A DNA stretch of 64,000 nt, from positions 1 to 64,000 of the forward strand of contig JAQXRI010000148.1 of the NCBI GenBank assembly GCA_029218445.1. The letters run 5' to 3'. Below the pieces are notes generated by a model, which was given only the letters and a program-made list of their open reading frames with translations, ran no database searches and was not told where the DNA came from. How positions within the stretch are numbered: position 1 is the first letter of the stretch; the number at the start of each line of letters is the position of its first letter. Source of the stretch: Prevotellaceae bacterium (lineage in GTDB: Bacteria > Bacteroidota > Bacteroidia > Bacteroidales > Bacteroidaceae). A program made the position numbers and the translations under genes. Below are positions 1 through 64,000 of this stretch, piece after piece.

Positions 1-1
1 C

Positions 2-124
2 GAAATGTCTTTCGAGGAACTAAAGCGACGTACAACCTTCGTCGCACTAAACGATTTTGCAAAACAAAACATAGCTATAGCATTCCGTCGCCGACTGAAT
101 GCCATGAAACAACAAACGACATAA
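2..124 (+). CDS. C-terminal fragment of a CDS truncated by the window edge (product unknown)
   Basis: Frame 2 reads EMSFEELKRRTTFVALNDFAKQNIAIAFRRRLNAMKQQTT* with a protein-like composition, and a downstream CDS follows closely. Confidence 0.5.
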   Translation, partial: EMSFEELKRRTTFVALNDFAKQNIAIAFRRRLNAMKQQTT

Positions 125-146
125 GCGCCACAAAACAAAAAAGCAT

Positions 147-1271
147 ATGGCACGAATAAGAATATACGAATACCCCGGCGAGCTGCTTTGGCACAGCAGG
201 GAACACAACTGGTATCTCGACAACGACCCCAGCGGGATAAACCTTGCTCTGACGGAAAAGCTGTATGTAGTGAAACAGATGTTTCCTGAGGAGATTGACG
301 AATACAGCACGTTTCTGGATGAAGCTTATCGGCTGACCGTGGCCGTGGCTTGCACCTATAGAATAAAGTTCAGCAACGCCTTTGACGTGCTGCGCATTAA
401 CTACAACACCTACTCTTCGCTGCTGGGGTGCGCCATACTGCAAAATTATAATAATGCGTCGGAATTTGCCGATATTATAGACAAGCTGATGACCAATGCT
501 AAAAATGTATTGGAAGACGATCGGTTTATGCAATTATATTATTATAATCACTCTTTTGAGTCAAAAATGCAAGACATAATCAAAAGCGTCAGAACCAAGG
601 GAGCAATAGACAGAATACTCCCACAACCCGAAGACCCCGAAAAGCTTGGCAGACCTACGTTAGATTGGCTTGAAGAGCGCATACGAACGGACGAGGACGT
701 AGAGGACACGATACAACTGTACCAAACAGCAGATGAACGGAGAAGAATGTATGAGCTGTTGAGGCGACTGCTTAAAGACAATAAAGACTGCAAAATAAAC
801 TGGGACAAAATGTCAGGTATCTACTCCACACAAACCAAAAGTTCGCTGTTCGGCATAAAGTTTGGCCAGGCGAAAACCATAGACAGCGAAAAGGAGGAGA
901 TGAAGAAAAAGATAAAGGAACTACAGCTGCAGCTCGACGAGGCAAACAAGAGGATTAGCGAAATGGACGAATTGAGAAAGTGGCTGACACGGGAGGTGGC
1001 AAAGGCAAAGAATGAAACCAACAGGGTGAAAAAGGAAAGCGAAAAAATAAAGGAAAGCGAACAAGACAAGGACATAGAAATAGAAAGGCTGAAAGACGAA
1101 ATAGAAAGGCTGAAAGGAGTCGTGCTGGACGCATTGGCAGGCAACGAGACAACGCTGAACGACAAAATCGACGCCACCCATCGCGGCGGCACAATAAACA
1201 TATTCGTCAAAGACAGCAACCCCATAGTGAACAACAACGCCACCTTCAACGCCGAGGTGAACAACCGGTAA
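147..1271 (+). CDS. Hypothetical protein with long coiled coil and Asn-rich C-terminal tail
   Basis: 374-aa ORF. Heptad-like K/E/L-rich segment (EKEEMKKKIKELQLQLDEANKRI...IERLKDEIERLKG) followed by SNPIVNNNATFNAEVNNR. Confidence 0.8.
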   Translation: MARIRIYEYPGELLWHSREHNWYLDNDPSGINLALTEKLYVVKQMFPEEIDEYSTFLDEAYRLTVAVACTYRIKFSNAFDVLRINYNTYSSLLGCAILQNYNNASEFADIIDKLMTNAKNVLEDDRFMQLYYYNHSFESKMQDIIKSVRTKGAIDRILPQPEDPEKLGRPTLDWLEERIRTDEDVEDTIQLYQTADERRRMYELLRRLLKDNKDCKINWDKMSGIYSTQTKSSLFGIKFGQAKTIDSEKEEMKKKIKELQLQLDEANKRISEMDELRKWLTREVAKAKNETNRVKKESEKIKESEQDKDIEIERLKDEIERLKGVVLDALAGNETTLNDKIDATHRGGTINIFVKDSNPIVNNNATFNAEVNNR

Positions 1272-1345
1272 GGCCGGCGTCCCGCCCACACGTATGGACC
1301 ATTCGGCTAACGCACTTTAAACAACGACAAATAAACAAAAACAAT

Positions 1346-1870
1346 ATGGAACTAAGCAACGAAGAAAAACTGGAACTGCTCGAAAGGCTGATGGGCAAGG
1401 GCGCAATGCCGGCCAACATCAACTTAGGCAACATGGTGACCAACAACTACGAGCAGGGAAGCAACCCGGTGGTGAACAACAACCCCGTGTTCAACGCGCC
1501 CGTCACCTTCTACGCCGGAAAGAAAAACTCGCTCTCGCCTTCACAGCAGAAGGTGAAAAGCGCCATCGAACAGCTGCTGCACGAGGGTGTGCTGAAAGAC
1601 GGAATACAGTGGTGGGCAATATACAGGGTGCTGAGCGATAAATGCAACTACACCACCAACAAAAAAGACTTCGCCGCACTGATGAACAACATGGAAATAG
1701 ACCAGGGCAAGGCACCATGCGAATACAACAACTGGCGCAACTTCACCCCCAGCCACCTCCAGGCAAGCGTAGATACATGGGCCGACATGCCCAAGGAATC
1801 GCTCGGCGAGGCAGAGAAAAGACAAGTGGCGGTGGGCATAAGACTGATGGAACTGCTGGAGCAACAATAG
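1346..1870 (+). CDS. Hypothetical protein with N-terminal Asn-rich motif
   Basis: 174-aa ORF. GNMVTNNYEQGSNPVVNNNPVFNAPVTFY resembles the tail of the preceding ORF. Confidence 0.8.
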   Translation: MELSNEEKLELLERLMGKGAMPANINLGNMVTNNYEQGSNPVVNNNPVFNAPVTFYAGKKNSLSPSQQKVKSAIEQLLHEGVLKDGIQWWAIYRVLSDKCNYTTNKKDFAALMNNMEIDQGKAPCEYNNWRNFTPSHLQASVDTWADMPKESLGEAEKRQVAVGIRLMELLEQQ

Positions 1871-1941
1871 CACGACAATAGCAACAATAGCAATTACAAT
1901 CGCAATCGACGGAAACGTTCGGTTGCGGTTTTTTTTTGCCC

Positions 1942-1949
1942 TAACTTTG
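1942..1949 (+). promoter_or_regulatory. Putative Bacteroidetes -7 box (TAACTTTG)
   Basis: Matches TAnnTTTG; lies 52 nt upstream of the ATG at 2001. Confidence 0.4.
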
Positions 1950-2000
1950 CCTGCAGAAACGGGAATAGTCCCGCTGAAAACAAAAAAACAATTAAGCATT

Positions 2001-2294
2001 ATGGAAACAATCAAGACCAACAGCGACATCATGGCAGTAAGCTATCGCGCTCGTGTAACACTCCTGTCGAACGGCGACATCGTAATCAACCCGGTGAAGG
2101 AAGGCTCACGCGGCCCACGCGTAAAGTCAACCTTGCTGAAGACTCCCCACGGCAAACTTCAGAAGACGGCCAAGAGCTATTACGCAGTGTTCCGCCTGCC
2201 TGTGGCCGACGGCATTACCGAGGCGCGGGAAAACCTCACTGCCGAAGTGTGCGACATGATTAAATATTTCTGGGACAACGAGAAACGACCATGA
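2001..2294 (+). CDS. Hypothetical small protein
   Basis: ORF starting METIKTNSDIMAVSYRARVTLL. Its stop overlaps the next start (ATGA at 2291), which suggests coupling. Confidence 0.7.
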   Translation: METIKTNSDIMAVSYRARVTLLSNGDIVINPVKEGSRGPRVKSTLLKTPHGKLQKTAKSYYAVFRLPVADGITEARENLTAEVCDMIKYFWDNEKRP

Positions 2295-2701
2295 AGCTCA
2301 CTCAACACTTTAGCCTCGCAGAGTTTACACGCTCTGCGACGGCTGCCCAAAAGGGCATCGACAACGTGCCTTCGGCCACTGCCATAGGCAACATGCGCCA
2401 CCTGTGTGAACGAGTGCTCGAACCGCTGCGGGACCACGTGGGCCACCCCATAACCATAACCTCCGGCTACCGCTCGCAAAGGCTCAACAAGGCAGTGGGC
2501 GGCGTGGACAACTCGCAGCACATGGCCGGCGAAGCTGCCGACCTCGCCATCTCAAGCCTTCGACAAGGAAGGGAGTGGATGGAGTGGATAATGGACAACT
2601 GCGAGTTTGACCAGCTGATACTCGAGAAAGCAGGCTCGGCCATTTGGCTGCACGTGTCGTGCAAGAGAAACAGGAACGAGGTATTCAGCACAGTGAAGTG
2701 A
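2291..2701 (+). CDS. Peptidase M15-family (D-Ala-D-Ala carboxypeptidase-like / endolysin-like) protein
   Basis: MKLTQHFSLAEFTRS...ITSGYRSQRLNKAVGG...SQHMAGEAADL...WLHVSC: SGYR, SxHxxGxAxD and H motifs of M15 peptidases. Confidence 0.85.
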   Translation: MKLTQHFSLAEFTRSATAAQKGIDNVPSATAIGNMRHLCERVLEPLRDHVGHPITITSGYRSQRLNKAVGGVDNSQHMAGEAADLAISSLRQGREWMEWIMDNCEFDQLILEKAGSAIWLHVSCKRNRNEVFSTVK

Positions 2702-2744
2702 ACACTACTGCACTAAACAACAATCCCAATTTACTCTTTTCATT

Positions 2745-4118
2745 ATGAACAACAACATCACCACCCCCAACAACGCAGCCACCCCGGCAGCCAAAAAGGC
2801 TCCGCAGCTGCCTTCCATGCGGCAGTTGCCGCTGATAATGCGCATAATAATGGCCATCACGCCGCCACAGCTGCGCATAGCCATGTGGCACTCGATGTGC
2901 GTGGCACTGTGCTGCCTGGCCACACGAGTGAGGTTTCACTACACCTACGACACCTTCCCCCACGCCCTGCTGCTGAAATGCCTCGTCGAGGCCGAACAGT
3001 CGGGAGGAAAGTCGTTTGCACGAACCATGATAGACGGCATGCTGATGAAACCGCTGAAGGACCGCGACGACGACCAACGCCGCAAGGAGCAGGACTACCG
3101 CGAACTGAAGCAGCGCACGGGCAAAAACGAAACACTGCCCGCAGCACCCAAGACCACCATTCGCACCTGCCCCATAGCCATATCGATAGCCATGCTGGTG
3201 AAAAGGGCCGACGCTCCGCAACGCTACTTCGGCACGCCGCTCACGCTGTGGAGCTTTACCGAAGAGATGGCCACCGTGGTAGAGTCGAACCGCAGGGCCT
3301 TTGCCAACATCAGAAGCATCGAGCGCACAAGCTACGACCTGGGCAGCACCTACGGCAACGACTACCTCTCGGACCAAGCCTACTCGGCCACGGTTGACAT
3401 CATGCAGTGCTCGCTCTACCTTGGCACGCCCAACGCCATCGACGCCTATGCCGACAACAGCTTCATTGAGGGCGGCGGCGTGACGCGCACCATATTCGTG
3501 AAGCTGCCAGGAAGCCTTGGCGACGAGGCGCCCGAATTTAAGCACATGAGCAACGACGACCGCAAGGCCATCGACGACATGCTGAAGCTGATGGACGACG
3601 ACGTGTATGCCACCGACGGCACCATACAGCCCGAACACTACATCAACATGCGATGGCTGGACAAGACGGTGCGCCGATGGTGTGACGAGCAGCGCAACAA
3701 GGTGCTCATGAACGGAAGCCTTGCCCACGACACGTTCTACAAGCGCTCGTCGGTGTCGGCCTTCCGCGAAGCCGCCCTCTGCGCCTACCTCTACAGTCTT
3801 GAAGGCGTGGCGCAGGCCGACATCGAGCGCCGCTGCCGTCAGATTTACCTCTACGCCGCCGAAAACATTCTCGACTCGATGCTGTCGAAATGGGGCAAGC
3901 GGTTTGAAGACCTCTCGCGCAAGCGTATGAACCCGGAGAGCCAAACGCGAGTGTCGGTGTTCGACAAGCTCGACAACACATTCACCCGCGAACAGCTCGA
4001 CCAACTGCTGAAACAGCTCCAGCTGACCACCCAGTCGAAGGTGTTCGTATCGAAATGGAAGGCCAAGGGATGGGTAAAGGAAACGGAGAAGATGAAGTAT
4101 CAGAAGGTAATGAAATAA
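2745..4118 (+). CDS. P-loop ATPase / DUF3987-like protein of mobile-element type
   Basis: 457-aa ORF with Walker-A-like AEQSGGKS directly upstream of a primase gene. Confidence 0.6.
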   Translation: MNNNITTPNNAATPAAKKAPQLPSMRQLPLIMRIIMAITPPQLRIAMWHSMCVALCCLATRVRFHYTYDTFPHALLLKCLVEAEQSGGKSFARTMIDGMLMKPLKDRDDDQRRKEQDYRELKQRTGKNETLPAAPKTTIRTCPIAISIAMLVKRADAPQRYFGTPLTLWSFTEEMATVVESNRRAFANIRSIERTSYDLGSTYGNDYLSDQAYSATVDIMQCSLYLGTPNAIDAYADNSFIEGGGVTRTIFVKLPGSLGDEAPEFKHMSNDDRKAIDDMLKLMDDDVYATDGTIQPEHYINMRWLDKTVRRWCDEQRNKVLMNGSLAHDTFYKRSSVSAFREAALCAYLYSLEGVAQADIERRCRQIYLYAAENILDSMLSKWGKRFEDLSRKRMNPESQTRVSVFDKLDNTFTREQLDQLLKQLQLTTQSKVFVSKWKAKGWVKETEKMKYQKVMK

Positions 4119-4120
4119 TT

Positions 4121-5062
4121 ATGATTGACAAAAATGCTATTGACAAGCTGCGCAGCCTTTCGATAGAAGATGTTGCACAGCGACTGGGAATGAAAGTGGT
4201 ACGCCACAAGGCACTGTGCCCATTCCACAACGACACACATGCCTCGCTGTCGTTCCACACCGGACGCAACAGCTTCCACTGCTTCGTGTGCGGAGCCAAG
4301 GGCAAGGGACCCATCGACCTCGTCATGCAGTGCGAAAAACTATCGTTTGTCGATGCCTGCCGATGGCTGGCCGACGACAACAACATCTCGACCATCGAAC
4401 GCCAGGAATGGCTGAAGCCCAAACAGCCACGACCGGCACAACCCATCGACCTGCCCCATCTCGAAGAGATCATGGCACGCCCCATGCTGACGGCCGCCGC
4501 CCGCCATTTCCTGTTTGACGAACGCCGCATAAGTGCCTCGGTGGTGTCCCGGCTGGGCATCAGCAGCACCGACATAAGCCTGCCCACCACGGGCAACTTT
4601 CGCGGACAGTGGTTCAACGCCCCGTCGCTGCTGCTGCCCTACCGCTCCCTCGACGGCCGTCTGATGTCGGTTCAGGCACGCTATCTCGGCTCGCGCGACG
4701 AGGCGAAGGCCAAAGGCCTGCCCCGCTTCCAGTTTCCGGCCGGCAGCCGTTGCCGTGTGTTCAACCTTCCCGTGCTGTCCACCCTTCAAGATGGCGAAGA
4801 GCTGTGGCTGAGCGAAGGCGTCACCGACTGCCTTGCGCTCATGTCGTGGGGCAAGAAGGCAATGGCCATCCCCTCGGCCACGCTGCTCACCGACGACGAC
4901 CTTGCCCTGCTGCAAGGCCGCAACCTGCACATGGCTCCCGACAACGACGAGCCCGGCCAACGCCTGTTTGACCAGCTCAAACGCCACCTGCCCGACATCA
5001 AGCGGCATCAGCTGCCCGAAGGGTGTAAGGATGTTGGGGAGTGGTGGAAATTGAAAAATTAA
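4121..5062 (+). CDS. CHC2 zinc-finger / TOPRIM primase-like protein
   Basis: CPFHNDTHASLSFHTGRNSFHCFVCGAKG is a CHC2 zinc-binding motif; SEGVTDCLALMSWG and APDNDEPGQ are TOPRIM-like. Alternative start at 4055. Confidence 0.85.
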   Translation: MIDKNAIDKLRSLSIEDVAQRLGMKVVRHKALCPFHNDTHASLSFHTGRNSFHCFVCGAKGKGPIDLVMQCEKLSFVDACRWLADDNNISTIERQEWLKPKQPRPAQPIDLPHLEEIMARPMLTAAARHFLFDERRISASVVSRLGISSTDISLPTTGNFRGQWFNAPSLLLPYRSLDGRLMSVQARYLGSRDEAKAKGLPRFQFPAGSRCRVFNLPVLSTLQDGEELWLSEGVTDCLALMSWGKKAMAIPSATLLTDDDLALLQGRNLHMAPDNDEPGQRLFDQLKRHLPDIKRHQLPEGCKDVGEWWKLKN

Positions 5063-5108
5063 AGAATTAAAGAAACGAAGTTCGACGAAGTCAATTAAAG
5101 AATTAAAG
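5057..5108. repeat. AATTAAAG octamer repeats (exact 16-bp direct repeat, 5057-5072 and 5093-5108)
   Basis: AATTAAAGAATTAAAG occurs twice, 20 nt apart. Confidence 0.8.
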
Positions 5109-5124
5109 TTCATTGGCATTTAGG

Positions 5125-5209
5125 ATAACGTGATTTCGCCGAATTGTTTTAAACCGTCAAATCGCCGATTGTAGGGGCGGTTTTTTGGATTTCATCGAAC
5201 TAACGTTAA
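5125..5209 (+). repeat. MITE-like imperfect palindromic repeat, copy 1
   Basis: ATAACGTGATTTCGCCGAATTG ... GCCGATTGTAGGGGCGG ... GATTTCATCGAACTAACGTTAA. Ends are inverted repeats. An inverted second copy lies at 13931-14017. Confidence 0.7.
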
Positions 5210-5243
5210 ATATTTTTTATAAAAAAAAGAAAGGGGAAAAACT

Positions 5244-5621
5244 ATGAAATTTGAAATTGTAAGAACAAAACGGTATGGCGAGACAGTCATGGGACAACTG
5301 CTGGCCGACGGCGGCTATGTGGCCGACACATGCGAAAACGCCAAAGAGATGTTGCCCACAGGCACCTACACCATTGGCATAACGAAAGTGGGCAAAAAGG
5401 TGGCTTACGTGGGTGCGGCAAAAGGACGAAGCCAACAAATAGGCACGGCCAACGGCGTTTACGGCAAGTTCCGGCATAAGATAATGGTGGGCAAGGCCGT
5501 ATGCCCCGGCTGCCTCATCGACACCCAAAACCACTACAACCGCCTGTTTGAACGTCTGCGCAAAGCGACGGCACGAGGCACAACGTTGACGGTGGAGATA
5601 AAGGAAAGGTTAACAAGTTAA
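5244..5621 (+). CDS. DUF5675-like protein
   Basis: MKFEIVRTKRYGETVMGQLLADGGYVADTCENAKEMLPTGTYTIG resembles DUF5675-family proteins as I remember them. Confidence 0.65.
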   Translation: MKFEIVRTKRYGETVMGQLLADGGYVADTCENAKEMLPTGTYTIGITKVGKKVAYVGAAKGRSQQIGTANGVYGKFRHKIMVGKAVCPGCLIDTQNHYNRLFERLRKATARGTTLTVEIKERLTS

Positions 5622-5630
5622 CGGTTAACG
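5609..5630. repeat. GTTAAC-containing intergenic repeat
   Basis: GTTAACAAGTTAACGGTTAACG, overlapping the stop codon of the preceding CDS. Confidence 0.8.
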
Positions 5631-5685
5631 GGGAGTATTTTGGAGAATAATTGGATCAGAGGGACAGGCACATTGGTTCGCTGAG

Positions 5686-5710
5686 GGTCAGAGGAACCTG
5701 TCCCTATGAT
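5686..5710 (+). repeat. Left arm of a 25-bp inverted repeat flanking the methylase islet
   Basis: GGTCAGAGGAACCTGTCCCTATGAT; the reverse complement of 7237-7261 matches 24/25. Confidence 0.85.
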
Positions 5711-5800
5711 TACCCAATCTATCCCACGAACGACACCCCGTAATCCAACAAACGACAATATAACAGCACTGAGCCATAGCCCTAAGGGGTAAATAAAACA

Positions 5801-5822
5801 GCACAGGGAGTGTGCCCTGTGC
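5801..5822. terminator. Hairpin, possible terminator on the minus strand
   Basis: GCACAGGG-AGTGTG-CCCTGTGC, a perfect 8-bp stem. On the minus strand it is followed by TGTTTTATTT. Confidence 0.45.
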
Positions 5823-5823
5823 T

Positions 5824-5835
5824 TGAAGAAAAATA
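5824..5835 (+). repeat. 12-bp direct repeat, left copy
   Basis: TGAAGAAAAATA, identical to 7266-7277. Confidence 0.6.
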
Positions 5836-6013
5836 GTCACCAGTCACACTGACTCATAAAACCGCATTTATTTTGTTATAAACAGTTAATTAATCTGTAC
5901 TATTGATGAAACAATATTAATTTATGTGATATTACATGATATTTTCATTCCAATTAAGAGTAATTTGAAATAAAATATCTATCTTCGAAGGCAAATAGAT
6001 TATAGGGAATAAT

Positions 6014-6925
6014 ATGATTGTAAGAAACGTACCTCATATAGTGCAATACCAAGGGTCAAAAAGAAACCTTGCACCACAGATAATACAATATATGCCACGC
6101 AGGTTTGAAAGGCTGATTGAGCCTTTTTCCGGTATGGCGGCCATAACTATTGCGGTGGCGAAAGAGCGACGTACCAATTCATTTTGGATAAACGACCTCA
6201 ACCAACCGCTTGTAGGGGTACTGAAGGAGGCAATAGAAAATCCGCAAAGACTGCTTAATGACTACACAAGAGTATGGTCAGGCCAAATAGATTTTGAGGG
6301 AGGAGGATTGGAACATTTCTATAAGGTAAGGGACGACTTCAACCGTGGTGACCAGTGTGCTGCCAATATGCTGTATCTGCTTGCACGATGTGTCAAAGGT
6401 TCCGTAAGATATAGTTCGACTGGACAGTTCAACCAATCACCCGACAAAAGGCGTATGGGAACGTCACCCTCCACTCTTTCAAAAAACATATTCCAGATTT
6501 CCAATTATCTTAAAGGGAAGACCCGATTCACATCCTGCGATTACCGCGATGTGCTGTCTGGCGCACGCCAAGGCGACATCGTATATATGGACCCTCCGTA
6601 TCAAGGTGTATGCAGCACTCGCGACTGCAGATATTTCTCGGGCATCGACTATGAGGAATTCGTCGATAGCGTGTCCGACCTTGTGCGACGTGACATTGAT
6701 TTTATCATCAGCTACGATGGCACTTGTGGAGACAAGCAGTACGGTCAAGACCTCCCCGAATCGTTGGGTCTGAAGAAAGTACTGCTTAACGCGGGGCTAT
6801 CCAGCCAGTCGCTCTTGTTAGGCAAGAAAGAGGTGACATACGAGGCTCTGTATCTTAGCCCACGTCTGCAGGAAGTGAGGAAGACAAGCCCTGAGATGCA
6901 CCTTCTTTTTGATGAAATTGTATGA
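6014..6925 (+). CDS. D12-class (Dam-like) DNA adenine methyltransferase
   Basis: VQYQGSKRNLAPQII...LIEPFSGMAAITIAVAKERR...GDIVYMDPPYQGV: D12 motif I and the DPPY motif. Confidence 0.9.
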   Translation: MIVRNVPHIVQYQGSKRNLAPQIIQYMPRRFERLIEPFSGMAAITIAVAKERRTNSFWINDLNQPLVGVLKEAIENPQRLLNDYTRVWSGQIDFEGGGLEHFYKVRDDFNRGDQCAANMLYLLARCVKGSVRYSSTGQFNQSPDKRRMGTSPSTLSKNIFQISNYLKGKTRFTSCDYRDVLSGARQGDIVYMDPPYQGVCSTRDCRYFSGIDYEEFVDSVSDLVRRDIDFIISYDGTCGDKQYGQDLPESLGLKKVLLNAGLSSQSLLLGKKEVTYEALYLSPRLQEVRKTSPEMHLLFDEIV

Positions 6926-6944
6926 CTTTTGACATTGGAGAATA

Positions 6945-7235
6945 ATGAAATATCCAAAATCAGTATTGGCGAGGCTGAACGCCATTAAGGCGAAGCGTCC
7001 GCAAACAGTTATCCGGCATATTCTTGAATATGGCCACATCACTACAGAGGAACTTGAAACCCTCTACGAATATAAACATGCACCACGCGCTGCGCGTGAT
7101 GTCAGGGAAAGAGGCGTCAATCTTGAAAGATTCTGGGTTAAATCATCTGACGGCAGGCAAATAGCTGCATACAAGTTTGGCAATCCTGTCTTCACTGAGA
7201 ATAATATTGACAACTATAAAGAGTCAGATGTATAA
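6945..7235 (+). pseudogene. Probable truncated restriction endonuclease (N-terminal winged-helix remnant, nuclease domain missing)
   Basis: MKYPKSVLARLNAIKAKRPQTVIRHILEYGHITTEELETLYEYKHAPRAARDVRERGVNLERF resembles, from memory, the N-terminus of longer HNH-type REases next to D12 methylases. The ORF ends where the 25-bp repeat begins. Confidence 0.5.
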
Positions 7236-7236
7236 A

Positions 7237-7261
7237 ATCATAGGGCCAGGTTCCTCTGACC
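7237..7261 (-). repeat. Right arm of the 25-bp inverted repeat
   Basis: ATCATAGGGCCAGGTTCCTCTGACC, reverse complement of 5686-5710 with one mismatch. Confidence 0.85.
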
Positions 7262-7265
7262 ACTC

Positions 7266-7277
7266 TGAAGAAAAATA
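7266..7277 (+). repeat. 12-bp direct repeat, right copy
   Basis: TGAAGAAAAATA, identical to 5824-5835. Confidence 0.6.
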
Positions 7278-7314
7278 AAACGCAGCAACAGCATTGCGCC
7301 TGTTGCCGCGTTTT
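7277..7314 (-). terminator. Rho-independent-like terminator of the S9 peptidase gene
   Basis: AAAACGCaGCAACAG...CTGTTGCcGCGTTTT hairpin 19 nt from the stop codon of the minus-strand CDS, T-rich on the minus strand. Confidence 0.6.
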
Positions 7315-7332
7315 CATTCGGTTTTAATTCTT

Positions 7333-9780
7333 CTACAACTTCTTCGGCGAATAAATGGCGTTCCACCACGACGAGTCGCCTTTGAGGTAGCGGTCAAACC
7401 ATGCTACCATGGTGTTAATCCAGCGCGTGCGCTTGGTGGGGTCCATGATGCCGTGGTTTTCACCCTCAACCTCTACAAAGGCCGTTGGCACGCCAAGCAG
7501 GCGGAGGGCAGTGTACATCTGAATGCTCTCGCCTACAGGCACGTTGGTGTCGGCTGTGCCGTGGGTGAACAGGATGGGCTTCTTTATCTTGTGGGCATTG
7601 AACAGCGGCGAACGATCGACGAAGAGGTCCTTGCGCGTCCAGGGATAGCTGTTGGCCGCCGACGTCTCGCTGTACGAATAGCCCCAGTAGCCCTCGCCCC
7701 AATAGCTGCTGTGGTCGCTGATGCCGGCGTGGGAGATGGCGCAGGCAAAGGGGTGGTTGTCCTTGGTCAGCATGTATTGGCTCATGAAACCGCCGTAGGA
7801 GGCCGAGACGCAGCCGATGTGGTCGGCGTCACACTGTGGCACGTCGGCGCAGAACTGGCGTGTGGCGTCGATAATGTCCTGTGCCACACCCTCGCCCATG
7901 GTGTTGACATGGCGCGAAGCCCACTCCTGGCCAAAGCCCGAAGCACCCGAGGGGTTGACCGTGAAGACGATGTAGCCCAGCGAGTTCCAGTAGTGTACGG
8001 GATAGTGGGTGCCGTTGCCGAAGCGTCGCGACGTGGGCGAGCAACCGCCGTAGTAGTGAACGATGACGGGATATTTCTTGTCGGGCTGGAAGTCGGCGGG
8101 CAGGTTGTAGAATCCTGTCACGCGGTAGCCACGCGAGGTCATAAAGCTCCATGGCTTTACTTCGCCTAACTTCAGGTGTTCATACATCTGCTTGTTGGGT
8201 GCATACACAAGCGATGCCTTGGCGTTTTTCGCCGGCGAGGTGATGTTGTAAACCTCGTAGGGCACGCACATCGACGAGCCGTGGACCATGATGTTGCCGC
8301 CGCGCGATGCAATGCTGAGTCCGCTGAGCACCTCAAGCGGCTGTGCCACCATGGTTGAGCGCAGCGTGGTTGGATTGACGCGGTAGAGGCTCACGCTGTC
8401 GCCGTTTTGCGCCGTGTAGTACAAGCACTTGTCGGCCATCGAGTATTCCACCTTCTCTATGCTCGTGGCGTCGTCGGCCGTGAGCGGCGTAACCTTCAGC
8501 GTAGGCGTGTGCATGAGGTAGAGGTGATAGTCGTACATGCTCGGCGTGCGTCCCTCGGGCACTCGCTTGCCAATGCCGCCGAAGGCCTCGGTGCTGGCCA
8601 CAAAGGCCACATAGTCGGCGCTGCCTGCATAGAGCGCATTGCCCACAAAGCCGTCCTTGTCCACGAGCATGCGCTTCTGCATGGTTTCGAGGTCGAGGTC
8701 GTAGTAGGTGTGGCGCGTGGTGGGACGCTGCAGCAGCGAGTCGGTTGACACGCTGAACAGCAAGTGTCGGCCGTCGGGGCTTATGTCGCTCAGGCCCACG
8801 GAGTTGTAGGTGTAGGTGAGCGGCTGTACGAGTCCGGTGGCAAAGTCGAGGCGGGCTATCGAGTAGCGTGTGCGCCAGCCGGGCTGTCGGTCGTCGGGAT
8901 GCACTATTTCAAACACTCCCATCTCCTTCCTTGGCCCTTCCAGCGGCTTCATGATGATGGCGAAGGTCTCGGTGGGCGAAATGGAGTAGTAGTCGGCGGT
9001 GAGGTCATCGACCAGCACCTTGGTGGCTCCCGTGGCAGGATCGACGGTCACGAGCCGCTTCTTGCCGTCCTGCTCTTGTGTGAAGTAGTAGCGGTCGGAA
9101 GTGGGCATCCACGATAGTTGCCCCGTAACCAACTGGCTGTTGCCCGTCTTGAGGTCAATCAGCCGCATCTCGCGCTGCGTCTTGTTGGTGGCGTCTATCC
9201 AGCTGCTGCCCACGAATGCCCATCGTCCTGACGGCGACAGCGACACGCCCGACGTTACCTTTGTGGCGAACACGTCGGCCAGTGTGGTGCGCCTGAGTCC
9301 GTCGGCCACCTGCGTCACGGCGTCGGTCGAGAGGCTCAGGTCGATGCCGGTGCTGTCGGCCATAAACTTGAGGCTGATGGTGTGGTAGCCCGGCTGCAGG
9401 GTGAGCGCTCCGGGCTGTTCGCGTCCGTCGGCATACACCTTGTAGTTTTTCGAGCCTTTCACGTTCAGCTTCACTCCGGTGAGATACTTGTGTGCGTCAA
9501 CGTCGAATCGCACGAGGTGCATCATGGCCGTGTCGAGCTTCAGCTCCGCGAGCTGCCGTAGCGGTTGGCCGTCGGTGAGCTGTAGCGACAGTGGTGTGGC
9601 CACGAGCGACTGTGGCGAATAGCGTTGTTGAGCGTTGTTTACGCTGTCGAGCAGCAGTGGCTGCTGTACTTTGAATGGCCCTGCGTGGCGCACCTGCTGC
9701 ACCACCGTGTCGGCCGCACATGCCGCCGTGGCCATGGCCATGGGCAGTGCAATGGGCAATAATGTCTTGATAATGTTCAT
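7333..9780 (-). CDS. S9-family prolyl oligopeptidase / DPP-IV-like peptidase
   Basis: Signal-peptide-like N-terminus. GCVSASYGGFMSQYML nucleophile region, THGTADTNVP and GENHGI catalytic Asp/His regions. Confidence 0.9.
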   Translation of the reverse strand: MNIIKTLLPIALPMAMATAACAADTVVQQVRHAGPFKVQQPLLLDSVNNAQQRYSPQSLVATPLSLQLTDGQPLRQLAELKLDTAMMHLVRFDVDAHKYLTGVKLNVKGSKNYKVYADGREQPGALTLQPGYHTISLKFMADSTGIDLSLSTDAVTQVADGLRRTTLADVFATKVTSGVSLSPSGRWAFVGSSWIDATNKTQREMRLIDLKTGNSQLVTGQLSWMPTSDRYYFTQEQDGKKRLVTVDPATGATKVLVDDLTADYYSISPTETFAIIMKPLEGPRKEMGVFEIVHPDDRQPGWRTRYSIARLDFATGLVQPLTYTYNSVGLSDISPDGRHLLFSVSTDSLLQRPTTRHTYYDLDLETMQKRMLVDKDGFVGNALYAGSADYVAFVASTEAFGGIGKRVPEGRTPSMYDYHLYLMHTPTLKVTPLTADDATSIEKVEYSMADKCLYYTAQNGDSVSLYRVNPTTLRSTMVAQPLEVLSGLSIASRGGNIMVHGSSMCVPYEVYNITSPAKNAKASLVYAPNKQMYEHLKLGEVKPWSFMTSRGYRVTGFYNLPADFQPDKKYPVIVHYYGGCSPTSRRFGNGTHYPVHYWNSLGYIVFTVNPSGASGFGQEWASRHVNTMGEGVAQDIIDATRQFCADVPQCDADHIGCVSASYGGFMSQYMLTKDNHPFACAISHAGISDHSSYWGEGYWGYSYSETSAANSYPWTRKDLFVDRSPLFNAHKIKKPILFTHGTADTNVPVGESIQMYTALRLLGVPTAFVEVEGENHGIMDPTKRTRWINTMVAWFDRYLKGDSSWWNAIYSPKKL

Positions 9781-9782
9781 CG

Positions 9783-10793
9783 TTATGTTATTATGTTTAA
9801 TTTCCCTTTCCCCACAATGGGCAGCGTCATGAGCAGTAGGTTGCGTCCGACGGTGGTCTTAATCATCTTTGCAAACATGAGGTAGCGTCGCGAGTAGGCC
9901 TTCTCGGGCAGGGGGAAGAGGCCTTCGCGCTCCAAGGAGGCTATGCGCTCTTCGAGCAGATGCTTCGACCGCGTCAGGATGATGATGCTGCGCAAGTAGT
10001 CCATCGTCAGCTGCGCCACACGCCGCTGCATGGCCTGCCGCTCCTTGTGGGGCAAGGTGTCGGCACGGCGGTAAAGGCGCTTGATGATGGTCTCGGTGTC
10101 GTCGAGCCGCTTCAGCTTCCACCGCTTGTCGGCGCGCTTGGCGTCGGGCTGGCGGCGATGGCAGAAGTAGGCGGGCACGTCGAGCTTATACAGCTGCTCG
10201 CAGCGCAGCAGTAGCAGCGACGTAAACTCTTCGTCCTCGTGCATGAGATGGTCGGAAAAGCGCAGGTTGTGCAGCACGTCGCGGCGGAAGATGTAGCCGC
10301 AGGCCTTGCCGCTGACGTTGTTCGAGCGCATGAACTCGGCTCCCGTCATGGCCTTCCGGTCAACCATGCCCCCCACCCTCTCGTCCACCTCGCGGTTGGT
10401 GATGGCAAACATCACCATGTCGGGGTTGTTGTAGCGCACCACGTCGAGGCAGTGCTCGTAGTAGAACTTCACAAGCGAGCCGTCGGCATCGACAAACTGC
10501 AGAAACTCGCCCTTGGCCATGGTTATGCCAAGGTTGCGCGCCGAGCTTAGTCCGCCTTCGGGCTTGCGCACATACACGATGCTGTCGGCCATGTCCATAA
10601 GGTCGTTCATGGGGCAGAGGTCTGAACCGTCGTCAACCACAATCACCTCCCTGTCGGCACTGCTCAGCGAGAGCGAGAGTATGCTTTCGAGGCACCGCCT
10701 GAGCACGAGGGCATCGTGGTTGTGGCAGGCCACCACAAACGTCACTAAAGGGCCTTTGCGGCCGTTGGGTTGTATGGAGTCAGTTGTTGTCAT
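9783..10793 (-). CDS. Glycosyltransferase family 2
   Basis: VTFVVACHNHDALVLRRCLESIL...VIVVDDGSD...GLSSARNLGI...LQFVDADGSL. Confidence 0.9.
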   Translation of the reverse strand: MTTTDSIQPNGRKGPLVTFVVACHNHDALVLRRCLESILSLSLSSADREVIVVDDGSDLCPMNDLMDMADSIVYVRKPEGGLSSARNLGITMAKGEFLQFVDADGSLVKFYYEHCLDVVRYNNPDMVMFAITNREVDERVGGMVDRKAMTGAEFMRSNNVSGKACGYIFRRDVLHNLRFSDHLMHEDEEFTSLLLLRCEQLYKLDVPAYFCHRRQPDAKRADKRWKLKRLDDTETIIKRLYRRADTLPHKERQAMQRRVAQLTMDYLRSIIILTRSKHLLEERIASLEREGLFPLPEKAYSRRYLMFAKMIKTTVGRNLLLMTLPIVGKGKLNIIT

Positions 10794-10916
10794 TCTTCGT
10801 TCATTGTTGTTTTGCGATGCAAATTTACACTTTTTTTCCGACTACACCATCATCACGGCCACTTTTTCTTCCCTATATATATAATAAAAGGTGAAAAACA
10901 GCGTTTTTATCGATGT

Positions 10917-12371
10917 ATGACACATGCAACGCCACAGTCAGACAGCTACAGGCACGTGCTGAAATACACGAGCATGTTTGGCAGCGTGCAAGGCCTCAAC
11001 ATCCTGATAGGCCTTGTGCGCAACAAAGCCGTGGCCGTGCTGCTGGGCCCGATGGGCATGGGACTGGTGTCGCTGCTCATCACGTCGATGAACTTCATAG
11101 TGCAGGCCACGAGCCTCGGCGTGTCTTTCAGTGCCGTGCGCCACATAGCCGAACTGCATGACAAGGGCGACCGCCGCGCCCTGGAAGCCTACATAGGCGT
11201 GGTGAGGCAGTGGTCGGTGGTGGCGGCGCTGCTGGGCATGGTGGTGTGCGTGGCGGTGGGTCCTCTGCTCAACGCCCTCTCGTTTTCGTGGGGCGACCAC
11301 ACCCTCCACTTCATGCTGCTGGCGCCGGCTGTGGCCATGACGGCCATCGGCGGCGGCGAGATGGCCATACTCAAGGGCACCAAGCGGCTCAGGCAGATAG
11401 CCACCACGCAGATAGTGGCCTCGGCGGCGTCGCTCGTGGTGACGGTACCCCTCTACTACTTCTTCAACCAGAAGGCCATCGTGCCCACCATAACGCTCAT
11501 GGCCTTGGCCACCCTTGCCCCCGCCATGGCGGCATCCACCAGCCACTACCCCTACCGCCTCAGGCTCAGCCGCCGCTCGCTGGCGGGCAGCCGCCCCATG
11601 CTGCGCTTAGGCATAGCCTTTACGGTGGCGGCGGCCTTCGGCAGCGGCAGCGACATGCTCACGCGCGCCCTGCTCAACAAGGTGGCCGACCTCGACACCG
11701 TAGGCCTGTTCAACGCCGCCTACGTGATAACCATAACCTATGCGGGCATGGTGTTCTCGTCGATGGACAGCGACTACTATCCGCGCCTGTCGGCCGTAAA
11801 CCACGACAACCGCCACGTGAGCGACATGGTAAACCGGCAGATGGAGGTGTCGGTGCTGCTCGTGGCCCCGCTGCTGGCCGCGCTCATCACGCTTCTGCCC
11901 GTCATTCTGCCCCTGCTGTTCAGCCAAGCCTTTACGCCCATAGCCACCATGGCGCAGACCACCACGCTGGCCATGCTCATCAAGGCCATGTCGCTGCCCA
12001 TAGCCTACATCAACCTGGCCAAGGGCCAGTGGAAGCCCTACCTCGCCTTTGAGGCGGCCTACGCCATAGCCTTCGTGGCCGCCGTGCCGCTGTGCTTCAT
12101 GGGCTGGGGACTGACGGGAGCCGGATGGGCCATAGTGGCCGTCCACGCCATCGAGCTATTGGCACTGGCCGCCTACTGCCACTCGCGCCACGGCCTGCGC
12201 ATGGAGCCCAACACGCTGAAAGCCATTGGCGCAGCCGCCCCGCTGCTGATTGCCGCCTACGCCTCGGCCATGACCACTCAGGGAGTGGCCTACTGGTGCT
12301 TGGGAGCCACGCTGTCGGCCATGCTGTCGGCCTACTCGCTCTGCCGCCTCCGCCGTATGCGTAAAGCGTAA
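10917..12371 (+). CDS. O-antigen translocase / Wzx-like polysaccharide flippase
   Basis: Polytopic protein; YTSMFGSVQGLNILIGLVRNKAVAVLLGPMGMGLVSLL is typical of Wzx-family N-termini. Start taken at the internal ATG. Confidence 0.85.
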   Translation: MTHATPQSDSYRHVLKYTSMFGSVQGLNILIGLVRNKAVAVLLGPMGMGLVSLLITSMNFIVQATSLGVSFSAVRHIAELHDKGDRRALEAYIGVVRQWSVVAALLGMVVCVAVGPLLNALSFSWGDHTLHFMLLAPAVAMTAIGGGEMAILKGTKRLRQIATTQIVASAASLVVTVPLYYFFNQKAIVPTITLMALATLAPAMAASTSHYPYRLRLSRRSLAGSRPMLRLGIAFTVAAAFGSGSDMLTRALLNKVADLDTVGLFNAAYVITITYAGMVFSSMDSDYYPRLSAVNHDNRHVSDMVNRQMEVSVLLVAPLLAALITLLPVILPLLFSQAFTPIATMAQTTTLAMLIKAMSLPIAYINLAKGQWKPYLAFEAAYAIAFVAAVPLCFMGWGLTGAGWAIVAVHAIELLALAAYCHSRHGLRMEPNTLKAIGAAAPLLIAAYASAMTTQGVAYWCLGATLSAMLSAYSLCRLRRMRKA

Positions 12372-12380
12372 ACCTTTACG
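12367..12380. promoter_or_regulatory. Perfect palindrome CGTAAA-CC-TTTACG
   Basis: 14-bp inverted repeat overlapping the flippase stop codon, upstream of the uxaB promoter. Confidence 0.3.
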
Positions 12381-12402
12381 TGTATTTTTCATGGCAAAAG
12401 TA

Positions 12403-12433
12403 ATTGGCGTATCAGTTTTTTTGTGTACTTTTG
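12403..12433 (+). promoter_or_regulatory. Putative Bacteroidetes promoter of uxaB
   Basis: ATTG (12403-12406), 19 nt, TACTTTTG (12426-12433). Confidence 0.55.
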
Positions 12434-12472
12434 CAGCGTAAAAAACAGAAACCTATTAAAACATTAAAGTAT

Positions 12473-13912
12473 ATGAAACCATTAAACAAAGTGTTTGCTC
12501 CAAAGAGCGTCATGCCTGAAAAGGTCATTCAGTTTGGCGAAGGCAACTTCCTCCGCGCATTCGTTGATTGGATAATCTGGAACATGGACCAGAAGACCGA
12601 CTTCAACGGTTCAGTAGTAGTAGTACAGCCTATAGAGAAAGGCATGGTCGAGTGGCTCAACGCCCAGGACTGCCTCTACCACGTGAACCTGCAGGGCCGC
12701 GAAAACGGCAAGCCCGTGAACACACTGGAGCGCATCGACGTGATAAGCCGCGCACTCAACCCATATACCCAGCACGCCGCCTTCATGGCCCTGGCCGACC
12801 AGCCCGAGATACGCTTCGTCATCTCCAACACCACCGAAGCCGGCATAGCCTTCGACCCCGCCTGCAAGCTCGACGACGCCCCCGCCTCGTCATATCCCGG
12901 CAAGCTGGTTCAGCTGCTCTACCGCCGCTGGCAGACCTTCAACGGCGACCCCACCAAGGGCCTCATCATCTTCCCCTGCGAGCTGATATTCCTTAACGGC
13001 CACGTGCTGAAGGACTGCATCAACAAGTACATCGAGCTGTGGCAGCTGCCAAAGGAGTTCAAGGAGTGGTTTGACAACAGCTGCGGCGTATATGCCACAC
13101 TCGTTGACCGCATCGTGCCGGGATTCCCACGCAAGGAGATAGCACAGATACAGGAGAAGATAAGCTACCGCGACAACCTTGTGGTACAGGCCGAGACCTT
13201 CCACCTCTGGGTGATAGAGGCACCAAAGGAAGTGGCAAAGGAATTTCCTGCCGACAAGGCCGGGCTGCACGTACTCTTCGTGCCGTCGGAGGAGCCTTAC
13301 CACAAGCGCAAGGTTACGCTGCTCAACGGCCCTCACACAGTGCTCTCGCCAGTGGCATTCCTCAGCGGCGTGAACATCGTGCGCGACGCATGCAACCACG
13401 AGGTAATATCGAAATACATACACAAGGTGCAGTTTGAAGAACTGATGCAGACACTCGACCTGCCCATGGAAGAGCTGGAGAAGTTTGCAAGCGACGTGCT
13501 GGAGCGATTCGACAACCCATACGTTGACCACCAGGTGACGAGCATCATGCTCAACTCCTTCCCGAAGTTCTGCGCCCGCGACCTGCCAGGCGTGAAGACC
13601 TACCTTGAGCGCAAGGGCGAGCTGCCCAAGGGCCTCGTGTTTGGCCTTGCAGCCATCATAACCTACTACAAGGGCGGCAAGCGCGACGACGGTACCGAAA
13701 TCGTGCCAAACGACGCTCAGGACATAATGGACCTGCTGAAGGAGCTTTGGGCTACAGGCGACACTCAGAAGGTGGCCGAAGGCGTGCTTGGCGCAACATC
13801 CATCTGGGGCGAGGACCTCAACAAGATTGAGGGTCTGTGCTCGATGGTGAAGCTCTATCTCGACGCCATACAGTCGAAGGGCATGCTTGAGGCTGTAAAG
13901 ACCATCCTCTAA
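12473..13912 (+). CDS. uxaB: Tagaturonate reductase (altronate oxidoreductase)
   Basis: VIQFGEGNFLRAFVDWIIWNMDQKTDFNGSVVVVQPIEKG...FVISNTTEAGIAFDP...NGPHTVLSPVAFLSG: mannitol dehydrogenase/UxaB-family motifs. Confidence 0.9.
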   Translation: MKPLNKVFAPKSVMPEKVIQFGEGNFLRAFVDWIIWNMDQKTDFNGSVVVVQPIEKGMVEWLNAQDCLYHVNLQGRENGKPVNTLERIDVISRALNPYTQHAAFMALADQPEIRFVISNTTEAGIAFDPACKLDDAPASSYPGKLVQLLYRRWQTFNGDPTKGLIIFPCELIFLNGHVLKDCINKYIELWQLPKEFKEWFDNSCGVYATLVDRIVPGFPRKEIAQIQEKISYRDNLVVQAETFHLWVIEAPKEVAKEFPADKAGLHVLFVPSEEPYHKRKVTLLNGPHTVLSPVAFLSGVNIVRDACNHEVISKYIHKVQFEELMQTLDLPMEELEKFASDVLERFDNPYVDHQVTSIMLNSFPKFCARDLPGVKTYLERKGELPKGLVFGLAAIITYYKGGKRDDGTEIVPNDAQDIMDLLKELWATGDTQKVAEGVLGATSIWGEDLNKIEGLCSMVKLYLDAIQSKGMLEAVKTIL

Positions 13913-13930
13913 GCCCGGGGCAAAACAATC

Positions 13931-14017
13931 TTAACGTTAATTCGACGAAATCAAACTATCAGTATAACCGCCGGCCCTACAATCGGCAGTTTAGGCAATT
14001 CGTCGAAATCACGTTAT
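13931..14017 (-). repeat. MITE-like imperfect palindromic repeat, copy 2 (inverted relative to copy 1)
   Basis: Reverse complement ATAACGTGATTTCGACGAATTG...GCCGATTGTAGGGCCGG...GATTTCGTCGAATTAACGTTAA aligns with 5125-5209. Confidence 0.7.
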
Positions 14018-14070
14018 ATTACAAGGAAACGATTCTCTAAGGCAAATCTTGATCACACTTACATAACCGC

Positions 14071-14119
14071 GGCCGCAGACCCTCAACGCAAACGGGGCAT
14101 CTGCGGCCCCTTTTTTTTT
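14071..14119 (+). terminator. Rho-independent terminator
   Basis: GGCCGCAGA...TCTGCGGCC stem followed by CC and T9. Confidence 0.8.
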
Positions 14120-14133
14120 CGTTGGCCGAAAAG

Positions 14134-14161
14134 GTTAACAAGTTAACGAGTTAACGGTTAC
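14134..14161. repeat. GTTAAC-type octamer repeat
   Basis: GTTAACAAGTTAACGAGTTAACGGTTAC. Confidence 0.8.
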
Positions 14162-14177
14162 TTTCACCCTAAACTCC

Positions 14178-17100
14178 TTAAATTACCTCCTCAATAAGCC
14201 TGCGAAACACGGGGTCGAGACGCAGGAGGGGGGCGTGGCCTACGAGCACGAGATTCTCGCGGGCACGAGTCATGGCTACATTCAGCTTGGGGTCGATCAG
14301 CACGCCATCCTCCATGAAGTCGTTGCCAGTGAGGAAATCGAGCTGATAGCGGTGCTGAACGGTGAAGCCATAGATGACCACGTCGCGCTGACTGCCCTGA
14401 TAACGCTCGACGGTGTCGATGGTGATGTCGTGCAGAGAAGCCACGCCGTAGCGGTCGATGGCATTGCGCACGGTGGCTATCTGATTGCGGTAAGGCACGA
14501 TGACGCCAAGCGACGACTGGGGCGAAAAGCCGTCGGCGCGACTGCTGTAAACGGCCATGGCCATGCGGGCAATGATGTCGGCCTCGACGGTGTTGACCTT
14601 GTCGGAAGGCGACGACTCAGGACGAGGGGCGTCGATGAAAGCCACACGACGAGTGAGCAGCAGGCGAACGAAATCGTCGGCCACGGCCGACGACGGCGAA
14701 GGCAGAGGGCGCAGCTGATGGTCGAGCGGCACGGGCTGAAGCCTGCCCGAATAGAAGGCACGGCTGGGAAAAGAGGCAATGTCGCGGTGCATGCGGCCCT
14801 GGCGGGTGAGCATGTAAACCACCTGGGGCGACGACGCATGGCGGCGCAGCAGACGCTGGAACAGCGAGTGACGGCAGTCGGTGATGTCGAGCGAGGTGAG
14901 CAGAGGGTCGGCAATGACGGTGTCGGAGGCCGACTGCAGCACCACGGCAGGCAGCTGCTTGTGGTCGCCAATGAGCACAAAGCGGCCTATCGACTCAAGG
15001 CCGTCGTCGCGGCAAACGGCCGACAGGATGCCCACGATGTGTGGTTCGAGTATCTGCGACGCCTCATCGACAATGGCCAGCGAGAAGTGGCGCATGGAGA
15101 GCAGCTCGGGATGGGCGTTGACGGTAGATACGGTGGCACACACCACACGGCTGCCCTTTATCAACTGTACTATCTCGTCGAGACGGCCGCAAGCGCCGGC
15201 CTTCTCGTCGAGCATGAAGCGGCGGTAGTCGGGGTCGCAGGCCATGCGGTTGCCGATGCGCAGGAAGTCGATGCCAGCCTCGACGAGCTTGCTGCACATC
15301 TCATCGACGGCACGGTTGGTGTATGACAGCAGCAGCACCGACGACGACTCGCGGCTAAGCTCCTCGCGCAGAATGTTGAGCATGGCAAACGAGGTCTTGC
15401 CCGTGCCGGGAGGCCCTATGACGAGAAACATGTCACTGGCCTGCATGGCACGCCCTACCAGCTCGTTGAACGGGCCGTAGTCGGCACTGAGCTGAACAGC
15501 AGGGCCAATGTTGGGGCTGCGCTGCGAAAGCAGCAGGCTGCGGCGGGCGGGCGGTGCCGACAGCATGGTGCAAATGGCACTGAACAAGCCCGACGACGAC
15601 TCGCCCACCCCATGCTCTACGGCCCACAGGCAGTGGTGGGAGTGGAGAAACACGTTGGTGTGGGTCTGCGGGTCGTGGAGGCCAAGGCTAAGGCCGCTGA
15701 GGCCGATGTCGGCAATGGTGGCCCTGAACACCATGGTGCGGCGTGCGTCGGGCTGCGCCTTTTCGGGATAGGGATAGACTATCACCATGTCGCCCACGCG
15801 GAAGTTTGACGTGTCGGCGTCGAAGGCCTTGTCTGTCGGAAACAGCAGCCTGATGGACTCCACCGCCCCTCGACTGTCGAGGCAGAAGCTGTCGGTGTCC
15901 AAGCTCAGGCCATAGTATATGTTGCCAGCCTCGGCCTTCTCGGCGGCGTTGAGCAGCCAGAGCTGCGCCAGGCCGTTGTCGTCGCGATCGACGCTGCCCG
16001 TGCGCGCCAGCAACGACTCGCGCTGCACGAAGGTCATGAACCTCGTGAAATAAGCCTTCTCGGCAGGCGGCGCATTGTGGATGGGGGCGAGCAGGAGGTC
16101 GAGCTGCGGGCGTATGTAGCGGTCGAAAAACGACTTTGCCGCGCCCGTCACGGCAAGGCTGTCGGGAGAGAGCGAGGCATAGACGGTGAAGCCGCCGTTG
16201 GCAAGATAGTATTCGGTCCAGGCTATCTGGTTGCGCACCATGATGGCCTGCTGCAACAGTTCGGGAGCCGAACCGAGCTGCAGGAGGCTGCGCTCGTAGC
16301 GCGAATAGAGCAGGAAGGAGAACATGCGCGAGTAAGGCTGGTTGAAGCTATAGTGCAGCACGGCCATGTAGAGCAGCAGCTGGACGTAGTGCTTGGTCTT
16401 CTGCCGGGGCTGTTCACCCGGACGCTCGCCATAGCCATACACGCCCTTGCCCGCCTTCTGCTCTACCAGCACGCGGAAGTCGAGCTGCAGCATGTCCATG
16501 CGTCCCTGCAGCCCAAGCATCTCGCACACAAACGACGGCTCGAGCATTACCTCGTGGGGGTCGAAGCCGCTCACCTCGCCGGGCATCACCTCGTCCACCA
16601 TGCGCCGTATGTGGCGCAGCTGCTCCTGAGCCTTGGTGTGGAAGTCGGGGCCGAGGGCGTCGGCGCAGTCGGCCATCGAGAGGGCGTTATCGCGGCAGAA
16701 GCGCAGTATGCTGTCGGCATAATCTACCGTGCGGTGGTGGATGGCATCGTCGAGCATCATGCCCGCAAAATTACCGAGCACGGTGTGGACGGTGTTGAGC
16801 GGCGGCTTCACCTTATTAAATAAGAAGAGGCGCGCGTCGGTGGCACAGTCGTCAAAGCAGGCGGCCACCGAGGTGATATTGACCAAGAGGTCGGGATGCA
16901 GAATGATGTGTTCGGCGCGCAGCTGTCCGTCGCTTTCCGAGGGAAGGACGAGATTGAGCTGACAGCCGGCAGAGGCCAGCCGCAGCAGATACTTCTGACA
17001 CTCGCTGCACACCACGCTGTAGTGCTCGCCCGAGGCCTGGACCACCACGTAGATGGCATCGGTGCCAACGCGCTCGACCACCACACGCATTTTCTTGGCC

Positions 17101-17531
17101 ATGAGCTTCTGTCGGCTGCGCGGCATCTCGGCCAGCGGAAAGCGCGAGCTGAGCCGGGCGGGCACGGCGGCGCCGCCATGGATGGAACTGACAAAGAGGG
17201 CCACGGCCTTGAGGTCGAACGCCCAAAGGCGGGGAAGGTCGGCGGCATGGAGGTGGAGATGGCGTATGCGGTCGCGCGTGACGTTGAAATTGCGCGTAAT
17301 GGTGGCGTCGATGTCGAGCTGTTTGGCCAGATAGTCGGTCTTGGCAAAGAGTCCTGCGGCAAAGGCAATGTTGAACGAGGCCACGCGCTGCGACACGGCA
17401 AGCTGCATGACCTTGTCGATACGGGCATAGAAACACTGAAGCGATGCCGCTGAAGAAACGTCAAGTTCATCAGCGGCATCGCCCATCATTCCGAAAAACT
17501 CTTCGGCTGTATATCCAAACTCCTCTTTCAC
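14178..17531 (-). CDS. Dna2-like protein: PD-(D/E)XK nuclease domain plus SF1 (UPF1/DNA2/NAM7-type) helicase
   Basis: Helicase: GPPGTGKTSFA, IVDEASQ, IGDHKQLPAVV, VERYQGSQRDVVIYG, NVAMTRARENLVLVGH. Nuclease-like: LQGRMDMLQLDFRVLVEQKAG...HYVQLLLYMAVL. Confidence 0.85.
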   Translation of the reverse strand: MKEEFGYTAEEFFGMMGDAADELDVSSAASLQCFYARIDKVMQLAVSQRVASFNIAFAAGLFAKTDYLAKQLDIDATITRNFNVTRDRIRHLHLHAADLPRLWAFDLKAVALFVSSIHGGAAVPARLSSRFPLAEMPRSRQKLMAKKMRVVVERVGTDAIYVVVQASGEHYSVVCSECQKYLLRLASAGCQLNLVLPSESDGQLRAEHIILHPDLLVNITSVAACFDDCATDARLFLFNKVKPPLNTVHTVLGNFAGMMLDDAIHHRTVDYADSILRFCRDNALSMADCADALGPDFHTKAQEQLRHIRRMVDEVMPGEVSGFDPHEVMLEPSFVCEMLGLQGRMDMLQLDFRVLVEQKAGKGVYGYGERPGEQPRQKTKHYVQLLLYMAVLHYSFNQPYSRMFSFLLYSRYERSLLQLGSAPELLQQAIMVRNQIAWTEYYLANGGFTVYASLSPDSLAVTGAAKSFFDRYIRPQLDLLLAPIHNAPPAEKAYFTRFMTFVQRESLLARTGSVDRDDNGLAQLWLLNAAEKAEAGNIYYGLSLDTDSFCLDSRGAVESIRLLFPTDKAFDADTSNFRVGDMVIVYPYPEKAQPDARRTMVFRATIADIGLSGLSLGLHDPQTHTNVFLHSHHCLWAVEHGVGESSSGLFSAICTMLSAPPARRSLLLSQRSPNIGPAVQLSADYGPFNELVGRAMQASDMFLVIGPPGTGKTSFAMLNILREELSRESSSVLLLSYTNRAVDEMCSKLVEAGIDFLRIGNRMACDPDYRRFMLDEKAGACGRLDEIVQLIKGSRVVCATVSTVNAHPELLSMRHFSLAIVDEASQILEPHIVGILSAVCRDDGLESIGRFVLIGDHKQLPAVVLQSASDTVIADPLLTSLDITDCRHSLFQRLLRRHASSPQVVYMLTRQGRMHRDIASFPSRAFYSGRLQPVPLDHQLRPLPSPSSAVADDFVRLLLTRRVAFIDAPRPESSPSDKVNTVEADIIARMAMAVYSSRADGFSPQSSLGVIVPYRNQIATVRNAIDRYGVASLHDITIDTVERYQGSQRDVVIYGFTVQHRYQLDFLTGNDFMEDGVLIDPKLNVAMTRARENLVLVGHAPLLRLDPVFRRLIEEVI

Positions 17532-17971
17532 TCTTCCTTACGGTCGTCAATGTTCACACCGGGCGTTGGCTTGAGGTCGTTGGCGAAATCGGTCACTCCA
17601 TTGGTAATCATGATGTTGTACCACTGTATGAGCTTCTTGATGTCGCTGTTGTGAACGCGCTCACGGTCGAAGTTGGGCAGCACCTTGGCGAAATAGTCGC
17701 GCAGCTCGGCTGCACTGGCCTTCTTGAAGTTGAGCGACGAAGGCTTGCCGTCCTCAAGTGTCTTAAGGCTTTCGAGCACCTGGCTCAGAGGCACATCCTC
17801 GCTGTCGGTGTACATGGCGATGTCGGCAAGCGAAGTGATGCGGTCGGTGGCGAAGGCAGGCACTCTGCGGTGTGTGTCGTCGAGTATTTCGACTATCAAA
17901 CTGTTTTTAGCTCTGGAAACTAATTTGTATAGTCCGGGCTTTCCGGAAATTGCTAAGATGGTCTGTAACAT
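17528..17971 (-). CDS. DUF5606-family protein
   Basis: MLQTILAISGKPGLYKLVSRAKNSLIVEILDD...; position next to coaE/ybbR is typical of Bacteroidales. Confidence 0.8.
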   Translation of the reverse strand: MLQTILAISGKPGLYKLVSRAKNSLIVEILDDTHRRVPAFATDRITSLADIAMYTDSEDVPLSQVLESLKTLEDGKPSSLNFKKASAAELRDYFAKVLPNFDRERVHNSDIKKLIQWYNIMITNGVTDFANDLKPTPGVNIDDRKEE

Positions 17972-18543
17972 TTTTGTTTTGCAATATTATTGATTATATC
18001 TTCAATTTGGAGGGCAACGTCGTGCTGCCCATCGTTAATTATCACATAATCGGCCCTGCGGCTCACCTCCGACTGTGGCATCTGTCGCGCTATCCACTCG
18101 CGTGCCTTTGAGGCCGTGATGCCGTCGCGCTGCATGATGCGCCCCACCCTTACCTCCTCGGGGGCGGTGACGGCTATGACCACATCGACAAGGCGGAAGA
18201 AGCCCGACTCGTAGAGTATGGCGCACTCCATCCACCTGACGCCCGACTTCTTGAAGTCGGCCGCCACGGCGGGATGCACAATGTCGTTGATGGCCTTGGC
18301 GTTTGACTCCGACTGGAGCAGAAACTCGGCCACGGCCGCCTTGTTGAGCCGCCCGTCGGCAAGGAAGGTGTGTGGACCCATGAGCCGCGTAAGCCCCCGG
18401 CGCACCTCGGCCGAAGTGGCGATGATGCGCTTGGCGGCACTGTCGCAGTCATAGACCTCTATGCCCCGCCGCCTCAACATCGAGCACACGTAGCTCTTGC
18501 CGCTGCCAATGCCTCCGGTGATGGCTATCAAACTGTTGGTCAT
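17953..18543 (-). CDS. coaE: Dephospho-CoA kinase
   Basis: IAITGGIGSGKSYVCSMLRRRGIEVYDCDSAAKRI. Confidence 0.93.
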   Translation of the reverse strand: MTNSLIAITGGIGSGKSYVCSMLRRRGIEVYDCDSAAKRIIATSAEVRRGLTRLMGPHTFLADGRLNKAAVAEFLLQSESNAKAINDIVHPAVAADFKKSGVRWMECAILYESGFFRLVDVVIAVTAPEEVRVGRIMQRDGITASKAREWIARQMPQSEVSRRADYVIINDGQHDVALQIEDIINNIAKQKCYRPS

Positions 18544-18563
18544 GCGTTATATGCTGTTTATGG

Positions 18564-19547
18564 TCATTCGTCCTCTATCAGATAGTCGGCCTGCTGCACG
18601 TTGAGCGAGGCACGCGTCACGCCATGGGGCACGGTGCGGAGGTAGAGCTTGCACTTGTCGGCCACCTTGTCGGCCACGTCAAGATAGTCGGCCTCAACCA
18701 CAAAGTCGGCGCGGTTGATGCTGCGGAACTGGCTTACGCCGGTGACAAACCTTATGCTCACCTTCGAGGGGAACGTGCGCAGCACCTTGCCCTCGGGCAC
18801 ATTGATGCCGATGACGGGAATGTCGTCGATGCTCTCCTCGGTAAGCACGTCGGTCATAAACCGCACATTGACCTTGTCGGGCACATACTTCACGCCACGC
18901 GACTTGGCCAAGGCGCACTGCATGGTGAGCGTGTCGCGGAAGTTGGTCACGTTGAGAGCCTCGGTATAGGCCACAGTGATGCTGTCGAGCTTTTCCTCCG
19001 AGGCATACACCACGACGCTGTCGGGACTGTAATCGACGTCGGCTATGAAGTAGAGATGTTCGGGCGCGACATGACCCATCCACTTTACGGGCACCTTCTT
19101 CGAGAGTCCGAAATTGTAGAATATCTCTATTTTCTCGGTCTTGGTGCTCACTATCTTGGTGGAAGCCGAGAGCTGCTGATAGAGCAGGCGGTTGATTTCG
19201 GCCATGGGCACACTGCCCTGCCCCGAACCGCCCTTGACGTATGTCTTGAAGCTGAGGTTGAGGGGACGTAGCCCTTCTCCATACTCATATCCTACAAGCA
19301 CGAGCCCCTTGTCGCGCAGTGTCACCCTTACGGTGTCGTACTCGTTGGAGGTGAGCACCACGTTCTCGGGCACTCCTACGACCCTGACAGGCACTTTAAA
19401 CTCTTTCTCGTAAGTCTCGTTGAGCGTCATGAGCAGCCAAAAGACTCCCGACAGGGCGAGAAAGAACAAAAAAATGAAGAACTCCCCATTCACCGAGCTG
19501 AAGAGGAAGTCCCTTAATGTACGGAAAAAGCCACGCCGACCGTTCAT
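18564..19547 (-). CDS. YbbR-like domain protein
   Basis: Single N-terminal TM (FFIFLFFLALSGVFWLLMTLNETYEKEFKVPV) followed by YbbR-like repeats; yajC/coaE neighbourhood. Confidence 0.8.
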   Translation of the reverse strand: MNGRRGFFRTLRDFLFSSVNGEFFIFLFFLALSGVFWLLMTLNETYEKEFKVPVRVVGVPENVVLTSNEYDTVRVTLRDKGLVLVGYEYGEGLRPLNLSFKTYVKGGSGQGSVPMAEINRLLYQQLSASTKIVSTKTEKIEIFYNFGLSKKVPVKWMGHVAPEHLYFIADVDYSPDSVVVYASEEKLDSITVAYTEALNVTNFRDTLTMQCALAKSRGVKYVPDKVNVRFMTDVLTEESIDDIPVIGINVPEGKVLRTFPSKVSIRFVTGVSQFRSINRADFVVEADYLDVADKVADKCKLYLRTVPHGVTRASLNVQQADYLIEDE

Positions 19548-19554
19548 CTACGCC

Positions 19555-19878
19555 TTATTTTGCAGCAACCTGGGCAGCAGCGTCTTTGAAAACGTAGGCC
19601 TTGTCAACACGGATGGTGACGCCCTTGGCTATCTCCACCTCAATCACTCCCGACGCAACGTCAACCTTCTTCACCGTGCCGTAGATGCCACCGCCGGTGA
19701 CCACCGACATGCCCTCGGCCAGCGAGTTCTGGAATTTCTGAATCTCCTTCTGCTTCTTCTGCTGTGGGCGAATCATGAAGAACCACATGATGGCAAAGAG
19801 TACCACCATCATAATCAACATGCTCATACCGCCTCCATTGGCGCCGCCTGCTTGGGCGGCCAAAAATACTGTTGTCAT
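19555..19878 (-). CDS. yajC: Preprotein translocase subunit YajC
   Basis: MLIMMVVLFAIMWFFMIRPQQKKQKEIQKFQNSLAEGMSVVTGGGIYGTV. Confidence 0.95.
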   Translation of the reverse strand: MTTVFLAAQAGGANGGGMSMLIMMVVLFAIMWFFMIRPQQKKQKEIQKFQNSLAEGMSVVTGGGIYGTVKKVDVASGVIEVEIAKGVTIRVDKAYVFKDAAAQVAAK

Positions 19879-19911
19879 TTTGTTGTATAAATATAATATG
19901 TTATTATCTTT

Positions 19912-19944
19912 AGTTAACGAGTTGACAAGTTAACGAGTTGACGG
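19912..19944. repeat. AGTTAACG/AGTTGACA octamer repeat
   Basis: AGTTAACGAGTTGACAAGTTAACGAGTTGACGG. Confidence 0.85.
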
Positions 19945-20901
19945 TCATTCCTTCTGCTCGTCGCCATCACGCTCTGGCATGGTCTTCATGAGCCGTCCGG
20001 AGCCGATGAGGTTGCGGGCGATGTTGTCGAGCATGCCGTTGATGTAGCCACCGCTGCGCGGGGTGCTGTAGAGCTTGGCAAGATCGACAAACTCGTTGAT
20101 GGTGACGCTGACGGGGATGTTGGGGAACGTCATCATCTCGGCTATGGCTATCTGCATAAGCACCACGTCCATATAAGCCAGACGGCTGAAGTCCCAATTT
20201 CTCGACGCCTCGTTCATGTAACGCTGAAACTCGTCGGCCTTTAGAATGGCCGCCCTGAACAGCTTGCGTGCAAACTCGCGGTCCTCCTCGCTGTCGTATT
20301 CAGGCAGGAGCGGCTGCTTGGCGCCGTTCTTCTCGTCAAACCTCTTGATGGTCTTCATGACGAAGGTGTCAACTATTTCCTTGTCGTCGTTCCAGTAGAG
20401 GCTGTCGTCCTCAAGCAGGTCGGAAAGCTCGTCGTTGTCCTTGACGAACGCCTTATATATCTTCCGCCATATTTCGCGGTCTGCCTCGTAGGAGTCGTCC
20501 TTCGACGTCAAATAGTCCTTGTAGAACTGTGCTTCCATGATTCGCTGATAGAGCTTCTTGACAAACTCGGCATGGTCGTCCCACGACATCTTCTTGCTTT
20601 CCAAGAATTCGTTGAGCATGCGGTTGTTCTCCAACTGAAGAGCAAACCTGTTGTCGGCAAACCTCGACGACGGCCATTCGGCTCCTTCACGTCTTGCCTT
20701 TCGTTCCATAACCTGCCAATAGTTGCGCGCCTCCTTTGTGACCGCCACCACGAGCGACAACATATAATTATATAGGTCGTAGGCTTTGGAGAGGCTAAAT
20801 ACAAGTTCCTTCTCGGCCGCGTCGATGTTGTTGTTGCCGTTCTGATAGTAAGCGTATGTAAGCTGCACTATCTTTACCCTTATTAATTCTCGATTAATCA
20901 T
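19945..20901 (-). CDS. nusB: Transcription antitermination factor NusB
   Basis: MINRELIRVKIVQLTYAYYQ start; C-terminal NusB pattern DVVLMQIAIAEMMTFPNIPVSVTINEFVDLAKLYSTPRSGGYINGMLDNIAR. Confidence 0.9.
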   Translation of the reverse strand: MINRELIRVKIVQLTYAYYQNGNNNIDAAEKELVFSLSKAYDLYNYMLSLVVAVTKEARNYWQVMERKARREGAEWPSSRFADNRFALQLENNRMLNEFLESKKMSWDDHAEFVKKLYQRIMEAQFYKDYLTSKDDSYEADREIWRKIYKAFVKDNDELSDLLEDDSLYWNDDKEIVDTFVMKTIKRFDEKNGAKQPLLPEYDSEEDREFARKLFRAAILKADEFQRYMNEASRNWDFSRLAYMDVVLMQIAIAEMMTFPNIPVSVTINEFVDLAKLYSTPRSGGYINGMLDNIARNLIGSGRLMKTMPERDGDEQKE

Positions 20902-21001
20902 ATTTTTTATGTCACTATCTTTTTTTCGTGGTGCAAATTTAGACATTTTTCCATTATCATGCAAATAATAAGCACAAATATTGCATTTTTTTTGATTTTA
21001 C

Positions 21002-21032
21002 TTGCATGTTTCAATAAAAAAGCGTACCTTTG
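21002..21032 (+). promoter_or_regulatory. Putative Bacteroidetes promoter of rplY
   Basis: TTG (21002-21004), 20 nt, TACCTTTG (21025-21032). Confidence 0.55.
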
Positions 21033-21128
21033 CACCGCTTTTTCAAGCACATCGCGATGTTTTTTCGTGTGATGGTGAATTAAGCGACACATTTTAATAC
21101 TTAATTTAGAGTAACACATTTATTTAAA

Positions 21129-21725
21129 ATGAAAGAAATTAACGTAACAGGTCAGAAGCGCACCGACCTTGGCAAGAAGGCCTCAAAGATTGCGCGCAAG
21201 GAGGGTCTTATCCCATGTAACATCTACGGCGAGAAGAAGGACGAGAACGGACTTCCAGTAGCCATGTCGTTCGTTTGCCCAATGAGCGAGCTCCGCAAGG
21301 TGGTTTACACTCCTCACATCTACGTGGTGAACATCAACATCGACGGCGAGACACACACGGCTGTAATGAAGGAACTGCAGTTCCACCCGGTAACCGACGC
21401 ACTGCTGCACGTAGATTTCTACGAGGTGAACGAGCAGAAGCCCATCACCATCGGCATTCCTGTCAAGCTCAACGGACTGGCACAGGGTGTACGCGACGGT
21501 GGCCGCATCAACCTCTCTATCCGTAAGATCAACGTTACAGCTCCTTACAAGAGCATTCCAGAGCACCTCGACATCGACGTTACCAACCTCCAGCTCGGCA
21601 AGAGCATCAAGGTGGGCGAGTTGAGCTTCGAGGGACTTACATTGTCAACACCTGCAGAGGTTGTAGTATGCTCAGTGAAGGCTACACGTGCATCAAGATC
21701 TGCTGCCGCAGCTGCTGCTGAGTAA
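21129..21725 (+). CDS. rplY: 50S ribosomal protein L25/Ctc
   Basis: [27 protein letters not shown]...LHVDFYEV. Confidence 0.95.
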
Positions 21726-22297
21726 TGGACAAGTTCTTGATAGTGGGACTGGGAAATGTCGGCGACGAATACGACATGACCAGACACAATACAGGATTCA
21801 TGGTATTGGACGCTTTTGCTAAAGCGTCCAATATTGTTTTCGAGGACAAGAGATACGGCTTCGTGGCCGAAACAAGCATCAAGGGACGAAAGGTGATACT
21901 GCTGAAGCCAAGCACGTACATGAACCTTAGCGGCAACGCCGTGAGATACTGGATGAACAAGGAAAACATCGACCTCGAACGGCTGCTCGTGATAGTCGAT
22001 GACCTCGCACTGCCATTGGGAACACTGCGGCTGAAGGCCTCAGGAAGCAACGCAGGACACAACGGACTGGGCAACATACAGTCGGTGTTGGGCACCGAAA
22101 GGTATTGCCGGCTGAGAGTGGGCATAGGCAACGAGTTTCAGAGGGGCATGCAGATACAGTGGGTGCTGGGACGCTACAACGACGAAGAGATGAAAACACT
22201 CGAGCCAAAGTTAGAAACGGCAGGCGAGATAATCAAAAGCTTCGTGCTGTCGGGCGTTGACTTCACCATGAACGCCTTTAATAAGAAAAAAGGTTAA
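21725..22297 (+). CDS. pth: Peptidyl-tRNA hydrolase
   Basis: [26 protein letters not shown]...[15 protein letters not shown]...SNAGHNGL. Confidence 0.96.
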
Positions 22298-22325
22298 CAG
22301 GTTAACGGGTTAACGGGTTAACAAC
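22293..22325. repeat. GTTAACGG-type octamer repeat overlapping the pth stop codon
   Basis: GTTAACAGGTTAACGGGTTAACGGGTTAACAAC. Confidence 0.85.
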
Positions 22326-22334
22326 TAAAATACA

Positions 22335-22760
22335 ATGGAAGCAAGAATCGACAAATGGCTTTGGGCGGCACGAATATTCAAGACAAGGTCGATAGCCGCC
22401 GACGCATGCAAAAACGGACGCGTGACGATAAACAACGTAAACGTCAAGCCATCGCGACCCGTAAAGGCAGGAGAGGTGGTGGCGGTGAGGAAACCACCCG
22501 TGACCTACTCGTTTAAGATACTAAAGCCAATAGAAATGAGAGTGGGAGCAAAACTGCTGCCCGAAATATACGAAAACGTAACCACACCCGACCAGTATGA
22601 ACTGCTGGAAATGAACCGCATAAGCGGATTTGTTGACCGCGCACGTGGCACTGGCCGACCCACAAAGAAGGAGCGACGCTCGCTCGACGCCTTCATCGAG
22701 CCAACATTCGAAGGATTCGACTTCGACGACGACGACGACGAAGGTGACGAGGATTGGTAG
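22335..22760 (+). CDS. S4-domain RNA-binding protein (Hsp15-like)
   Basis: MEARIDKWLWAARIFKTRSIAADACKNGRVTINN...KPSRPVKAGEVV. Confidence 0.9.
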   Translation: MEARIDKWLWAARIFKTRSIAADACKNGRVTINNVNVKPSRPVKAGEVVAVRKPPVTYSFKILKPIEMRVGAKLLPEIYENVTTPDQYELLEMNRISGFVDRARGTGRPTKKERRSLDAFIEPTFEGFDFDDDDDEGDEDW

Positions 22761-22788
22761 TGGAAAGTAAAAGAAAAATGAATAAGAA

Positions 22789-23367
22789 ATGAGAAACATA
22801 GCAGTATTCGTGTCCGGCAACGGAACAAACTTTGAAAACATCACACGCCATCTGAGCGACAACCAAACGGCACGCGTGGCCCTGATGGTGAGCAACAAGG
22901 ACGACGCTTACGCACTGACACGCGCCGAACGACTCGGCGTGGAAGCCATAGTGTGGAAAAAAGCGGACTTCGCCGACGAACGACGTACGATGGAGATGCT
23001 AAGAAGCCACGGCATCGACTTCATAGTGCTGGCCGGATTTCTGCTGATGATTCCTCAATACCTTATAAAGCACTTCGACCACCGAATGCTGAACATCCAC
23101 CCCTCGCTGCTGCCAAAATACGGCGGCAAGGGAATGTATGGCAGACACGTACACGAAGCGGTGAAGGCCAACGGCGAAACCACCACGGGCATAACCATAC
23201 ACTACGTGAGCGAAGAGTGCGACGGAGGCGACATAGTGCGACAGGAAACCACCCCACTCGACCCCACCGACACTCCCGACGACATAGCACGCAAGGTGCA
23301 TGAACTGGAGAAGGAATATTTTCCACAAACAATACTTGACATCATCGAGAAGCAACAATGGCAATAA
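22789..23367 (+). CDS. purN: Phosphoribosylglycinamide formyltransferase
   Basis: IAVFVSGNGTNFENI...HPSLLPKYGGKGMYGRHVHEAV...TTGITIHYVSEECDGGDIV. Confidence 0.95.
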   Translation: MRNIAVFVSGNGTNFENITRHLSDNQTARVALMVSNKDDAYALTRAERLGVEAIVWKKADFADERRTMEMLRSHGIDFIVLAGFLLMIPQYLIKHFDHRMLNIHPSLLPKYGGKGMYGRHVHEAVKANGETTTGITIHYVSEECDGGDIVRQETTPLDPTDTPDDIARKVHELEKEYFPQTILDIIEKQQWQ

Positions 23368-24329
23368 ACTGCATACTGATAGTAGTGGGCGTGGCGCTGG
23401 TGCTGTATGGAGCCGACCGGCTCACGGCAGGAGCCTCGGCCATAGCCCGACGCATGAACATTCCGGAAATAATAATAGGACTGACGATAGTGGCGGCAGG
23501 AACATCGGCACCCGAGTTTTTCGTCAGCTTCATGTCGGCACTGAAGGGCACTCCCGACATGGCCGTAGGCAACGTGGTGGGCAGCAACATATTCAACGTG
23601 TTGCTGATAGTGGGCGTAACGGCAATGGTAACACCAATAGCCGTGTCACGCTCGACGGTAAAAAAGGACATGCGATGGGCCATACTGGCCTCGGTGGTGT
23701 TTCTTGTGCTGTGCTTCGACCGGCTGTCGCCGTCGCTTAAAGGCAACGAGATAAGCCGCCTGGACGGCCTTACGCTGCTCGTAATGTTTGCACTGTTCAT
23801 GCGCACGACGCTGAAGGCTGCACGCAAAGGCATGAACGCAACGCCCGACTCCGACGCCGACGCCACCGTACAAAAGCCCGAAAGCATGGTGAAGAACACG
23901 GCATACTTTGCAGCAGGCCTCGCCATGCTCATCTTCGGCAGCAACATGTTTGTCGATTCGGCATCGTCGGTGGCTACAACGCTGGGCGTCAGCCAAGGCG
24001 TGATAGGCCTGACCATAGTGGCCGGAGGCACCTCGCTGCCCGAACTCGCCACAAGCGTGGTGGCCGCCAAGAAGGGCAACTCGGCCATTGCCATAGGCAA
24101 CGTGATAGGCAGCAACGTGTTCAACACACTTGCCATACTCGGCACCACGGCAGTAATATGCCCAATGGAAATAAACGGAATAACAACAACCGACATAGTG
24201 GTAATGGGCCTGTCGATGTTTGTACTGTGGCTCTTCAGCTACACCAAGTTCATGGTGGAGAGATGGGAGGGAGCCTTGCTGACAGCCGCCTTCATAGCCT
24301 ACTTGTCGATGCTGCTTATGAATATATGA
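23358..24329 (+). CDS. Calcium/sodium antiporter (YrbG-like)
   Basis: Two repeated NCX motifs: GLTIVAAGTSAPEFFVS...GNVVGSNIFN and GLTIVAGGTSLPELATS...GNVIGSNVFN. Confidence 0.93.
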   Translation: MAINCILIVVGVALVLYGADRLTAGASAIARRMNIPEIIIGLTIVAAGTSAPEFFVSFMSALKGTPDMAVGNVVGSNIFNVLLIVGVTAMVTPIAVSRSTVKKDMRWAILASVVFLVLCFDRLSPSLKGNEISRLDGLTLLVMFALFMRTTLKAARKGMNATPDSDADATVQKPESMVKNTAYFAAGLAMLIFGSNMFVDSASSVATTLGVSQGVIGLTIVAGGTSLPELATSVVAAKKGNSAIAIGNVIGSNVFNTLAILGTTAVICPMEINGITTTDIVVMGLSMFVLWLFSYTKFMVERWEGALLTAAFIAYLSMLLMNI

Positions 24330-24346
24330 CATTAAAGTAATAACAA

Positions 24347-24380
24347 AGGAGTCATTGTCCAACCTCCTCTAAAAAACAAC
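24347..24380 (+). ncRNA. Candidate preQ1-I riboswitch
   Basis: P1 AGGAG/CTCCT, 12-nt loop UCAUUGUCCAAC, A-rich tail CUAAAAAACAAC. Loop UUGU can pair with tail ACAA (H-type pseudoknot). Ends 4 nt before the ATG of a queuosine-precursor transporter followed by queF. Confidence 0.75.
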
Positions 24381-24383
24381 ATT

Positions 24384-25079
24384 ATGCAAAAAACAAAACG
24401 TCAAGTGAGCGTGCTGTTCATGCTTTTCGGCATGCTCTTCTGCGTCTGCCTCATCACGGCAAACGTATTGGAAACAAAGCAAATGGCCTTCGGCCCTATC
24501 AGCATTACCGGCGGACTCATCGTCTTCCCTGTTTCTTACATCATCAACGACTGCGTATGCGAAGTGTGGGGATATTCCAAAACCCGACTTCTCATTTGGT
24601 ACGGATTTGCCATGAACTTCATCTTCGTGATGTTTGGCGCCATCTGCGACGCCTTGCCCGGTGCCGACTACTGGACCAACGAAGAGGGATTCCACGCCAT
24701 CTTCGGCCTCGCCCCGCGCATCGCCTTAGCCTCGTTCCTGGCCTTCATCATAGGCTCGTTCATCAACGCCTACGTGATGAGCCGCATGAAAATATCGTCG
24801 GGAGGCAAGCACTTTACCTATCGCGCCATTCTCAGCACCGTGCTCGGCGAGGCGGCCGACTCGCTGATATTCTTCCCCATAGCACTGTGGGGCGTGGTGC
24901 CCAACAACGAGCTGCCTGTGCTGATGCTCTCACAGGTGGTGCTGAAAACACTCTACGAAATCGTAGTACTGCCCATAACAGTGTGTGTGGTGAAGGCCAC
25001 CAAGCGGCATGAAGACATGGACACCTACGACAACAACATCAACTACAACATATTCAAGATAAAGGAATTCAACGAATGA
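24384..25079 (+). CDS. Queuosine precursor transporter (YhhQ family)
   Basis: [45 protein letters not shown]...[18 protein letters not shown]. Confidence 0.92.
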
Positions 25080-25549
25080 GCAACATGACAAACCGACAAG
25101 ACGAAGGCCTGCAGTCGCTCGGCCACACTACGAAATACGCCATGGACTATGCCCCCGAAGTGCTCGAGACATTTGCCAACAAGCATCCCGGCAACGACTA
25201 CTGGGTGAAGTTCAACTGCCCCGAATTTACCTCGCTCTGCCCCATCACCGGCCAGCCCGACTTCGCCGAAATAGTGATACGCTACATACCCGACGTGAAG
25301 ATGGTGGAAAGCAAGAGCCTGAAACTCTATCTGTTCAGCTTCCGCAACCACGGCGACTTCCACGAGGACTGCGTAAACATAATAATGAAGGACCTGATAA
25401 GCCTTATGGACCCAAAATACATCGAGGTGACAGGACTTTTCACGCCGCGCGGAGGCATTAGCATACATCCCTACGCCAACTACGGCCGCCCAGGCACAAA
25501 GTATGAAAAGCTGGCCGAACAGCGCTTTGCGGCATACGACCTTCAATAA
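25076..25549 (+). CDS. queF: NADPH-dependent 7-cyano-7-deazaguanine reductase (preQ1 synthase)
   Basis: [56 protein letters not shown]. Confidence 0.96.
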
Positions 25550-25570
25550 ACTGAAATAAAGAGCATTGGC

Positions 25571-26392
25571 ATGAAATACAGTGTAATAACCATCAACTAC
25601 AACAACTGCAACGGACTGCGCCAAACAATAGAAAGCGTAGTAGGCCAAACCTATGGCGACTATGAATACATCATAATCGACGGCGGCTCGACCGACGGCA
25701 GCATCGACGTGATAAGCCAGTATGAGAAGCAAATAACCTACTGGGTGTCGGAAAAAGACGGCGGCATATACAATGCCATGAACAAGGGCGTCAAAGCGGC
25801 ACATGGCGAATACCTGATATTCATGAACTCGGGCGACTACTTTTCCAACAACAATGTACTTCTTGCAATGTCAACCAACAACCATGCAGAAGACATCGTT
25901 GTTGGAAAAGTGTTGACCGACGACGGCAAGGAATTCCTTTTCCGGCCAACAATGCCTACAATGTATTTCCTCTATTCAAGCACCATACCCCACCAAGGGG
26001 CATTCATAAAGCGATGGCTGCTGGAAAAATACCCATACGACGAGTCACTGAAAATCACCGCCGACTGGAAATTTTTCGTTCAGGCCCTGATAACAGAGAA
26101 TTGTACGGTGGCATTCGTCGATACACCAGTGTCGATATTCAACATGGACGGATACAGCACCACCCACCCCAAAGAAACATGGGACGAAAAGCTCAACGTG
26201 ATGAAAACCTTCTTGCCCGAAAGGGTGCTTGACGACTATCGGCGCATGAAGGAGTCGGAATGCCTTACACAGTCGCTTCTGCCCTCACTGCGCAGGCACT
26301 ACACCATAGACAAACTGACGTACACCTTAGCCAAGGCTATGACTAAAGCCGTGGAGATGCTGCACGTAATAAAGCACAAAAAGAAAGGATGA
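25571..26392 (+). CDS. Glycosyltransferase family 2 (WcaA-like)
   Basis: YSVITINYNNCNGLRQTIESVVGQTYGDYEYIIIDGGSTDGSIDVI...EKDGGIYNAMNKG. Confidence 0.92.
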   Translation: MKYSVITINYNNCNGLRQTIESVVGQTYGDYEYIIIDGGSTDGSIDVISQYEKQITYWVSEKDGGIYNAMNKGVKAAHGEYLIFMNSGDYFSNNNVLLAMSTNNHAEDIVVGKVLTDDGKEFLFRPTMPTMYFLYSSTIPHQGAFIKRWLLEKYPYDESLKITADWKFFVQALITENCTVAFVDTPVSIFNMDGYSTTHPKETWDEKLNVMKTFLPERVLDDYRRMKESECLTQSLLPSLRRHYTIDKLTYTLAKAMTKAVEMLHVIKHKKKG

Positions 26393-26418
26393 AAAAAAAA
26401 TAGTACAGGCCTGTTTGT

Positions 26419-27357
26419 ATGGAAAAGATATCAGTCATCATACCAGTGTTCAACGCCGGGCAATTACTGAAGAAATGCCTCGACAGCGTGTTGACCCAAA
26501 CGTGGAGCAACATTGAGGTGATAGTAGTTGACGACGGAAGCAGCGACGACAGCCCCGACATATGCAACCGATATGCCGCAACCGACCCAAGGGTAAAGGC
26601 TATACACACCACCAACAAAGGCGTTTGCCACGCACGCAACACCGGACTTGACAACGCCACCGGCCACTACGTCATGTTTGTTGACAGCGACGACTGGTTG
26701 GACAGCGGCATGATGGAAGTACTGGCAGGGCTGATGGAGAAGAACGACGCCGACATGGCTACGTGCGGATACTTTATGGAAGACGAGAATGGCAAAGTGA
26801 TATATGGCATAGACAAGAACACCGAATACACGCTCGGCAGATGGGATGCCATAGGCACGCTCTTCAAGTCGCCCGACTATCGCTATAAAGGCAATCTGTG
26901 GGACAAACTGTTTTTAAGGCAAACCATAGTTGACCACTCGCTGACGTTCGACAACACCATCCGCTTCAACGAAGACCGTCTTTTCGTGTTCCAGTATCTG
27001 ATGCATACCGATAAGACGGCCTACACCACCAAGCCATACTACCACTATGTACAGCACAGCCAAAGCGCGATGGGAGCCTTTGCCAAGGCATACCATGCAC
27101 AGCATGAGACGTTTATCGACGCATTTGAAAAGATGGGGCTTACAGCGGGCATAATGCCAGCGGGCGTGCGCTCATCATTTGCCACCGACTATCTCAAGAC
27201 AGCCATGGCCTTTCTTCTTAGCCACAGGCAGGACATCAGCCTCGGCCACCGATATGGCAGATGGCGCAAGATGCTGAAGTTAGCACCCTGTCTGCCTGCA
27301 CGCGAAATGCTGCGATTCGCCAAAACCTCACTCCTGCTCTTCAGTCCCATACGATAG
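26419..27357 (+). CDS. Glycosyltransferase family 2
   Basis: ISVIIPVFNAGQLLKKCLDSVLTQTWSNIEVIVVDDGSSDDSPDIC...VMFVDSDDWLD. Confidence 0.93.
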   Translation: MEKISVIIPVFNAGQLLKKCLDSVLTQTWSNIEVIVVDDGSSDDSPDICNRYAATDPRVKAIHTTNKGVCHARNTGLDNATGHYVMFVDSDDWLDSGMMEVLAGLMEKNDADMATCGYFMEDENGKVIYGIDKNTEYTLGRWDAIGTLFKSPDYRYKGNLWDKLFLRQTIVDHSLTFDNTIRFNEDRLFVFQYLMHTDKTAYTTKPYYHYVQHSQSAMGAFAKAYHAQHETFIDAFEKMGLTAGIMPAGVRSSFATDYLKTAMAFLLSHRQDISLGHRYGRWRKMLKLAPCLPAREMLRFAKTSLLLFSPIR

Positions 27358-27433
27358 TTTTTTCCGTCTCGACTGTTTTAACTGATATAAAACCCCGACA
27401 GTAAAGAAAGAATGCCAAATATCGACCGAAATA

Positions 27434-27465
27434 TTTGGAAGTTTCATTTTATATTCGTATTTTTG
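27434..27465 (+). promoter_or_regulatory. Putative Bacteroidetes promoter
   Basis: TTTG (27434-27437), 20 nt, TATTTTTG (27458-27465). Confidence 0.6.
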
Positions 27466-27494
27466 CACCTATTAAAGCAAAAACAGTGACAGAA

Positions 27495-28487
27495 ATGGAG
27501 AATAACAAGCAAATACCATACGGAGTAGCCGACATTGAGTCGGTGAAGAAAGTAGTCACAATACTCATACCTTGCTACAACGAGGAGAAATGCATACCTC
27601 TACTATATACAAGATTGTCAACAATAATGTCATCTCACCAACAATATGACTGGGAGCTGCTTTTTGTCAACGACGGCAGCAACGACAATACATTGGCACT
27701 GATAGAGGAACTAAGCCAAGGCGACAAAAGGGTTGCTTACATCGACCTGTCACGCAATTTTGGCAAGGAGAACGCCATGCTTGCAGGATTCGACTATGCT
27801 TCAGGCGATTGCATGATTATAATGGATGCCGACCTACAGGACCCTCCCGAAATAATAAACGACATGCTCAAGATGTGGGAAGAAGGAGTGGACGACGTGT
27901 ATGCCAAGCGCCGCACACGAGGCAAGGAAAGCTTCATCCGCGGCAGCCTTTCAAGACTGTTTTACTATCTGCTCGACAAGTCAACACGATATGACGTTTT
28001 GAAGAACGTAGGCGACTTCCGCCTGCTCGACCGAAAGTGCATTGACGCACTGAAGCAGCTGCGCGAAAACGAGCGATATACCAAGGGACTGTTCTGCTGG
28101 ATAGGTTTCAACAAGCAGGAGATACTCTTCGACCGCGGCGACCGTGCAGGAGGCGAGACGAAATGGAACTACAGGTCGCTGTTCAACCTCGCCATCGAAG
28201 GCATCACCAGCTTCACGACGGCTCCGCTCCGCATGGCCACGTTCATAGGCATTGTCGTAGCCATTTGGGCACTTTGCTACATGGTGTGGATTATATCCAA
28301 GGTGCTGATATGGGGCGACCCCGTGGCAGGCTATCCTACCATCATGACCGTCATGCTTTTCATTGGAGCCGTACAGCTGATATGTATAGGCATTCTTGGC
28401 GAATATGTCGGAAGGATATTCAACGAGACGAAAAACCGCCCCTCCTATCTTATCAAGGGGGCAAAAGGAATAACTAAAAAGTATTGA
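27495..28487 (+). CDS. GT2 polyprenyl-phosphate glycosyltransferase (DPM1/GtrB-like) with C-terminal TM helices
   Basis: ILIPCYNEEKCIPLLYTRL...SRNFGKENAMLAGFDYASGD...MDADLQDPPE plus two C-terminal TM segments. Confidence 0.92.
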   Translation: MENNKQIPYGVADIESVKKVVTILIPCYNEEKCIPLLYTRLSTIMSSHQQYDWELLFVNDGSNDNTLALIEELSQGDKRVAYIDLSRNFGKENAMLAGFDYASGDCMIIMDADLQDPPEIINDMLKMWEEGVDDVYAKRRTRGKESFIRGSLSRLFYYLLDKSTRYDVLKNVGDFRLLDRKCIDALKQLRENERYTKGLFCWIGFNKQEILFDRGDRAGGETKWNYRSLFNLAIEGITSFTTAPLRMATFIGIVVAIWALCYMVWIISKVLIWGDPVAGYPTIMTVMLFIGAVQLICIGILGEYVGRIFNETKNRPSYLIKGAKGITKKY

Positions 28488-28503
28488 CAAGCAGTTATAT
28501 CGT

Positions 28504-30033
28504 ATGCAAAGAATAATGTCAGAATATAAACATTATGTATGGATAGCCTTGTTGTTGTGGGTGATAATGTTCATTATCTCGCCAGACTCCTATGCACATC
28601 ATCTTTTTGACCGTGACGACAGCGCCATCTTCTTTACTTCAGGCAAGGCATTGATGAACGGGATGACCCCATACGTTGACTTTGCCGACTCCAAGGGTCC
28701 GCTCCTTTGGCTAATATATGGTGTGGGATACCTAATAAGCCATTACGACTACACTGGGGTGTTTTGGCTTAGTTGGATAGCTTATTCCATTGCTTTTGCT
28801 TTCATTTATCGCATAGCCTTTATATTCCTCACCGACAAGAAGTTATCGCTAATCACCAGTGTGGCCATGATGATGCTTGTCTTCTATCCTTGGTTTCACT
28901 ATGAGATTAAGTCGGAAGACTGGTGCCAGCCGTTTGTGGCTGCCACCATCTATTATGCCTGCCGCCTGATATACAGCCCCCAAGCCGACAAGCACGACGT
29001 GAGGACAGCCTTCCTCGTGTTTGGCATGTCGTTCGCCGCCTGCCTGCTGATTAAATTCAGCGTAGCCGCCATGCTCTCGTCGATATATCTTTACATGTGC
29101 TATCATCTATTGAGAGAACGTCATGCAGTAGTCCTACCCACGATGTGGAGCATTGTCGGCGCATTGGCTTTGGCGTCGCCGTTTGTCATTTACCTCATTT
29201 TCGTCGGTGCTTTCGACGCTTTCGTAAATGAATATTTCATCCACACCCTTATGACCATTGACAACTCACAATACCACAGCTATATTCACGAACTATTATA
29301 CCACATGGGGCGGTCTGACCGAATCCTGTATTTCACAGCCTCATTGGCAGGATGCTGCGGTATATGGTTCATCAAGCGACGCTCGCCATTGTTTCTGCCA
29401 TTGGTGACGTGCGTGTTTTGGGCATTGTCGTCGCGGCATGCCGACTCACACTATTTCAACGCATGTACCATTCTGTCAGTATTCTTCGTGATATGCATTG
29501 TCTATACCTACAAACAAAACATTATACAAAACTATCGTCTTGCCACAACGGCGACAATGGCATTCACATTTGCATTCACCGTATTGACCAATAGCTTTAT
29601 AAGTGGCTACCTCAACCCCACCTTCGCCATGGTCAAATCACCTTATCTCAATGACATGGAGCAGGTGTATAAGATAACGTCAACAGTCAAGAACCCAAAA
29701 ATAATATTCTACAAGAGCCTCGACCGCGGCGACGGCATTAAGGCCGACGCCCTGCCAGGCTCCATATATTGGACAAGCCAAAAAGGAGCTTCAAAACACA
29801 TGGAGCAAATACAGACAGACGACATAAAAGCCCACAAAGCTGACTTCGTCATCACCGAATCGCTCGACTCAGCCGCCCTCGACCGACAAATAGCCGAGCT
29901 GCAGGCTTATGGCTATAATATGGCCTACCGCTTCAAGGCTAAAGACAAGTGGGGATTAAGGCGCGCACTGCTCACGCGGTGTAAGCAAGAGGCGGCATCG
30001 CTTCATGCAAATTACAATTTTGTCAAACAATGA
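28504..30033 (+). CDS. Polytopic membrane protein, GT39/PMT-like glycosyltransferase
   Basis: About 10 hydrophobic segments; FDRDDSAIFFTSGKALMNGMTPYVDFADSKGPLLWLIYGVG resembles PMT-like GTs. Confidence 0.7.
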   Translation: MQRIMSEYKHYVWIALLLWVIMFIISPDSYAHHLFDRDDSAIFFTSGKALMNGMTPYVDFADSKGPLLWLIYGVGYLISHYDYTGVFWLSWIAYSIAFAFIYRIAFIFLTDKKLSLITSVAMMMLVFYPWFHYEIKSEDWCQPFVAATIYYACRLIYSPQADKHDVRTAFLVFGMSFAACLLIKFSVAAMLSSIYLYMCYHLLRERHAVVLPTMWSIVGALALASPFVIYLIFVGAFDAFVNEYFIHTLMTIDNSQYHSYIHELLYHMGRSDRILYFTASLAGCCGIWFIKRRSPLFLPLVTCVFWALSSRHADSHYFNACTILSVFFVICIVYTYKQNIIQNYRLATTATMAFTFAFTVLTNSFISGYLNPTFAMVKSPYLNDMEQVYKITSTVKNPKIIFYKSLDRGDGIKADALPGSIYWTSQKGASKHMEQIQTDDIKAHKADFVITESLDSAALDRQIAELQAYGYNMAYRFKAKDKWGLRRALLTRCKQEAASLHANYNFVKQ

Positions 30034-30780
30034 CAGATGCGAACGACTGCATCGCTTGTCAAATCTCAATACATTTCCAAGCATGTCGTAACGGAACCTC
30101 GAAGCCGAGTGCCGGCTTTTGCTCTCCACGTATGGCTGCCCTGTTGAACCCGATGAGCCTATGACCACCGGCACTATCAGGAATGGATAATAATAACAGT
30201 GCTTCCTTTCTATAATAGCTTCATACAACTTATGCTCAAAAAACACTCCTTCGCTGTCTGAAATGCCCATTGCCTTTGGTAAGAAGTCGTCGGTATAGAA
30301 AGCGCAAGGAGCAATGAACAATCGACTATCAATCATGTTTGACGACGAAAAGAAAGTTTGCACAACGTTGTTGCCTATCTTACCATTGTCCTGTATCAAC
30401 TCCGTTATATTCAGCACTTTCAGTCTTCCCGTCACCTTTACAATTATGGTGTCGCCATCAATTATCGACGAGCGGGCAATGGCCGTTTTAAGAATAATAG
30501 CCTCTCCATAACCCTTTCCCTTTGACTTGTCGAAATCATTGCCATTAAACGTTATAACCTCCAATCTGCCTGACTCAACATATTCTGAATAGTCATGACC
30601 GACATCACACATGGTATTTTCACAGAACACAATGGGAAAGGTTGTTTCACGAAGATAGAAGTCAAGGGCTTCCCTGTACTGCCTCAAACGTTCGGAAGCA
30701 TCGTTCAACACAGTAAAAGGCATGCCGCAAGGATTAACGCATGCCGTTAGCAATATGACGTATCTGCGTTTCATAATCAT
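29956..30780 (-). CDS. Hypothetical protein in glycan cluster, possibly GT-related
   Basis: 274-aa ORF; KGYGEAIILKTAIARSSIIDGDTIIVKVTGRLKVLNI. Converges on and overlaps the preceding CDS by 78 bp. Confidence 0.7.
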   Translation of the reverse strand: MIMKRRYVILLTACVNPCGMPFTVLNDASERLRQYREALDFYLRETTFPIVFCENTMCDVGHDYSEYVESGRLEVITFNGNDFDKSKGKGYGEAIILKTAIARSSIIDGDTIIVKVTGRLKVLNITELIQDNGKIGNNVVQTFFSSSNMIDSRLFIAPCAFYTDDFLPKAMGISDSEGVFFEHKLYEAIIERKHCYYYPFLIVPVVIGSSGSTGQPYVESKSRHSASRFRYDMLGNVLRFDKRCSRSHLSLFDKIVICMKRCRLLLTPREQCAP

Positions 30781-30783
30781 TCC

Positions 30784-32055
30784 TCATTTTTCAATCTCGT
30801 CAAATCCCAGCAAGCCATTGTCACTCTGGTTGATGGCCGAACCAAAGCCCGACTGGAAGCCTTGCACCTCCAATACCGCACAGCCAGGTGCTTTTACCTG
30901 ATATTCCACCATCGGATGATGCATCATAAGGTCAACATGCAGGAAGCCACGAGAGAGTATTTTTGGTAGTTCTATAGTCTTGCGAATGGTAAAATCGCCG
31001 GCAGGCAACTTCATAATGTTTCCATAATAATGACCCGGGGCGAAGGTGGCAAGCGGCATCCCTTCCTTGTTGTTGAACACAAGCATCAAGTCGGTAGTAA
31101 ATGCCTCCAACGAAGTTCCTTTTATGCACACCTCCATAGACAGCTGGTCGGACTTTATCACACTTTCAGCATTGTCAGTACCATTGATGTAAATATTTTC
31201 TATCTGCAAAGTTGGTTTAACCCATTTAATATGGTCAATGATTTTCTTCTCCGACAATTGCTCGTCGTTCTTTAGGTATCGAGCCACACTCGACTCGATA
31301 TCCCCAATATATTCAATGCCGCCATTCTTCATCACAATGCCATTCTTGCACAAACTCTTCACCGCAGCCATATTATGGCTTACGAACAACACCGTCCTGC
31401 CCTCTCCGTTGGCCACGTCGTGCATTTTTCCGATGGCTTTCTTTTGGAACTCGGCATCACCAACGGCAAGAACCTCGTCAACAACAAGAATCTCAGGCTC
31501 CAAATGAGCGGCAATGGCAAAGCCAAGTCGCACTATCATGCCCGACGAATATCGCTTCACCGGTGTGTCAAGATATTTCTCAACGCCTGCAAAATCAACT
31601 ATCTCGTCAAGTTTGCGGTTTATCTCCGCTTTGGTCATGCCCATTATGGAGCCGTTCATGTATATGTTTTCACGACCGGTCATTTCAGGATGGAAGCCTG
31701 TACCTACCTCAAGCAGCGAGGCTATGCGGCCTTTTACCTTTATCGTGCCGACCGTAGGCGACGTGACTCGCGAGAGAATCTTCAGCAGCGTTGACTTTCC
31801 GGCACCATTCTTTCCAATGATGCCAACCACATCACCTTGCTCTACGTTGAAAGAAACATCTTTTAAAGCCCAGACAAAGCGGCTGTCGCCCTTTTTCGTC
31901 CGGTCGTTCACCTCGCCAACCTTCAAGTAAGGGTCTTCCTTGCCACGTACCCTTGCCCACCAGCGGTTGAGGTCGTGGCTCAATGTTCCTGTTCCAAATG
32001 TACCAAGCACATATTGCTTGCCTACTCTGTCGAATTCTATAACGTTTCTGCCCAT
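30784..32055 (-). CDS. Wzt-type polysaccharide ABC transporter ATP-binding protein with C-terminal substrate-binding domain
   Basis: GIIGKNGAGKSTLLKILSRVTSPTVG, RYSSGMIVRLGFAIAAHLEPEILVVDEVLAVGD; ~180-aa C-terminal extension. Confidence 0.92.
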   Translation of the reverse strand: MGRNVIEFDRVGKQYVLGTFGTGTLSHDLNRWWARVRGKEDPYLKVGEVNDRTKKGDSRFVWALKDVSFNVEQGDVVGIIGKNGAGKSTLLKILSRVTSPTVGTIKVKGRIASLLEVGTGFHPEMTGRENIYMNGSIMGMTKAEINRKLDEIVDFAGVEKYLDTPVKRYSSGMIVRLGFAIAAHLEPEILVVDEVLAVGDAEFQKKAIGKMHDVANGEGRTVLFVSHNMAAVKSLCKNGIVMKNGGIEYIGDIESSVARYLKNDEQLSEKKIIDHIKWVKPTLQIENIYINGTDNAESVIKSDQLSMEVCIKGTSLEAFTTDLMLVFNNKEGMPLATFAPGHYYGNIMKLPAGDFTIRKTIELPKILSRGFLHVDLMMHHPMVEYQVKAPGCAVLEVQGFQSGFGSAINQSDNGLLGFDEIEK

Positions 32056-32171
32056 TGTTTTTCTCTTAAACTTACGCAAAGGTAATATATTGTTCCGTAA
32101 AAAACGAATGATTTGCCATAATTCTTCAGTATTGTGGCACATTTTCTTATTTTTGTGGAATCAAAGAATAT

Positions 32172-32224
32172 CTTGTTTACACTTCCCAAACACCTTGTTT
32201 ACACCTCCCAAACACCTTGTTTAC
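32172..32224. repeat. 22-bp tandem repeat, 2.4 copies
   Basis: CTTGTTTACACTTCCCAAACAC CTTGTTTACACCTCCCAAACAC CTTGTTTAC. Confidence 0.9.
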
Positions 32225-32265
32225 GGAGCGAGAACAAGGGGGTGTGTTTCAGTACATTCGTGACA

Positions 32266-33117
32266 TCATATCACATCCATAAAATTCTTCTGTACCCTAT
32301 TGAACACCACTATGCCGAGAAGCAGGATGACGACGGTGAATACGGTACTGTAGAGAAGATACGACCAGTCGAAAACGCCGACACCCGTAAAGCCGTATTT
32401 GAACGTCTCGACAATAGACGTCAGCGGATTGGCCACTATAACCCAAATCTTGTCGGGATAGTTGTCCTTCATCACCGACAGCGGATATATTACAGGCGTG
32501 GCATACATCCACAACTGAACGCCAAAGGCTACAAGGAAACGAAGGTCGCGATACTTGGTGGTCATCGACGAGATTATCAGTCCAAAGCCAAGGCCGAGCG
32601 CTCCCAACATCAGCAACAGAACGGGAAAGAGGCACAACGTCCAGTTGACATTAAACCCTCCAGTCGTCACGGCATAATAGGCATAGACCACAAGGAACAA
32701 GACAAACTGTATGCCCATCTTTATCATGTTTGAAACGGCTATGGATATCGGCACGACCAAACGCGGGAAATAAACTTTTCCGAAAATGTTCTGATTGGCA
32801 TTGAACGTTTCGGAACATTTGGAAAGACAATCGGCAAAATAGTTCCAGCAAACAAGGCCCGCAAGATAGAACACAGCCTGCGGAACACCGTCAGTAGAGA
32901 TGCCTGCAATGCCGCCAAAGACAAACATAAACATTACGGTGGTGAGAATAGGCTGAATGAAAAACCATGCCGGACCAAGAATAGTCTGCTTGTACAGAGT
33001 CACTATATCTCGCCTGACGTACATGACGAGAAGGTCGCGATAACGCCACACCTCCTTCAGATTAAGGCTGAAGAGGCTGCCTTTGTTTTCTATTATTATG
33101 TCCCAATCTTGTTCCAT
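32266..33117 (-). CDS. Wzm-type polysaccharide ABC transporter permease
   Basis: YRDLLVMYVRRDIVTLYKQTILGPAWFFIQPILTTVMFMFVFG...ANPLTSIVETFKYG. Confidence 0.93.
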   Translation of the reverse strand: MEQDWDIIIENKGSLFSLNLKEVWRYRDLLVMYVRRDIVTLYKQTILGPAWFFIQPILTTVMFMFVFGGIAGISTDGVPQAVFYLAGLVCWNYFADCLSKCSETFNANQNIFGKVYFPRLVVPISIAVSNMIKMGIQFVLFLVVYAYYAVTTGGFNVNWTLCLFPVLLLMLGALGLGFGLIISSMTTKYRDLRFLVAFGVQLWMYATPVIYPLSVMKDNYPDKIWVIVANPLTSIVETFKYGFTGVGVFDWSYLLYSTVFTVVILLLGIVVFNRVQKNFMDVI

Positions 33118-33178
33118 TTACTGTAAGTGCAATATAAAATCGACTGCAAATCTACAAAAAAAATACATTATGGCCAAA

Positions 33179-34348
33179 CTATTTTCGCACAAATATGCCG
33201 TTCCACTTGCGAGAAGCCCCATCGACATCAAAATCACGATAGAAACTAAGGGCTTTCTGGGACATTTCAGTCCAACTCGACGAGGTTGCCATGCCAGTCA
33301 TGGCCGTAGCCAAGTCGGCCACGTCTCCGGTTCTGAACAGCAAACTTGCGCCGTTGCCGCCAAGAAGTTCACGGGCAATGGGTATGTCGGACGATATTAC
33401 AGGAAGTCCGTGCGACATGGCCTCAAGAAGCACCAAGGGCTGCCCCTCCCAACGCGAACTAAGCACAAAGACCGAGGCGTTGGAATAATGGCGTTGAATG
33501 TTTGGCGTAAAAGGACATATCTTGACACGATGCTCCAACCGTTCTTGCGATATAAGATTACGATAGAGTGACTCCTCTTCACCTTCACCTACAATCTCCA
33601 GAAGCCAGTCGTCGTTGGTCTTGGCAAAAAGGGCAAAAGCCTTTATAAGTATGTCAAACCCCTTGTGCAAGGGAGTAAAACGGCCTACGGCAAGGAATTT
33701 CTTGTGCATGATGGAAGCCCTTCCTTGCGGAACCAATGTCAATGGATTATATATTGCCTGGCACTGTAGCCCTAACTGCTTGTTGAATAAGGCCGCGTCA
33801 TGCCTTGACAATACTACGACCCTGTCCAACTGTTTCATCTGATGGCCGAAAAACGACTTCAAGCCAGGAAGATACGGACGTTGCTTTTCAAACAGGGCGT
33901 CGTAGCTGTTGTGCATCCAACCTATCACCATAGGCGCATTCAGACGGCTGCGTACAGAAGCCAAATGGAGCGAAAGGAAAGCATGGACGCCTATTACAAC
34001 GTCGTAACTCCCCGCATTTATCTGCATTGACAGCAGTCGCTTGTACGACGGAAAGAAGAAGCTGTAGGCATAAAGTTTGGCGGTGAACCTGTTGTGAGGC
34101 AAAAGGTTCTTATAGGCCATGCTGCACAATTTGCACAGGTAGTATTCCGCGTCGTGTGGATGGGTGTAGGCAATATGCTGAAACTTTATTGTCGTCAACT
34201 GGTAGTCGTAGAGTTTGCAGTCGGCGGCATTGTCTGTGGTGAGAATGGTCACGTCGTGGCTTTTTGACAGCGTCTTGGCCAGGACAGCCAACACCCTCTG
34301 TACTCCTCCAAACGAAAACACCGTATCGGCATAAAATAATATTTTCAT
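33179..34348 (-). CDS. Glycosyltransferase family 4
   Basis: FLAVGRFTPLHKGFDILIKAFALFAK...VFVLSSRWEGQPLVLLEAMSHGLPVISSDIPIARELL. Confidence 0.92.
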   Translation of the reverse strand: MKILFYADTVFSFGGVQRVLAVLAKTLSKSHDVTILTTDNAADCKLYDYQLTTIKFQHIAYTHPHDAEYYLCKLCSMAYKNLLPHNRFTAKLYAYSFFFPSYKRLLSMQINAGSYDVVIGVHAFLSLHLASVRSRLNAPMVIGWMHNSYDALFEKQRPYLPGLKSFFGHQMKQLDRVVVLSRHDAALFNKQLGLQCQAIYNPLTLVPQGRASIMHKKFLAVGRFTPLHKGFDILIKAFALFAKTNDDWLLEIVGEGEEESLYRNLISQERLEHRVKICPFTPNIQRHYSNASVFVLSSRWEGQPLVLLEAMSHGLPVISSDIPIARELLGGNGASLLFRTGDVADLATAMTGMATSSSWTEMSQKALSFYRDFDVDGASRKWNGIFVRK

Positions 34349-34367
34349 ATCAAGCTGCTATTATGAA

Positions 34368-37300
34368 TTATATTTTTACGTGTTCGGCAAGCGGAAGGGT
34401 CAGTTCAACCACTGCGTTGCCATCATTATCGGCATGGGCCGATATGCCACAGCCCCTGCGGTTGGTGGCTTCAGAGTGGTCGCGCACTATCTGACGGCAC
34501 AGCAGGAATGGTATGCTTTGCGACGACACCGGCACGAAAAGCGACGGCAACAAAGCCTTGTCGTGGATGAAAGCCGGCATTACTATCGACATTTGCATGT
34601 ATCCGGTGGTCTCACGCAAGGCCCTTATATGGAGTTTTCCGTCAGACGTTTGTTGTTTCAGAATGTCAAACAGCATAAGCAGCAAGTGTTTGTTGCACAG
34701 TAAAGGCACATCGACGTCTCCACTGCACATGTCCTGCCCCACCATCTCGCTGAGTGTAGCCTTCCTTATCTGAATGGCTATCTTGCCAAGCTGACTTGTG
34801 GCCTGGCTGCACAGCATGGAATAGACATTGCGGTAGTATTCCACAAGTTCGGCCACGTCTTCAATGCCCGACTTCTCCATCATCTGTATTATTCGGCTCG
34901 GATAATACATCGTTTCGTGCTTGAGGGTTGACAGGCAGTTGTCGAGTATGGAATTGCATACATGCAGGTTGTTGTTCTCGTATTCGGCCTTATGCAGCTG
35001 GTCGGCCAGCATCTCCATGTCGGTGTTCATTTTGCCCTGCAGGTTGTCGGCCTCCTTCAGTGTAGCTGCAATAGTTTCAACCACATGCCTAAGCTGTTCG
35101 GGAAAGTCCTCATGCGACAACTGTTCAGTGGCCCGCAGTTTGTCTTCCAATCGTCCTTCGCCATTGATGAGGGCGTTGACTTTGCCTATCCGTTCTTCAC
35201 AAAACCTAAAATACAGTATGTGACGGTAATAAAGCATGTAGTAAGCCGGCAAGATTGACAGTAGAATCAATATCAGCACAATGATGGCCACGGTCTTGTT
35301 TGACTGCGAGCTTCGCATCATGGCACAGTAGTCGGCCAAAGTGTTGTCGGCCGACATCTCGTTGAACAAGCGGGTATAAACGGCATTGTTGTATTTGTAA
35401 AGCTCCCAATCATGAAGCGCAAGCGCCGCCACGGCACACTCGTTGCGCATGTCGAGCACCACGTGGAAGTCAATGTCGATGCTGTCGTGCAGCCATTTCA
35501 CCTCGGGCAACGCCATCTGTGCGTTTCCCTTTTCAACAAGCATGTCACGTCCATTCGGCCTCAGCTGCCTATAGCATATATTTAGCCATTTTCGGCACGA
35601 ATCGGCATATTCCACTGTCTTGGAGTAAGTGCCTGCTATGTTGGAATAGTAGGCGCTGTCGGCATAAAGTGCAGCCTGCCTCATGCTCTTGCTTACGCCG
35701 GCCGATGCAGCCGACCACTGCAGCAACAGCACGACAATGGCCACGACGGCCCTCGCCACACCCAAGGGAAGCCTGAAGAAGAAACGGCTGCCCTCGCCCA
35801 CACGGCTTTCGACCGACAAGGCAGCGCACGAAAACTTCGGACTTGTCTTCTTGTATTTCTCAATTATGCCTCTACAGTTCATCAACCCGAAGCCATGTCC
35901 GTCATTTACCTTATGGCTGAATATTTCAGACTGCTGCTGTTCAGTAAGTCCGCATCCCGAGTCCTCCACCGACACTTCTACATAGTCGGCCTCCTTATGG
36001 GCGTAAACGGCCACACGGCCTCCGCTTTCGGTAAACTTCAAGGCATTGTCGGCCAAGGTGTTTATCATGAACAACGTGAGTATGCGGTCGGCCTTCACCA
36101 CGGCATCGGTTGGCGCAACGTCGAGTTCAATGCCCTTGGCGGCGAATGACGAGCGGTTTTTGGCTATAATGTCAAACAAGTCGTTCAGTCTGAAGCTCAC
36201 TACCTTAATGCTCAGACGTCCCTCGTTCAGCTTTATCCATTTTGTCAGCAGTTCGTTGGTGTCGTTTATCTGCGAAGCCAATTCGCATATATACTGTCTG
36301 CGATACTGTTTCACATGGTCGGCCTCGTCACGTTTCATAAGCATATTGACCTCATTGATAATACGGTCAATCAGCGGCAAATGGCTGATGGCAAGCGAGA
36401 TGCGTGCCCTTTGCTCAAGGTTTCGCTTAGTGTTGTCGGCAATGTGCAGTTTGCAAGTGTCTATCTTTTCCAGCGTTTCCTCGCGGCATTCCTGCATCGC
36501 CTCCATACGTTGGGCGTTGTTCTTGCTCCATTGTTCCAGCGGTGCCAAGAGGCGTTTGGTTTCATCGTTAATGTTACGTCGGCGGTAGAGGATAATGAAT
36601 GCCCAAAGCAAAGCCACGAGAACAACGATGGACAGGACAACTACCATCATCAACACATTGAGTTGCCTGGACGTTTTGTCGAGTATGGCAGCCCTCGATT
36701 CAAGCAGACGGTCTTGCCTCGTCTCTTCCTGAAGGTCGAGGTAGATGTTTCTGTTGTAGTCGCTTGAAGGTTTGTCGTCGATGGCCGAATAAGCCACGCT
36801 CATCTGCTCCCTTATGCTCGCCACGAGGTCGGGGGCCTTCTGGATAAGACTGTCGGACAAGGCCGCCTCCAAATTCTCAATGGCCGAGGCGTAGTCGCCT
36901 ATGCCCATATAGCATGAAGCCACCGAACGATATGCTCCCGCTATCTGATAAATGTCACCATAGTCGATAAACTTGTTGAGGGCCTCAACCGCCATTACTC
37001 CAGCCAGCTCTTCATTTGACAAGCCGGAAGGATTAAGAAGTCGCATGGCAGCAGGATTGTTGTTTGCCAAAGCAGGGCCGGTGGCCTTGTCGAGCAGATG
37101 GTCGGATATCGACTCCGTCGAGTTGGCCTCAAAATAAAGGTTGCCCATTTTTCGGGCGAGAAGAAGGCATTTCATCAGACATTCAAACTCACGCTGGCAC
37201 ACTTCTTCAGCCGACGAGCCGCTGATTATTCCTCCTGCTCCAATGTTATAAAGATAATTAAGATATTGTGCGGTGTCCTGCTTGACTGTATTTTCGTCAA

Positions 37301-37838
37301 TTGACAACAAGGCTTTTGCCGATTTCTGACTTTGACCCACATAGTAATAATATGTAGAGGTGACAATGGCCATTTCGGTTTCGGCATACGCCATTCTGCG
37401 CTTCAGGTGAGGTGATAGTTCTGAAGGTTCCTCCTTTATCCTCCTCAACCTGCCTACAGCACTTTCACGGAAGTCGTAGAAACGCCGGTTGGCCGACATG
37501 CGCTGGCACAGCCTCATCATCTGCACGTCGGCAACGAGAAGCTCCACCTGGTTGTCGGTAATCCTGTCGATGCAAGCGAGCAAGCTGTCGGCCGTTTCAT
37601 ACTGCATTCGGGCTATGTGTACAAAAGCCATGTTGTTGAGGGCTTCGGCCCTCCCATCGCCGTAATCGGCAGCTTCGTCGTATGCTTGTCGGGCGTAACT
37701 GATTGCAGAGTCGAGGTTGCTGTAATGAAAAGCATACGACTGGGCATTCAGCATGTCAACATTGCCGTGTCTGCCATCAGCGCTGTGACATGCCGAAAAA
37801 AACAAGAGGCACAGCACACCTGCAATGAGTGTGCCCAT
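34368..37838 (-). CDS. TPR-containing lipoprotein-like sensor with HATPase_c module and a second degenerate module (DUF5112/DUF5113-like)
   Basis: Lipobox-like LLFFSAC; TPR-like repeats; TM; N-box INTLADNALKFT, D-box EDSGCGL, G-box GHGFGLMN; second TM region and a C-terminal kinase-like region. Confidence 0.75.
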   Translation of the reverse strand: MGTLIAGVLCLLFFSACHSADGRHGNVDMLNAQSYAFHYSNLDSAISYARQAYDEAADYGDGRAEALNNMAFVHIARMQYETADSLLACIDRITDNQVELLVADVQMMRLCQRMSANRRFYDFRESAVGRLRRIKEEPSELSPHLKRRMAYAETEMAIVTSTYYYYVGQSQKSAKALLSIDENTVKQDTAQYLNYLYNIGAGGIISGSSAEEVCQREFECLMKCLLLARKMGNLYFEANSTESISDHLLDKATGPALANNNPAAMRLLNPSGLSNEELAGVMAVEALNKFIDYGDIYQIAGAYRSVASCYMGIGDYASAIENLEAALSDSLIQKAPDLVASIREQMSVAYSAIDDKPSSDYNRNIYLDLQEETRQDRLLESRAAILDKTSRQLNVLMMVVVLSIVVLVALLWAFIILYRRRNINDETKRLLAPLEQWSKNNAQRMEAMQECREETLEKIDTCKLHIADNTKRNLEQRARISLAISHLPLIDRIINEVNMLMKRDEADHVKQYRRQYICELASQINDTNELLTKWIKLNEGRLSIKVVSFRLNDLFDIIAKNRSSFAAKGIELDVAPTDAVVKADRILTLFMINTLADNALKFTESGGRVAVYAHKEADYVEVSVEDSGCGLTEQQQSEIFSHKVNDGHGFGLMNCRGIIEKYKKTSPKFSCAALSVESRVGEGSRFFFRLPLGVARAVVAIVVLLLQWSAASAGVSKSMRQAALYADSAYYSNIAGTYSKTVEYADSCRKWLNICYRQLRPNGRDMLVEKGNAQMALPEVKWLHDSIDIDFHVVLDMRNECAVAALALHDWELYKYNNAVYTRLFNEMSADNTLADYCAMMRSSQSNKTVAIIVLILILLSILPAYYMLYYRHILYFRFCEERIGKVNALINGEGRLEDKLRATEQLSHEDFPEQLRHVVETIAATLKEADNLQGKMNTDMEMLADQLHKAEYENNNLHVCNSILDNCLSTLKHETMYYPSRIIQMMEKSGIEDVAELVEYYRNVYSMLCSQATSQLGKIAIQIRKATLSEMVGQDMCSGDVDVPLLCNKHLLLMLFDILKQQTSDGKLHIRALRETTGYMQMSIVMPAFIHDKALLPSLFVPVSSQSIPFLLCRQIVRDHSEATNRRGCGISAHADNDGNAVVELTLPLAEHVKI

Positions 37839-37857
37839 GCCTCTTGACAATAGTCTT

Positions 37858-38526
37858 TTAAGCGCGTGCCTTGGCAATATATCCGAGTGCCTCCACACAC
37901 TTGTCGGTTATAGCCTGCCAATTTTCGGCGGCTATCACGTCCTTCGGGAACAGCTTTGAACCCATGCCTACACAGTAAACACCAGCTTTGATCCACGACG
38001 TGAGGTTTTGCTCGTCGGGCGAGACGCCACCTGTAACCATAAGTTTCGACCAAGGCATTGGTGCCATAAGTCCTTTGACAAGGTTGGGACCAAGCACGTC
38101 GCCGGGGAATATTTTGCACAGGTCACATCCTGTCTCCTGAGCGGCTCCCACTTCAGAAACGCTGCCACAACCTGGTGTATATGCAACAAGACGACGGTTG
38201 CAAATCTTAGAAATCTCAGGATTGAAGAGTGGACCTACTACGAAACAAGCACCCAACTGAATATAAAGTGCCGCTGTGGCGGGATCAACCACTGAACCCA
38301 CGCCAAGTGCCAGTTCGGGACATTCCTTGGCGGCAAATTTCACTACTTCCTCAAACACTTCGTGGGCAAAGTCACCACGGTTGGTAAACTCAAACGCACG
38401 AACACCACCATCATAGCAAGCCTTTACGACCTTCTTGGCCACCTCGGCATCTTTGTGGTAGAACACTGGAACCATTCCTGTCTCACCAATTTTGGCGAGC
38501 ACTGCTATCTTATCAAATTTAGCCAT
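37858..38526 (-). CDS. eda: KDPG/KHG aldolase
   Basis: [37 protein letters not shown]...[28 protein letters not shown]...[31 protein letters not shown]. Confidence 0.93.
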
Positions 38527-38544
38527 AAAATTACTACTTTTTTT

Positions 38545-38607
38545 AGTTGACAAGTTAACAAGTTGACAAGTTAACGAGTTAACAAGTTGACGAGTTAACG
38601 AGTTGAC
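38545..38607. repeat. AGTTRACR octamer tandem repeat, about 8 units
   Basis: AGTTGACA AGTTAACA AGTTGACA AGTTAACG AGTTAACA AGTTGACG AGTTAACG AGTTGAC. Confidence 0.95.
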
Positions 38608-38619
38608 TTCTCAATCATG

Positions 38620-39645
38620 TTATCTCTGTACACGTCCTGAAGCGTCGCCACCGGCAAGAGCCTCTACCTCTTCACGGCTAACCATGTTGAAGTCGCCGGG
38701 AATGGTGTGCTTCAAGGCTGAAGCTGCTACTGCAAACTCAAGAGCCTTACCCTGATTGTCAGGATAGGTAAGCAAGCCATGGATGAGGCCTCCTGAGAAC
38801 GAGTCGCCGCCACCTACACGGTCGATGATAGGCATGATGTCGTAATGCTTGCTCTGATAGAATTCCTTACCATTATATATAAGAGCCTTCCAACCGTTGT
38901 GTGTGGCAGAAAGCGACTCACGCAGAGTAGAAACGACATACTTGAAACCGAAAGTCTCCATCATTCCCTTGAAAATGCCATAATATCCTTCGGCGTCTGT
39001 CTTTCCGCCCTCGACGTCAGCCTCCGGCTTGAATCCAAGACACAACTGTGCGTCTTCCTCATTGCCTATGCAGACATCAACATACTTCATAAGGGGCTTC
39101 ATGATGCTCTGGGCCTTCTCAGAAGTCCACAATTTCTTACGGAAGTTCAAATCTACCGATACAGTCACACCATGACGCTTTGCAGCCTCACATGCCAAAC
39201 GTGTCAATTCAGCTGCCTTGTCGCTTATGGCAGGTGTAATGCCGCTCCAGTGGAACCAGTCGGCACCCTCCATAATCTTGTCGAAATCGAAGTCCTCCGG
39301 ATTAGCCTCGGCAATGGAACTGCCGGCACGGTCGTAGATTACCTTTGAAGGACGCATCGATGCACCCGTCTCAAGATAATAGATTCCTACACGGTCGCCA
39401 CCACGGGCAATGAAATCGGTGTTGACACCAAACTTGCGCAGTGAGTTCACGGCACATTGGCCAATCTCATGCTTTGGCAGTTTTGACACGAAATAAGCAT
39501 TGTGGCCATAATTGGCGCAACTTACAGCAACGTTTGCTTCTCCGCCGCCATAAACGACGTCGAAATATTCACTTTGAACAAATCTTTTCTGTCCTGGTGA
39601 AGACAGACGGAGCATTATTTCTCCTAATGTTACTACTTTTGCCAT
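38620..39645 (-). CDS. kdgK: 2-keto-3-deoxygluconate kinase (PfkB family)
   Basis: MAKVVTLGEIMLRLSSPGQKRFVQSEYFDVVYGGGEANVAVS...DRVGGGDSFSGGLIHGL. Confidence 0.9.
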   Translation of the reverse strand: MAKVVTLGEIMLRLSSPGQKRFVQSEYFDVVYGGGEANVAVSCANYGHNAYFVSKLPKHEIGQCAVNSLRKFGVNTDFIARGGDRVGIYYLETGASMRPSKVIYDRAGSSIAEANPEDFDFDKIMEGADWFHWSGITPAISDKAAELTRLACEAAKRHGVTVSVDLNFRKKLWTSEKAQSIMKPLMKYVDVCIGNEEDAQLCLGFKPEADVEGGKTDAEGYYGIFKGMMETFGFKYVVSTLRESLSATHNGWKALIYNGKEFYQSKHYDIMPIIDRVGGGDSFSGGLIHGLLTYPDNQGKALEFAVAASALKHTIPGDFNMVSREEVEALAGGDASGRVQR

Positions 39646-39778
39646 TGTTATGTAAATTAATAAAAAATTTTGTTGTCGTAGATTGGTTTCATCTGTTTAT
39701 GGGCGCAAAAATAGCATTATTTTCTGAAACTACGAAGAAAAAAAGGCAAAATCTTCATATTTTTGCAAAATATTATGC

Positions 39779-39792
39779 TGTGCATTCGCACA
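39779..39792. promoter_or_regulatory. Palindrome TGTGC-ATTC-GCACA, candidate operator
   Basis: Perfect 5-bp arms in the kdgK/LacI-regulator intergenic region, just downstream of TATTTTTG (39758-39765). Confidence 0.4.
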
Positions 39793-39843
39793 ATTCAATA
39801 ATTATTGGTAAATTTGCACACTCTTTATGCATTAACTTACAAA

Positions 39844-40911
39844 ATGGCAACTGAAAAAATTAGAATCAAAGATGTGGCCCAACTCGCCGGAGTATCGGTG
39901 GGAACGGTAGATAGAGTATTGCACGGACGACCAAATGTTTCGGAAGACGCCCGAAAAAAAGTGGAAAAAGCACTAAAGGACATGGACTATCGACCGAATG
40001 TCTATGCCAGTGCCTTGGCATACAACAAGAAGTACACCTTTTGTTGCATTATGCCCAAACATGTGTCGGAAGCTTATTGGGAAGAAATTGAAGAAGGAGC
40101 GATGGACGCTTGCGACAAGCGACGCGACTTCCACGTAAGCGTGAAGATGTACTACTACAGACGATATGACATCGACACCTTCGTGCAGGTAACTGAGGAA
40201 TGCCTGAAAGACAAGCCCGACGGAGTAGTTGTTGTTCCGTCGCGACTGGCCGAGACAAAGGCCTTCACCGACCAGTTGCACTCTATGGGCACTCCGTTCA
40301 TTCTGTTAGACTCTTTTATGCCCGACCTTAGGCCCCTTTCGTTTTTCGGTCAGGACTCGTTCTGCTCAGGATATTTTGCAGGACGAATGCTGATGCTCAT
40401 TGCCAACGACCAAAAAGAAATCATGCTGATGAAGCAGATGAAGAACGGCAACGTGGCAAGCAAGCAGCAGGAAAACCGCGAGACAGGATTCCGTCACTAC
40501 ATGCACGACCATTTTCCTGACATTAATATAATAGAGGTGAACCTGCCACTCGACATCGAGCGCGACAAATACGACGACATACTTGAGGATTATTTCACCA
40601 ATCATCCAAACACACACCATTGCATCACCTTCAACTCGAAGGCACACATCGTGGGCGACTTCCTGTTGAGAACCAATAGGCGTGGTGTGCAGATAATGGG
40701 GTATGACATGGTGGAGAAAAACGCCAACTGCGTAAAACTTGGCTCCATATCGTTCCTCATTGCCCAACATGGCTATATGCAAGGCTACTCGTGCATTGAA
40801 TCTCTTTTTGAAGCCATAGTGCTGAAAAAGAAAGTGAATCCCGTGAACTATGTGCCAATAGAACTGCTGACAAAAGAAAACGTCGATTTCTATCGACGCA
40901 CACAATTGTAG
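39844..40911 (+). CDS. LacI-family transcriptional regulator
   Basis: IRIKDVAQLAGVSVGTVDRVLHGRPNVSEDARKKVEKALKDMDYRPN HTH followed by a periplasmic-binding-type domain. Confidence 0.93.
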   Translation: MATEKIRIKDVAQLAGVSVGTVDRVLHGRPNVSEDARKKVEKALKDMDYRPNVYASALAYNKKYTFCCIMPKHVSEAYWEEIEEGAMDACDKRRDFHVSVKMYYYRRYDIDTFVQVTEECLKDKPDGVVVVPSRLAETKAFTDQLHSMGTPFILLDSFMPDLRPLSFFGQDSFCSGYFAGRMLMLIANDQKEIMLMKQMKNGNVASKQQENRETGFRHYMHDHFPDINIIEVNLPLDIERDKYDDILEDYFTNHPNTHHCITFNSKAHIVGDFLLRTNRRGVQIMGYDMVEKNANCVKLGSISFLIAQHGYMQGYSCIESLFEAIVLKKKVNPVNYVPIELLTKENVDFYRRTQL

Positions 40912-40970
40912 CTTTGTTACGACATGACAATTCAGCTAAACATTAAACTATAACATAAAATAAAACTACA

Positions 40971-42464
40971 ATGGAAAAAACTTATCTAAAAATCAACCGG
41001 GAGGACTCGGTTGTAGTATGCCTGCAGCCGATGAAGAAAGGTGACGCCATAGAAATCGACGGCACTACAATCATGCTCAACCAGGACACGCCTGCCGGAC
41101 ACAAAGTGCTGATAAAAGACACGAAAGAGGGAGACGACATTATTAAATACGGCTATCCCATTGGCCACGCGCGTCAGGACTTGAAGGCAGGCGACTGGAT
41201 AAACGAGAACAACCTGAAAACAAATCTCTCGGGAACATTGTCATACACCTACCAGCCTGTGGACAACAAGCTCGACATCGCCGACGAAAAACGTACCTTC
41301 ATGGGATATAAGCGCAACAACGGCGAAGTGGCCACACGCAATGAGATATGGATCGTGCCTACGGTGGGTTGCGTGAACGGCATTGCCGAACGACTGGCCG
41401 CACAACTGCGCAAAGAGACAAACGAAGAGGACATCGACTCAATATATGCCTGGCACCACAACTATGGTTGCTCGCAGCTGAGCGGCGACCACGAGAACAC
41501 CCGCAAGATTCTGCGCGACATAGTACTGCACCCCAACGCAGGAGGTGTGCTCGTGTTAGGCTTAGGATGCGAAAACAACCAGCCGGAACTGTTTGAGCAG
41601 TTGCTTGGCGACTATGACCGCAACCGCATAAAATTCCTCGTCACACAAAAAGTTGACGGCGACGAAGTGGAAGCCGGCATGGAGATACTGCGCCAACTGT
41701 ATGCCCAAGCACGTCAGGACAAGAGAGAAGAACTGCCTGTAAGCAAACTGCGCATAGGCCTGAAGTGTGGAGGAAGTGACGGATTCAGTGGCATTACAGC
41801 CAACCCACTCGTTGGCGAATTCAGCGACTGGCTCGTGGCACAGGGAGGCACCACCATACTTACCGAAGTACCCGAAATGTTTGGAGCCGAAACCATACTC
41901 ATGAACCGCTGCAAGACGGAGCAACTGTTTGAAAAGACAGTCAACATGGTCAACGACTTTAAGGAATACTTCTTGAGCCATGGCGAACCCGTAGGAGAGA
42001 ACCCATCGCCGGGCAACAAGGCAGGTGGCATATCAACACTCGAAGACAAGGCTCTTGGCTGTACGCAAAAATGCGGCAAGGCCATGGTAAGCGGCGTGCT
42101 TGAATATGGCGACCGACTGGAACACGACGGCCTGAACCTGCTGTCAGCCCCTGGCAACGACTTGGTGGCCTCAACAGCTTTGGCCTCTGCCGGATGTCAC
42201 ATTGTGTTGTTCACCACTGGCCGCGGAACCCCATTCGGCACTTTTGTCCCGACAATGAAAATAGCCACCAACCCGACGCTTGCTTCAAGAAAGCCTAACT
42301 GGATTGACTTCAGTGCCGGACAGCTCATCGAAGGCAAGACCATGGAACAGCTTCTTCCTGAATTCATCGACAAGATTATTTCTGTGGCAAGCGGCGAGAA
42401 GTCAAGGAATGAAATAAACGACTACCGCGAAATATCCATATTCAAAAACGGAGTAACGCTGTAA
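40971..42464 (+). CDS. uxaA: Altronate dehydratase
   Basis: N-terminal SAF-like region and GLKCGGSDGFSGITANPLVG...TTGRGTPFGTFVPTMKIATNP. Confidence 0.95.
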   Translation: MEKTYLKINREDSVVVCLQPMKKGDAIEIDGTTIMLNQDTPAGHKVLIKDTKEGDDIIKYGYPIGHARQDLKAGDWINENNLKTNLSGTLSYTYQPVDNKLDIADEKRTFMGYKRNNGEVATRNEIWIVPTVGCVNGIAERLAAQLRKETNEEDIDSIYAWHHNYGCSQLSGDHENTRKILRDIVLHPNAGGVLVLGLGCENNQPELFEQLLGDYDRNRIKFLVTQKVDGDEVEAGMEILRQLYAQARQDKREELPVSKLRIGLKCGGSDGFSGITANPLVGEFSDWLVAQGGTTILTEVPEMFGAETILMNRCKTEQLFEKTVNMVNDFKEYFLSHGEPVGENPSPGNKAGGISTLEDKALGCTQKCGKAMVSGVLEYGDRLEHDGLNLLSAPGNDLVASTALASAGCHIVLFTTGRGTPFGTFVPTMKIATNPTLASRKPNWIDFSAGQLIEGKTMEQLLPEFIDKIISVASGEKSRNEINDYREISIFKNGVTL

Positions 42465-42481
42465 AAAATAAAGAAAAAAGA

Positions 42482-43759
42482 TTGAGAAAAAAAGGATTCA
42501 TAGCAATAAGTCCACTGTTAGTGTTCGTATGCTTGTATTTAGTCACCTCAATCATTGCAGGTGACTTCTACAAAGTTCCAATAACGGTTGCATTCATGCT
42601 TGCATCAATATATGCAATCGTTATTGGAGGAGGTATGCCCCTGACCAAACGCATCGACACTTTCAGCAAAGGCGCAAGCACAAAAAACATGATGCTCATG
42701 ATTTGGATATTCATCCTTGCTGGAGCATTTGCCAACAGCGCCAAAGTAATGGGCAGCATAGACGCAACAGTAAATCTCACTCTAAACCTACTTCCTGCCA
42801 GCATGATACTGGCAGGATTGTTCATTGCAGCTTGTTTTATCTCGCTGTCCATTGGCACCAGCGTAGGCACCATAGTGGCTCTTACACCAATAGCGGCAGG
42901 AGTAGCCCAATCGCTCGACTTCAACATTTATCTGCTTACGGCCGTCATTGTAGGCGGTTCGTTTTTCGGCGACAACCTGTCGTTCATATCCGACACTACC
43001 ATCACGGCAACATCCACCCAAGGCTGCAAGTTGAGCGACAAATTCAGAGTCAATTCGTTTCTTGCCTTTCCTGCCGCCATTATTGTATTGCTTGTCTATT
43101 CGGCCATGGGTCAATCGATGACGTCCGACCAACCCGCCTCGCCGGTCAACATAATTAAAGTGGCACCCTACATCATTGTACTGTTAACTGCCATCTTTGG
43201 CATGAACGTCATGGCTGTGCTGACTCTTGGCATCGCCCTTACTGGCATCATAGGCATTGCCGACGGTTCGTTTGACGTGTTCGGCTGGTTCAAGGCCATG
43301 GGCGACGGCATAATAGGCATGGGCGAGCTGATAATCATAACAATGCTGGCCGCAGGAATGTTGGAACTGATAAAAGAACGAAGAGGCATTGACTTCATAA
43401 TCAACTCGCTCACCCGACATGTGAAAACCAAGAGAGCGGCCGAATTGTGCATAGCGACACTGGTAGGTGTGGTCAATATATGCACAGCCAACAATACCGT
43501 AGCCATACTTACCGTGGGCCAGCTGTCGAAGAAAATCGGCGACCGTTATGGAGTGGACAACAGAAAGTGTGCGAGCATACTCGACACTATGTCATGCTGT
43601 GTACAGGGCCTCATTCCTTACGGCGCACAAGTGCTGATGGCGGCAGGCTTGGCAGAAATCAATCCCATAGGCATTCTGCCATACCTTTACTATCCACTGA
43701 CCATCGGATTGATAACCATTGCGTCAATACTTCTCCGTTATCCAAGGAGATATTCTTGA
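42482..43759 (+). CDS. NhaC-like Na+/H+ antiporter family protein (TTG start)
   Basis: Polytopic; GGSFFGDNLSFISDTTITATSTQGCKLSDKFRVN is characteristic of NhaC-like proteins. Confidence 0.85.
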   Translation: MRKKGFIAISPLLVFVCLYLVTSIIAGDFYKVPITVAFMLASIYAIVIGGGMPLTKRIDTFSKGASTKNMMLMIWIFILAGAFANSAKVMGSIDATVNLTLNLLPASMILAGLFIAACFISLSIGTSVGTIVALTPIAAGVAQSLDFNIYLLTAVIVGGSFFGDNLSFISDTTITATSTQGCKLSDKFRVNSFLAFPAAIIVLLVYSAMGQSMTSDQPASPVNIIKVAPYIIVLLTAIFGMNVMAVLTLGIALTGIIGIADGSFDVFGWFKAMGDGIIGMGELIIITMLAAGMLELIKERRGIDFIINSLTRHVKTKRAAELCIATLVGVVNICTANNTVAILTVGQLSKKIGDRYGVDNRKCASILDTMSCCVQGLIPYGAQVLMAAGLAEINPIGILPYLYYPLTIGLITIASILLRYPRRYS

Positions 43760-43781
43760 ACCACTATTTACATTCATTGAA

Positions 43782-44891
43782 ATGGACATTATTGAAAGAA
43801 ACTTCATGAAACTATTGCGAAGCGGTACATTTGGCGACAATACTGCCTTGGAACCCATGTCGCACTGGAAATGGCGTCGTCTTTACCAAATGTCGCTTAT
43901 GCATGGAGTGTCGGCACTTGTGTTCGACGGCATTTCATCACGCAGAGAAGATGTCAAACTAAACCTTCCCAACGATTTGGCTGAACAATGGCACAAAAAC
44001 ATTGGCGAGGTGGAAGAGGACAATCGAAAAATGAACGAAAAGACTGCCGAGCTACTGCATATTTACAGCAAGGAACAGTTGAGGCCAATACTATTGAAAG
44101 GACAAAGCATAGCAACCCTTTATTCCAATCCGGGACATCGCACTGGCGGCGACTGCGACATATACTTTCCTTTTGAGGCACAGGGAAAGAAAGCCGATGA
44201 ATGGGCAAGAAAAAACGGAAAGGCCATAGACAAGAGCGACCGTTACACGCTGCCATACACTTGGAATGGAATAACCGTTGAAAACCACCATCGCGTGCAA
44301 ACCCTCTCAAACGCAATGCTTAACCGCAGGCTGCAAAATATCATCGACTCGGAAATACGCTGTTGCGACTCGACCTATGTCACCATAAACGGAACGAGAA
44401 TAGAAACACTGCCACCGACACTGAACCTTCTAATTGCCATTATACGAATTGCACGTTACATAATAAACGACGGAGTAAAGCTGAAACAGCTTATCGACCT
44501 TGGCATGATGCTGCGTACAATAGGAGCGAAAGTGGACTTCGTGAAGTTACAACAATGGATAGAACGACTCAGAATGAGGCGTATGGCAACTCTCGAAGCG
44601 TCACTGCTCATCAACCTGCTTGACTTCAACGAAGACGAACTTCCATTCTACACACCTACACTTGCCACCAACATAACCAACACGGCAGAAGAACTGCTGC
44701 AGTTTGACAGCAGCCATACTGACGAATGGTATTTCACACAAGGCAAAAACATCTTTGTCAAGTCAAACAATTCCAAGGCCATGATGTGGCAAGTAAGCCA
44801 CACTGCCAAATATTTCAGATACTATCCTTCAGAAATGACCACCAACTTCATCAAGAACTTCGCCCATTCTCTTTCACACATTGAAGAATAA
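43782..44891 (+). CDS. Nucleotidyltransferase-family protein
   Basis: LRPILLKGQSIATLYSNPGHRTGGDCDIYF resembles the Bacteroidetes NTP_transf_5-type family. Confidence 0.7.
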   Translation: MDIIERNFMKLLRSGTFGDNTALEPMSHWKWRRLYQMSLMHGVSALVFDGISSRREDVKLNLPNDLAEQWHKNIGEVEEDNRKMNEKTAELLHIYSKEQLRPILLKGQSIATLYSNPGHRTGGDCDIYFPFEAQGKKADEWARKNGKAIDKSDRYTLPYTWNGITVENHHRVQTLSNAMLNRRLQNIIDSEIRCCDSTYVTINGTRIETLPPTLNLLIAIIRIARYIINDGVKLKQLIDLGMMLRTIGAKVDFVKLQQWIERLRMRRMATLEASLLINLLDFNEDELPFYTPTLATNITNTAEELLQFDSSHTDEWYFTQGKNIFVKSNNSKAMMWQVSHTAKYFRYYPSEMTTNFIKNFAHSLSHIEE

Positions 44892-44920
44892 GCAATAAAA
44901 CAAAAAAGGGGGGAAAAAAG

Positions 44921-44947
44921 AAAAGGAGTGGAAAACCCACTCCTTTT
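44921..44947. terminator. Bidirectional terminator hairpin
   Basis: AAAAGGAGTGG-AAAAC-CCACTCCTTTT between a plus-strand CDS and minus-strand tRNAs. Confidence 0.75.
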
Positions 44948-44948
44948 G

Positions 44949-45022
44949 CGGTGCGTACGGGACTCGAACCCGTGACCCCATGCGTGACAGGCATGTATTC
45001 TAACCAACTGAACTAACGCACC
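44949..45022 (-). tRNA. tRNA-Asp (GTC)
   Basis: Reverse complement GGTGCGTTAGTTCAGTTGGTTAGAATACATGCCTGTCACGCATGGGGTCACGGGTTCGAGTCCCGTACGCACCG; loop CTGTCAC, anticodon GTC. Confidence 0.97.
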
Positions 45023-45053
45023 TTGTTGGTTTTGCTCGTAAGGAAAATATCTG

Positions 45054-45127
45054 CGGTGCGTACGGGACTCGAACCCGTGACCCCATGCGTGACAGGCATG
45101 TATTCTAACCAACTGAACTAACGCACC
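45054..45127 (-). tRNA. tRNA-Asp (GTC), second copy
   Basis: Identical to 44949-45022. Confidence 0.97.
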
Positions 45128-45200
45128 TTGTTGGTTTTCCTTATTTGCGGGTGCAAAGGTACGCATTATTTTTGAATCCACCAAATATTTTAGCAAGAAA

Positions 45201-45704
45201 TTACAAAAAAAAGTGCAAAAACACCGCATTTGAGTATTTTTGGCCGTCAAAAAGCCATTCTTCGAGTATTTTTTCACCTTTAAAGCCCAATGAACGGAAT
45301 AATTCCAAAGCTATTTTATTATCGGCAGAAATGACAACATACACCTGATGCAGATGTATCACTCTGCGTGCATAGTCAAGCATTTTGCATACCATAGCCC
45401 GTGCATAGCCCTTATTCCTGAAACAATCGCGTATTACTATTCCCATCTCTGCCCTATTGTGCCTTGGCTCAAAATCGCTCAAGTCGGCAATGCCGACAAC
45501 CTCATTGTCGCTATTAGTCGCCATAAGACGCATTTGACGGTCGGCATATATGTCACACGTGGAATTTGCTACATAGTCATGCAGCAGATACCGTGAAAAC
45601 GGAGAATTACTGTATCCTACCGTCCACAAGTCGATGTTGTTTTCTATTTCATAAAGCGTATCGAGGTCTTCCGGCTCAATTGCACGCAATTCAATTTTTT
45701 CCAT
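45201..45704 (-). CDS. GNAT-family N-acetyltransferase
   Basis: MEKIELRAIEPEDLDTLYEIENN...IVIRDCFRNKGYARAMVCKMLDYARRVIHLHQVYVVISADNKIALELFRSLGF. Confidence 0.92.
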   Translation of the reverse strand: MEKIELRAIEPEDLDTLYEIENNIDLWTVGYSNSPFSRYLLHDYVANSTCDIYADRQMRLMATNSDNEVVGIADLSDFEPRHNRAEMGIVIRDCFRNKGYARAMVCKMLDYARRVIHLHQVYVVISADNKIALELFRSLGFKGEKILEEWLFDGQKYSNAVFLHFFL

Positions 45705-45875
45705 ATTATATATAAATAAGGTGTGAAGAGTAAGACAGCCACAACGACCGCCTTCCCCAATAGTTGTCGTCGGCAAAGTTACGTTTTTTTTTCATACTAC
45801 AGCAAAACAAAGCCATCTGTTAGGTTAATTATTGTTATTGGCACATATACTTTCTTCAATTCCAATCTTTTTTAT

Positions 45876-45883
45876 TAATTTTG
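45876..45883 (+). promoter_or_regulatory. Putative Bacteroidetes -7 box (TAATTTTG)
   Basis: 26 nt upstream of the hydrolase ATG. Confidence 0.45.
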
Positions 45884-45908
45884 CAGGATAAAACTTATCA
45901 CATTTAAT

Positions 45909-46736
45909 ATGACAACATCCAAGGCAAAAAGAATAATATTTACTTTTCTGTTCACATTCTGTTGCGCCATGAGCACAACGGCGCAAATTGATTTTCTTCA
46001 GGCCAACAGGAATGTTATACCTGGAGGATATGACTTCTGGGTATATACCCCGGAAGAATACTATTACACACAAGAACATACTCCTTGCATCATCTTTCTT
46101 CATGGTGCATCGTTGTGCAGCCGTAACCTTAACAGGTCAAGACGCTACGGCCCACTTGACGCCATAGTACGTGGCCGACAGATACCGGCTCTTGTAATAG
46201 TGCCGCAAAATCCAGGTGGTGCATGGAATCCCGAAAAGATCAACGATGTGCTTGAATGGACAAAAAAGAACTATGCCATGGACTCGACAAGGGTGTATGT
46301 AATAGGCATGAGCCTTGGAGGTTATGGCACATTGGACTTTGCAGGCACATACCCAAAGAAGGTGGCAGCGGCAATGGCTCTTTGTGGAGGTTGCTCGCTA
46401 ACCGACCAAACAGGACTTGGCGAGCTTCCACTTTGGATTATACATGGTACTGGCGACAGGGCTGTATCAGTAAGAAAATCACAAACTGTAGTCGAGGGAT
46501 TGAAGGCAAAAGGACTTGACAAACGACTAAGGTTTGACTGGTGGAAAGGCGCATCGCACGGCGCTTTGGCGCGTGTATTATACATGGCCAAAACCTACGA
46601 TTGGCTTTTCTCACATACTACAAAAGACCCTGAACGAAACGTCAATAAGGTGATAGACATCAAAATGAGCGACTTGAAGAATGCCTATGAAGACATGATT
46701 CGCGACTATCCCGATCCTGAAGTCATTGACGATTGA
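45909..46736 (+). CDS. Secreted alpha/beta hydrolase (esterase-like)
   Basis: Signal peptide; FLHGASLCSRNLNRS oxyanion region, VIGMSLGGYGTLDFA nucleophile elbow, HGTGDRAVS, GASHG. Confidence 0.88.
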   Translation: MTTSKAKRIIFTFLFTFCCAMSTTAQIDFLQANRNVIPGGYDFWVYTPEEYYYTQEHTPCIIFLHGASLCSRNLNRSRRYGPLDAIVRGRQIPALVIVPQNPGGAWNPEKINDVLEWTKKNYAMDSTRVYVIGMSLGGYGTLDFAGTYPKKVAAAMALCGGCSLTDQTGLGELPLWIIHGTGDRAVSVRKSQTVVEGLKAKGLDKRLRFDWWKGASHGALARVLYMAKTYDWLFSHTTKDPERNVNKVIDIKMSDLKNAYEDMIRDYPDPEVIDD

Positions 46737-48291
46737 CGTATTCGGCCGCCATTTCAGCACACCTCTCGCCATCTACACCAGCCGATACTATACCTCCTGC
46801 GTAGCCAGCACCTTCACCACAGGGGAACAGCCCTGATATGGAGACGTGCATAAGCCGTTCAGCATCACGAAGTATTCTAATAGGCGATGAAGTCCTTGTT
46901 TCAACAGCTATCACCACAGCTTCGTTTGTAAGGAAGCCATGGCTCTTGCGGCCAAACACCCTGAAGCCCTCACGCAACCGAGAGCTGACATTAGCCGGAA
47001 GCCAAAAGTGCAGAGGCGACGATATTAGGCCGGGAGCATAGGACGAACGCGGCAAGTCGTAGCTGAGCTTGCCATTTACAAAATCAACCATACGCTGAGC
47101 GGGAGCCGTTTGCTTCATGTTGCCTTGTTGCCAGCATTCACGCTCCACTTGCTTCTGCCATTCCATAATTTTCAAAGGGCTGTCACCTTCAATGTCTTCC
47201 GGCCGTATCTCAACCACCATTCCGCTATTCGACCACTGTCCACCTCTATTGCTTGGACTCATACCATTGACCACAATTTGCTGCGATGCTGTAGCTGCTG
47301 GAATGACAAACCCTCCCGGACACATGCAAAACGAATAAACCCCTCGTCCCTCAACTTGAGTTACGAACGAATATTCTGCGGCCGGCAAATACTTGCCCCG
47401 TCCGTTGGCATTATGATACTGTATTTGGTCTATTAGCAGCGACGGATGCTCAAGGCGCGCCCCTACAGCTATACCCTTGGCCTCAATCTCAATATTGGCA
47501 TTATGAAGTCCTTCATAAACATCACGTGCAGAATGTCCTGTAGCGAGAATGACAGGACCCCTGAACACCTTTTCGTCACCCGATGTCAAATCAACGGCCT
47601 CAATCCCGACAACTTCGTTTGAATCGATTATCAGACTGGTCATTTTTGTTTCATGATGCACCTCACCACCAGCCTTCAATATGGTATTGCGCATATTTTC
47701 AATTACACGCGGCAGTTTGTCAGTACCTATATGAGGATGAGCATCACATAGAATGTTGGCAGAAGCCCCATGCTGACAAAACACATTAAGAATTTTATCA
47801 ACATTTCCTCGCTTTTTGCTGCGTGTGTACAGCTTACCGTCAGAATACGCTCCTGCCCCACCCTCTCCAAAGCAGTAATTGCTTTCTCCATCAACCTTTT
47901 GCGTCTTGGTAATTTGGGCCAAGTCAAGCTTTCGCTGCCTTACATCCTTTCCACGCTCTACTACAATCGGACGCACACCAAGCTCCACAAGCCTCAACGC
48001 CGCAAACAGTCCTGCGGGACCTTCTCCAACAACAACAACACTGCGTGCAGCCGACACGTCGCCATATTCAACGCGCCTTATTCCGTCGTCGGAAGGATAC
48101 TCATTGACAAACACCTTAAGCAAGAGGTTGACAAAAATCTGCCTATGCCTTGCGTCAATGCTTCTCTTTACCACCCTGACTTCTTTAATTGTCCTAACGT
48201 CCAATCCCTTTTCACGAGCTACAAAATCCTTTATTAGCGAAGTGCTTGCAGCCACCTGCGGCAGCACCCTGACTTGAAATTCATGTATCAT
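46723..48291 (-). CDS. FAD-dependent oxidoreductase
   Basis: VVVVGEGPAGLFAALRLVELGVRPIVVERG; C-terminal GLFPCGEGAGYAGGIVSAGVDG. Confidence 0.9.
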   Translation of the reverse strand: MIHEFQVRVLPQVAASTSLIKDFVAREKGLDVRTIKEVRVVKRSIDARHRQIFVNLLLKVFVNEYPSDDGIRRVEYGDVSAARSVVVVGEGPAGLFAALRLVELGVRPIVVERGKDVRQRKLDLAQITKTQKVDGESNYCFGEGGAGAYSDGKLYTRSKKRGNVDKILNVFCQHGASANILCDAHPHIGTDKLPRVIENMRNTILKAGGEVHHETKMTSLIIDSNEVVGIEAVDLTSGDEKVFRGPVILATGHSARDVYEGLHNANIEIEAKGIAVGARLEHPSLLIDQIQYHNANGRGKYLPAAEYSFVTQVEGRGVYSFCMCPGGFVIPAATASQQIVVNGMSPSNRGGQWSNSGMVVEIRPEDIEGDSPLKIMEWQKQVERECWQQGNMKQTAPAQRMVDFVNGKLSYDLPRSSYAPGLISSPLHFWLPANVSSRLREGFRVFGRKSHGFLTNEAVVIAVETRTSSPIRILRDAERLMHVSISGLFPCGEGAGYAGGIVSAGVDGERCAEMAAEYVNRQ

Positions 48292-48441
48292 AATGGTGCA
48301 AAGGTAGTGATAGAAAATGGAAAAGTGCAAAAATTTACAGTTAAAAGTATTAAAATACATGATTATTGGACAAAAACATTTGGTTATGTCGGCAAAACGA
48401 CATATCTTTGCATATTCATTAATCAAAACTCTTATATAAGA

Positions 48442-49203
48442 ATGGACATTCAACCCAAAATAATAGCCGGACCTTGTGTCATCGAGTCAGACGAACTGCT
48501 CGACACCGTAGCCAAAACATTAGTTGTAATAAATGCCAAGTTTGGCATCGACATAATTTTCAAGGCTTCATTCGACAAAGCCAACCGTACCTCCATCAAT
48601 TCTTTCCGTGGCCCTGGCATTGACAAAGGGCTGCAGATGTTGTCAGACATCAAAAGCCGTTACGGCCTGAAGATTCTGACCGACATACATGAAAGTTGGC
48701 AGGCTTCACCAGTAGGCCAGGTCGTTGACGTCATCCAGATACCTGCATTCCTTTGCCGTCAGACCGACCTCCTTGTGTCAGCCTCAAAAACAGGCTGCAC
48801 AGTAAACATCAAGAAAGCCCAATTCTTGAGTGGCATCGACATGAAATACCCCGTAGAGAAAGCACGCGAAAGTGGCGCCAAAGAAGTATGGCTTACCGAG
48901 CGTGGCAACATTTACGGCTACAACAACCTTGTTGTTGATTTCCGCAACATACCCGACATGCTGCAAATTACAGATACGGTCATTATGGACTGTACCCACA
49001 GCGTCCAGCGTCCTGGAGGTGCAGGCGGCAAGACAGGTGGCGACAGGTGCTACGTGCCAATGATGGCTCTTGCCGCCAAGGCCTTCGGAGCAAACGGGTG
49101 GTTTTTTGAAGTTCATCCTGACCCGGACAAGGGGCTCAGCGACGCAGCCAACATGCTTGAGTTAGACAAGCTCGAAAGCCTTGTTGAGCAACTGATACGT
49201 TAA
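48442..49203 (+). CDS. kdsA: 3-deoxy-8-phosphooctulonate (KDO-8-P) synthase
   Basis: IIAGPCVIES...FKASFDKANRTSINSFRGPGIDKGL...DCTHSVQRPGG. Confidence 0.95.
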   Translation: MDIQPKIIAGPCVIESDELLDTVAKTLVVINAKFGIDIIFKASFDKANRTSINSFRGPGIDKGLQMLSDIKSRYGLKILTDIHESWQASPVGQVVDVIQIPAFLCRQTDLLVSASKTGCTVNIKKAQFLSGIDMKYPVEKARESGAKEVWLTERGNIYGYNNLVVDFRNIPDMLQITDTVIMDCTHSVQRPGGAGGKTGGDRCYVPMMALAAKAFGANGWFFEVHPDPDKGLSDAANMLELDKLESLVEQLIR

Positions 49204-49256
49204 TGCCGAGGTTAGCCTTGGGCAAATCGAAACACAATCTCAATGAAAATTAAGCA

Positions 49257-50204
49257 ATGAAAATAAGAGAATACGCCATACAATGTATAAAAGATGAGGC
49301 CAAAGCACTTTTAGACCTCATTCCAAAACTTGACGACAACTTCGACGATGCGGTAGAACTCATATACCGCTGCCACGGCAAAGTGATTGTCACTGGAGTA
49401 GGCAAAAGTGGACACATTGGCGCAAAGATAGCAGCAACGCTTTCCAGCACCGGCACCCCCTCATTTTTCATCAACCCGCTTGACGTGTTCCATGGCGACC
49501 TTGGCGTTATGACAAAGGACGACGTAGTGCTGGCCATATCAAATTCGGGGCAGACTGACGAACTACTGCGTTTCATACCTATGGTACTACACATGGAGAT
49601 ACCCATAATCGGCATGAGCGGAAACACGAAGTCGCTGTTGGCAAAATACTCGACTTATCACATCAATGTCAGCGTTGAGAAGGAAGCCTGCCCATTAAAT
49701 CTTGCACCCACAAGCAGCACAACGGCAACACTTGCCATGGGCGACGCCCTTGCCGTGGCTCTAATGGAAAAGCGCAACTTCCGCCCGCAGGACTTTGCCC
49801 AATTCCACCCAGGTGGAGAGCTCGGCAAACGACTGCTTACTTCAGCACAGGATGTAATGCGCACCGAACAACTGCCTGTGCTTAATCCTGACATGCACCT
49901 TGGCGAAGCCATCATATTGGTAAGCAAAGGAAAGTTGGGACTTGGCATAGCAATGAACGACGAGCGCATCGTAGGGTTGATAACCGACGGTGACATTCGT
50001 AGAGCAATGGAAAAGTGGCAAGCCAAATTCTTCGACAAGACCGTTGCAGACATAATGACCAACAATCCAAAGACAGTGACAAGGCAAACCAGAATATCAG
50101 AAATACAAAACATCATGAACAGATACAAAATCCACTCAGTGTTGGTGACCGACAAGGAGCGTCACCTGCTTGGAGTGGTTGACCACTATTCATGCATGAT
50201 TTAA
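49257..50204 (+). CDS. kdsD: KpsF/GutQ-family arabinose-5-phosphate isomerase
   Basis: VIVTGVGKSGHIGAKIAATLSSTGTPSFFINPLDVFHGDLG (SIS) and C-terminal CBS domains. Confidence 0.95.
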   Translation: MKIREYAIQCIKDEAKALLDLIPKLDDNFDDAVELIYRCHGKVIVTGVGKSGHIGAKIAATLSSTGTPSFFINPLDVFHGDLGVMTKDDVVLAISNSGQTDELLRFIPMVLHMEIPIIGMSGNTKSLLAKYSTYHINVSVEKEACPLNLAPTSSTTATLAMGDALAVALMEKRNFRPQDFAQFHPGGELGKRLLTSAQDVMRTEQLPVLNPDMHLGEAIILVSKGKLGLGIAMNDERIVGLITDGDIRRAMEKWQAKFFDKTVADIMTNNPKTVTRQTRISEIQNIMNRYKIHSVLVTDKERHLLGVVDHYSCMI

Positions 50205-50221
50205 GCAAACAAGAGAGCTTT

Positions 50222-53200
50222 ATGGCAATTACAACAAAAACGTTGAGGAAGACTTTAGTCCTGCTGCTACTGGCCATCCCTCTCGCAGCAGCCGGCATTT
50301 TCACATTCAAGACGCTTAACGCAAGAGTAGGCCTGAACAGCAGCCAAATAAACTGCATACTCAAGGACTCGCGCGGCTTCGTATGGTTTGGCACACCTGC
50401 CGGACTATACCGTTACGACGGTTATACATTCAAGAACTTCCAGTGCAACTCACTTGATGGCTCTTCGTTGCCCGACAGCTACATTCTGGACATGCAGGAG
50501 TCGCTCGACGGAAACATTTGGATTAACACGGCATCAGGACTTTGCATCTACAATCCTCAAACCGAAAGTTTTGGCCGTGAACTAAAACAGAAATTTGCCC
50601 AAATGGGCATTAAAGAAATACCCCAAAAACTATATATCGACAGTCAAAAGAACGTTTGGGCATACATTCACGGTAGAGGCATAATGGGCTACAACACACA
50701 ACAGCAGCTTCTATACGAGTTTGGCTATACAGAAGACGCAAAAGGAATACCGCAAGGCGAAATAAGCTCTATAAGCGAATGCCGTGAAGGAGCACTTGTC
50801 GTGTACACCGACGGACGACTCGTTTGTCTGAACATAGCCAATCAGCAAACCACAGTATGGTCAAACGACGAAATAGCAAAACAAGGACTTCGCAAAAGCA
50901 GCACATTGAAGGCATTTGCCGACCAGATGGACAACATTTGGCTTTACGGCCAAGGCACACTAATGCTCTACGACAAGAAAGCCAACACATGGAACACTAC
51001 CATTGGCAATCCACTTGGACTGACAAGTATGAACATCGATAGAAGTGTTACGAGCATGGCAGGCGACCGAAAAGGCAACATCTGGATAGGAACCGACCGT
51101 TCAGGACTGATACGCATGAATGTCAACAACCACGAGATGGAAAGCGTATCTCCACGCAGTGCAAGCAACAACTCAGCCATAATCGATGACGTTTCAGGCA
51201 TATTGAGCGTTTATGTTGACGATTCCGACTTATTGTGGGTGGGTACGGAAAAGGCAGGTGTGGCCTATTACGGTAAGGACATATATAAATTCGACTCGGA
51301 ATTTTATGGTGACATAACGGCCATGGTTCAAGACAAAGACGGCAAAGTATGGTATGGAACCAGCAACAATGGACTCAAGGACTACAACGGGCCTCTGGCC
51401 AGCCAAAAAGTCAGTGCCTTGGCAACAACACCCGACGGCAGCCTGTGGGTGGGATCAAAGCAGAACGGACTGACAAGAATAACAAAAAGCGGCACCATTT
51501 TCTATTCTACAGCGAGAGACAGTGGCCGCACCGTCATTGACGACCACATAAACGCCCTCTGTTCTGATAAAACCGGCAGCCTTTGGATAGCCACTGCTGG
51601 CGGACTGCAGGTCTATAATCCAAGAATGAACACATTCTCAACCTATACCAAAGAGAATGGCAAATTGTCGTCAAACAACATCACGTCACTGTTTTATGGC
51701 CACAACAACAACCTGCTCGTTGGTACCAATGAGGGACTCATGATATTAAACCTTTCAACAACGGAAAAGACACTGTTGACGGGAAACTCGACAAACCTCA
51801 AAACATTCACTAACGACTATATTACACATGTAATGCAGGATTCACGAGGATTGATATGGGTTGGAACACGTGAGGGCGTCAACATATTGAACCTGTCGAA
51901 CGACAGTTTGAACTATATCACAAAAAGCGAAGGACTGTGCAACAATTGCATCTGCGGCATCACCGAAGACAAAAACCACAACATGTGGATAACAACAAGC
52001 AACGGCGTATGTCGAGTAGTGTTGCAGCGTATGGGCAAGGAGGGACAGTTCAACTATGGCCTATACAATTATGACATAAGCGACGGATTGCAGAGCAACG
52101 AATTCAATATGGGTTCGATACTCACAAAGAAAGACGGTAATGTACTATTAGGAGGCATATACGGCATCAACTGGATAAAACAACGAGGCAAAGAAAACAC
52201 CCGTAGTTTCCCGCATGTAATGCTGACCCAGCTGTTCATTGGTGAAGTGGAGATACAGACAGGCCATGAATACAATGGCACTGTACCATTGCCACAGGCA
52301 TTGAACGAAAGCAATTCACTGTCACTCTTGAACACGCAGAACACGTTTACCATAAAATTTGCAGGAGGCAATTACAATCAAAGCGAACGCCTGCAGTTTA
52401 CCTATTGGCTTGAAGGACGTGACGACGATTGGCGTAATGGCGACGCACTCACGCATGGGGTAACATTCCATAACCTGAAAAGCGGAAAATACATACTGCA
52501 TGTGAAGGCCATCAGCGAAGACGGCGACGTAAGCAAGCAGGAGCGTACATTAGAAATTACCATTGGCAGGCCATGGTGGAGTTCATGGTGGATGTTGCTT
52601 ACTTACGTAGTATTGTTGATTTTCACTATTTACATCGTACGAATTATTACACGACGTATTAACTATATCTGGCAGAAAAAGAAGGCCGTATTGGGCGAAC
52701 TGACACGACAACGCAACGAAGTGAAGACAGCGAGCGACGAACTGCGCCAGCCTATGGCACGAATGGCATCAATCATTGGCAACATTGCAGAAAAGGCCAA
52801 CAATGTCGAAATGAAGGAACAGGTCAACTCGCTCCATTCACAAATGCTGCAAATCATCACCCGAATATCTGAAATGCAGATGTATCTCGACAATCCAGAG
52901 TCAAAAGCCATTGCTGTTGCCAGCGACCGACTACAGCTGAACGACCATGGAGAAGTCAACTTGCTTGCCAATACGAGCGACGAGCTGACGGCAGAGATTG
53001 TAAGACCAAAGAAGACGGGACTTGTCACACAACAATACACCATCGTATTCGTTGACAAGAACAAGGAATTCCTCAACTTCATCAAAGACCGCCTTGGCGA
53101 CATTTACAACATTTACACCTACGACAACTCCATTCACGCCTACAACGACATTGAGGTACTTCATCCCAACATTGTCGTGGCAATGGAAGATATGCCAAAG

Positions 53201-53998
53201 ATGTCAGGCAGCGAACTGTGCAACAACATTAAGACAGACTCTCGATTCAACGACATTCAGTTTGTGCTAATGACCGATGGCGTGCTGTCGTCAGCAGAAA
53301 TGGCCGACCGCAACATAACTGTTTCAGCCGACGACTACCTGTCGAAGCCGTTCAACCTTCATGAAGCAGCCACTCGATTCAACCGACTGCTTGGACTGGC
53401 ACCTGCAGAAGGACTCAGCGGAGTGATAGAGGGTGAAGAGACACGACGACTTGAGGGCTACAGTTCAAGTATGACCACCGCTACTGTTGAATACAATGAC
53501 ATTGAGGATGAAGAAACAGCGGCAGCACGAGAAGAAGCACGAAAGGTGGAAGAGAAAAAGAAACAAGACGAAGAGGAAAAACGCAGGCAAGAGGCAAACG
53601 TAAGCCGTCAACTAAGCCTATACTCAAACGGCGAGACCATAGGCGACTACTCCATGGCCGACTCAATGGACAAACAGCTTGTGGTAAATATCGAGCAGTA
53701 TGTGCTGCAGAATATGAGCCGCGGACACATCAACCTCGAAGAGATGTCGTCAGCCATGGGCATGGGACGAGTGCCTTTCTATCATAAAGTCAGGGCCATC
53801 ACCTCAAAGACTCCGGCAGAACTCGTGCGCGACCTGCGCCTAAAGCATGCCTGTACACTGCTTGAACGCACCAACATCAACCTTAGCGAGTTGGCGATAA
53901 ACGTAGGATTCGTAACAGCAGAAAACTTCATAAATATCTTTAAAGAAAAGTATGGCATGTCGCCATTGGAATACAGATTAGTACACAGGAAACAATAA
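50222..53998 (+). CDS. HTCS-like regulator: two-component propeller, Y_Y_Y, TM, degenerate DHp, pseudo-receiver, AraC HTH
   Basis: Propeller repeats (DSRGFVWFGTPAGLYRYD...), TM, SDELRQPMARM in place of SHELRTPLT, no HATPase, receiver with M in place of Asp, intact AraC C-terminus (GFVTAENFINIFKEKYGMSPLEYR). Confidence 0.88.
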   Translation: MAITTKTLRKTLVLLLLAIPLAAAGIFTFKTLNARVGLNSSQINCILKDSRGFVWFGTPAGLYRYDGYTFKNFQCNSLDGSSLPDSYILDMQESLDGNIWINTASGLCIYNPQTESFGRELKQKFAQMGIKEIPQKLYIDSQKNVWAYIHGRGIMGYNTQQQLLYEFGYTEDAKGIPQGEISSISECREGALVVYTDGRLVCLNIANQQTTVWSNDEIAKQGLRKSSTLKAFADQMDNIWLYGQGTLMLYDKKANTWNTTIGNPLGLTSMNIDRSVTSMAGDRKGNIWIGTDRSGLIRMNVNNHEMESVSPRSASNNSAIIDDVSGILSVYVDDSDLLWVGTEKAGVAYYGKDIYKFDSEFYGDITAMVQDKDGKVWYGTSNNGLKDYNGPLASQKVSALATTPDGSLWVGSKQNGLTRITKSGTIFYSTARDSGRTVIDDHINALCSDKTGSLWIATAGGLQVYNPRMNTFSTYTKENGKLSSNNITSLFYGHNNNLLVGTNEGLMILNLSTTEKTLLTGNSTNLKTFTNDYITHVMQDSRGLIWVGTREGVNILNLSNDSLNYITKSEGLCNNCICGITEDKNHNMWITTSNGVCRVVLQRMGKEGQFNYGLYNYDISDGLQSNEFNMGSILTKKDGNVLLGGIYGINWIKQRGKENTRSFPHVMLTQLFIGEVEIQTGHEYNGTVPLPQALNESNSLSLLNTQNTFTIKFAGGNYNQSERLQFTYWLEGRDDDWRNGDALTHGVTFHNLKSGKYILHVKAISEDGDVSKQERTLEITIGRPWWSSWWMLLTYVVLLIFTIYIVRIITRRINYIWQKKKAVLGELTRQRNEVKTASDELRQPMARMASIIGNIAEKANNVEMKEQVNSLHSQMLQIITRISEMQMYLDNPESKAIAVASDRLQLNDHGEVNLLANTSDELTAEIVRPKKTGLVTQQYTIVFVDKNKEFLNFIKDRLGDIYNIYTYDNSIHAYNDIEVLHPNIVVAMEDMPKMSGSELCNNIKTDSRFNDIQFVLMTDGVLSSAEMADRNITVSADDYLSKPFNLHEAATRFNRLLGLAPAEGLSGVIEGEETRRLEGYSSSMTTATVEYNDIEDEETAAAREEARKVEEKKKQDEEEKRRQEANVSRQLSLYSNGETIGDYSMADSMDKQLVVNIEQYVLQNMSRGHINLEEMSSAMGMGRVPFYHKVRAITSKTPAELVRDLRLKHACTLLERTNINLSELAINVGFVTAENFINIFKEKYGMSPLEYRLVHRKQ

Positions 53999-54001
53999 AA
54001 A

Positions 54002-55261
54002 ATGATACGCATCATATTTACTGCGTGTTGCCTGTTCCTCGTCGCTGGACATACAAGAGGCGAGGAACGGAGCGACTCGACCATTAAGTACATACTTGAA
54101 AAAAAGAACGTTGAGTTTACCAACGACAACTCTGTCACGCTGCTCATGAACGGACATGAAAAATTTGACGATATGTTTAAAGCTATACGTCAGGCGCGGC
54201 ACCACATACACCTTGAATACTTCAACTTCCGCAACGACTCAATAGCATCGGCACTCTTCGAGCTGCTGAAACAAAAGGCAGCCGAGGGCGTTGCCGTGAG
54301 GGCTCTTTTCGATGGATTCGGCAACGACTCCAACAATCGACCTCTTAAGAAAAAGCATTTGAATCCATTGCGTGAGGCGGGCATAGAAATATATGAATTC
54401 GACCCTATACGTTTTCCATGGGTAAACCATGTGTTCAGCAGAGACCACAGGAAGATTGTGGTTATCGACGGAGCCATTGCCTATACCGGAGGAATGAACG
54501 TGGCCGACTACTACCTGAACGGAACTGAACAGGTGGGAGAATGGCGCGACATGCACTGCCGAATAGAAGGCAGTGCCGTTGACGAGCTGCAACGCATTTT
54601 CCTGAGAATTTGGAACAAAGTCACCAAACAGGACATTCAAGGCAATGAATATTTCAGCCAAACAAACACGTTCGACCAGCTGAAGCCGGACACTACGGGC
54701 ACTGCCGGACATAAACTTTTGGGAATAATAAACCGTGAACCACGCAAGACGTCCGACATCATTCGCACATTCTATCTTGAAGCCATCAATTCAGCACACG
54801 ACTCAATCAAGTTGGTCAATCCATACCTCACACTCAACCACAAGCTGAAAAAGGCTTTACGCAACGCCGTAAAACGAGGGGTAAAGGTTGAAATAATGAT
54901 ATCACAGCACAGCGATATACCTTTAACACCTGACTGCGTATTCTACAATGCCCACAAACTAATGAAGCATGGTGCTGACATTTGGGTGTATCAACCAGGA
55001 TTCCACCACACCAAGATAATAATGGTTGACGGACGCTTCTGCACAGTTGGCAGCGCTAACCTAAACGCTCGAAGCCTGCGCTGGGACTATGAAGAAAACG
55101 CCGTCATACTTGATTCCTGCACTACACGCGAACTAAGCCAGATGTTCGACCACGACAAGACCAAGAGCCTATATCTTACCGAACAGCTTTGGGATGAAAT
55201 GCGCACGCCTTGGAAGAAGTTTGTAGGCTGGTTTGCCCATTTACTTGCACCATTCCTCTGA
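54002..55261 (+). CDS. Phospholipase D-family protein (cardiolipin synthase-like)
   Basis: Two HKD motifs: HRKIVVIDGAIAYTGGMN and HTKIIMVDGRFCTVGSANLNARS. Confidence 0.92.
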   Translation: MIRIIFTACCLFLVAGHTRGEERSDSTIKYILEKKNVEFTNDNSVTLLMNGHEKFDDMFKAIRQARHHIHLEYFNFRNDSIASALFELLKQKAAEGVAVRALFDGFGNDSNNRPLKKKHLNPLREAGIEIYEFDPIRFPWVNHVFSRDHRKIVVIDGAIAYTGGMNVADYYLNGTEQVGEWRDMHCRIEGSAVDELQRIFLRIWNKVTKQDIQGNEYFSQTNTFDQLKPDTTGTAGHKLLGIINREPRKTSDIIRTFYLEAINSAHDSIKLVNPYLTLNHKLKKALRNAVKRGVKVEIMISQHSDIPLTPDCVFYNAHKLMKHGADIWVYQPGFHHTKIIMVDGRFCTVGSANLNARSLRWDYEENAVILDSCTTRELSQMFDHDKTKSLYLTEQLWDEMRTPWKKFVGWFAHLLAPFL

Positions 55262-57508
55262 AACTTCTTCATACATCATTTCCAATTCAGCTCGGCATAT
55301 ACCATTACGGAAAAGCACATCTTCATACTTCTCATGGTCATCGTAATCGTAGTCATCACCACTGTCTTTAGCAATGGTGATATTTTTGCTTTTCACAGCT
55401 TCTATGGTCTTTGTCACCGAGCCTGTCTTTAACCAGCAAGCCACAAGGAAAGCTATGCTGTTTATCTTGGTTGACTGAAAATCCATCACCTTGTCAAAAA
55501 CAGCATACGCTTTTTCAATATTGCCTCCCAAAAGCAACGTAGCTCCAAAAAGTGCATTTATCTTATCGTCTTCAGGATACATATATTCGAGTTTGTAAAG
55601 CAAAGGTAAACCTGTTGTATAGTCTCCCACTTTTAAGCAACTTAATGCCAGATGGTAGTTCATCGAAGGGCTGTCAACCCCTTCTTGCTTCAACTCCATA
55701 AGCATTTTCTTAGCTTCTTCCGGATTATACTCCATCAGATGCAAAGCAACTTTTTTCTTGGCTATTACCGAGTTTGGCTTCAGTTCAAGAGCCCTTTGGT
55801 AATATTCCAATCCACTGTCACCTAATAGAAAAGTATCATAAAACTTTCCCCTTGCCATATTTCCCTCGTACGTATCTATATACGGCCATATAATTGCCAT
55901 GAGCTCGATGTCGAGTCCTTCATAATGGTTCTTGCAGAAAAAGAGCATCAATCGTGGCAAATTTTCCTCCAACCACCTGGTATTTAAGAAAAGGGTATTG
56001 ACAATAAACACATAGAAAGGTACATAGGAACTTCTGTTGCCATGCGACCAATAGCAAGCCCCTTTGTATTTCCTCCACTGAACAAATGGACTAAAATACC
56101 CATTACTCCATTTGAAAAGTTTGAAAAAGCGGTAAAGACACTGAAGATAGTTTCTACGATATAGCGTAGGCGTCTCTTCCATTCCCTTGTCGGTATTAAG
56201 GTTAGAAGTGTTTAAATGCTCCAAAATGCTGCTTGGCATACGTTTCACTACGTGCTCAAATGCGAATACAAAAGAGAACCTGTCGCTGTCGCAAAACGAT
56301 GTGTTGCTGAACAAGAGTTCCAAGAAGCCTGCCCCTCCGTATGTTTTCAGACACTGACGAACGTTTTTGTTGGAATTGGAGAAAGGCAAAAACCAATTCA
56401 CCATGTTGTCAAAGAAGGGAAAGTTTTTCATGTGTGAAAAGCCATTGAAAAAGATGTCGGAACCGGCCTTCTGCATGCCGTTCATTTTGTTTATCAAACG
56501 TTCCACCTCCTCGGCACGGCTTTCTTCATCATTTCCGCCCAAGATGTCCTCTATTGAGTCTTCTTTCTCTTCCAACTTGCCTTTGTTTATTCTTATTGGA
56601 CTGTTCTTAAGCATCTCAGGCATTATTTCCTTCTCCAAGACATCAGAGTCAGATTCCGCTTTCTTGCAAAACAGCATTTGCATCTGCAGCTCAACCAATT
56701 GCGAAGCGATGTCTTCGTCGGCAATAGTCTCTGCAAATATATCGTTCTGCTCCTTGTAAATCACATTCATATTGTAGCCTTGAGTCAACACAAAGCCAAC
56801 AAGTGCCCTTTGCCTTACCCGCATTGTTGCGCCTTTGCGGCAGACATGTGCCATTACCTTGAATTTATTGATGTCGAAAGCCCGGCTTCCCGACAGTGTC
56901 AAAGCCGACACAATGAGCTGTTGGTCGCCACTGTCAACGGTTGGACTGCAAAGCAAGTCTATTACATCATCAACCTCATTTCCGCATATCAATCCCATTG
57001 TAGCAATATGGTTGAAAAGCCTTTGGGAATATTCATAATGTTCATCTATTATGCGTTCAAGCCTTTCCTCTCCTTCTCCTGCAAAATCAAGTCCAGCCAA
57101 AGCCTCGTCGCTGACAAACGACTCTAATTTGTGCCTAATGTCACTCCAGATCCAAGAGTCGCCTTTTTTTCCTGCCTGCCTTTTCAATGTAAGCAGATAA
57201 CAAGAGTCTTCCTGATTAAGTAGTCGAGAAGAATATTCCGAAATGAAATTGGTAATGCGTCGGGCCAATCCGTTTATCATGTTTTCAAGACACGGGTCCT
57301 TCACATCGTTTAGCCAATATGAAGTCATACGGTTATAGTCGTCCTTTATGTATGCAAACTCTTCTGCCATGCCCATGTCTCCATTGCTTTCCAACAATGC
57401 AGTCAGTTGCAGCAATGCCTTTTTGCATTTCAGATTGACAACATCAGAAATTGTGTCAAACAAACAGCTGAACCTATTGTCCAACATGTATTTATTTCTA
57501 TTCTCCAT
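55241..57508 (-). CDS. Tetratricopeptide-repeat protein
   Basis: ALELKPNSVIAKKKVALHLMEYNPEEAKKMLMELKQEGVDSPSMNYHLALSCLKVGDYTTGLPLLYKLEYMYPEDDKINALFGATLLLGG. Confidence 0.75.
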   Translation of the reverse strand: MENRNKYMLDNRFSCLFDTISDVVNLKCKKALLQLTALLESNGDMGMAEEFAYIKDDYNRMTSYWLNDVKDPCLENMINGLARRITNFISEYSSRLLNQEDSCYLLTLKRQAGKKGDSWIWSDIRHKLESFVSDEALAGLDFAGEGEERLERIIDEHYEYSQRLFNHIATMGLICGNEVDDVIDLLCSPTVDSGDQQLIVSALTLSGSRAFDINKFKVMAHVCRKGATMRVRQRALVGFVLTQGYNMNVIYKEQNDIFAETIADEDIASQLVELQMQMLFCKKAESDSDVLEKEIMPEMLKNSPIRINKGKLEEKEDSIEDILGGNDEESRAEEVERLINKMNGMQKAGSDIFFNGFSHMKNFPFFDNMVNWFLPFSNSNKNVRQCLKTYGGAGFLELLFSNTSFCDSDRFSFVFAFEHVVKRMPSSILEHLNTSNLNTDKGMEETPTLYRRNYLQCLYRFFKLFKWSNGYFSPFVQWRKYKGACYWSHGNRSSYVPFYVFIVNTLFLNTRWLEENLPRLMLFFCKNHYEGLDIELMAIIWPYIDTYEGNMARGKFYDTFLLGDSGLEYYQRALELKPNSVIAKKKVALHLMEYNPEEAKKMLMELKQEGVDSPSMNYHLALSCLKVGDYTTGLPLLYKLEYMYPEDDKINALFGATLLLGGNIEKAYAVFDKVMDFQSTKINSIAFLVACWLKTGSVTKTIEAVKSKNITIAKDSGDDYDYDDHEKYEDVLFRNGICRAELEMMYEEVSEEWCK

Positions 57509-57532
57509 ATACTCTTCTTCTTGATACCACTA

Positions 57533-58453
57533 CTATTGTTTCTTTTTAAGCCATGCCTTGGCAGCCTCAATGTCTTTTTCTCTCGGAGGTGCTACATGAC
57601 TGTACTTCATGCCCTTAATGGAGTCGGCCGTAGCCTCCTTTACCTGGCAGTATTTTGTAACCAACTCCTTGTATTTGGCCACTCCATATTTGTTTATCGA
57701 GTCACAAGCCATATTGTATGCCCTTACAAACACATCCATCTGCCTTTGTCTTGCAGTGTCGCTCTTGGCAAATTCACGAAAGACTATTGCACCCATGCGA
57801 TAGTCCAACTTTCTTGAGTCCATCAGCATCTTGTGCTTCGAGGCAAGTGCTTCTGTAGCCTGTGGCTCAGTCAGAAACATGGCGTCCATTTCGTTGTTGT
57901 GCAGCATCTGCAAACGCACTCTCACGTCGTTTATCTGCACTCTATATACCCTTTCATCCTTCAGCTTTGCGCTATCAACCGCCTTGTCGCCAAGCATATC
58001 GGTCACCGAATACCTCGTAATCGACATCATCTTGTCGTCAAGCTGCTTCAGCTCCTTTATTCGCGAATTGCGATTTGACACCAACAGCCAATAAGCATCG
58101 GTTGAGGAAACGAAATTCAGTTTCAAGCCCTTTTCCACCAAACGCTGCGCCCTCACCAAATCGGTTATTGCCCCCTCTACTCTATTGTTTATTAAAGCGG
58201 TGTCACAGTCGATGTGTGCAGAGTAGAACTTCAGCCTCACGTCAGCCCCAAGCGAGTCGAACATGTTGTATTGTCTCGCCACATACATTGGCAGACAGTC
58301 AAGAGTAGGCATCACGGCAATTTTCAAAGCAGCCGAATCGGCCTTCATCTGTCGCTGCCGCTCAATTCGCGAAATTCTCTTAGTCTCTTCATACGAGCGT
58401 CCGCACGACACGGCCAAAGCCAGCAATATAGATATGTAAACCAGTTTCTTCAT
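57533..58453 (-). CDS. Substrate-binding-protein-like lipoprotein
   Basis: Lipobox ALAVSCG; IAVMPTLDCLPMYVARQYNMFDSLGADVRLKFYSAHIDCDTALINNRVEGAITDLV resembles NMT1/SsuA-type binding proteins. Confidence 0.7.
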   Translation of the reverse strand: MKKLVYISILLALAVSCGRSYEETKRISRIERQRQMKADSAALKIAVMPTLDCLPMYVARQYNMFDSLGADVRLKFYSAHIDCDTALINNRVEGAITDLVRAQRLVEKGLKLNFVSSTDAYWLLVSNRNSRIKELKQLDDKMMSITRYSVTDMLGDKAVDSAKLKDERVYRVQINDVRVRLQMLHNNEMDAMFLTEPQATEALASKHKMLMDSRKLDYRMGAIVFREFAKSDTARQRQMDVFVRAYNMACDSINKYGVAKYKELVTKYCQVKEATADSIKGMKYSHVAPPREKDIEAAKAWLKKKQ

Positions 58454-58515
58454 GACCTTTTTAATAATTTGGGTGCAAATTTACAAAATAATTTCTTTTT
58501 TACGAAAATAATTGC

Positions 58516-58523
58516 TACTTTTG
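58516..58523 (+). promoter_or_regulatory. Putative -7 box of radA (TACTTTTG)
   Basis: 22 nt upstream of the radA ATG. Confidence 0.45.
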
Positions 58524-58544
58524 TAGCGTAAAAATCATTAAACA

Positions 58545-59957
58545 ATGGCAAAAGACAAAACAGCATACGTTTGCAGCCATTGCGGACAAGAGTCACCAAA
58601 GTGGATTGGCAAATGTCCGAGCTGCGGACAATGGAACACATTTAAGGAAATACGCATCGCTGCCGACACCGCTACGTCAAAGGCTCATCAGGCAGCTGCA
58701 ACAGCATCGACGAGAGCAGGCAATTTGGGACTTGGACTACGCAGTGAGCGCAACCGTACGCTTCTTCTGCGCGAAATAAGTTCAAAGGACGAGCCACGCA
58801 TCGACCTCAACGACCAGGAGCTCAACAGAGTGCTTGGCGGAGGCTTGGTGCCGGGATCCATCGTGCTGCTCGGTGGCGAACCCGGCATTGGCAAAAGTAC
58901 ATTGACGTTGCAAACCATTCTGCGCCTGCCAAATCTTAACATATTATATGTCAGTGGCGAGGAAAGCGCCCACCAACTAAAGATGCGTGCCAATCGCATA
59001 CCACATGAAGAAACCGACAATGTCCACATTCTGTGTGAAACCGACCTTACCAACATATTCACTCATATTAAGGAGGTGAAGCCCGACATGGTAATAATCG
59101 ACTCCATTCAGACAATATCCACCGACGATGTTGACACCAGTCCCGGAAGCATCACGCAAGTGCGTGAATGCGCCTCTGCCCTACTCCGTTTTGCCAAGAC
59201 AAGCGGCATTCCGGTAATACTCATCGGACACATAACAAAAGAAGGCACTCTTGCCGGCCCCAAGATTCTTGAGCACATTGTTGACACAGTAATACAGTTT
59301 GAAGGCGACCAGCACTATATGTACCGCATATTGCGCAGCATAAAAAACCGCTTCGGCAGCACCTCGGAACTTGGCATCTACGAAATGCTTCAGTCAGGAC
59401 TGCGTCAAGTAAGCAATCCTTCCGAGCTGCTTCTCAATCAGGACCACGACGGTCTCAGCGGCATTGCCATAAGCTCTGCCATTGAGGGTGTACGACCTTT
59501 CCTTGTTGAAACCCAGGCCCTCGTTTCGTCGGCAGCCTATGGCACTCCACAACGTTCGGCCACAGGTTTTGACCAGCGGCGTCTCAACATGCTGCTTGCG
59601 GTGCTTGAAAAACGTGTTGGATTCAAGCTCATGCAAAAAGACGTTTTCCTCAACATCGCCGGCGGTTTGCGCGTCACCGACCTTGCCATGGACTTGAGCG
59701 TAATAGCTGCTGTCCTATCAAGCAATGTTGACACCGCCATTGAGTCGGGATGGTGTATGGCAGGCGAGGTAGGCCTCAGTGGAGAGGTACGCCCCGTCAA
59801 CCGAATCGAACAGCGTGTGGCAGAGGCCGAAAAATTGGGTTTCACCGATATGGTCATTCCCCGTTACAACCTTTCGGCCTTTGCCCACAAGCCTCTCAAC
59901 ATACGGCTGCATCCAGTGAAAAAGGTGGAAGAGGCCTTGAGGGCATTGTTTGGCTGA
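58545..59957 (+). CDS. radA: DNA repair protein RadA
   Basis: CSHCGQESPKWIGKCPSCGQWNT zinc finger, LGGEPGIGKSTL, KNRFGSTSE (KNRFG motif). Confidence 0.97.
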   Translation: MAKDKTAYVCSHCGQESPKWIGKCPSCGQWNTFKEIRIAADTATSKAHQAAATASTRAGNLGLGLRSERNRTLLLREISSKDEPRIDLNDQELNRVLGGGLVPGSIVLLGGEPGIGKSTLTLQTILRLPNLNILYVSGEESAHQLKMRANRIPHEETDNVHILCETDLTNIFTHIKEVKPDMVIIDSIQTISTDDVDTSPGSITQVRECASALLRFAKTSGIPVILIGHITKEGTLAGPKILEHIVDTVIQFEGDQHYMYRILRSIKNRFGSTSELGIYEMLQSGLRQVSNPSELLLNQDHDGLSGIAISSAIEGVRPFLVETQALVSSAAYGTPQRSATGFDQRRLNMLLAVLEKRVGFKLMQKDVFLNIAGGLRVTDLAMDLSVIAAVLSSNVDTAIESGWCMAGEVGLSGEVRPVNRIEQRVAEAEKLGFTDMVIPRYNLSAFAHKPLNIRLHPVKKVEEALRALFG

Positions 59958-59998
59958 ACACACGCACACGTTGGAGTCCGACAAAAGTCTGCCCACCG

Positions 59999-61093
59999 CT
60001 ACTGAGCCGACGAAGTCACTATCTGGAGTATGCGGTCGGCAGTTCGTCCGTCCCAACGTTCAGGCAACGACGACTTTTTCCAGTTGCCGCCAATCATGTC
60101 GGCTACAAAAGTATGAAGTTTATCCAAGTCATAGCCTACCAATACATTAGAGCCCTGGCTTACAGTTTCCACATGCTCAGTATAGTCGTTGAGCGTTATG
60201 CACGGCACATTATTGAACGTGGCTTCCTCTGCAATGTTGCCCGAGTCGGTTATTATGCCTTTGGCATGAGCGGTCAGATATCCAAAGTCAAGATAGCTCA
60301 TACTGTCAACAATGCTCATGCCTGGCATTTCGGCTGCGAGAGGCTCAATTTTTTCGCGTGCAAGCCCTCTAAGCGGAGCTATCACCTTGGTATCGCCAAG
60401 CTGTTTGCTTATGGTTGAAAGCATATCGTAAAGATAACCATCGTCGGTCAACAGTGCCTTACGGTTTATGGTAAACACTATATAACTGCCGTCTGCAACG
60501 TTCATCCTGTCAAGACATTCAGGACGTGTAAAGCGGCTGTAGTTATGGCGCAGTGTATCAATAATGATGTTTCCAACCATATAAACCTTCTGCAGTTCGG
60601 CCCCTTCACGACTCACAATACTGTTGGCTCCAGCTCCTGCCGTAAACAGCAAATCGCTCAGACCGTCGATTACCAGACGGTTCACCTCCTTTGGCATGGC
60701 AAAGTCAAAAGAGCGTGTGCCTGCAACAAGATGTGCAAGTTTCACACCTCGCTTTTTGCATACAATGGCAACAGCCATCGTCGAGGCCAAGTCGTCCACC
60801 ACAATCACTGCGTCAGTAGGCACTTCGTCGAGGTATCGGTCAAAAGCGCCCATCGTTTGTCCTGTAAGTTCGTTAAGACTTTCGCAGTCAACTCCCAAGA
60901 ACACGTCGGGACGTCCTATTTGCAAGTCGTCAAACAGCGTTTCCTCAAGAGTTGCGTCACCCTCCTTACCTACATATACCAACCTGCAGTCGATTTCCTC
61001 TCCAGCTTTTTTTGCCTTCTCGACTGCCCAAACTATCGGTGCCAACTTAATGAAGTTTGGGCGGGCACCTGCCACCATAGTAATATTATACAT
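59999..61093 (-). CDS. wecB: UDP-N-acetylglucosamine 2-epimerase (non-hydrolysing)
   Basis: MVAGARPNFIKLAPIVWAV...IITDSGNIAEEATFNNVPCITLNDYTEHVETVSQGSNVLVG. Confidence 0.9.
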   Translation of the reverse strand: MYNITMVAGARPNFIKLAPIVWAVEKAKKAGEEIDCRLVYVGKEGDATLEETLFDDLQIGRPDVFLGVDCESLNELTGQTMGAFDRYLDEVPTDAVIVVDDLASTMAVAIVCKKRGVKLAHLVAGTRSFDFAMPKEVNRLVIDGLSDLLFTAGAGANSIVSREGAELQKVYMVGNIIIDTLRHNYSRFTRPECLDRMNVADGSYIVFTINRKALLTDDGYLYDMLSTISKQLGDTKVIAPLRGLAREKIEPLAAEMPGMSIVDSMSYLDFGYLTAHAKGIITDSGNIAEEATFNNVPCITLNDYTEHVETVSQGSNVLVGYDLDKLHTFVADMIGGNWKKSSLPERWDGRTADRILQIVTSSAQ

Positions 61094-62270
61094 CGTATTT
61101 CTTTTTATGTTTCTTAGCCTTTTGCGGCAACATGTTGGAATATCCTGTCCGCGGACTCTTCACGCCCTTGTAAGTCTCCCATCTTGCCCTTATTTTTCTT
61201 ACATAGTCCTCAGTTTCCGAACCTCGCATGTAGCCATACTTCACTACAGAATCGCGATAATACTGCGGTTCGCTCAGTTTCAGCACATACCGGCTTACGT
61301 CGTTCCACGAATGCTGGTTGCCACCGTATTTCTGTGTCAACGCCATTGCGTCACGTATATGGTGATAGCCTCCATTGTAGCTGCCCAGCACAAAGTTCAT
61401 GCGTTCGTTCCTACCCGGAATGTCATTGAACTTGGCTTCAAGCTGTCCCAGATATTTCGCTGCTGCTGCAATATTGCTCTCGGGGTCGTACATCTTGTCG
61501 CGTGGCAAGCCAAGCATGTCAGCCGTGGCGGGCATTATCTGCATCAGTCCCAATGCGCCGGCCCACGAACGGGCCTTTGGGTCGAAAGTCGATTCCTGAT
61601 AACATTGTGCCGCCATCAGCCGCCAATCCCATCGTATAGGCTGACAGTATGTCATAAACAAACCGTCGTAGTGCGAGATTATCCCCCCCTTTTTGTTCAG
61701 CATAGGCGAATATACATGGCGTACCACACTACGCGTGCTCAGCAGAAAGTCTTCTTCCTTCTTCACCTCAGCCATAATAGTCGGCGCATACCATTCGTTG
61801 AGCGACTTTGCAAGCCTCTCCTTTTCCACGTTCACTGTCCATTGGCCTATCGAGTCGTTTCCCGCGCCACAGAATACGATGTTCTTCAAGCTGTCGGCCG
61901 CAATCCTTATTTCTGATTTCTTCAGCGGAAATGCAACTATGTCGGCATCGCCCGAAAGCAGTTTCCTGACCATTTCCAATGTATCGCGGCACAGCTCAAC
62001 CCTCAAGCCTACGCCAATCTTTTCGGCATACTTCTGCACCATCATGTACTGTAGTCCGAGCTGTCGTCCACGATGGTCGTAATATGTGGTTGGACCACTC
62101 ACGGTAACCACTATCAGCTCACCATTGGCCACTATCCTGTCGAGGTCAAAATCATCGTCCTCAGGAATAGAGTCGTTGATTTCGCCCCATGGGGTTACAA
62201 CCTTTTCAGGTTTGTTCGACGAACACGATCCCAACGCAACTATCATGCCACAAAGGAGCGTTATTGTCAT
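61086..62270 (-). CDS. MltF-like membrane-bound lytic transglycosylase (SBP_bac_3 + SLT)
   Basis: Lipobox VALGSCSS; WRLMAAQCYQESTFDPKARSWAGALGLMQIMPATA SLT motif; periplasmic-binding-type N-terminal half. Confidence 0.88.
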   Translation of the reverse strand: MTITLLCGMIVALGSCSSNKPEKVVTPWGEINDSIPEDDDFDLDRIVANGELIVVTVSGPTTYYDHRGRQLGLQYMMVQKYAEKIGVGLRVELCRDTLEMVRKLLSGDADIVAFPLKKSEIRIAADSLKNIVFCGAGNDSIGQWTVNVEKERLAKSLNEWYAPTIMAEVKKEEDFLLSTRSVVRHVYSPMLNKKGGIISHYDGLFMTYCQPIRWDWRLMAAQCYQESTFDPKARSWAGALGLMQIMPATADMLGLPRDKMYDPESNIAAAAKYLGQLEAKFNDIPGRNERMNFVLGSYNGGYHHIRDAMALTQKYGGNQHSWNDVSRYVLKLSEPQYYRDSVVKYGYMRGSETEDYVRKIRARWETYKGVKSPRTGYSNMLPQKAKKHKKKYDV

Positions 62271-62350
62271 CAAAAACGGCCATTTTAGCCCTTTATTATT
62301 ATGAATTATCAACAAAATACCTTTTTTTTGGTGCAAAAGTAATGATTTTC

Positions 62351-62381
62351 TTGCACATTCTATCATTAATTCGTAATTTTG
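62351..62381 (+). promoter_or_regulatory. Putative Bacteroidetes promoter of the his genes
   Basis: TTG (62351-62353), 20 nt, TAATTTTG (62374-62381). Confidence 0.55.
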
Positions 62382-62416
62382 CATCGTGATTTTCAAAATA
62401 TAAATAAAATTTAAGT

Positions 62417-63268
62417 ATGTTACGAATAGCAGTACAGTCAAAAGGTCGTCTTTTTGAAGACACCATGAATCTGCTCGCTGAAGCAGACATCAAAATCAGT
62501 TCAAGCAAGCGCACCCTGTTGGTTCAGTCGTCCAACTTCCCCATCGAGGTGCTCTACCTACGCGACGACGACATTCCACAGAGTGTTGCCACCGGAGTAG
62601 CCGACATTGGCGTGGTGGGCGAGAACGAATTCGTTGAGCGCAACGAGCAAGCCGACATCATTTCACGACTTGGCTTCAGCCAATGTCGCCTTTCATTGGC
62701 CATACCCAAGGACATCAACTACACAGGCCTTGAATGGTTTAATGGCAAAAAGATTGCAACCTCCTATCCTGGCATACTTCGACATTTTATGGAAAATCAC
62801 GGCATAAACACAGAGATTCACGTCATTACGGGTAGTGTTGAGATTTCACCGGGCATAGGTCTTGCCGATGCCATCTTCGACATTGTAAGCAGTGGCTCTA
62901 CTCTCGTCAGCAACAACCTGCGAGAGGTGGAGGTGGTGATGAACAGCGAAGCATTGCTCATTGGCAACAAGAACATGGATCAGGAAAAGCGCGACATTCT
63001 GCAGCAGATGCTCTTCAGATTTGAAGCCGTGCGCAGTGCAGAAGACAAGAAGTATGTGCGCATGAATGCACCAAAGGCACGCTTGCAGGACATCATCGAC
63101 GTGCTGCCAGGCCTTAAAAGTCCTACCATCATTCCACTGGCCGACGAAGACTGGTGTTCAGTACACACCGTCCTCGACCAGAAACGCTTTTGGGAAATCA
63201 TCGGGAAACTTAAGGAAATGGGAGCGCAGGGCATCCTCGTCACTCCCATTGAGAAGATGATTCTCTAA
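62417..63268 (+). CDS. hisG: ATP phosphoribosyltransferase (long form)
   Basis: MLRIAVQSKGRLFEDTMNLLAEADIKI...GVADIGVVGENEFVE...GLADAIFDIVSSGSTLVSNNL. Confidence 0.96.
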   Translation: MLRIAVQSKGRLFEDTMNLLAEADIKISSSKRTLLVQSSNFPIEVLYLRDDDIPQSVATGVADIGVVGENEFVERNEQADIISRLGFSQCRLSLAIPKDINYTGLEWFNGKKIATSYPGILRHFMENHGINTEIHVITGSVEISPGIGLADAIFDIVSSGSTLVSNNLREVEVVMNSEALLIGNKNMDQEKRDILQQMLFRFEAVRSAEDKKYVRMNAPKARLQDIIDVLPGLKSPTIIPLADEDWCSVHTVLDQKRFWEIIGKLKEMGAQGILVTPIEKMIL

Positions 63269-63297
63269 GGGCATTACTACAATCACATTTTCAGAAA

Positions 63298-64000
63298 ATG
63301 ATTACAATAAAATATCCAAAACGCGAGCAGTGGGCCTCAATCATCGAGCGCCCACATCTCGACGTGTCGCAGCTTACAGCAACAGTAAAAACCGTTCTTG
63401 ACGACGTAAAGACAAGAGGCGACGAGGCTGTAAAGGACTACGAACTGAAGTTTGACAAGGCACAGCTCACGACGCTTGCCGTTTCACAGCAGGAAATAGA
63501 AGAAGCTGTACAGCTTGTTGACAAACAGCTGAAAGAGGCCATCGTCCTGGCCCACCACAACATAAAGGCATTTCACGAGGCACAGCATTTTAAAGAGGTA
63601 CGCATAGAAACCCAACCGGGAGTGGAGTGCTGGCAAAAAAGCGTGCCCATCGAACGTGTAGGCCTATATATTCCTGGAGGCACCGCCCCACTCTTCAGCA
63701 CGGTACTTATGCTTGCAACACCGGCCAAGATAGCAGGATGCAGTGAAATAGTACTATGCACACCACCATCAAAAGACGGAAAAGTAAACCCGGCAATACT
63801 CGTTGCGGCCAAAGTGGCTGGAGTAAGCAAGATATTCAAGGCTGGTGGTGTACAGGCTATTGGAGCCATGGCCTACGGCACAGAATCGGTGCCTAAGGTT
63901 TACAAGATATTCGGACCGGGCAACCAATACGTCATGGCAGCCAAACAACAGGTGAGCCTGCACGATGTGGCCATTGACATGCCGGCAGGTCCATCCGAGG
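63298..64000 (+). CDS. hisD: Histidinol dehydrogenase (5' part, truncated by window edge)
   Basis: ATG at 63298, MITIKYPKREQWASIIERP...; VERVGLYIPGGTAPLFSTVLMLATPAKIAG...FGPGNQYVMAAKQQVS. Absent from the ORF track because no stop lies in the window. Confidence 0.93.
   Translation, partial: MITIKYPKREQWASIIERPHLDVSQLTATVKTVLDDVKTRGDEAVKDYELKFDKAQLTTLAVSQQEIEEAVQLVDKQLKEAIVLAHHNIKAFHEAQHFKEVRIETQPGVECWQKSVPIERVGLYIPGGTAPLFSTVLMLATPAKIAGCSEIVLCTPPSKDGKVNPAILVAAKVAGVSKIFKAGGVQAIGAMAYGTESVPKVYKIFGPGNQYVMAAKQQVSLHDVAIDMPAGPSE

Follow-up and report, generated by a model that had tools for sequence, protein, structure and literature searches.

Does a gene that has the sensor and output domain of a hybrid two-component system (HTCS) and no phosphotransfer machinery represent a decaying allele, or a regulator that works in another way? 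This question is raised by an open reading frame (50222-53998, 1258 aa) in a 64,000-nt stretch of a Prevotellaceae genome (GCA_029218445.1, contig JAQXRI010000148.1, positions 1 to 64,000), hereafter the window. All window features described below are on the + strand. The coordinates and motifs given for the gene in a first-pass annotation, which was made from the sequence alone, match the sequence. The overlap with the preceding gene (kdsD) proposed there depends on the start codon. It holds for an alternative ATG at 50192, which gives an overlap of 13 nt, but not for the signal-peptide-like start at 50222, which lies 17 nt past the kdsD stop. A start downstream of kdsD is also found in most orthologues.

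Pfam recognises Reg_prop, Y_Y_Y, Response_reg, and HTH_18 in the window protein. An N-terminal signal peptide or anchor (50222-50299), seen as the hydrophobic stretch MAITTKTLRKTLVLLLLAIPLAAAGIF, precedes a periplasmic Reg_prop β-propeller sensor (50300-52366; E 3e-40, eight stretches), whose best structural relatives are solved HTCS sensors (phmmer, 4a2l E 1e-62 and 3v9f E 1e-48). Next come a Y_Y_Y domain (52370-52564, residues 717-781; E 3e-12) and a transmembrane (TM) helix (52574-52654), which is apparent as the hydrophobic stretch WWSSWWMLLTYVVLLIFTIYIVRII and is a single long helix in an AlphaFold model. The cytoplasmic half starts with a pseudo-DHp helical hairpin (52697-52897), in which HisKA is detected only under the Pfam cutoff (14.7 versus 26.9 bits) and which gives a weak HisKA match in 25/27 orthologues. 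It is followed by a short linker (52898-53029, ∼45 aa, low pLDDT) standing where the HATPase_c domain would be, a pseudo-receiver (53030-53389; Response_reg, residues 941-1049), a poorly conserved charged linker (53390-53656; mean conservation 0.52, low pLDDT), and an AraC-type double helix-turn-helix (HTH) DNA-binding domain with the stop codon (53657-53998; HTH_18 E 3e-15, residues 1176-1252). Because both DHp helices are retained (pLDDT ∼80), the HATPase domain has been removed rather cleanly.

The residues needed for phosphotransfer are also missing. Residue 839 (52736-52738, gac), at the DHp His site, is Asp in ASDELRQPMARM, and residue 988 (53183-53185, atg), at the receiver phospho-Asp site, is Met in HPNIVVAMEDMPKMSG. 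The acidic-pocket residues 945/946 (53054-53059) read Asp-Lys, with the codon of Lys946 at 53057-53059, while Thr1018, Tyr1039, and Lys1042 of the receiver are kept. Misalignment of these sites was rejected, since MAFFT alignment with the canonical HTCSs L040 and L046 puts His and Asp in the same columns. A hidden HATPase domain was rejected as well, as Pfam gave no HATPase_c match up to E=1 in the window protein, and 26 other orthologues gave none at E≤0.1. Under the standard scheme, this chain cannot carry out phosphotransfer, there being no ATPase, no His, and no Asp. The first-pass annotation had described the His→Asp and Asp→Met changes, the shift of the pocket from VDD to VDK, and the absence of HATPase_c between DHp and receiver, together with intact propeller, Y_Y_Y, TM, and AraC HTH regions, and our analysis agrees with it on each of these.

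A genome scan identified 29 Prevotella orthologues, with 55-78% identity over the best segment. All are open and 28 are complete, L032 being cut by a contig end. Pooling the scan orthologues with loci taken from species-level genomes yielded a set of 57 distinct cytoplasmic halves. At the position of the DHp His, 48 of them have Asp, nine have Glu, and none has His. At the receiver phospho-Asp site there are 56 Lys, a single Met found in the window only, and no Asp. Acidic residue 1 and the switch Thr, Tyr, and Lys are each invariant (57/57). Acidic residue 2 is variable (39 Asp, nine Ser, five Asn, three Thr, and one Lys). The window sequence alone lacks Lys at the Asp site and alone carries it at acidic residue 2, so that every sequence has one extra pocket lysine; this swap is a single case, an observation and not a statistic. 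In 27 cytoplasmic halves (window and 26 orthologues), Response_reg and HTH_18 were matched in every one and HATPase_c in none (0/27). The near-invariance of the receiver Lys, and with it the peculiarity of Met to the window genome, lay beyond the view of a single sequence, as did the conserved operon placement and the repeated losses in relatives described below.

Selection was assessed in close pairs using the Nei-Gojobori method (own script), leaving out the window-L038 pair because its synonymous sites are saturated. The dN/dS values were 0.01-0.22 for TM and DHp, 0.03-0.27 for the receiver, 0.01-0.07 for AraC, and ∼0.04-0.18 for the ∼760-residue sensor. Every domain is therefore under purifying selection, with dN/dS far below 1 throughout. 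Mean conservation of the DHp helices (0.82 and 0.85) is about equal to that of the AraC domain (0.86). That sensor, hairpin, receiver, and AraC domain have all been retained under selection speaks for a functional regulator, as judged from conservation. The first-pass annotation had named orthologues as the check, expecting His, Asp, and HATPase to reappear in them if the allele were decaying and the losses to be under purifying selection if not. The orthologues bear out the latter.

The regulator lies between genes for envelope components. The first gene of the operon is kdsA (48442-49203, ATG at MDIQPKIIAGPCVIES), encoding KDO-8-phosphate synthase. Arabinose-5-phosphate isomerase is encoded directly upstream of the regulator by kdsD (49257-50204), and a phospholipase D-type cardiolipin synthase directly downstream by a cls-like gene (54002-55261), which begins 3 nt past the regulator stop codon. 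There is no susC/D neighbour, as previously noted. The same order, kdsA-kdsD-regulator-cls, is found at orthologous loci wherever the contig extends far enough, with kdsA upstream in 26/29 (the other three are contig ends), kdsD upstream in 28/29 (the exception is a contig end), and cls downstream in 29/29. At least 18 of the 29 loci show a possible 4-nt ATGA overlap between regulator and cls. Across dozens of Prevotella species from gut and rumen, the regulator has been kept intact in this same lipopolysaccharide/lipid operon.

Within the genus, 39/120 genomes carry the regulator (392-469 bits), the others having no match at E≤1e-30, and it was found in 0/196 other genomes of an order-wide sample. 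Among 30 genomes sampled by kdsD, the regulator adjoins kdsD in nine; in 20 of the remaining 21, cls directly follows kdsD. The kdsA-kdsD-cls operon is the older unit, and the regulator entered it downstream of kdsD and upstream of cls. In a kdsA+kdsD tree, two changes suffice to explain its presence, and a single carrier clade is not rejected (AU p 0.59). It has therefore most likely been fixed once, in one Prevotella subclade, and kept vertically with no more than about one loss in our sample. In L116 (G258), the cls gene that follows kdsD is broken between two frames and is possibly a pseudogene or an assembly error.

We searched for an operator by comparing k-mers upstream of kdsA in 26 carriers and 19 non-carriers. 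No convincing conserved operator emerged from this comparison, which gave only the promoter-like TATCTTTGCA and a sequence apparently shared by descent in one subgroup. An inverted repeat, TATGTCG-GCAAAA-CGACATA, is present at the kdsA promoter-like sequence of the window (48385-48404). It was rejected as an operator candidate, since it occurs in the window only and is not preserved in L038, the closest relative.

The cytoplasmic half was modelled with AlphaFold, using 27 sequences in the alignment. In the model, the TM helix is continuous into the DHp hairpin (pLDDT ∼80), and a receiver, an AraC double HTH, and disordered linkers are seen. The pTM of 0.32 means that the domain arrangement carries no reliable information. 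Foldseek matched PDB receivers at a TM score of ∼0.8 (of target), and AraC-type domains were also matched.

Taken together, we think it likely that the gene encodes a phosphorylation-independent transmembrane AraC regulator, whose ancestor was a hybrid two-component system and in which phosphorelay has been lost for good. Since all parts of the phosphate relay have been lost and yet the gene has been kept in the same operon, it probably switches by shape change alone. In brief, binding of a periplasmic ligand would move the TM helices, and the pseudo-DHp hairpin would hold the dimer and pass the movement onward. The receiver, which lacks the aspartate and carries a lysine in the acidic pocket, would act as a spacer or dimerisation module, and ligand would govern how the membrane-held AraC domains bind DNA. 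By analogy with known aspartate-less regulators (PMC4395418, PMC12632262), we infer conformational, phosphate-independent signalling through the hairpin and a spacer role for the pseudo-receiver. The family-wide losses and low dN/dS favour the one-component-like, conformational regulator suggested in the first-pass annotation. The most tentative step, a guess from position, is that the targets may include its own kds/cls envelope operon; a regulator within a housekeeping operon might act elsewhere. The family also points to a possible role for an HTCS-type sensor beyond polysaccharide loci, namely the control of envelope genes (Kdo, cardiolipin).

Other readings of the same data were weighed. 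One, which we regard as unlikely, is that the phosphotransfer interface has become a permanent electrostatic latch, in which the acidic pseudo-DHp docks the basic pseudo-receiver and ligand makes or breaks the dock, releasing AraC. It is prompted by the charges at the two sites, acidic in DHp (Asp or Glu, 57/57) and basic in the receiver (Lys, 56/57); in the window, the lysine has shifted to the adjacent residue of the acidic pocket. Alternatively, the protein could be a constitutive membrane-tethered DNA binder, with expression or location determining how active it is and with a sensor that is vestigial or a mere anchor. HP1043 and ChxR dimerise without phosphorylation, some aspartate-less regulators are apparently controlled by abundance or location (PMC12632262), and the gene sits in a housekeeping operon. 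However, the low dN/dS of so large a sensor is hard to explain without sensing, which makes this reading unlikely.

Phosphorylation could also occur in trans, if the protein formed heterodimers with an intact HTCS or kinase, as a modulator or dominant-negative partner. The strong conservation of the DHp dimerisation hairpin fits this, and canonical HTCS-type genes are present in the same genome, but the window protein has no acceptor His or Asp, its nearest own-genome relative (L187) is itself kinase-less, and DHp pairing is normally specific; we consider this very unlikely. Least credible of all is that a normal HTCS is decaying in this allele or has become a pseudogene, or that the genome holding the window was misassembled; we judge this extremely improbable. 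Met at the phospho-Asp site and Lys at acidic position 2 do occur in the window gene alone, and its assembly is fragmented (167 contigs). Nevertheless, open orthologues at 29 other loci, and in 39 genomes of the genus, have the same losses wherever the residues could be read, and these conserved losses, with the low dN/dS, refute decay at the level of the family.

How does a regulator of this kind compare with known systems? With the HTCSs of Bacteroidetes, such as BT4663 (sensor structure 4a2l), it shares the propeller/Y_Y_Y sensor, TM helix, DHp hairpin, receiver fold, and AraC output (HTH_18 27/27), and canonical HTCSs are its closest relatives by sensor phylogeny. It differs from them in lacking phospho-His, HATPase_c, and phospho-Asp throughout its orthologues, and in its locus, a kds/cls operon rather than a susC/D one. 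Failing three defining features, it is, on its domains and residues, HTCS-derived and should not be filed as an HTCS. The receiver resembles the aspartate-less or pseudo-receivers of HP1043, ChxR, and RitR (PMC4395418, PMC12632262), sharing their fold without phospho-Asp. It also retains acidic residue 1, the Thr/Tyr coupling pair, and Lys, which are usually, not strictly, kept in such receivers (PMC4395418). Unlike these, which are free response regulators, it lies within a membrane sensor chain. Moreover, a basic residue at the Asp site is rare among aspartate-less domains (∼4%; PMC4395418), whereas Lys is nearly invariant in this family. How pseudo-receivers switch has been described as unsolved (PMC12632262).

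In mode of action, the protein is probably most like SusR-like one-component regulators (PMC3878776). Both are kinase-less Bacteroidetes membrane regulators with a periplasmic sensor and a cytoplasmic DNA-binding domain. The DNA-binding domain of SusR is, however, reportedly unlike any known family (PMC3878776), whereas the present one is an AraC HTH, accompanied by DHp and receiver relics. The protein also falls under hybrid transmembrane transcription regulators as these are defined in the accessible part of a survey (PMC10269533), having a TM segment, a DNA-binding domain, and at least one two-component core domain in one chain. That part of the survey classes proteins by domain content and describes no lineage in which the catalytic residues have all been lost and the loss is conserved. 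Our literature search found no paper on HTCSs without a kinase domain or on this regulator lineage.

The origin of the family was examined in a sensor tree, in which homologues are best hits and a non-exhaustive sample. The tree joins the family to L168 (G065, another genus; support 100/99), which has a pseudo-DHp with Glu, no HATPase, and Glu at the receiver site, and to L169 and L174 (94/95). L169 has neither DHp nor HATPase and keeps the receiver Asp, and L174 has Ser at that site. The remainder of the tree consists mostly of canonical HTCSs. HATPase-less relatives hence occur in two other genera, alongside canonical HTCSs. L169 is directly upstream of cls, and L168 is upstream of cls with one transporter gene between. 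These genomes are too few to establish a functional link, but the absence of HATPase and the closeness to cls could each be ancient. A single origin for all kinase-less relatives was rejected by a one-clade constraint (AU p 1e-55), as was joining L172/L173 to the family (AU p 3e-40). L172/L173 and L187 with L175/L176 therefore represent independent losses, at least two in the group besides that of the family.

The related sensors form a natural series, from intact HTCSs through loss of HATPase with Asp kept (L169) and replacement of the receiver Asp by Glu (L168), Ser (L174), or Lys (the regulator family) to loss of the receiver too (L172, L187). With such a series it can be tested if a one-component transmembrane switch can arise from a two-component chain, and what role the leftover DHp and receiver play.

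Several relatives have unusual layouts of their own. L187 (G000:C84), a 1033-aa own-genome paralogue with ∼30% identity that adjoins a LacI-type regulator gene, has a sensor, a TM helix, a short DHp-like coil, and an AraC domain, and neither HATPase nor receiver. Two further G000 proteins are HTCS-like. In L194 (G000:C52, 1076 aa), a DHp with its His (IVHELRTP) and the initial portion of a HATPase are fused straight to an AraC domain, with G-boxes and receiver missing; L193 (G000:C94, 992 aa) has a coil and AraC only, without kinase or receiver. The HTCS-like L170 (G227) keeps DHp His and HATPase and has a linker in place of the receiver. This linker resembles that of the fully kinase-less L172/L173, and L170 is apparently an evolutionary intermediate. 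L175 (G218) and L176 (G067) are propeller sensors with a HATPase-like domain and without receiver, AraC domain, or recognisable DHp His. Finally, in the otherwise canonical HTCS L185 (G108), the conserved receiver Lys is replaced by Thr (ITTPFN).
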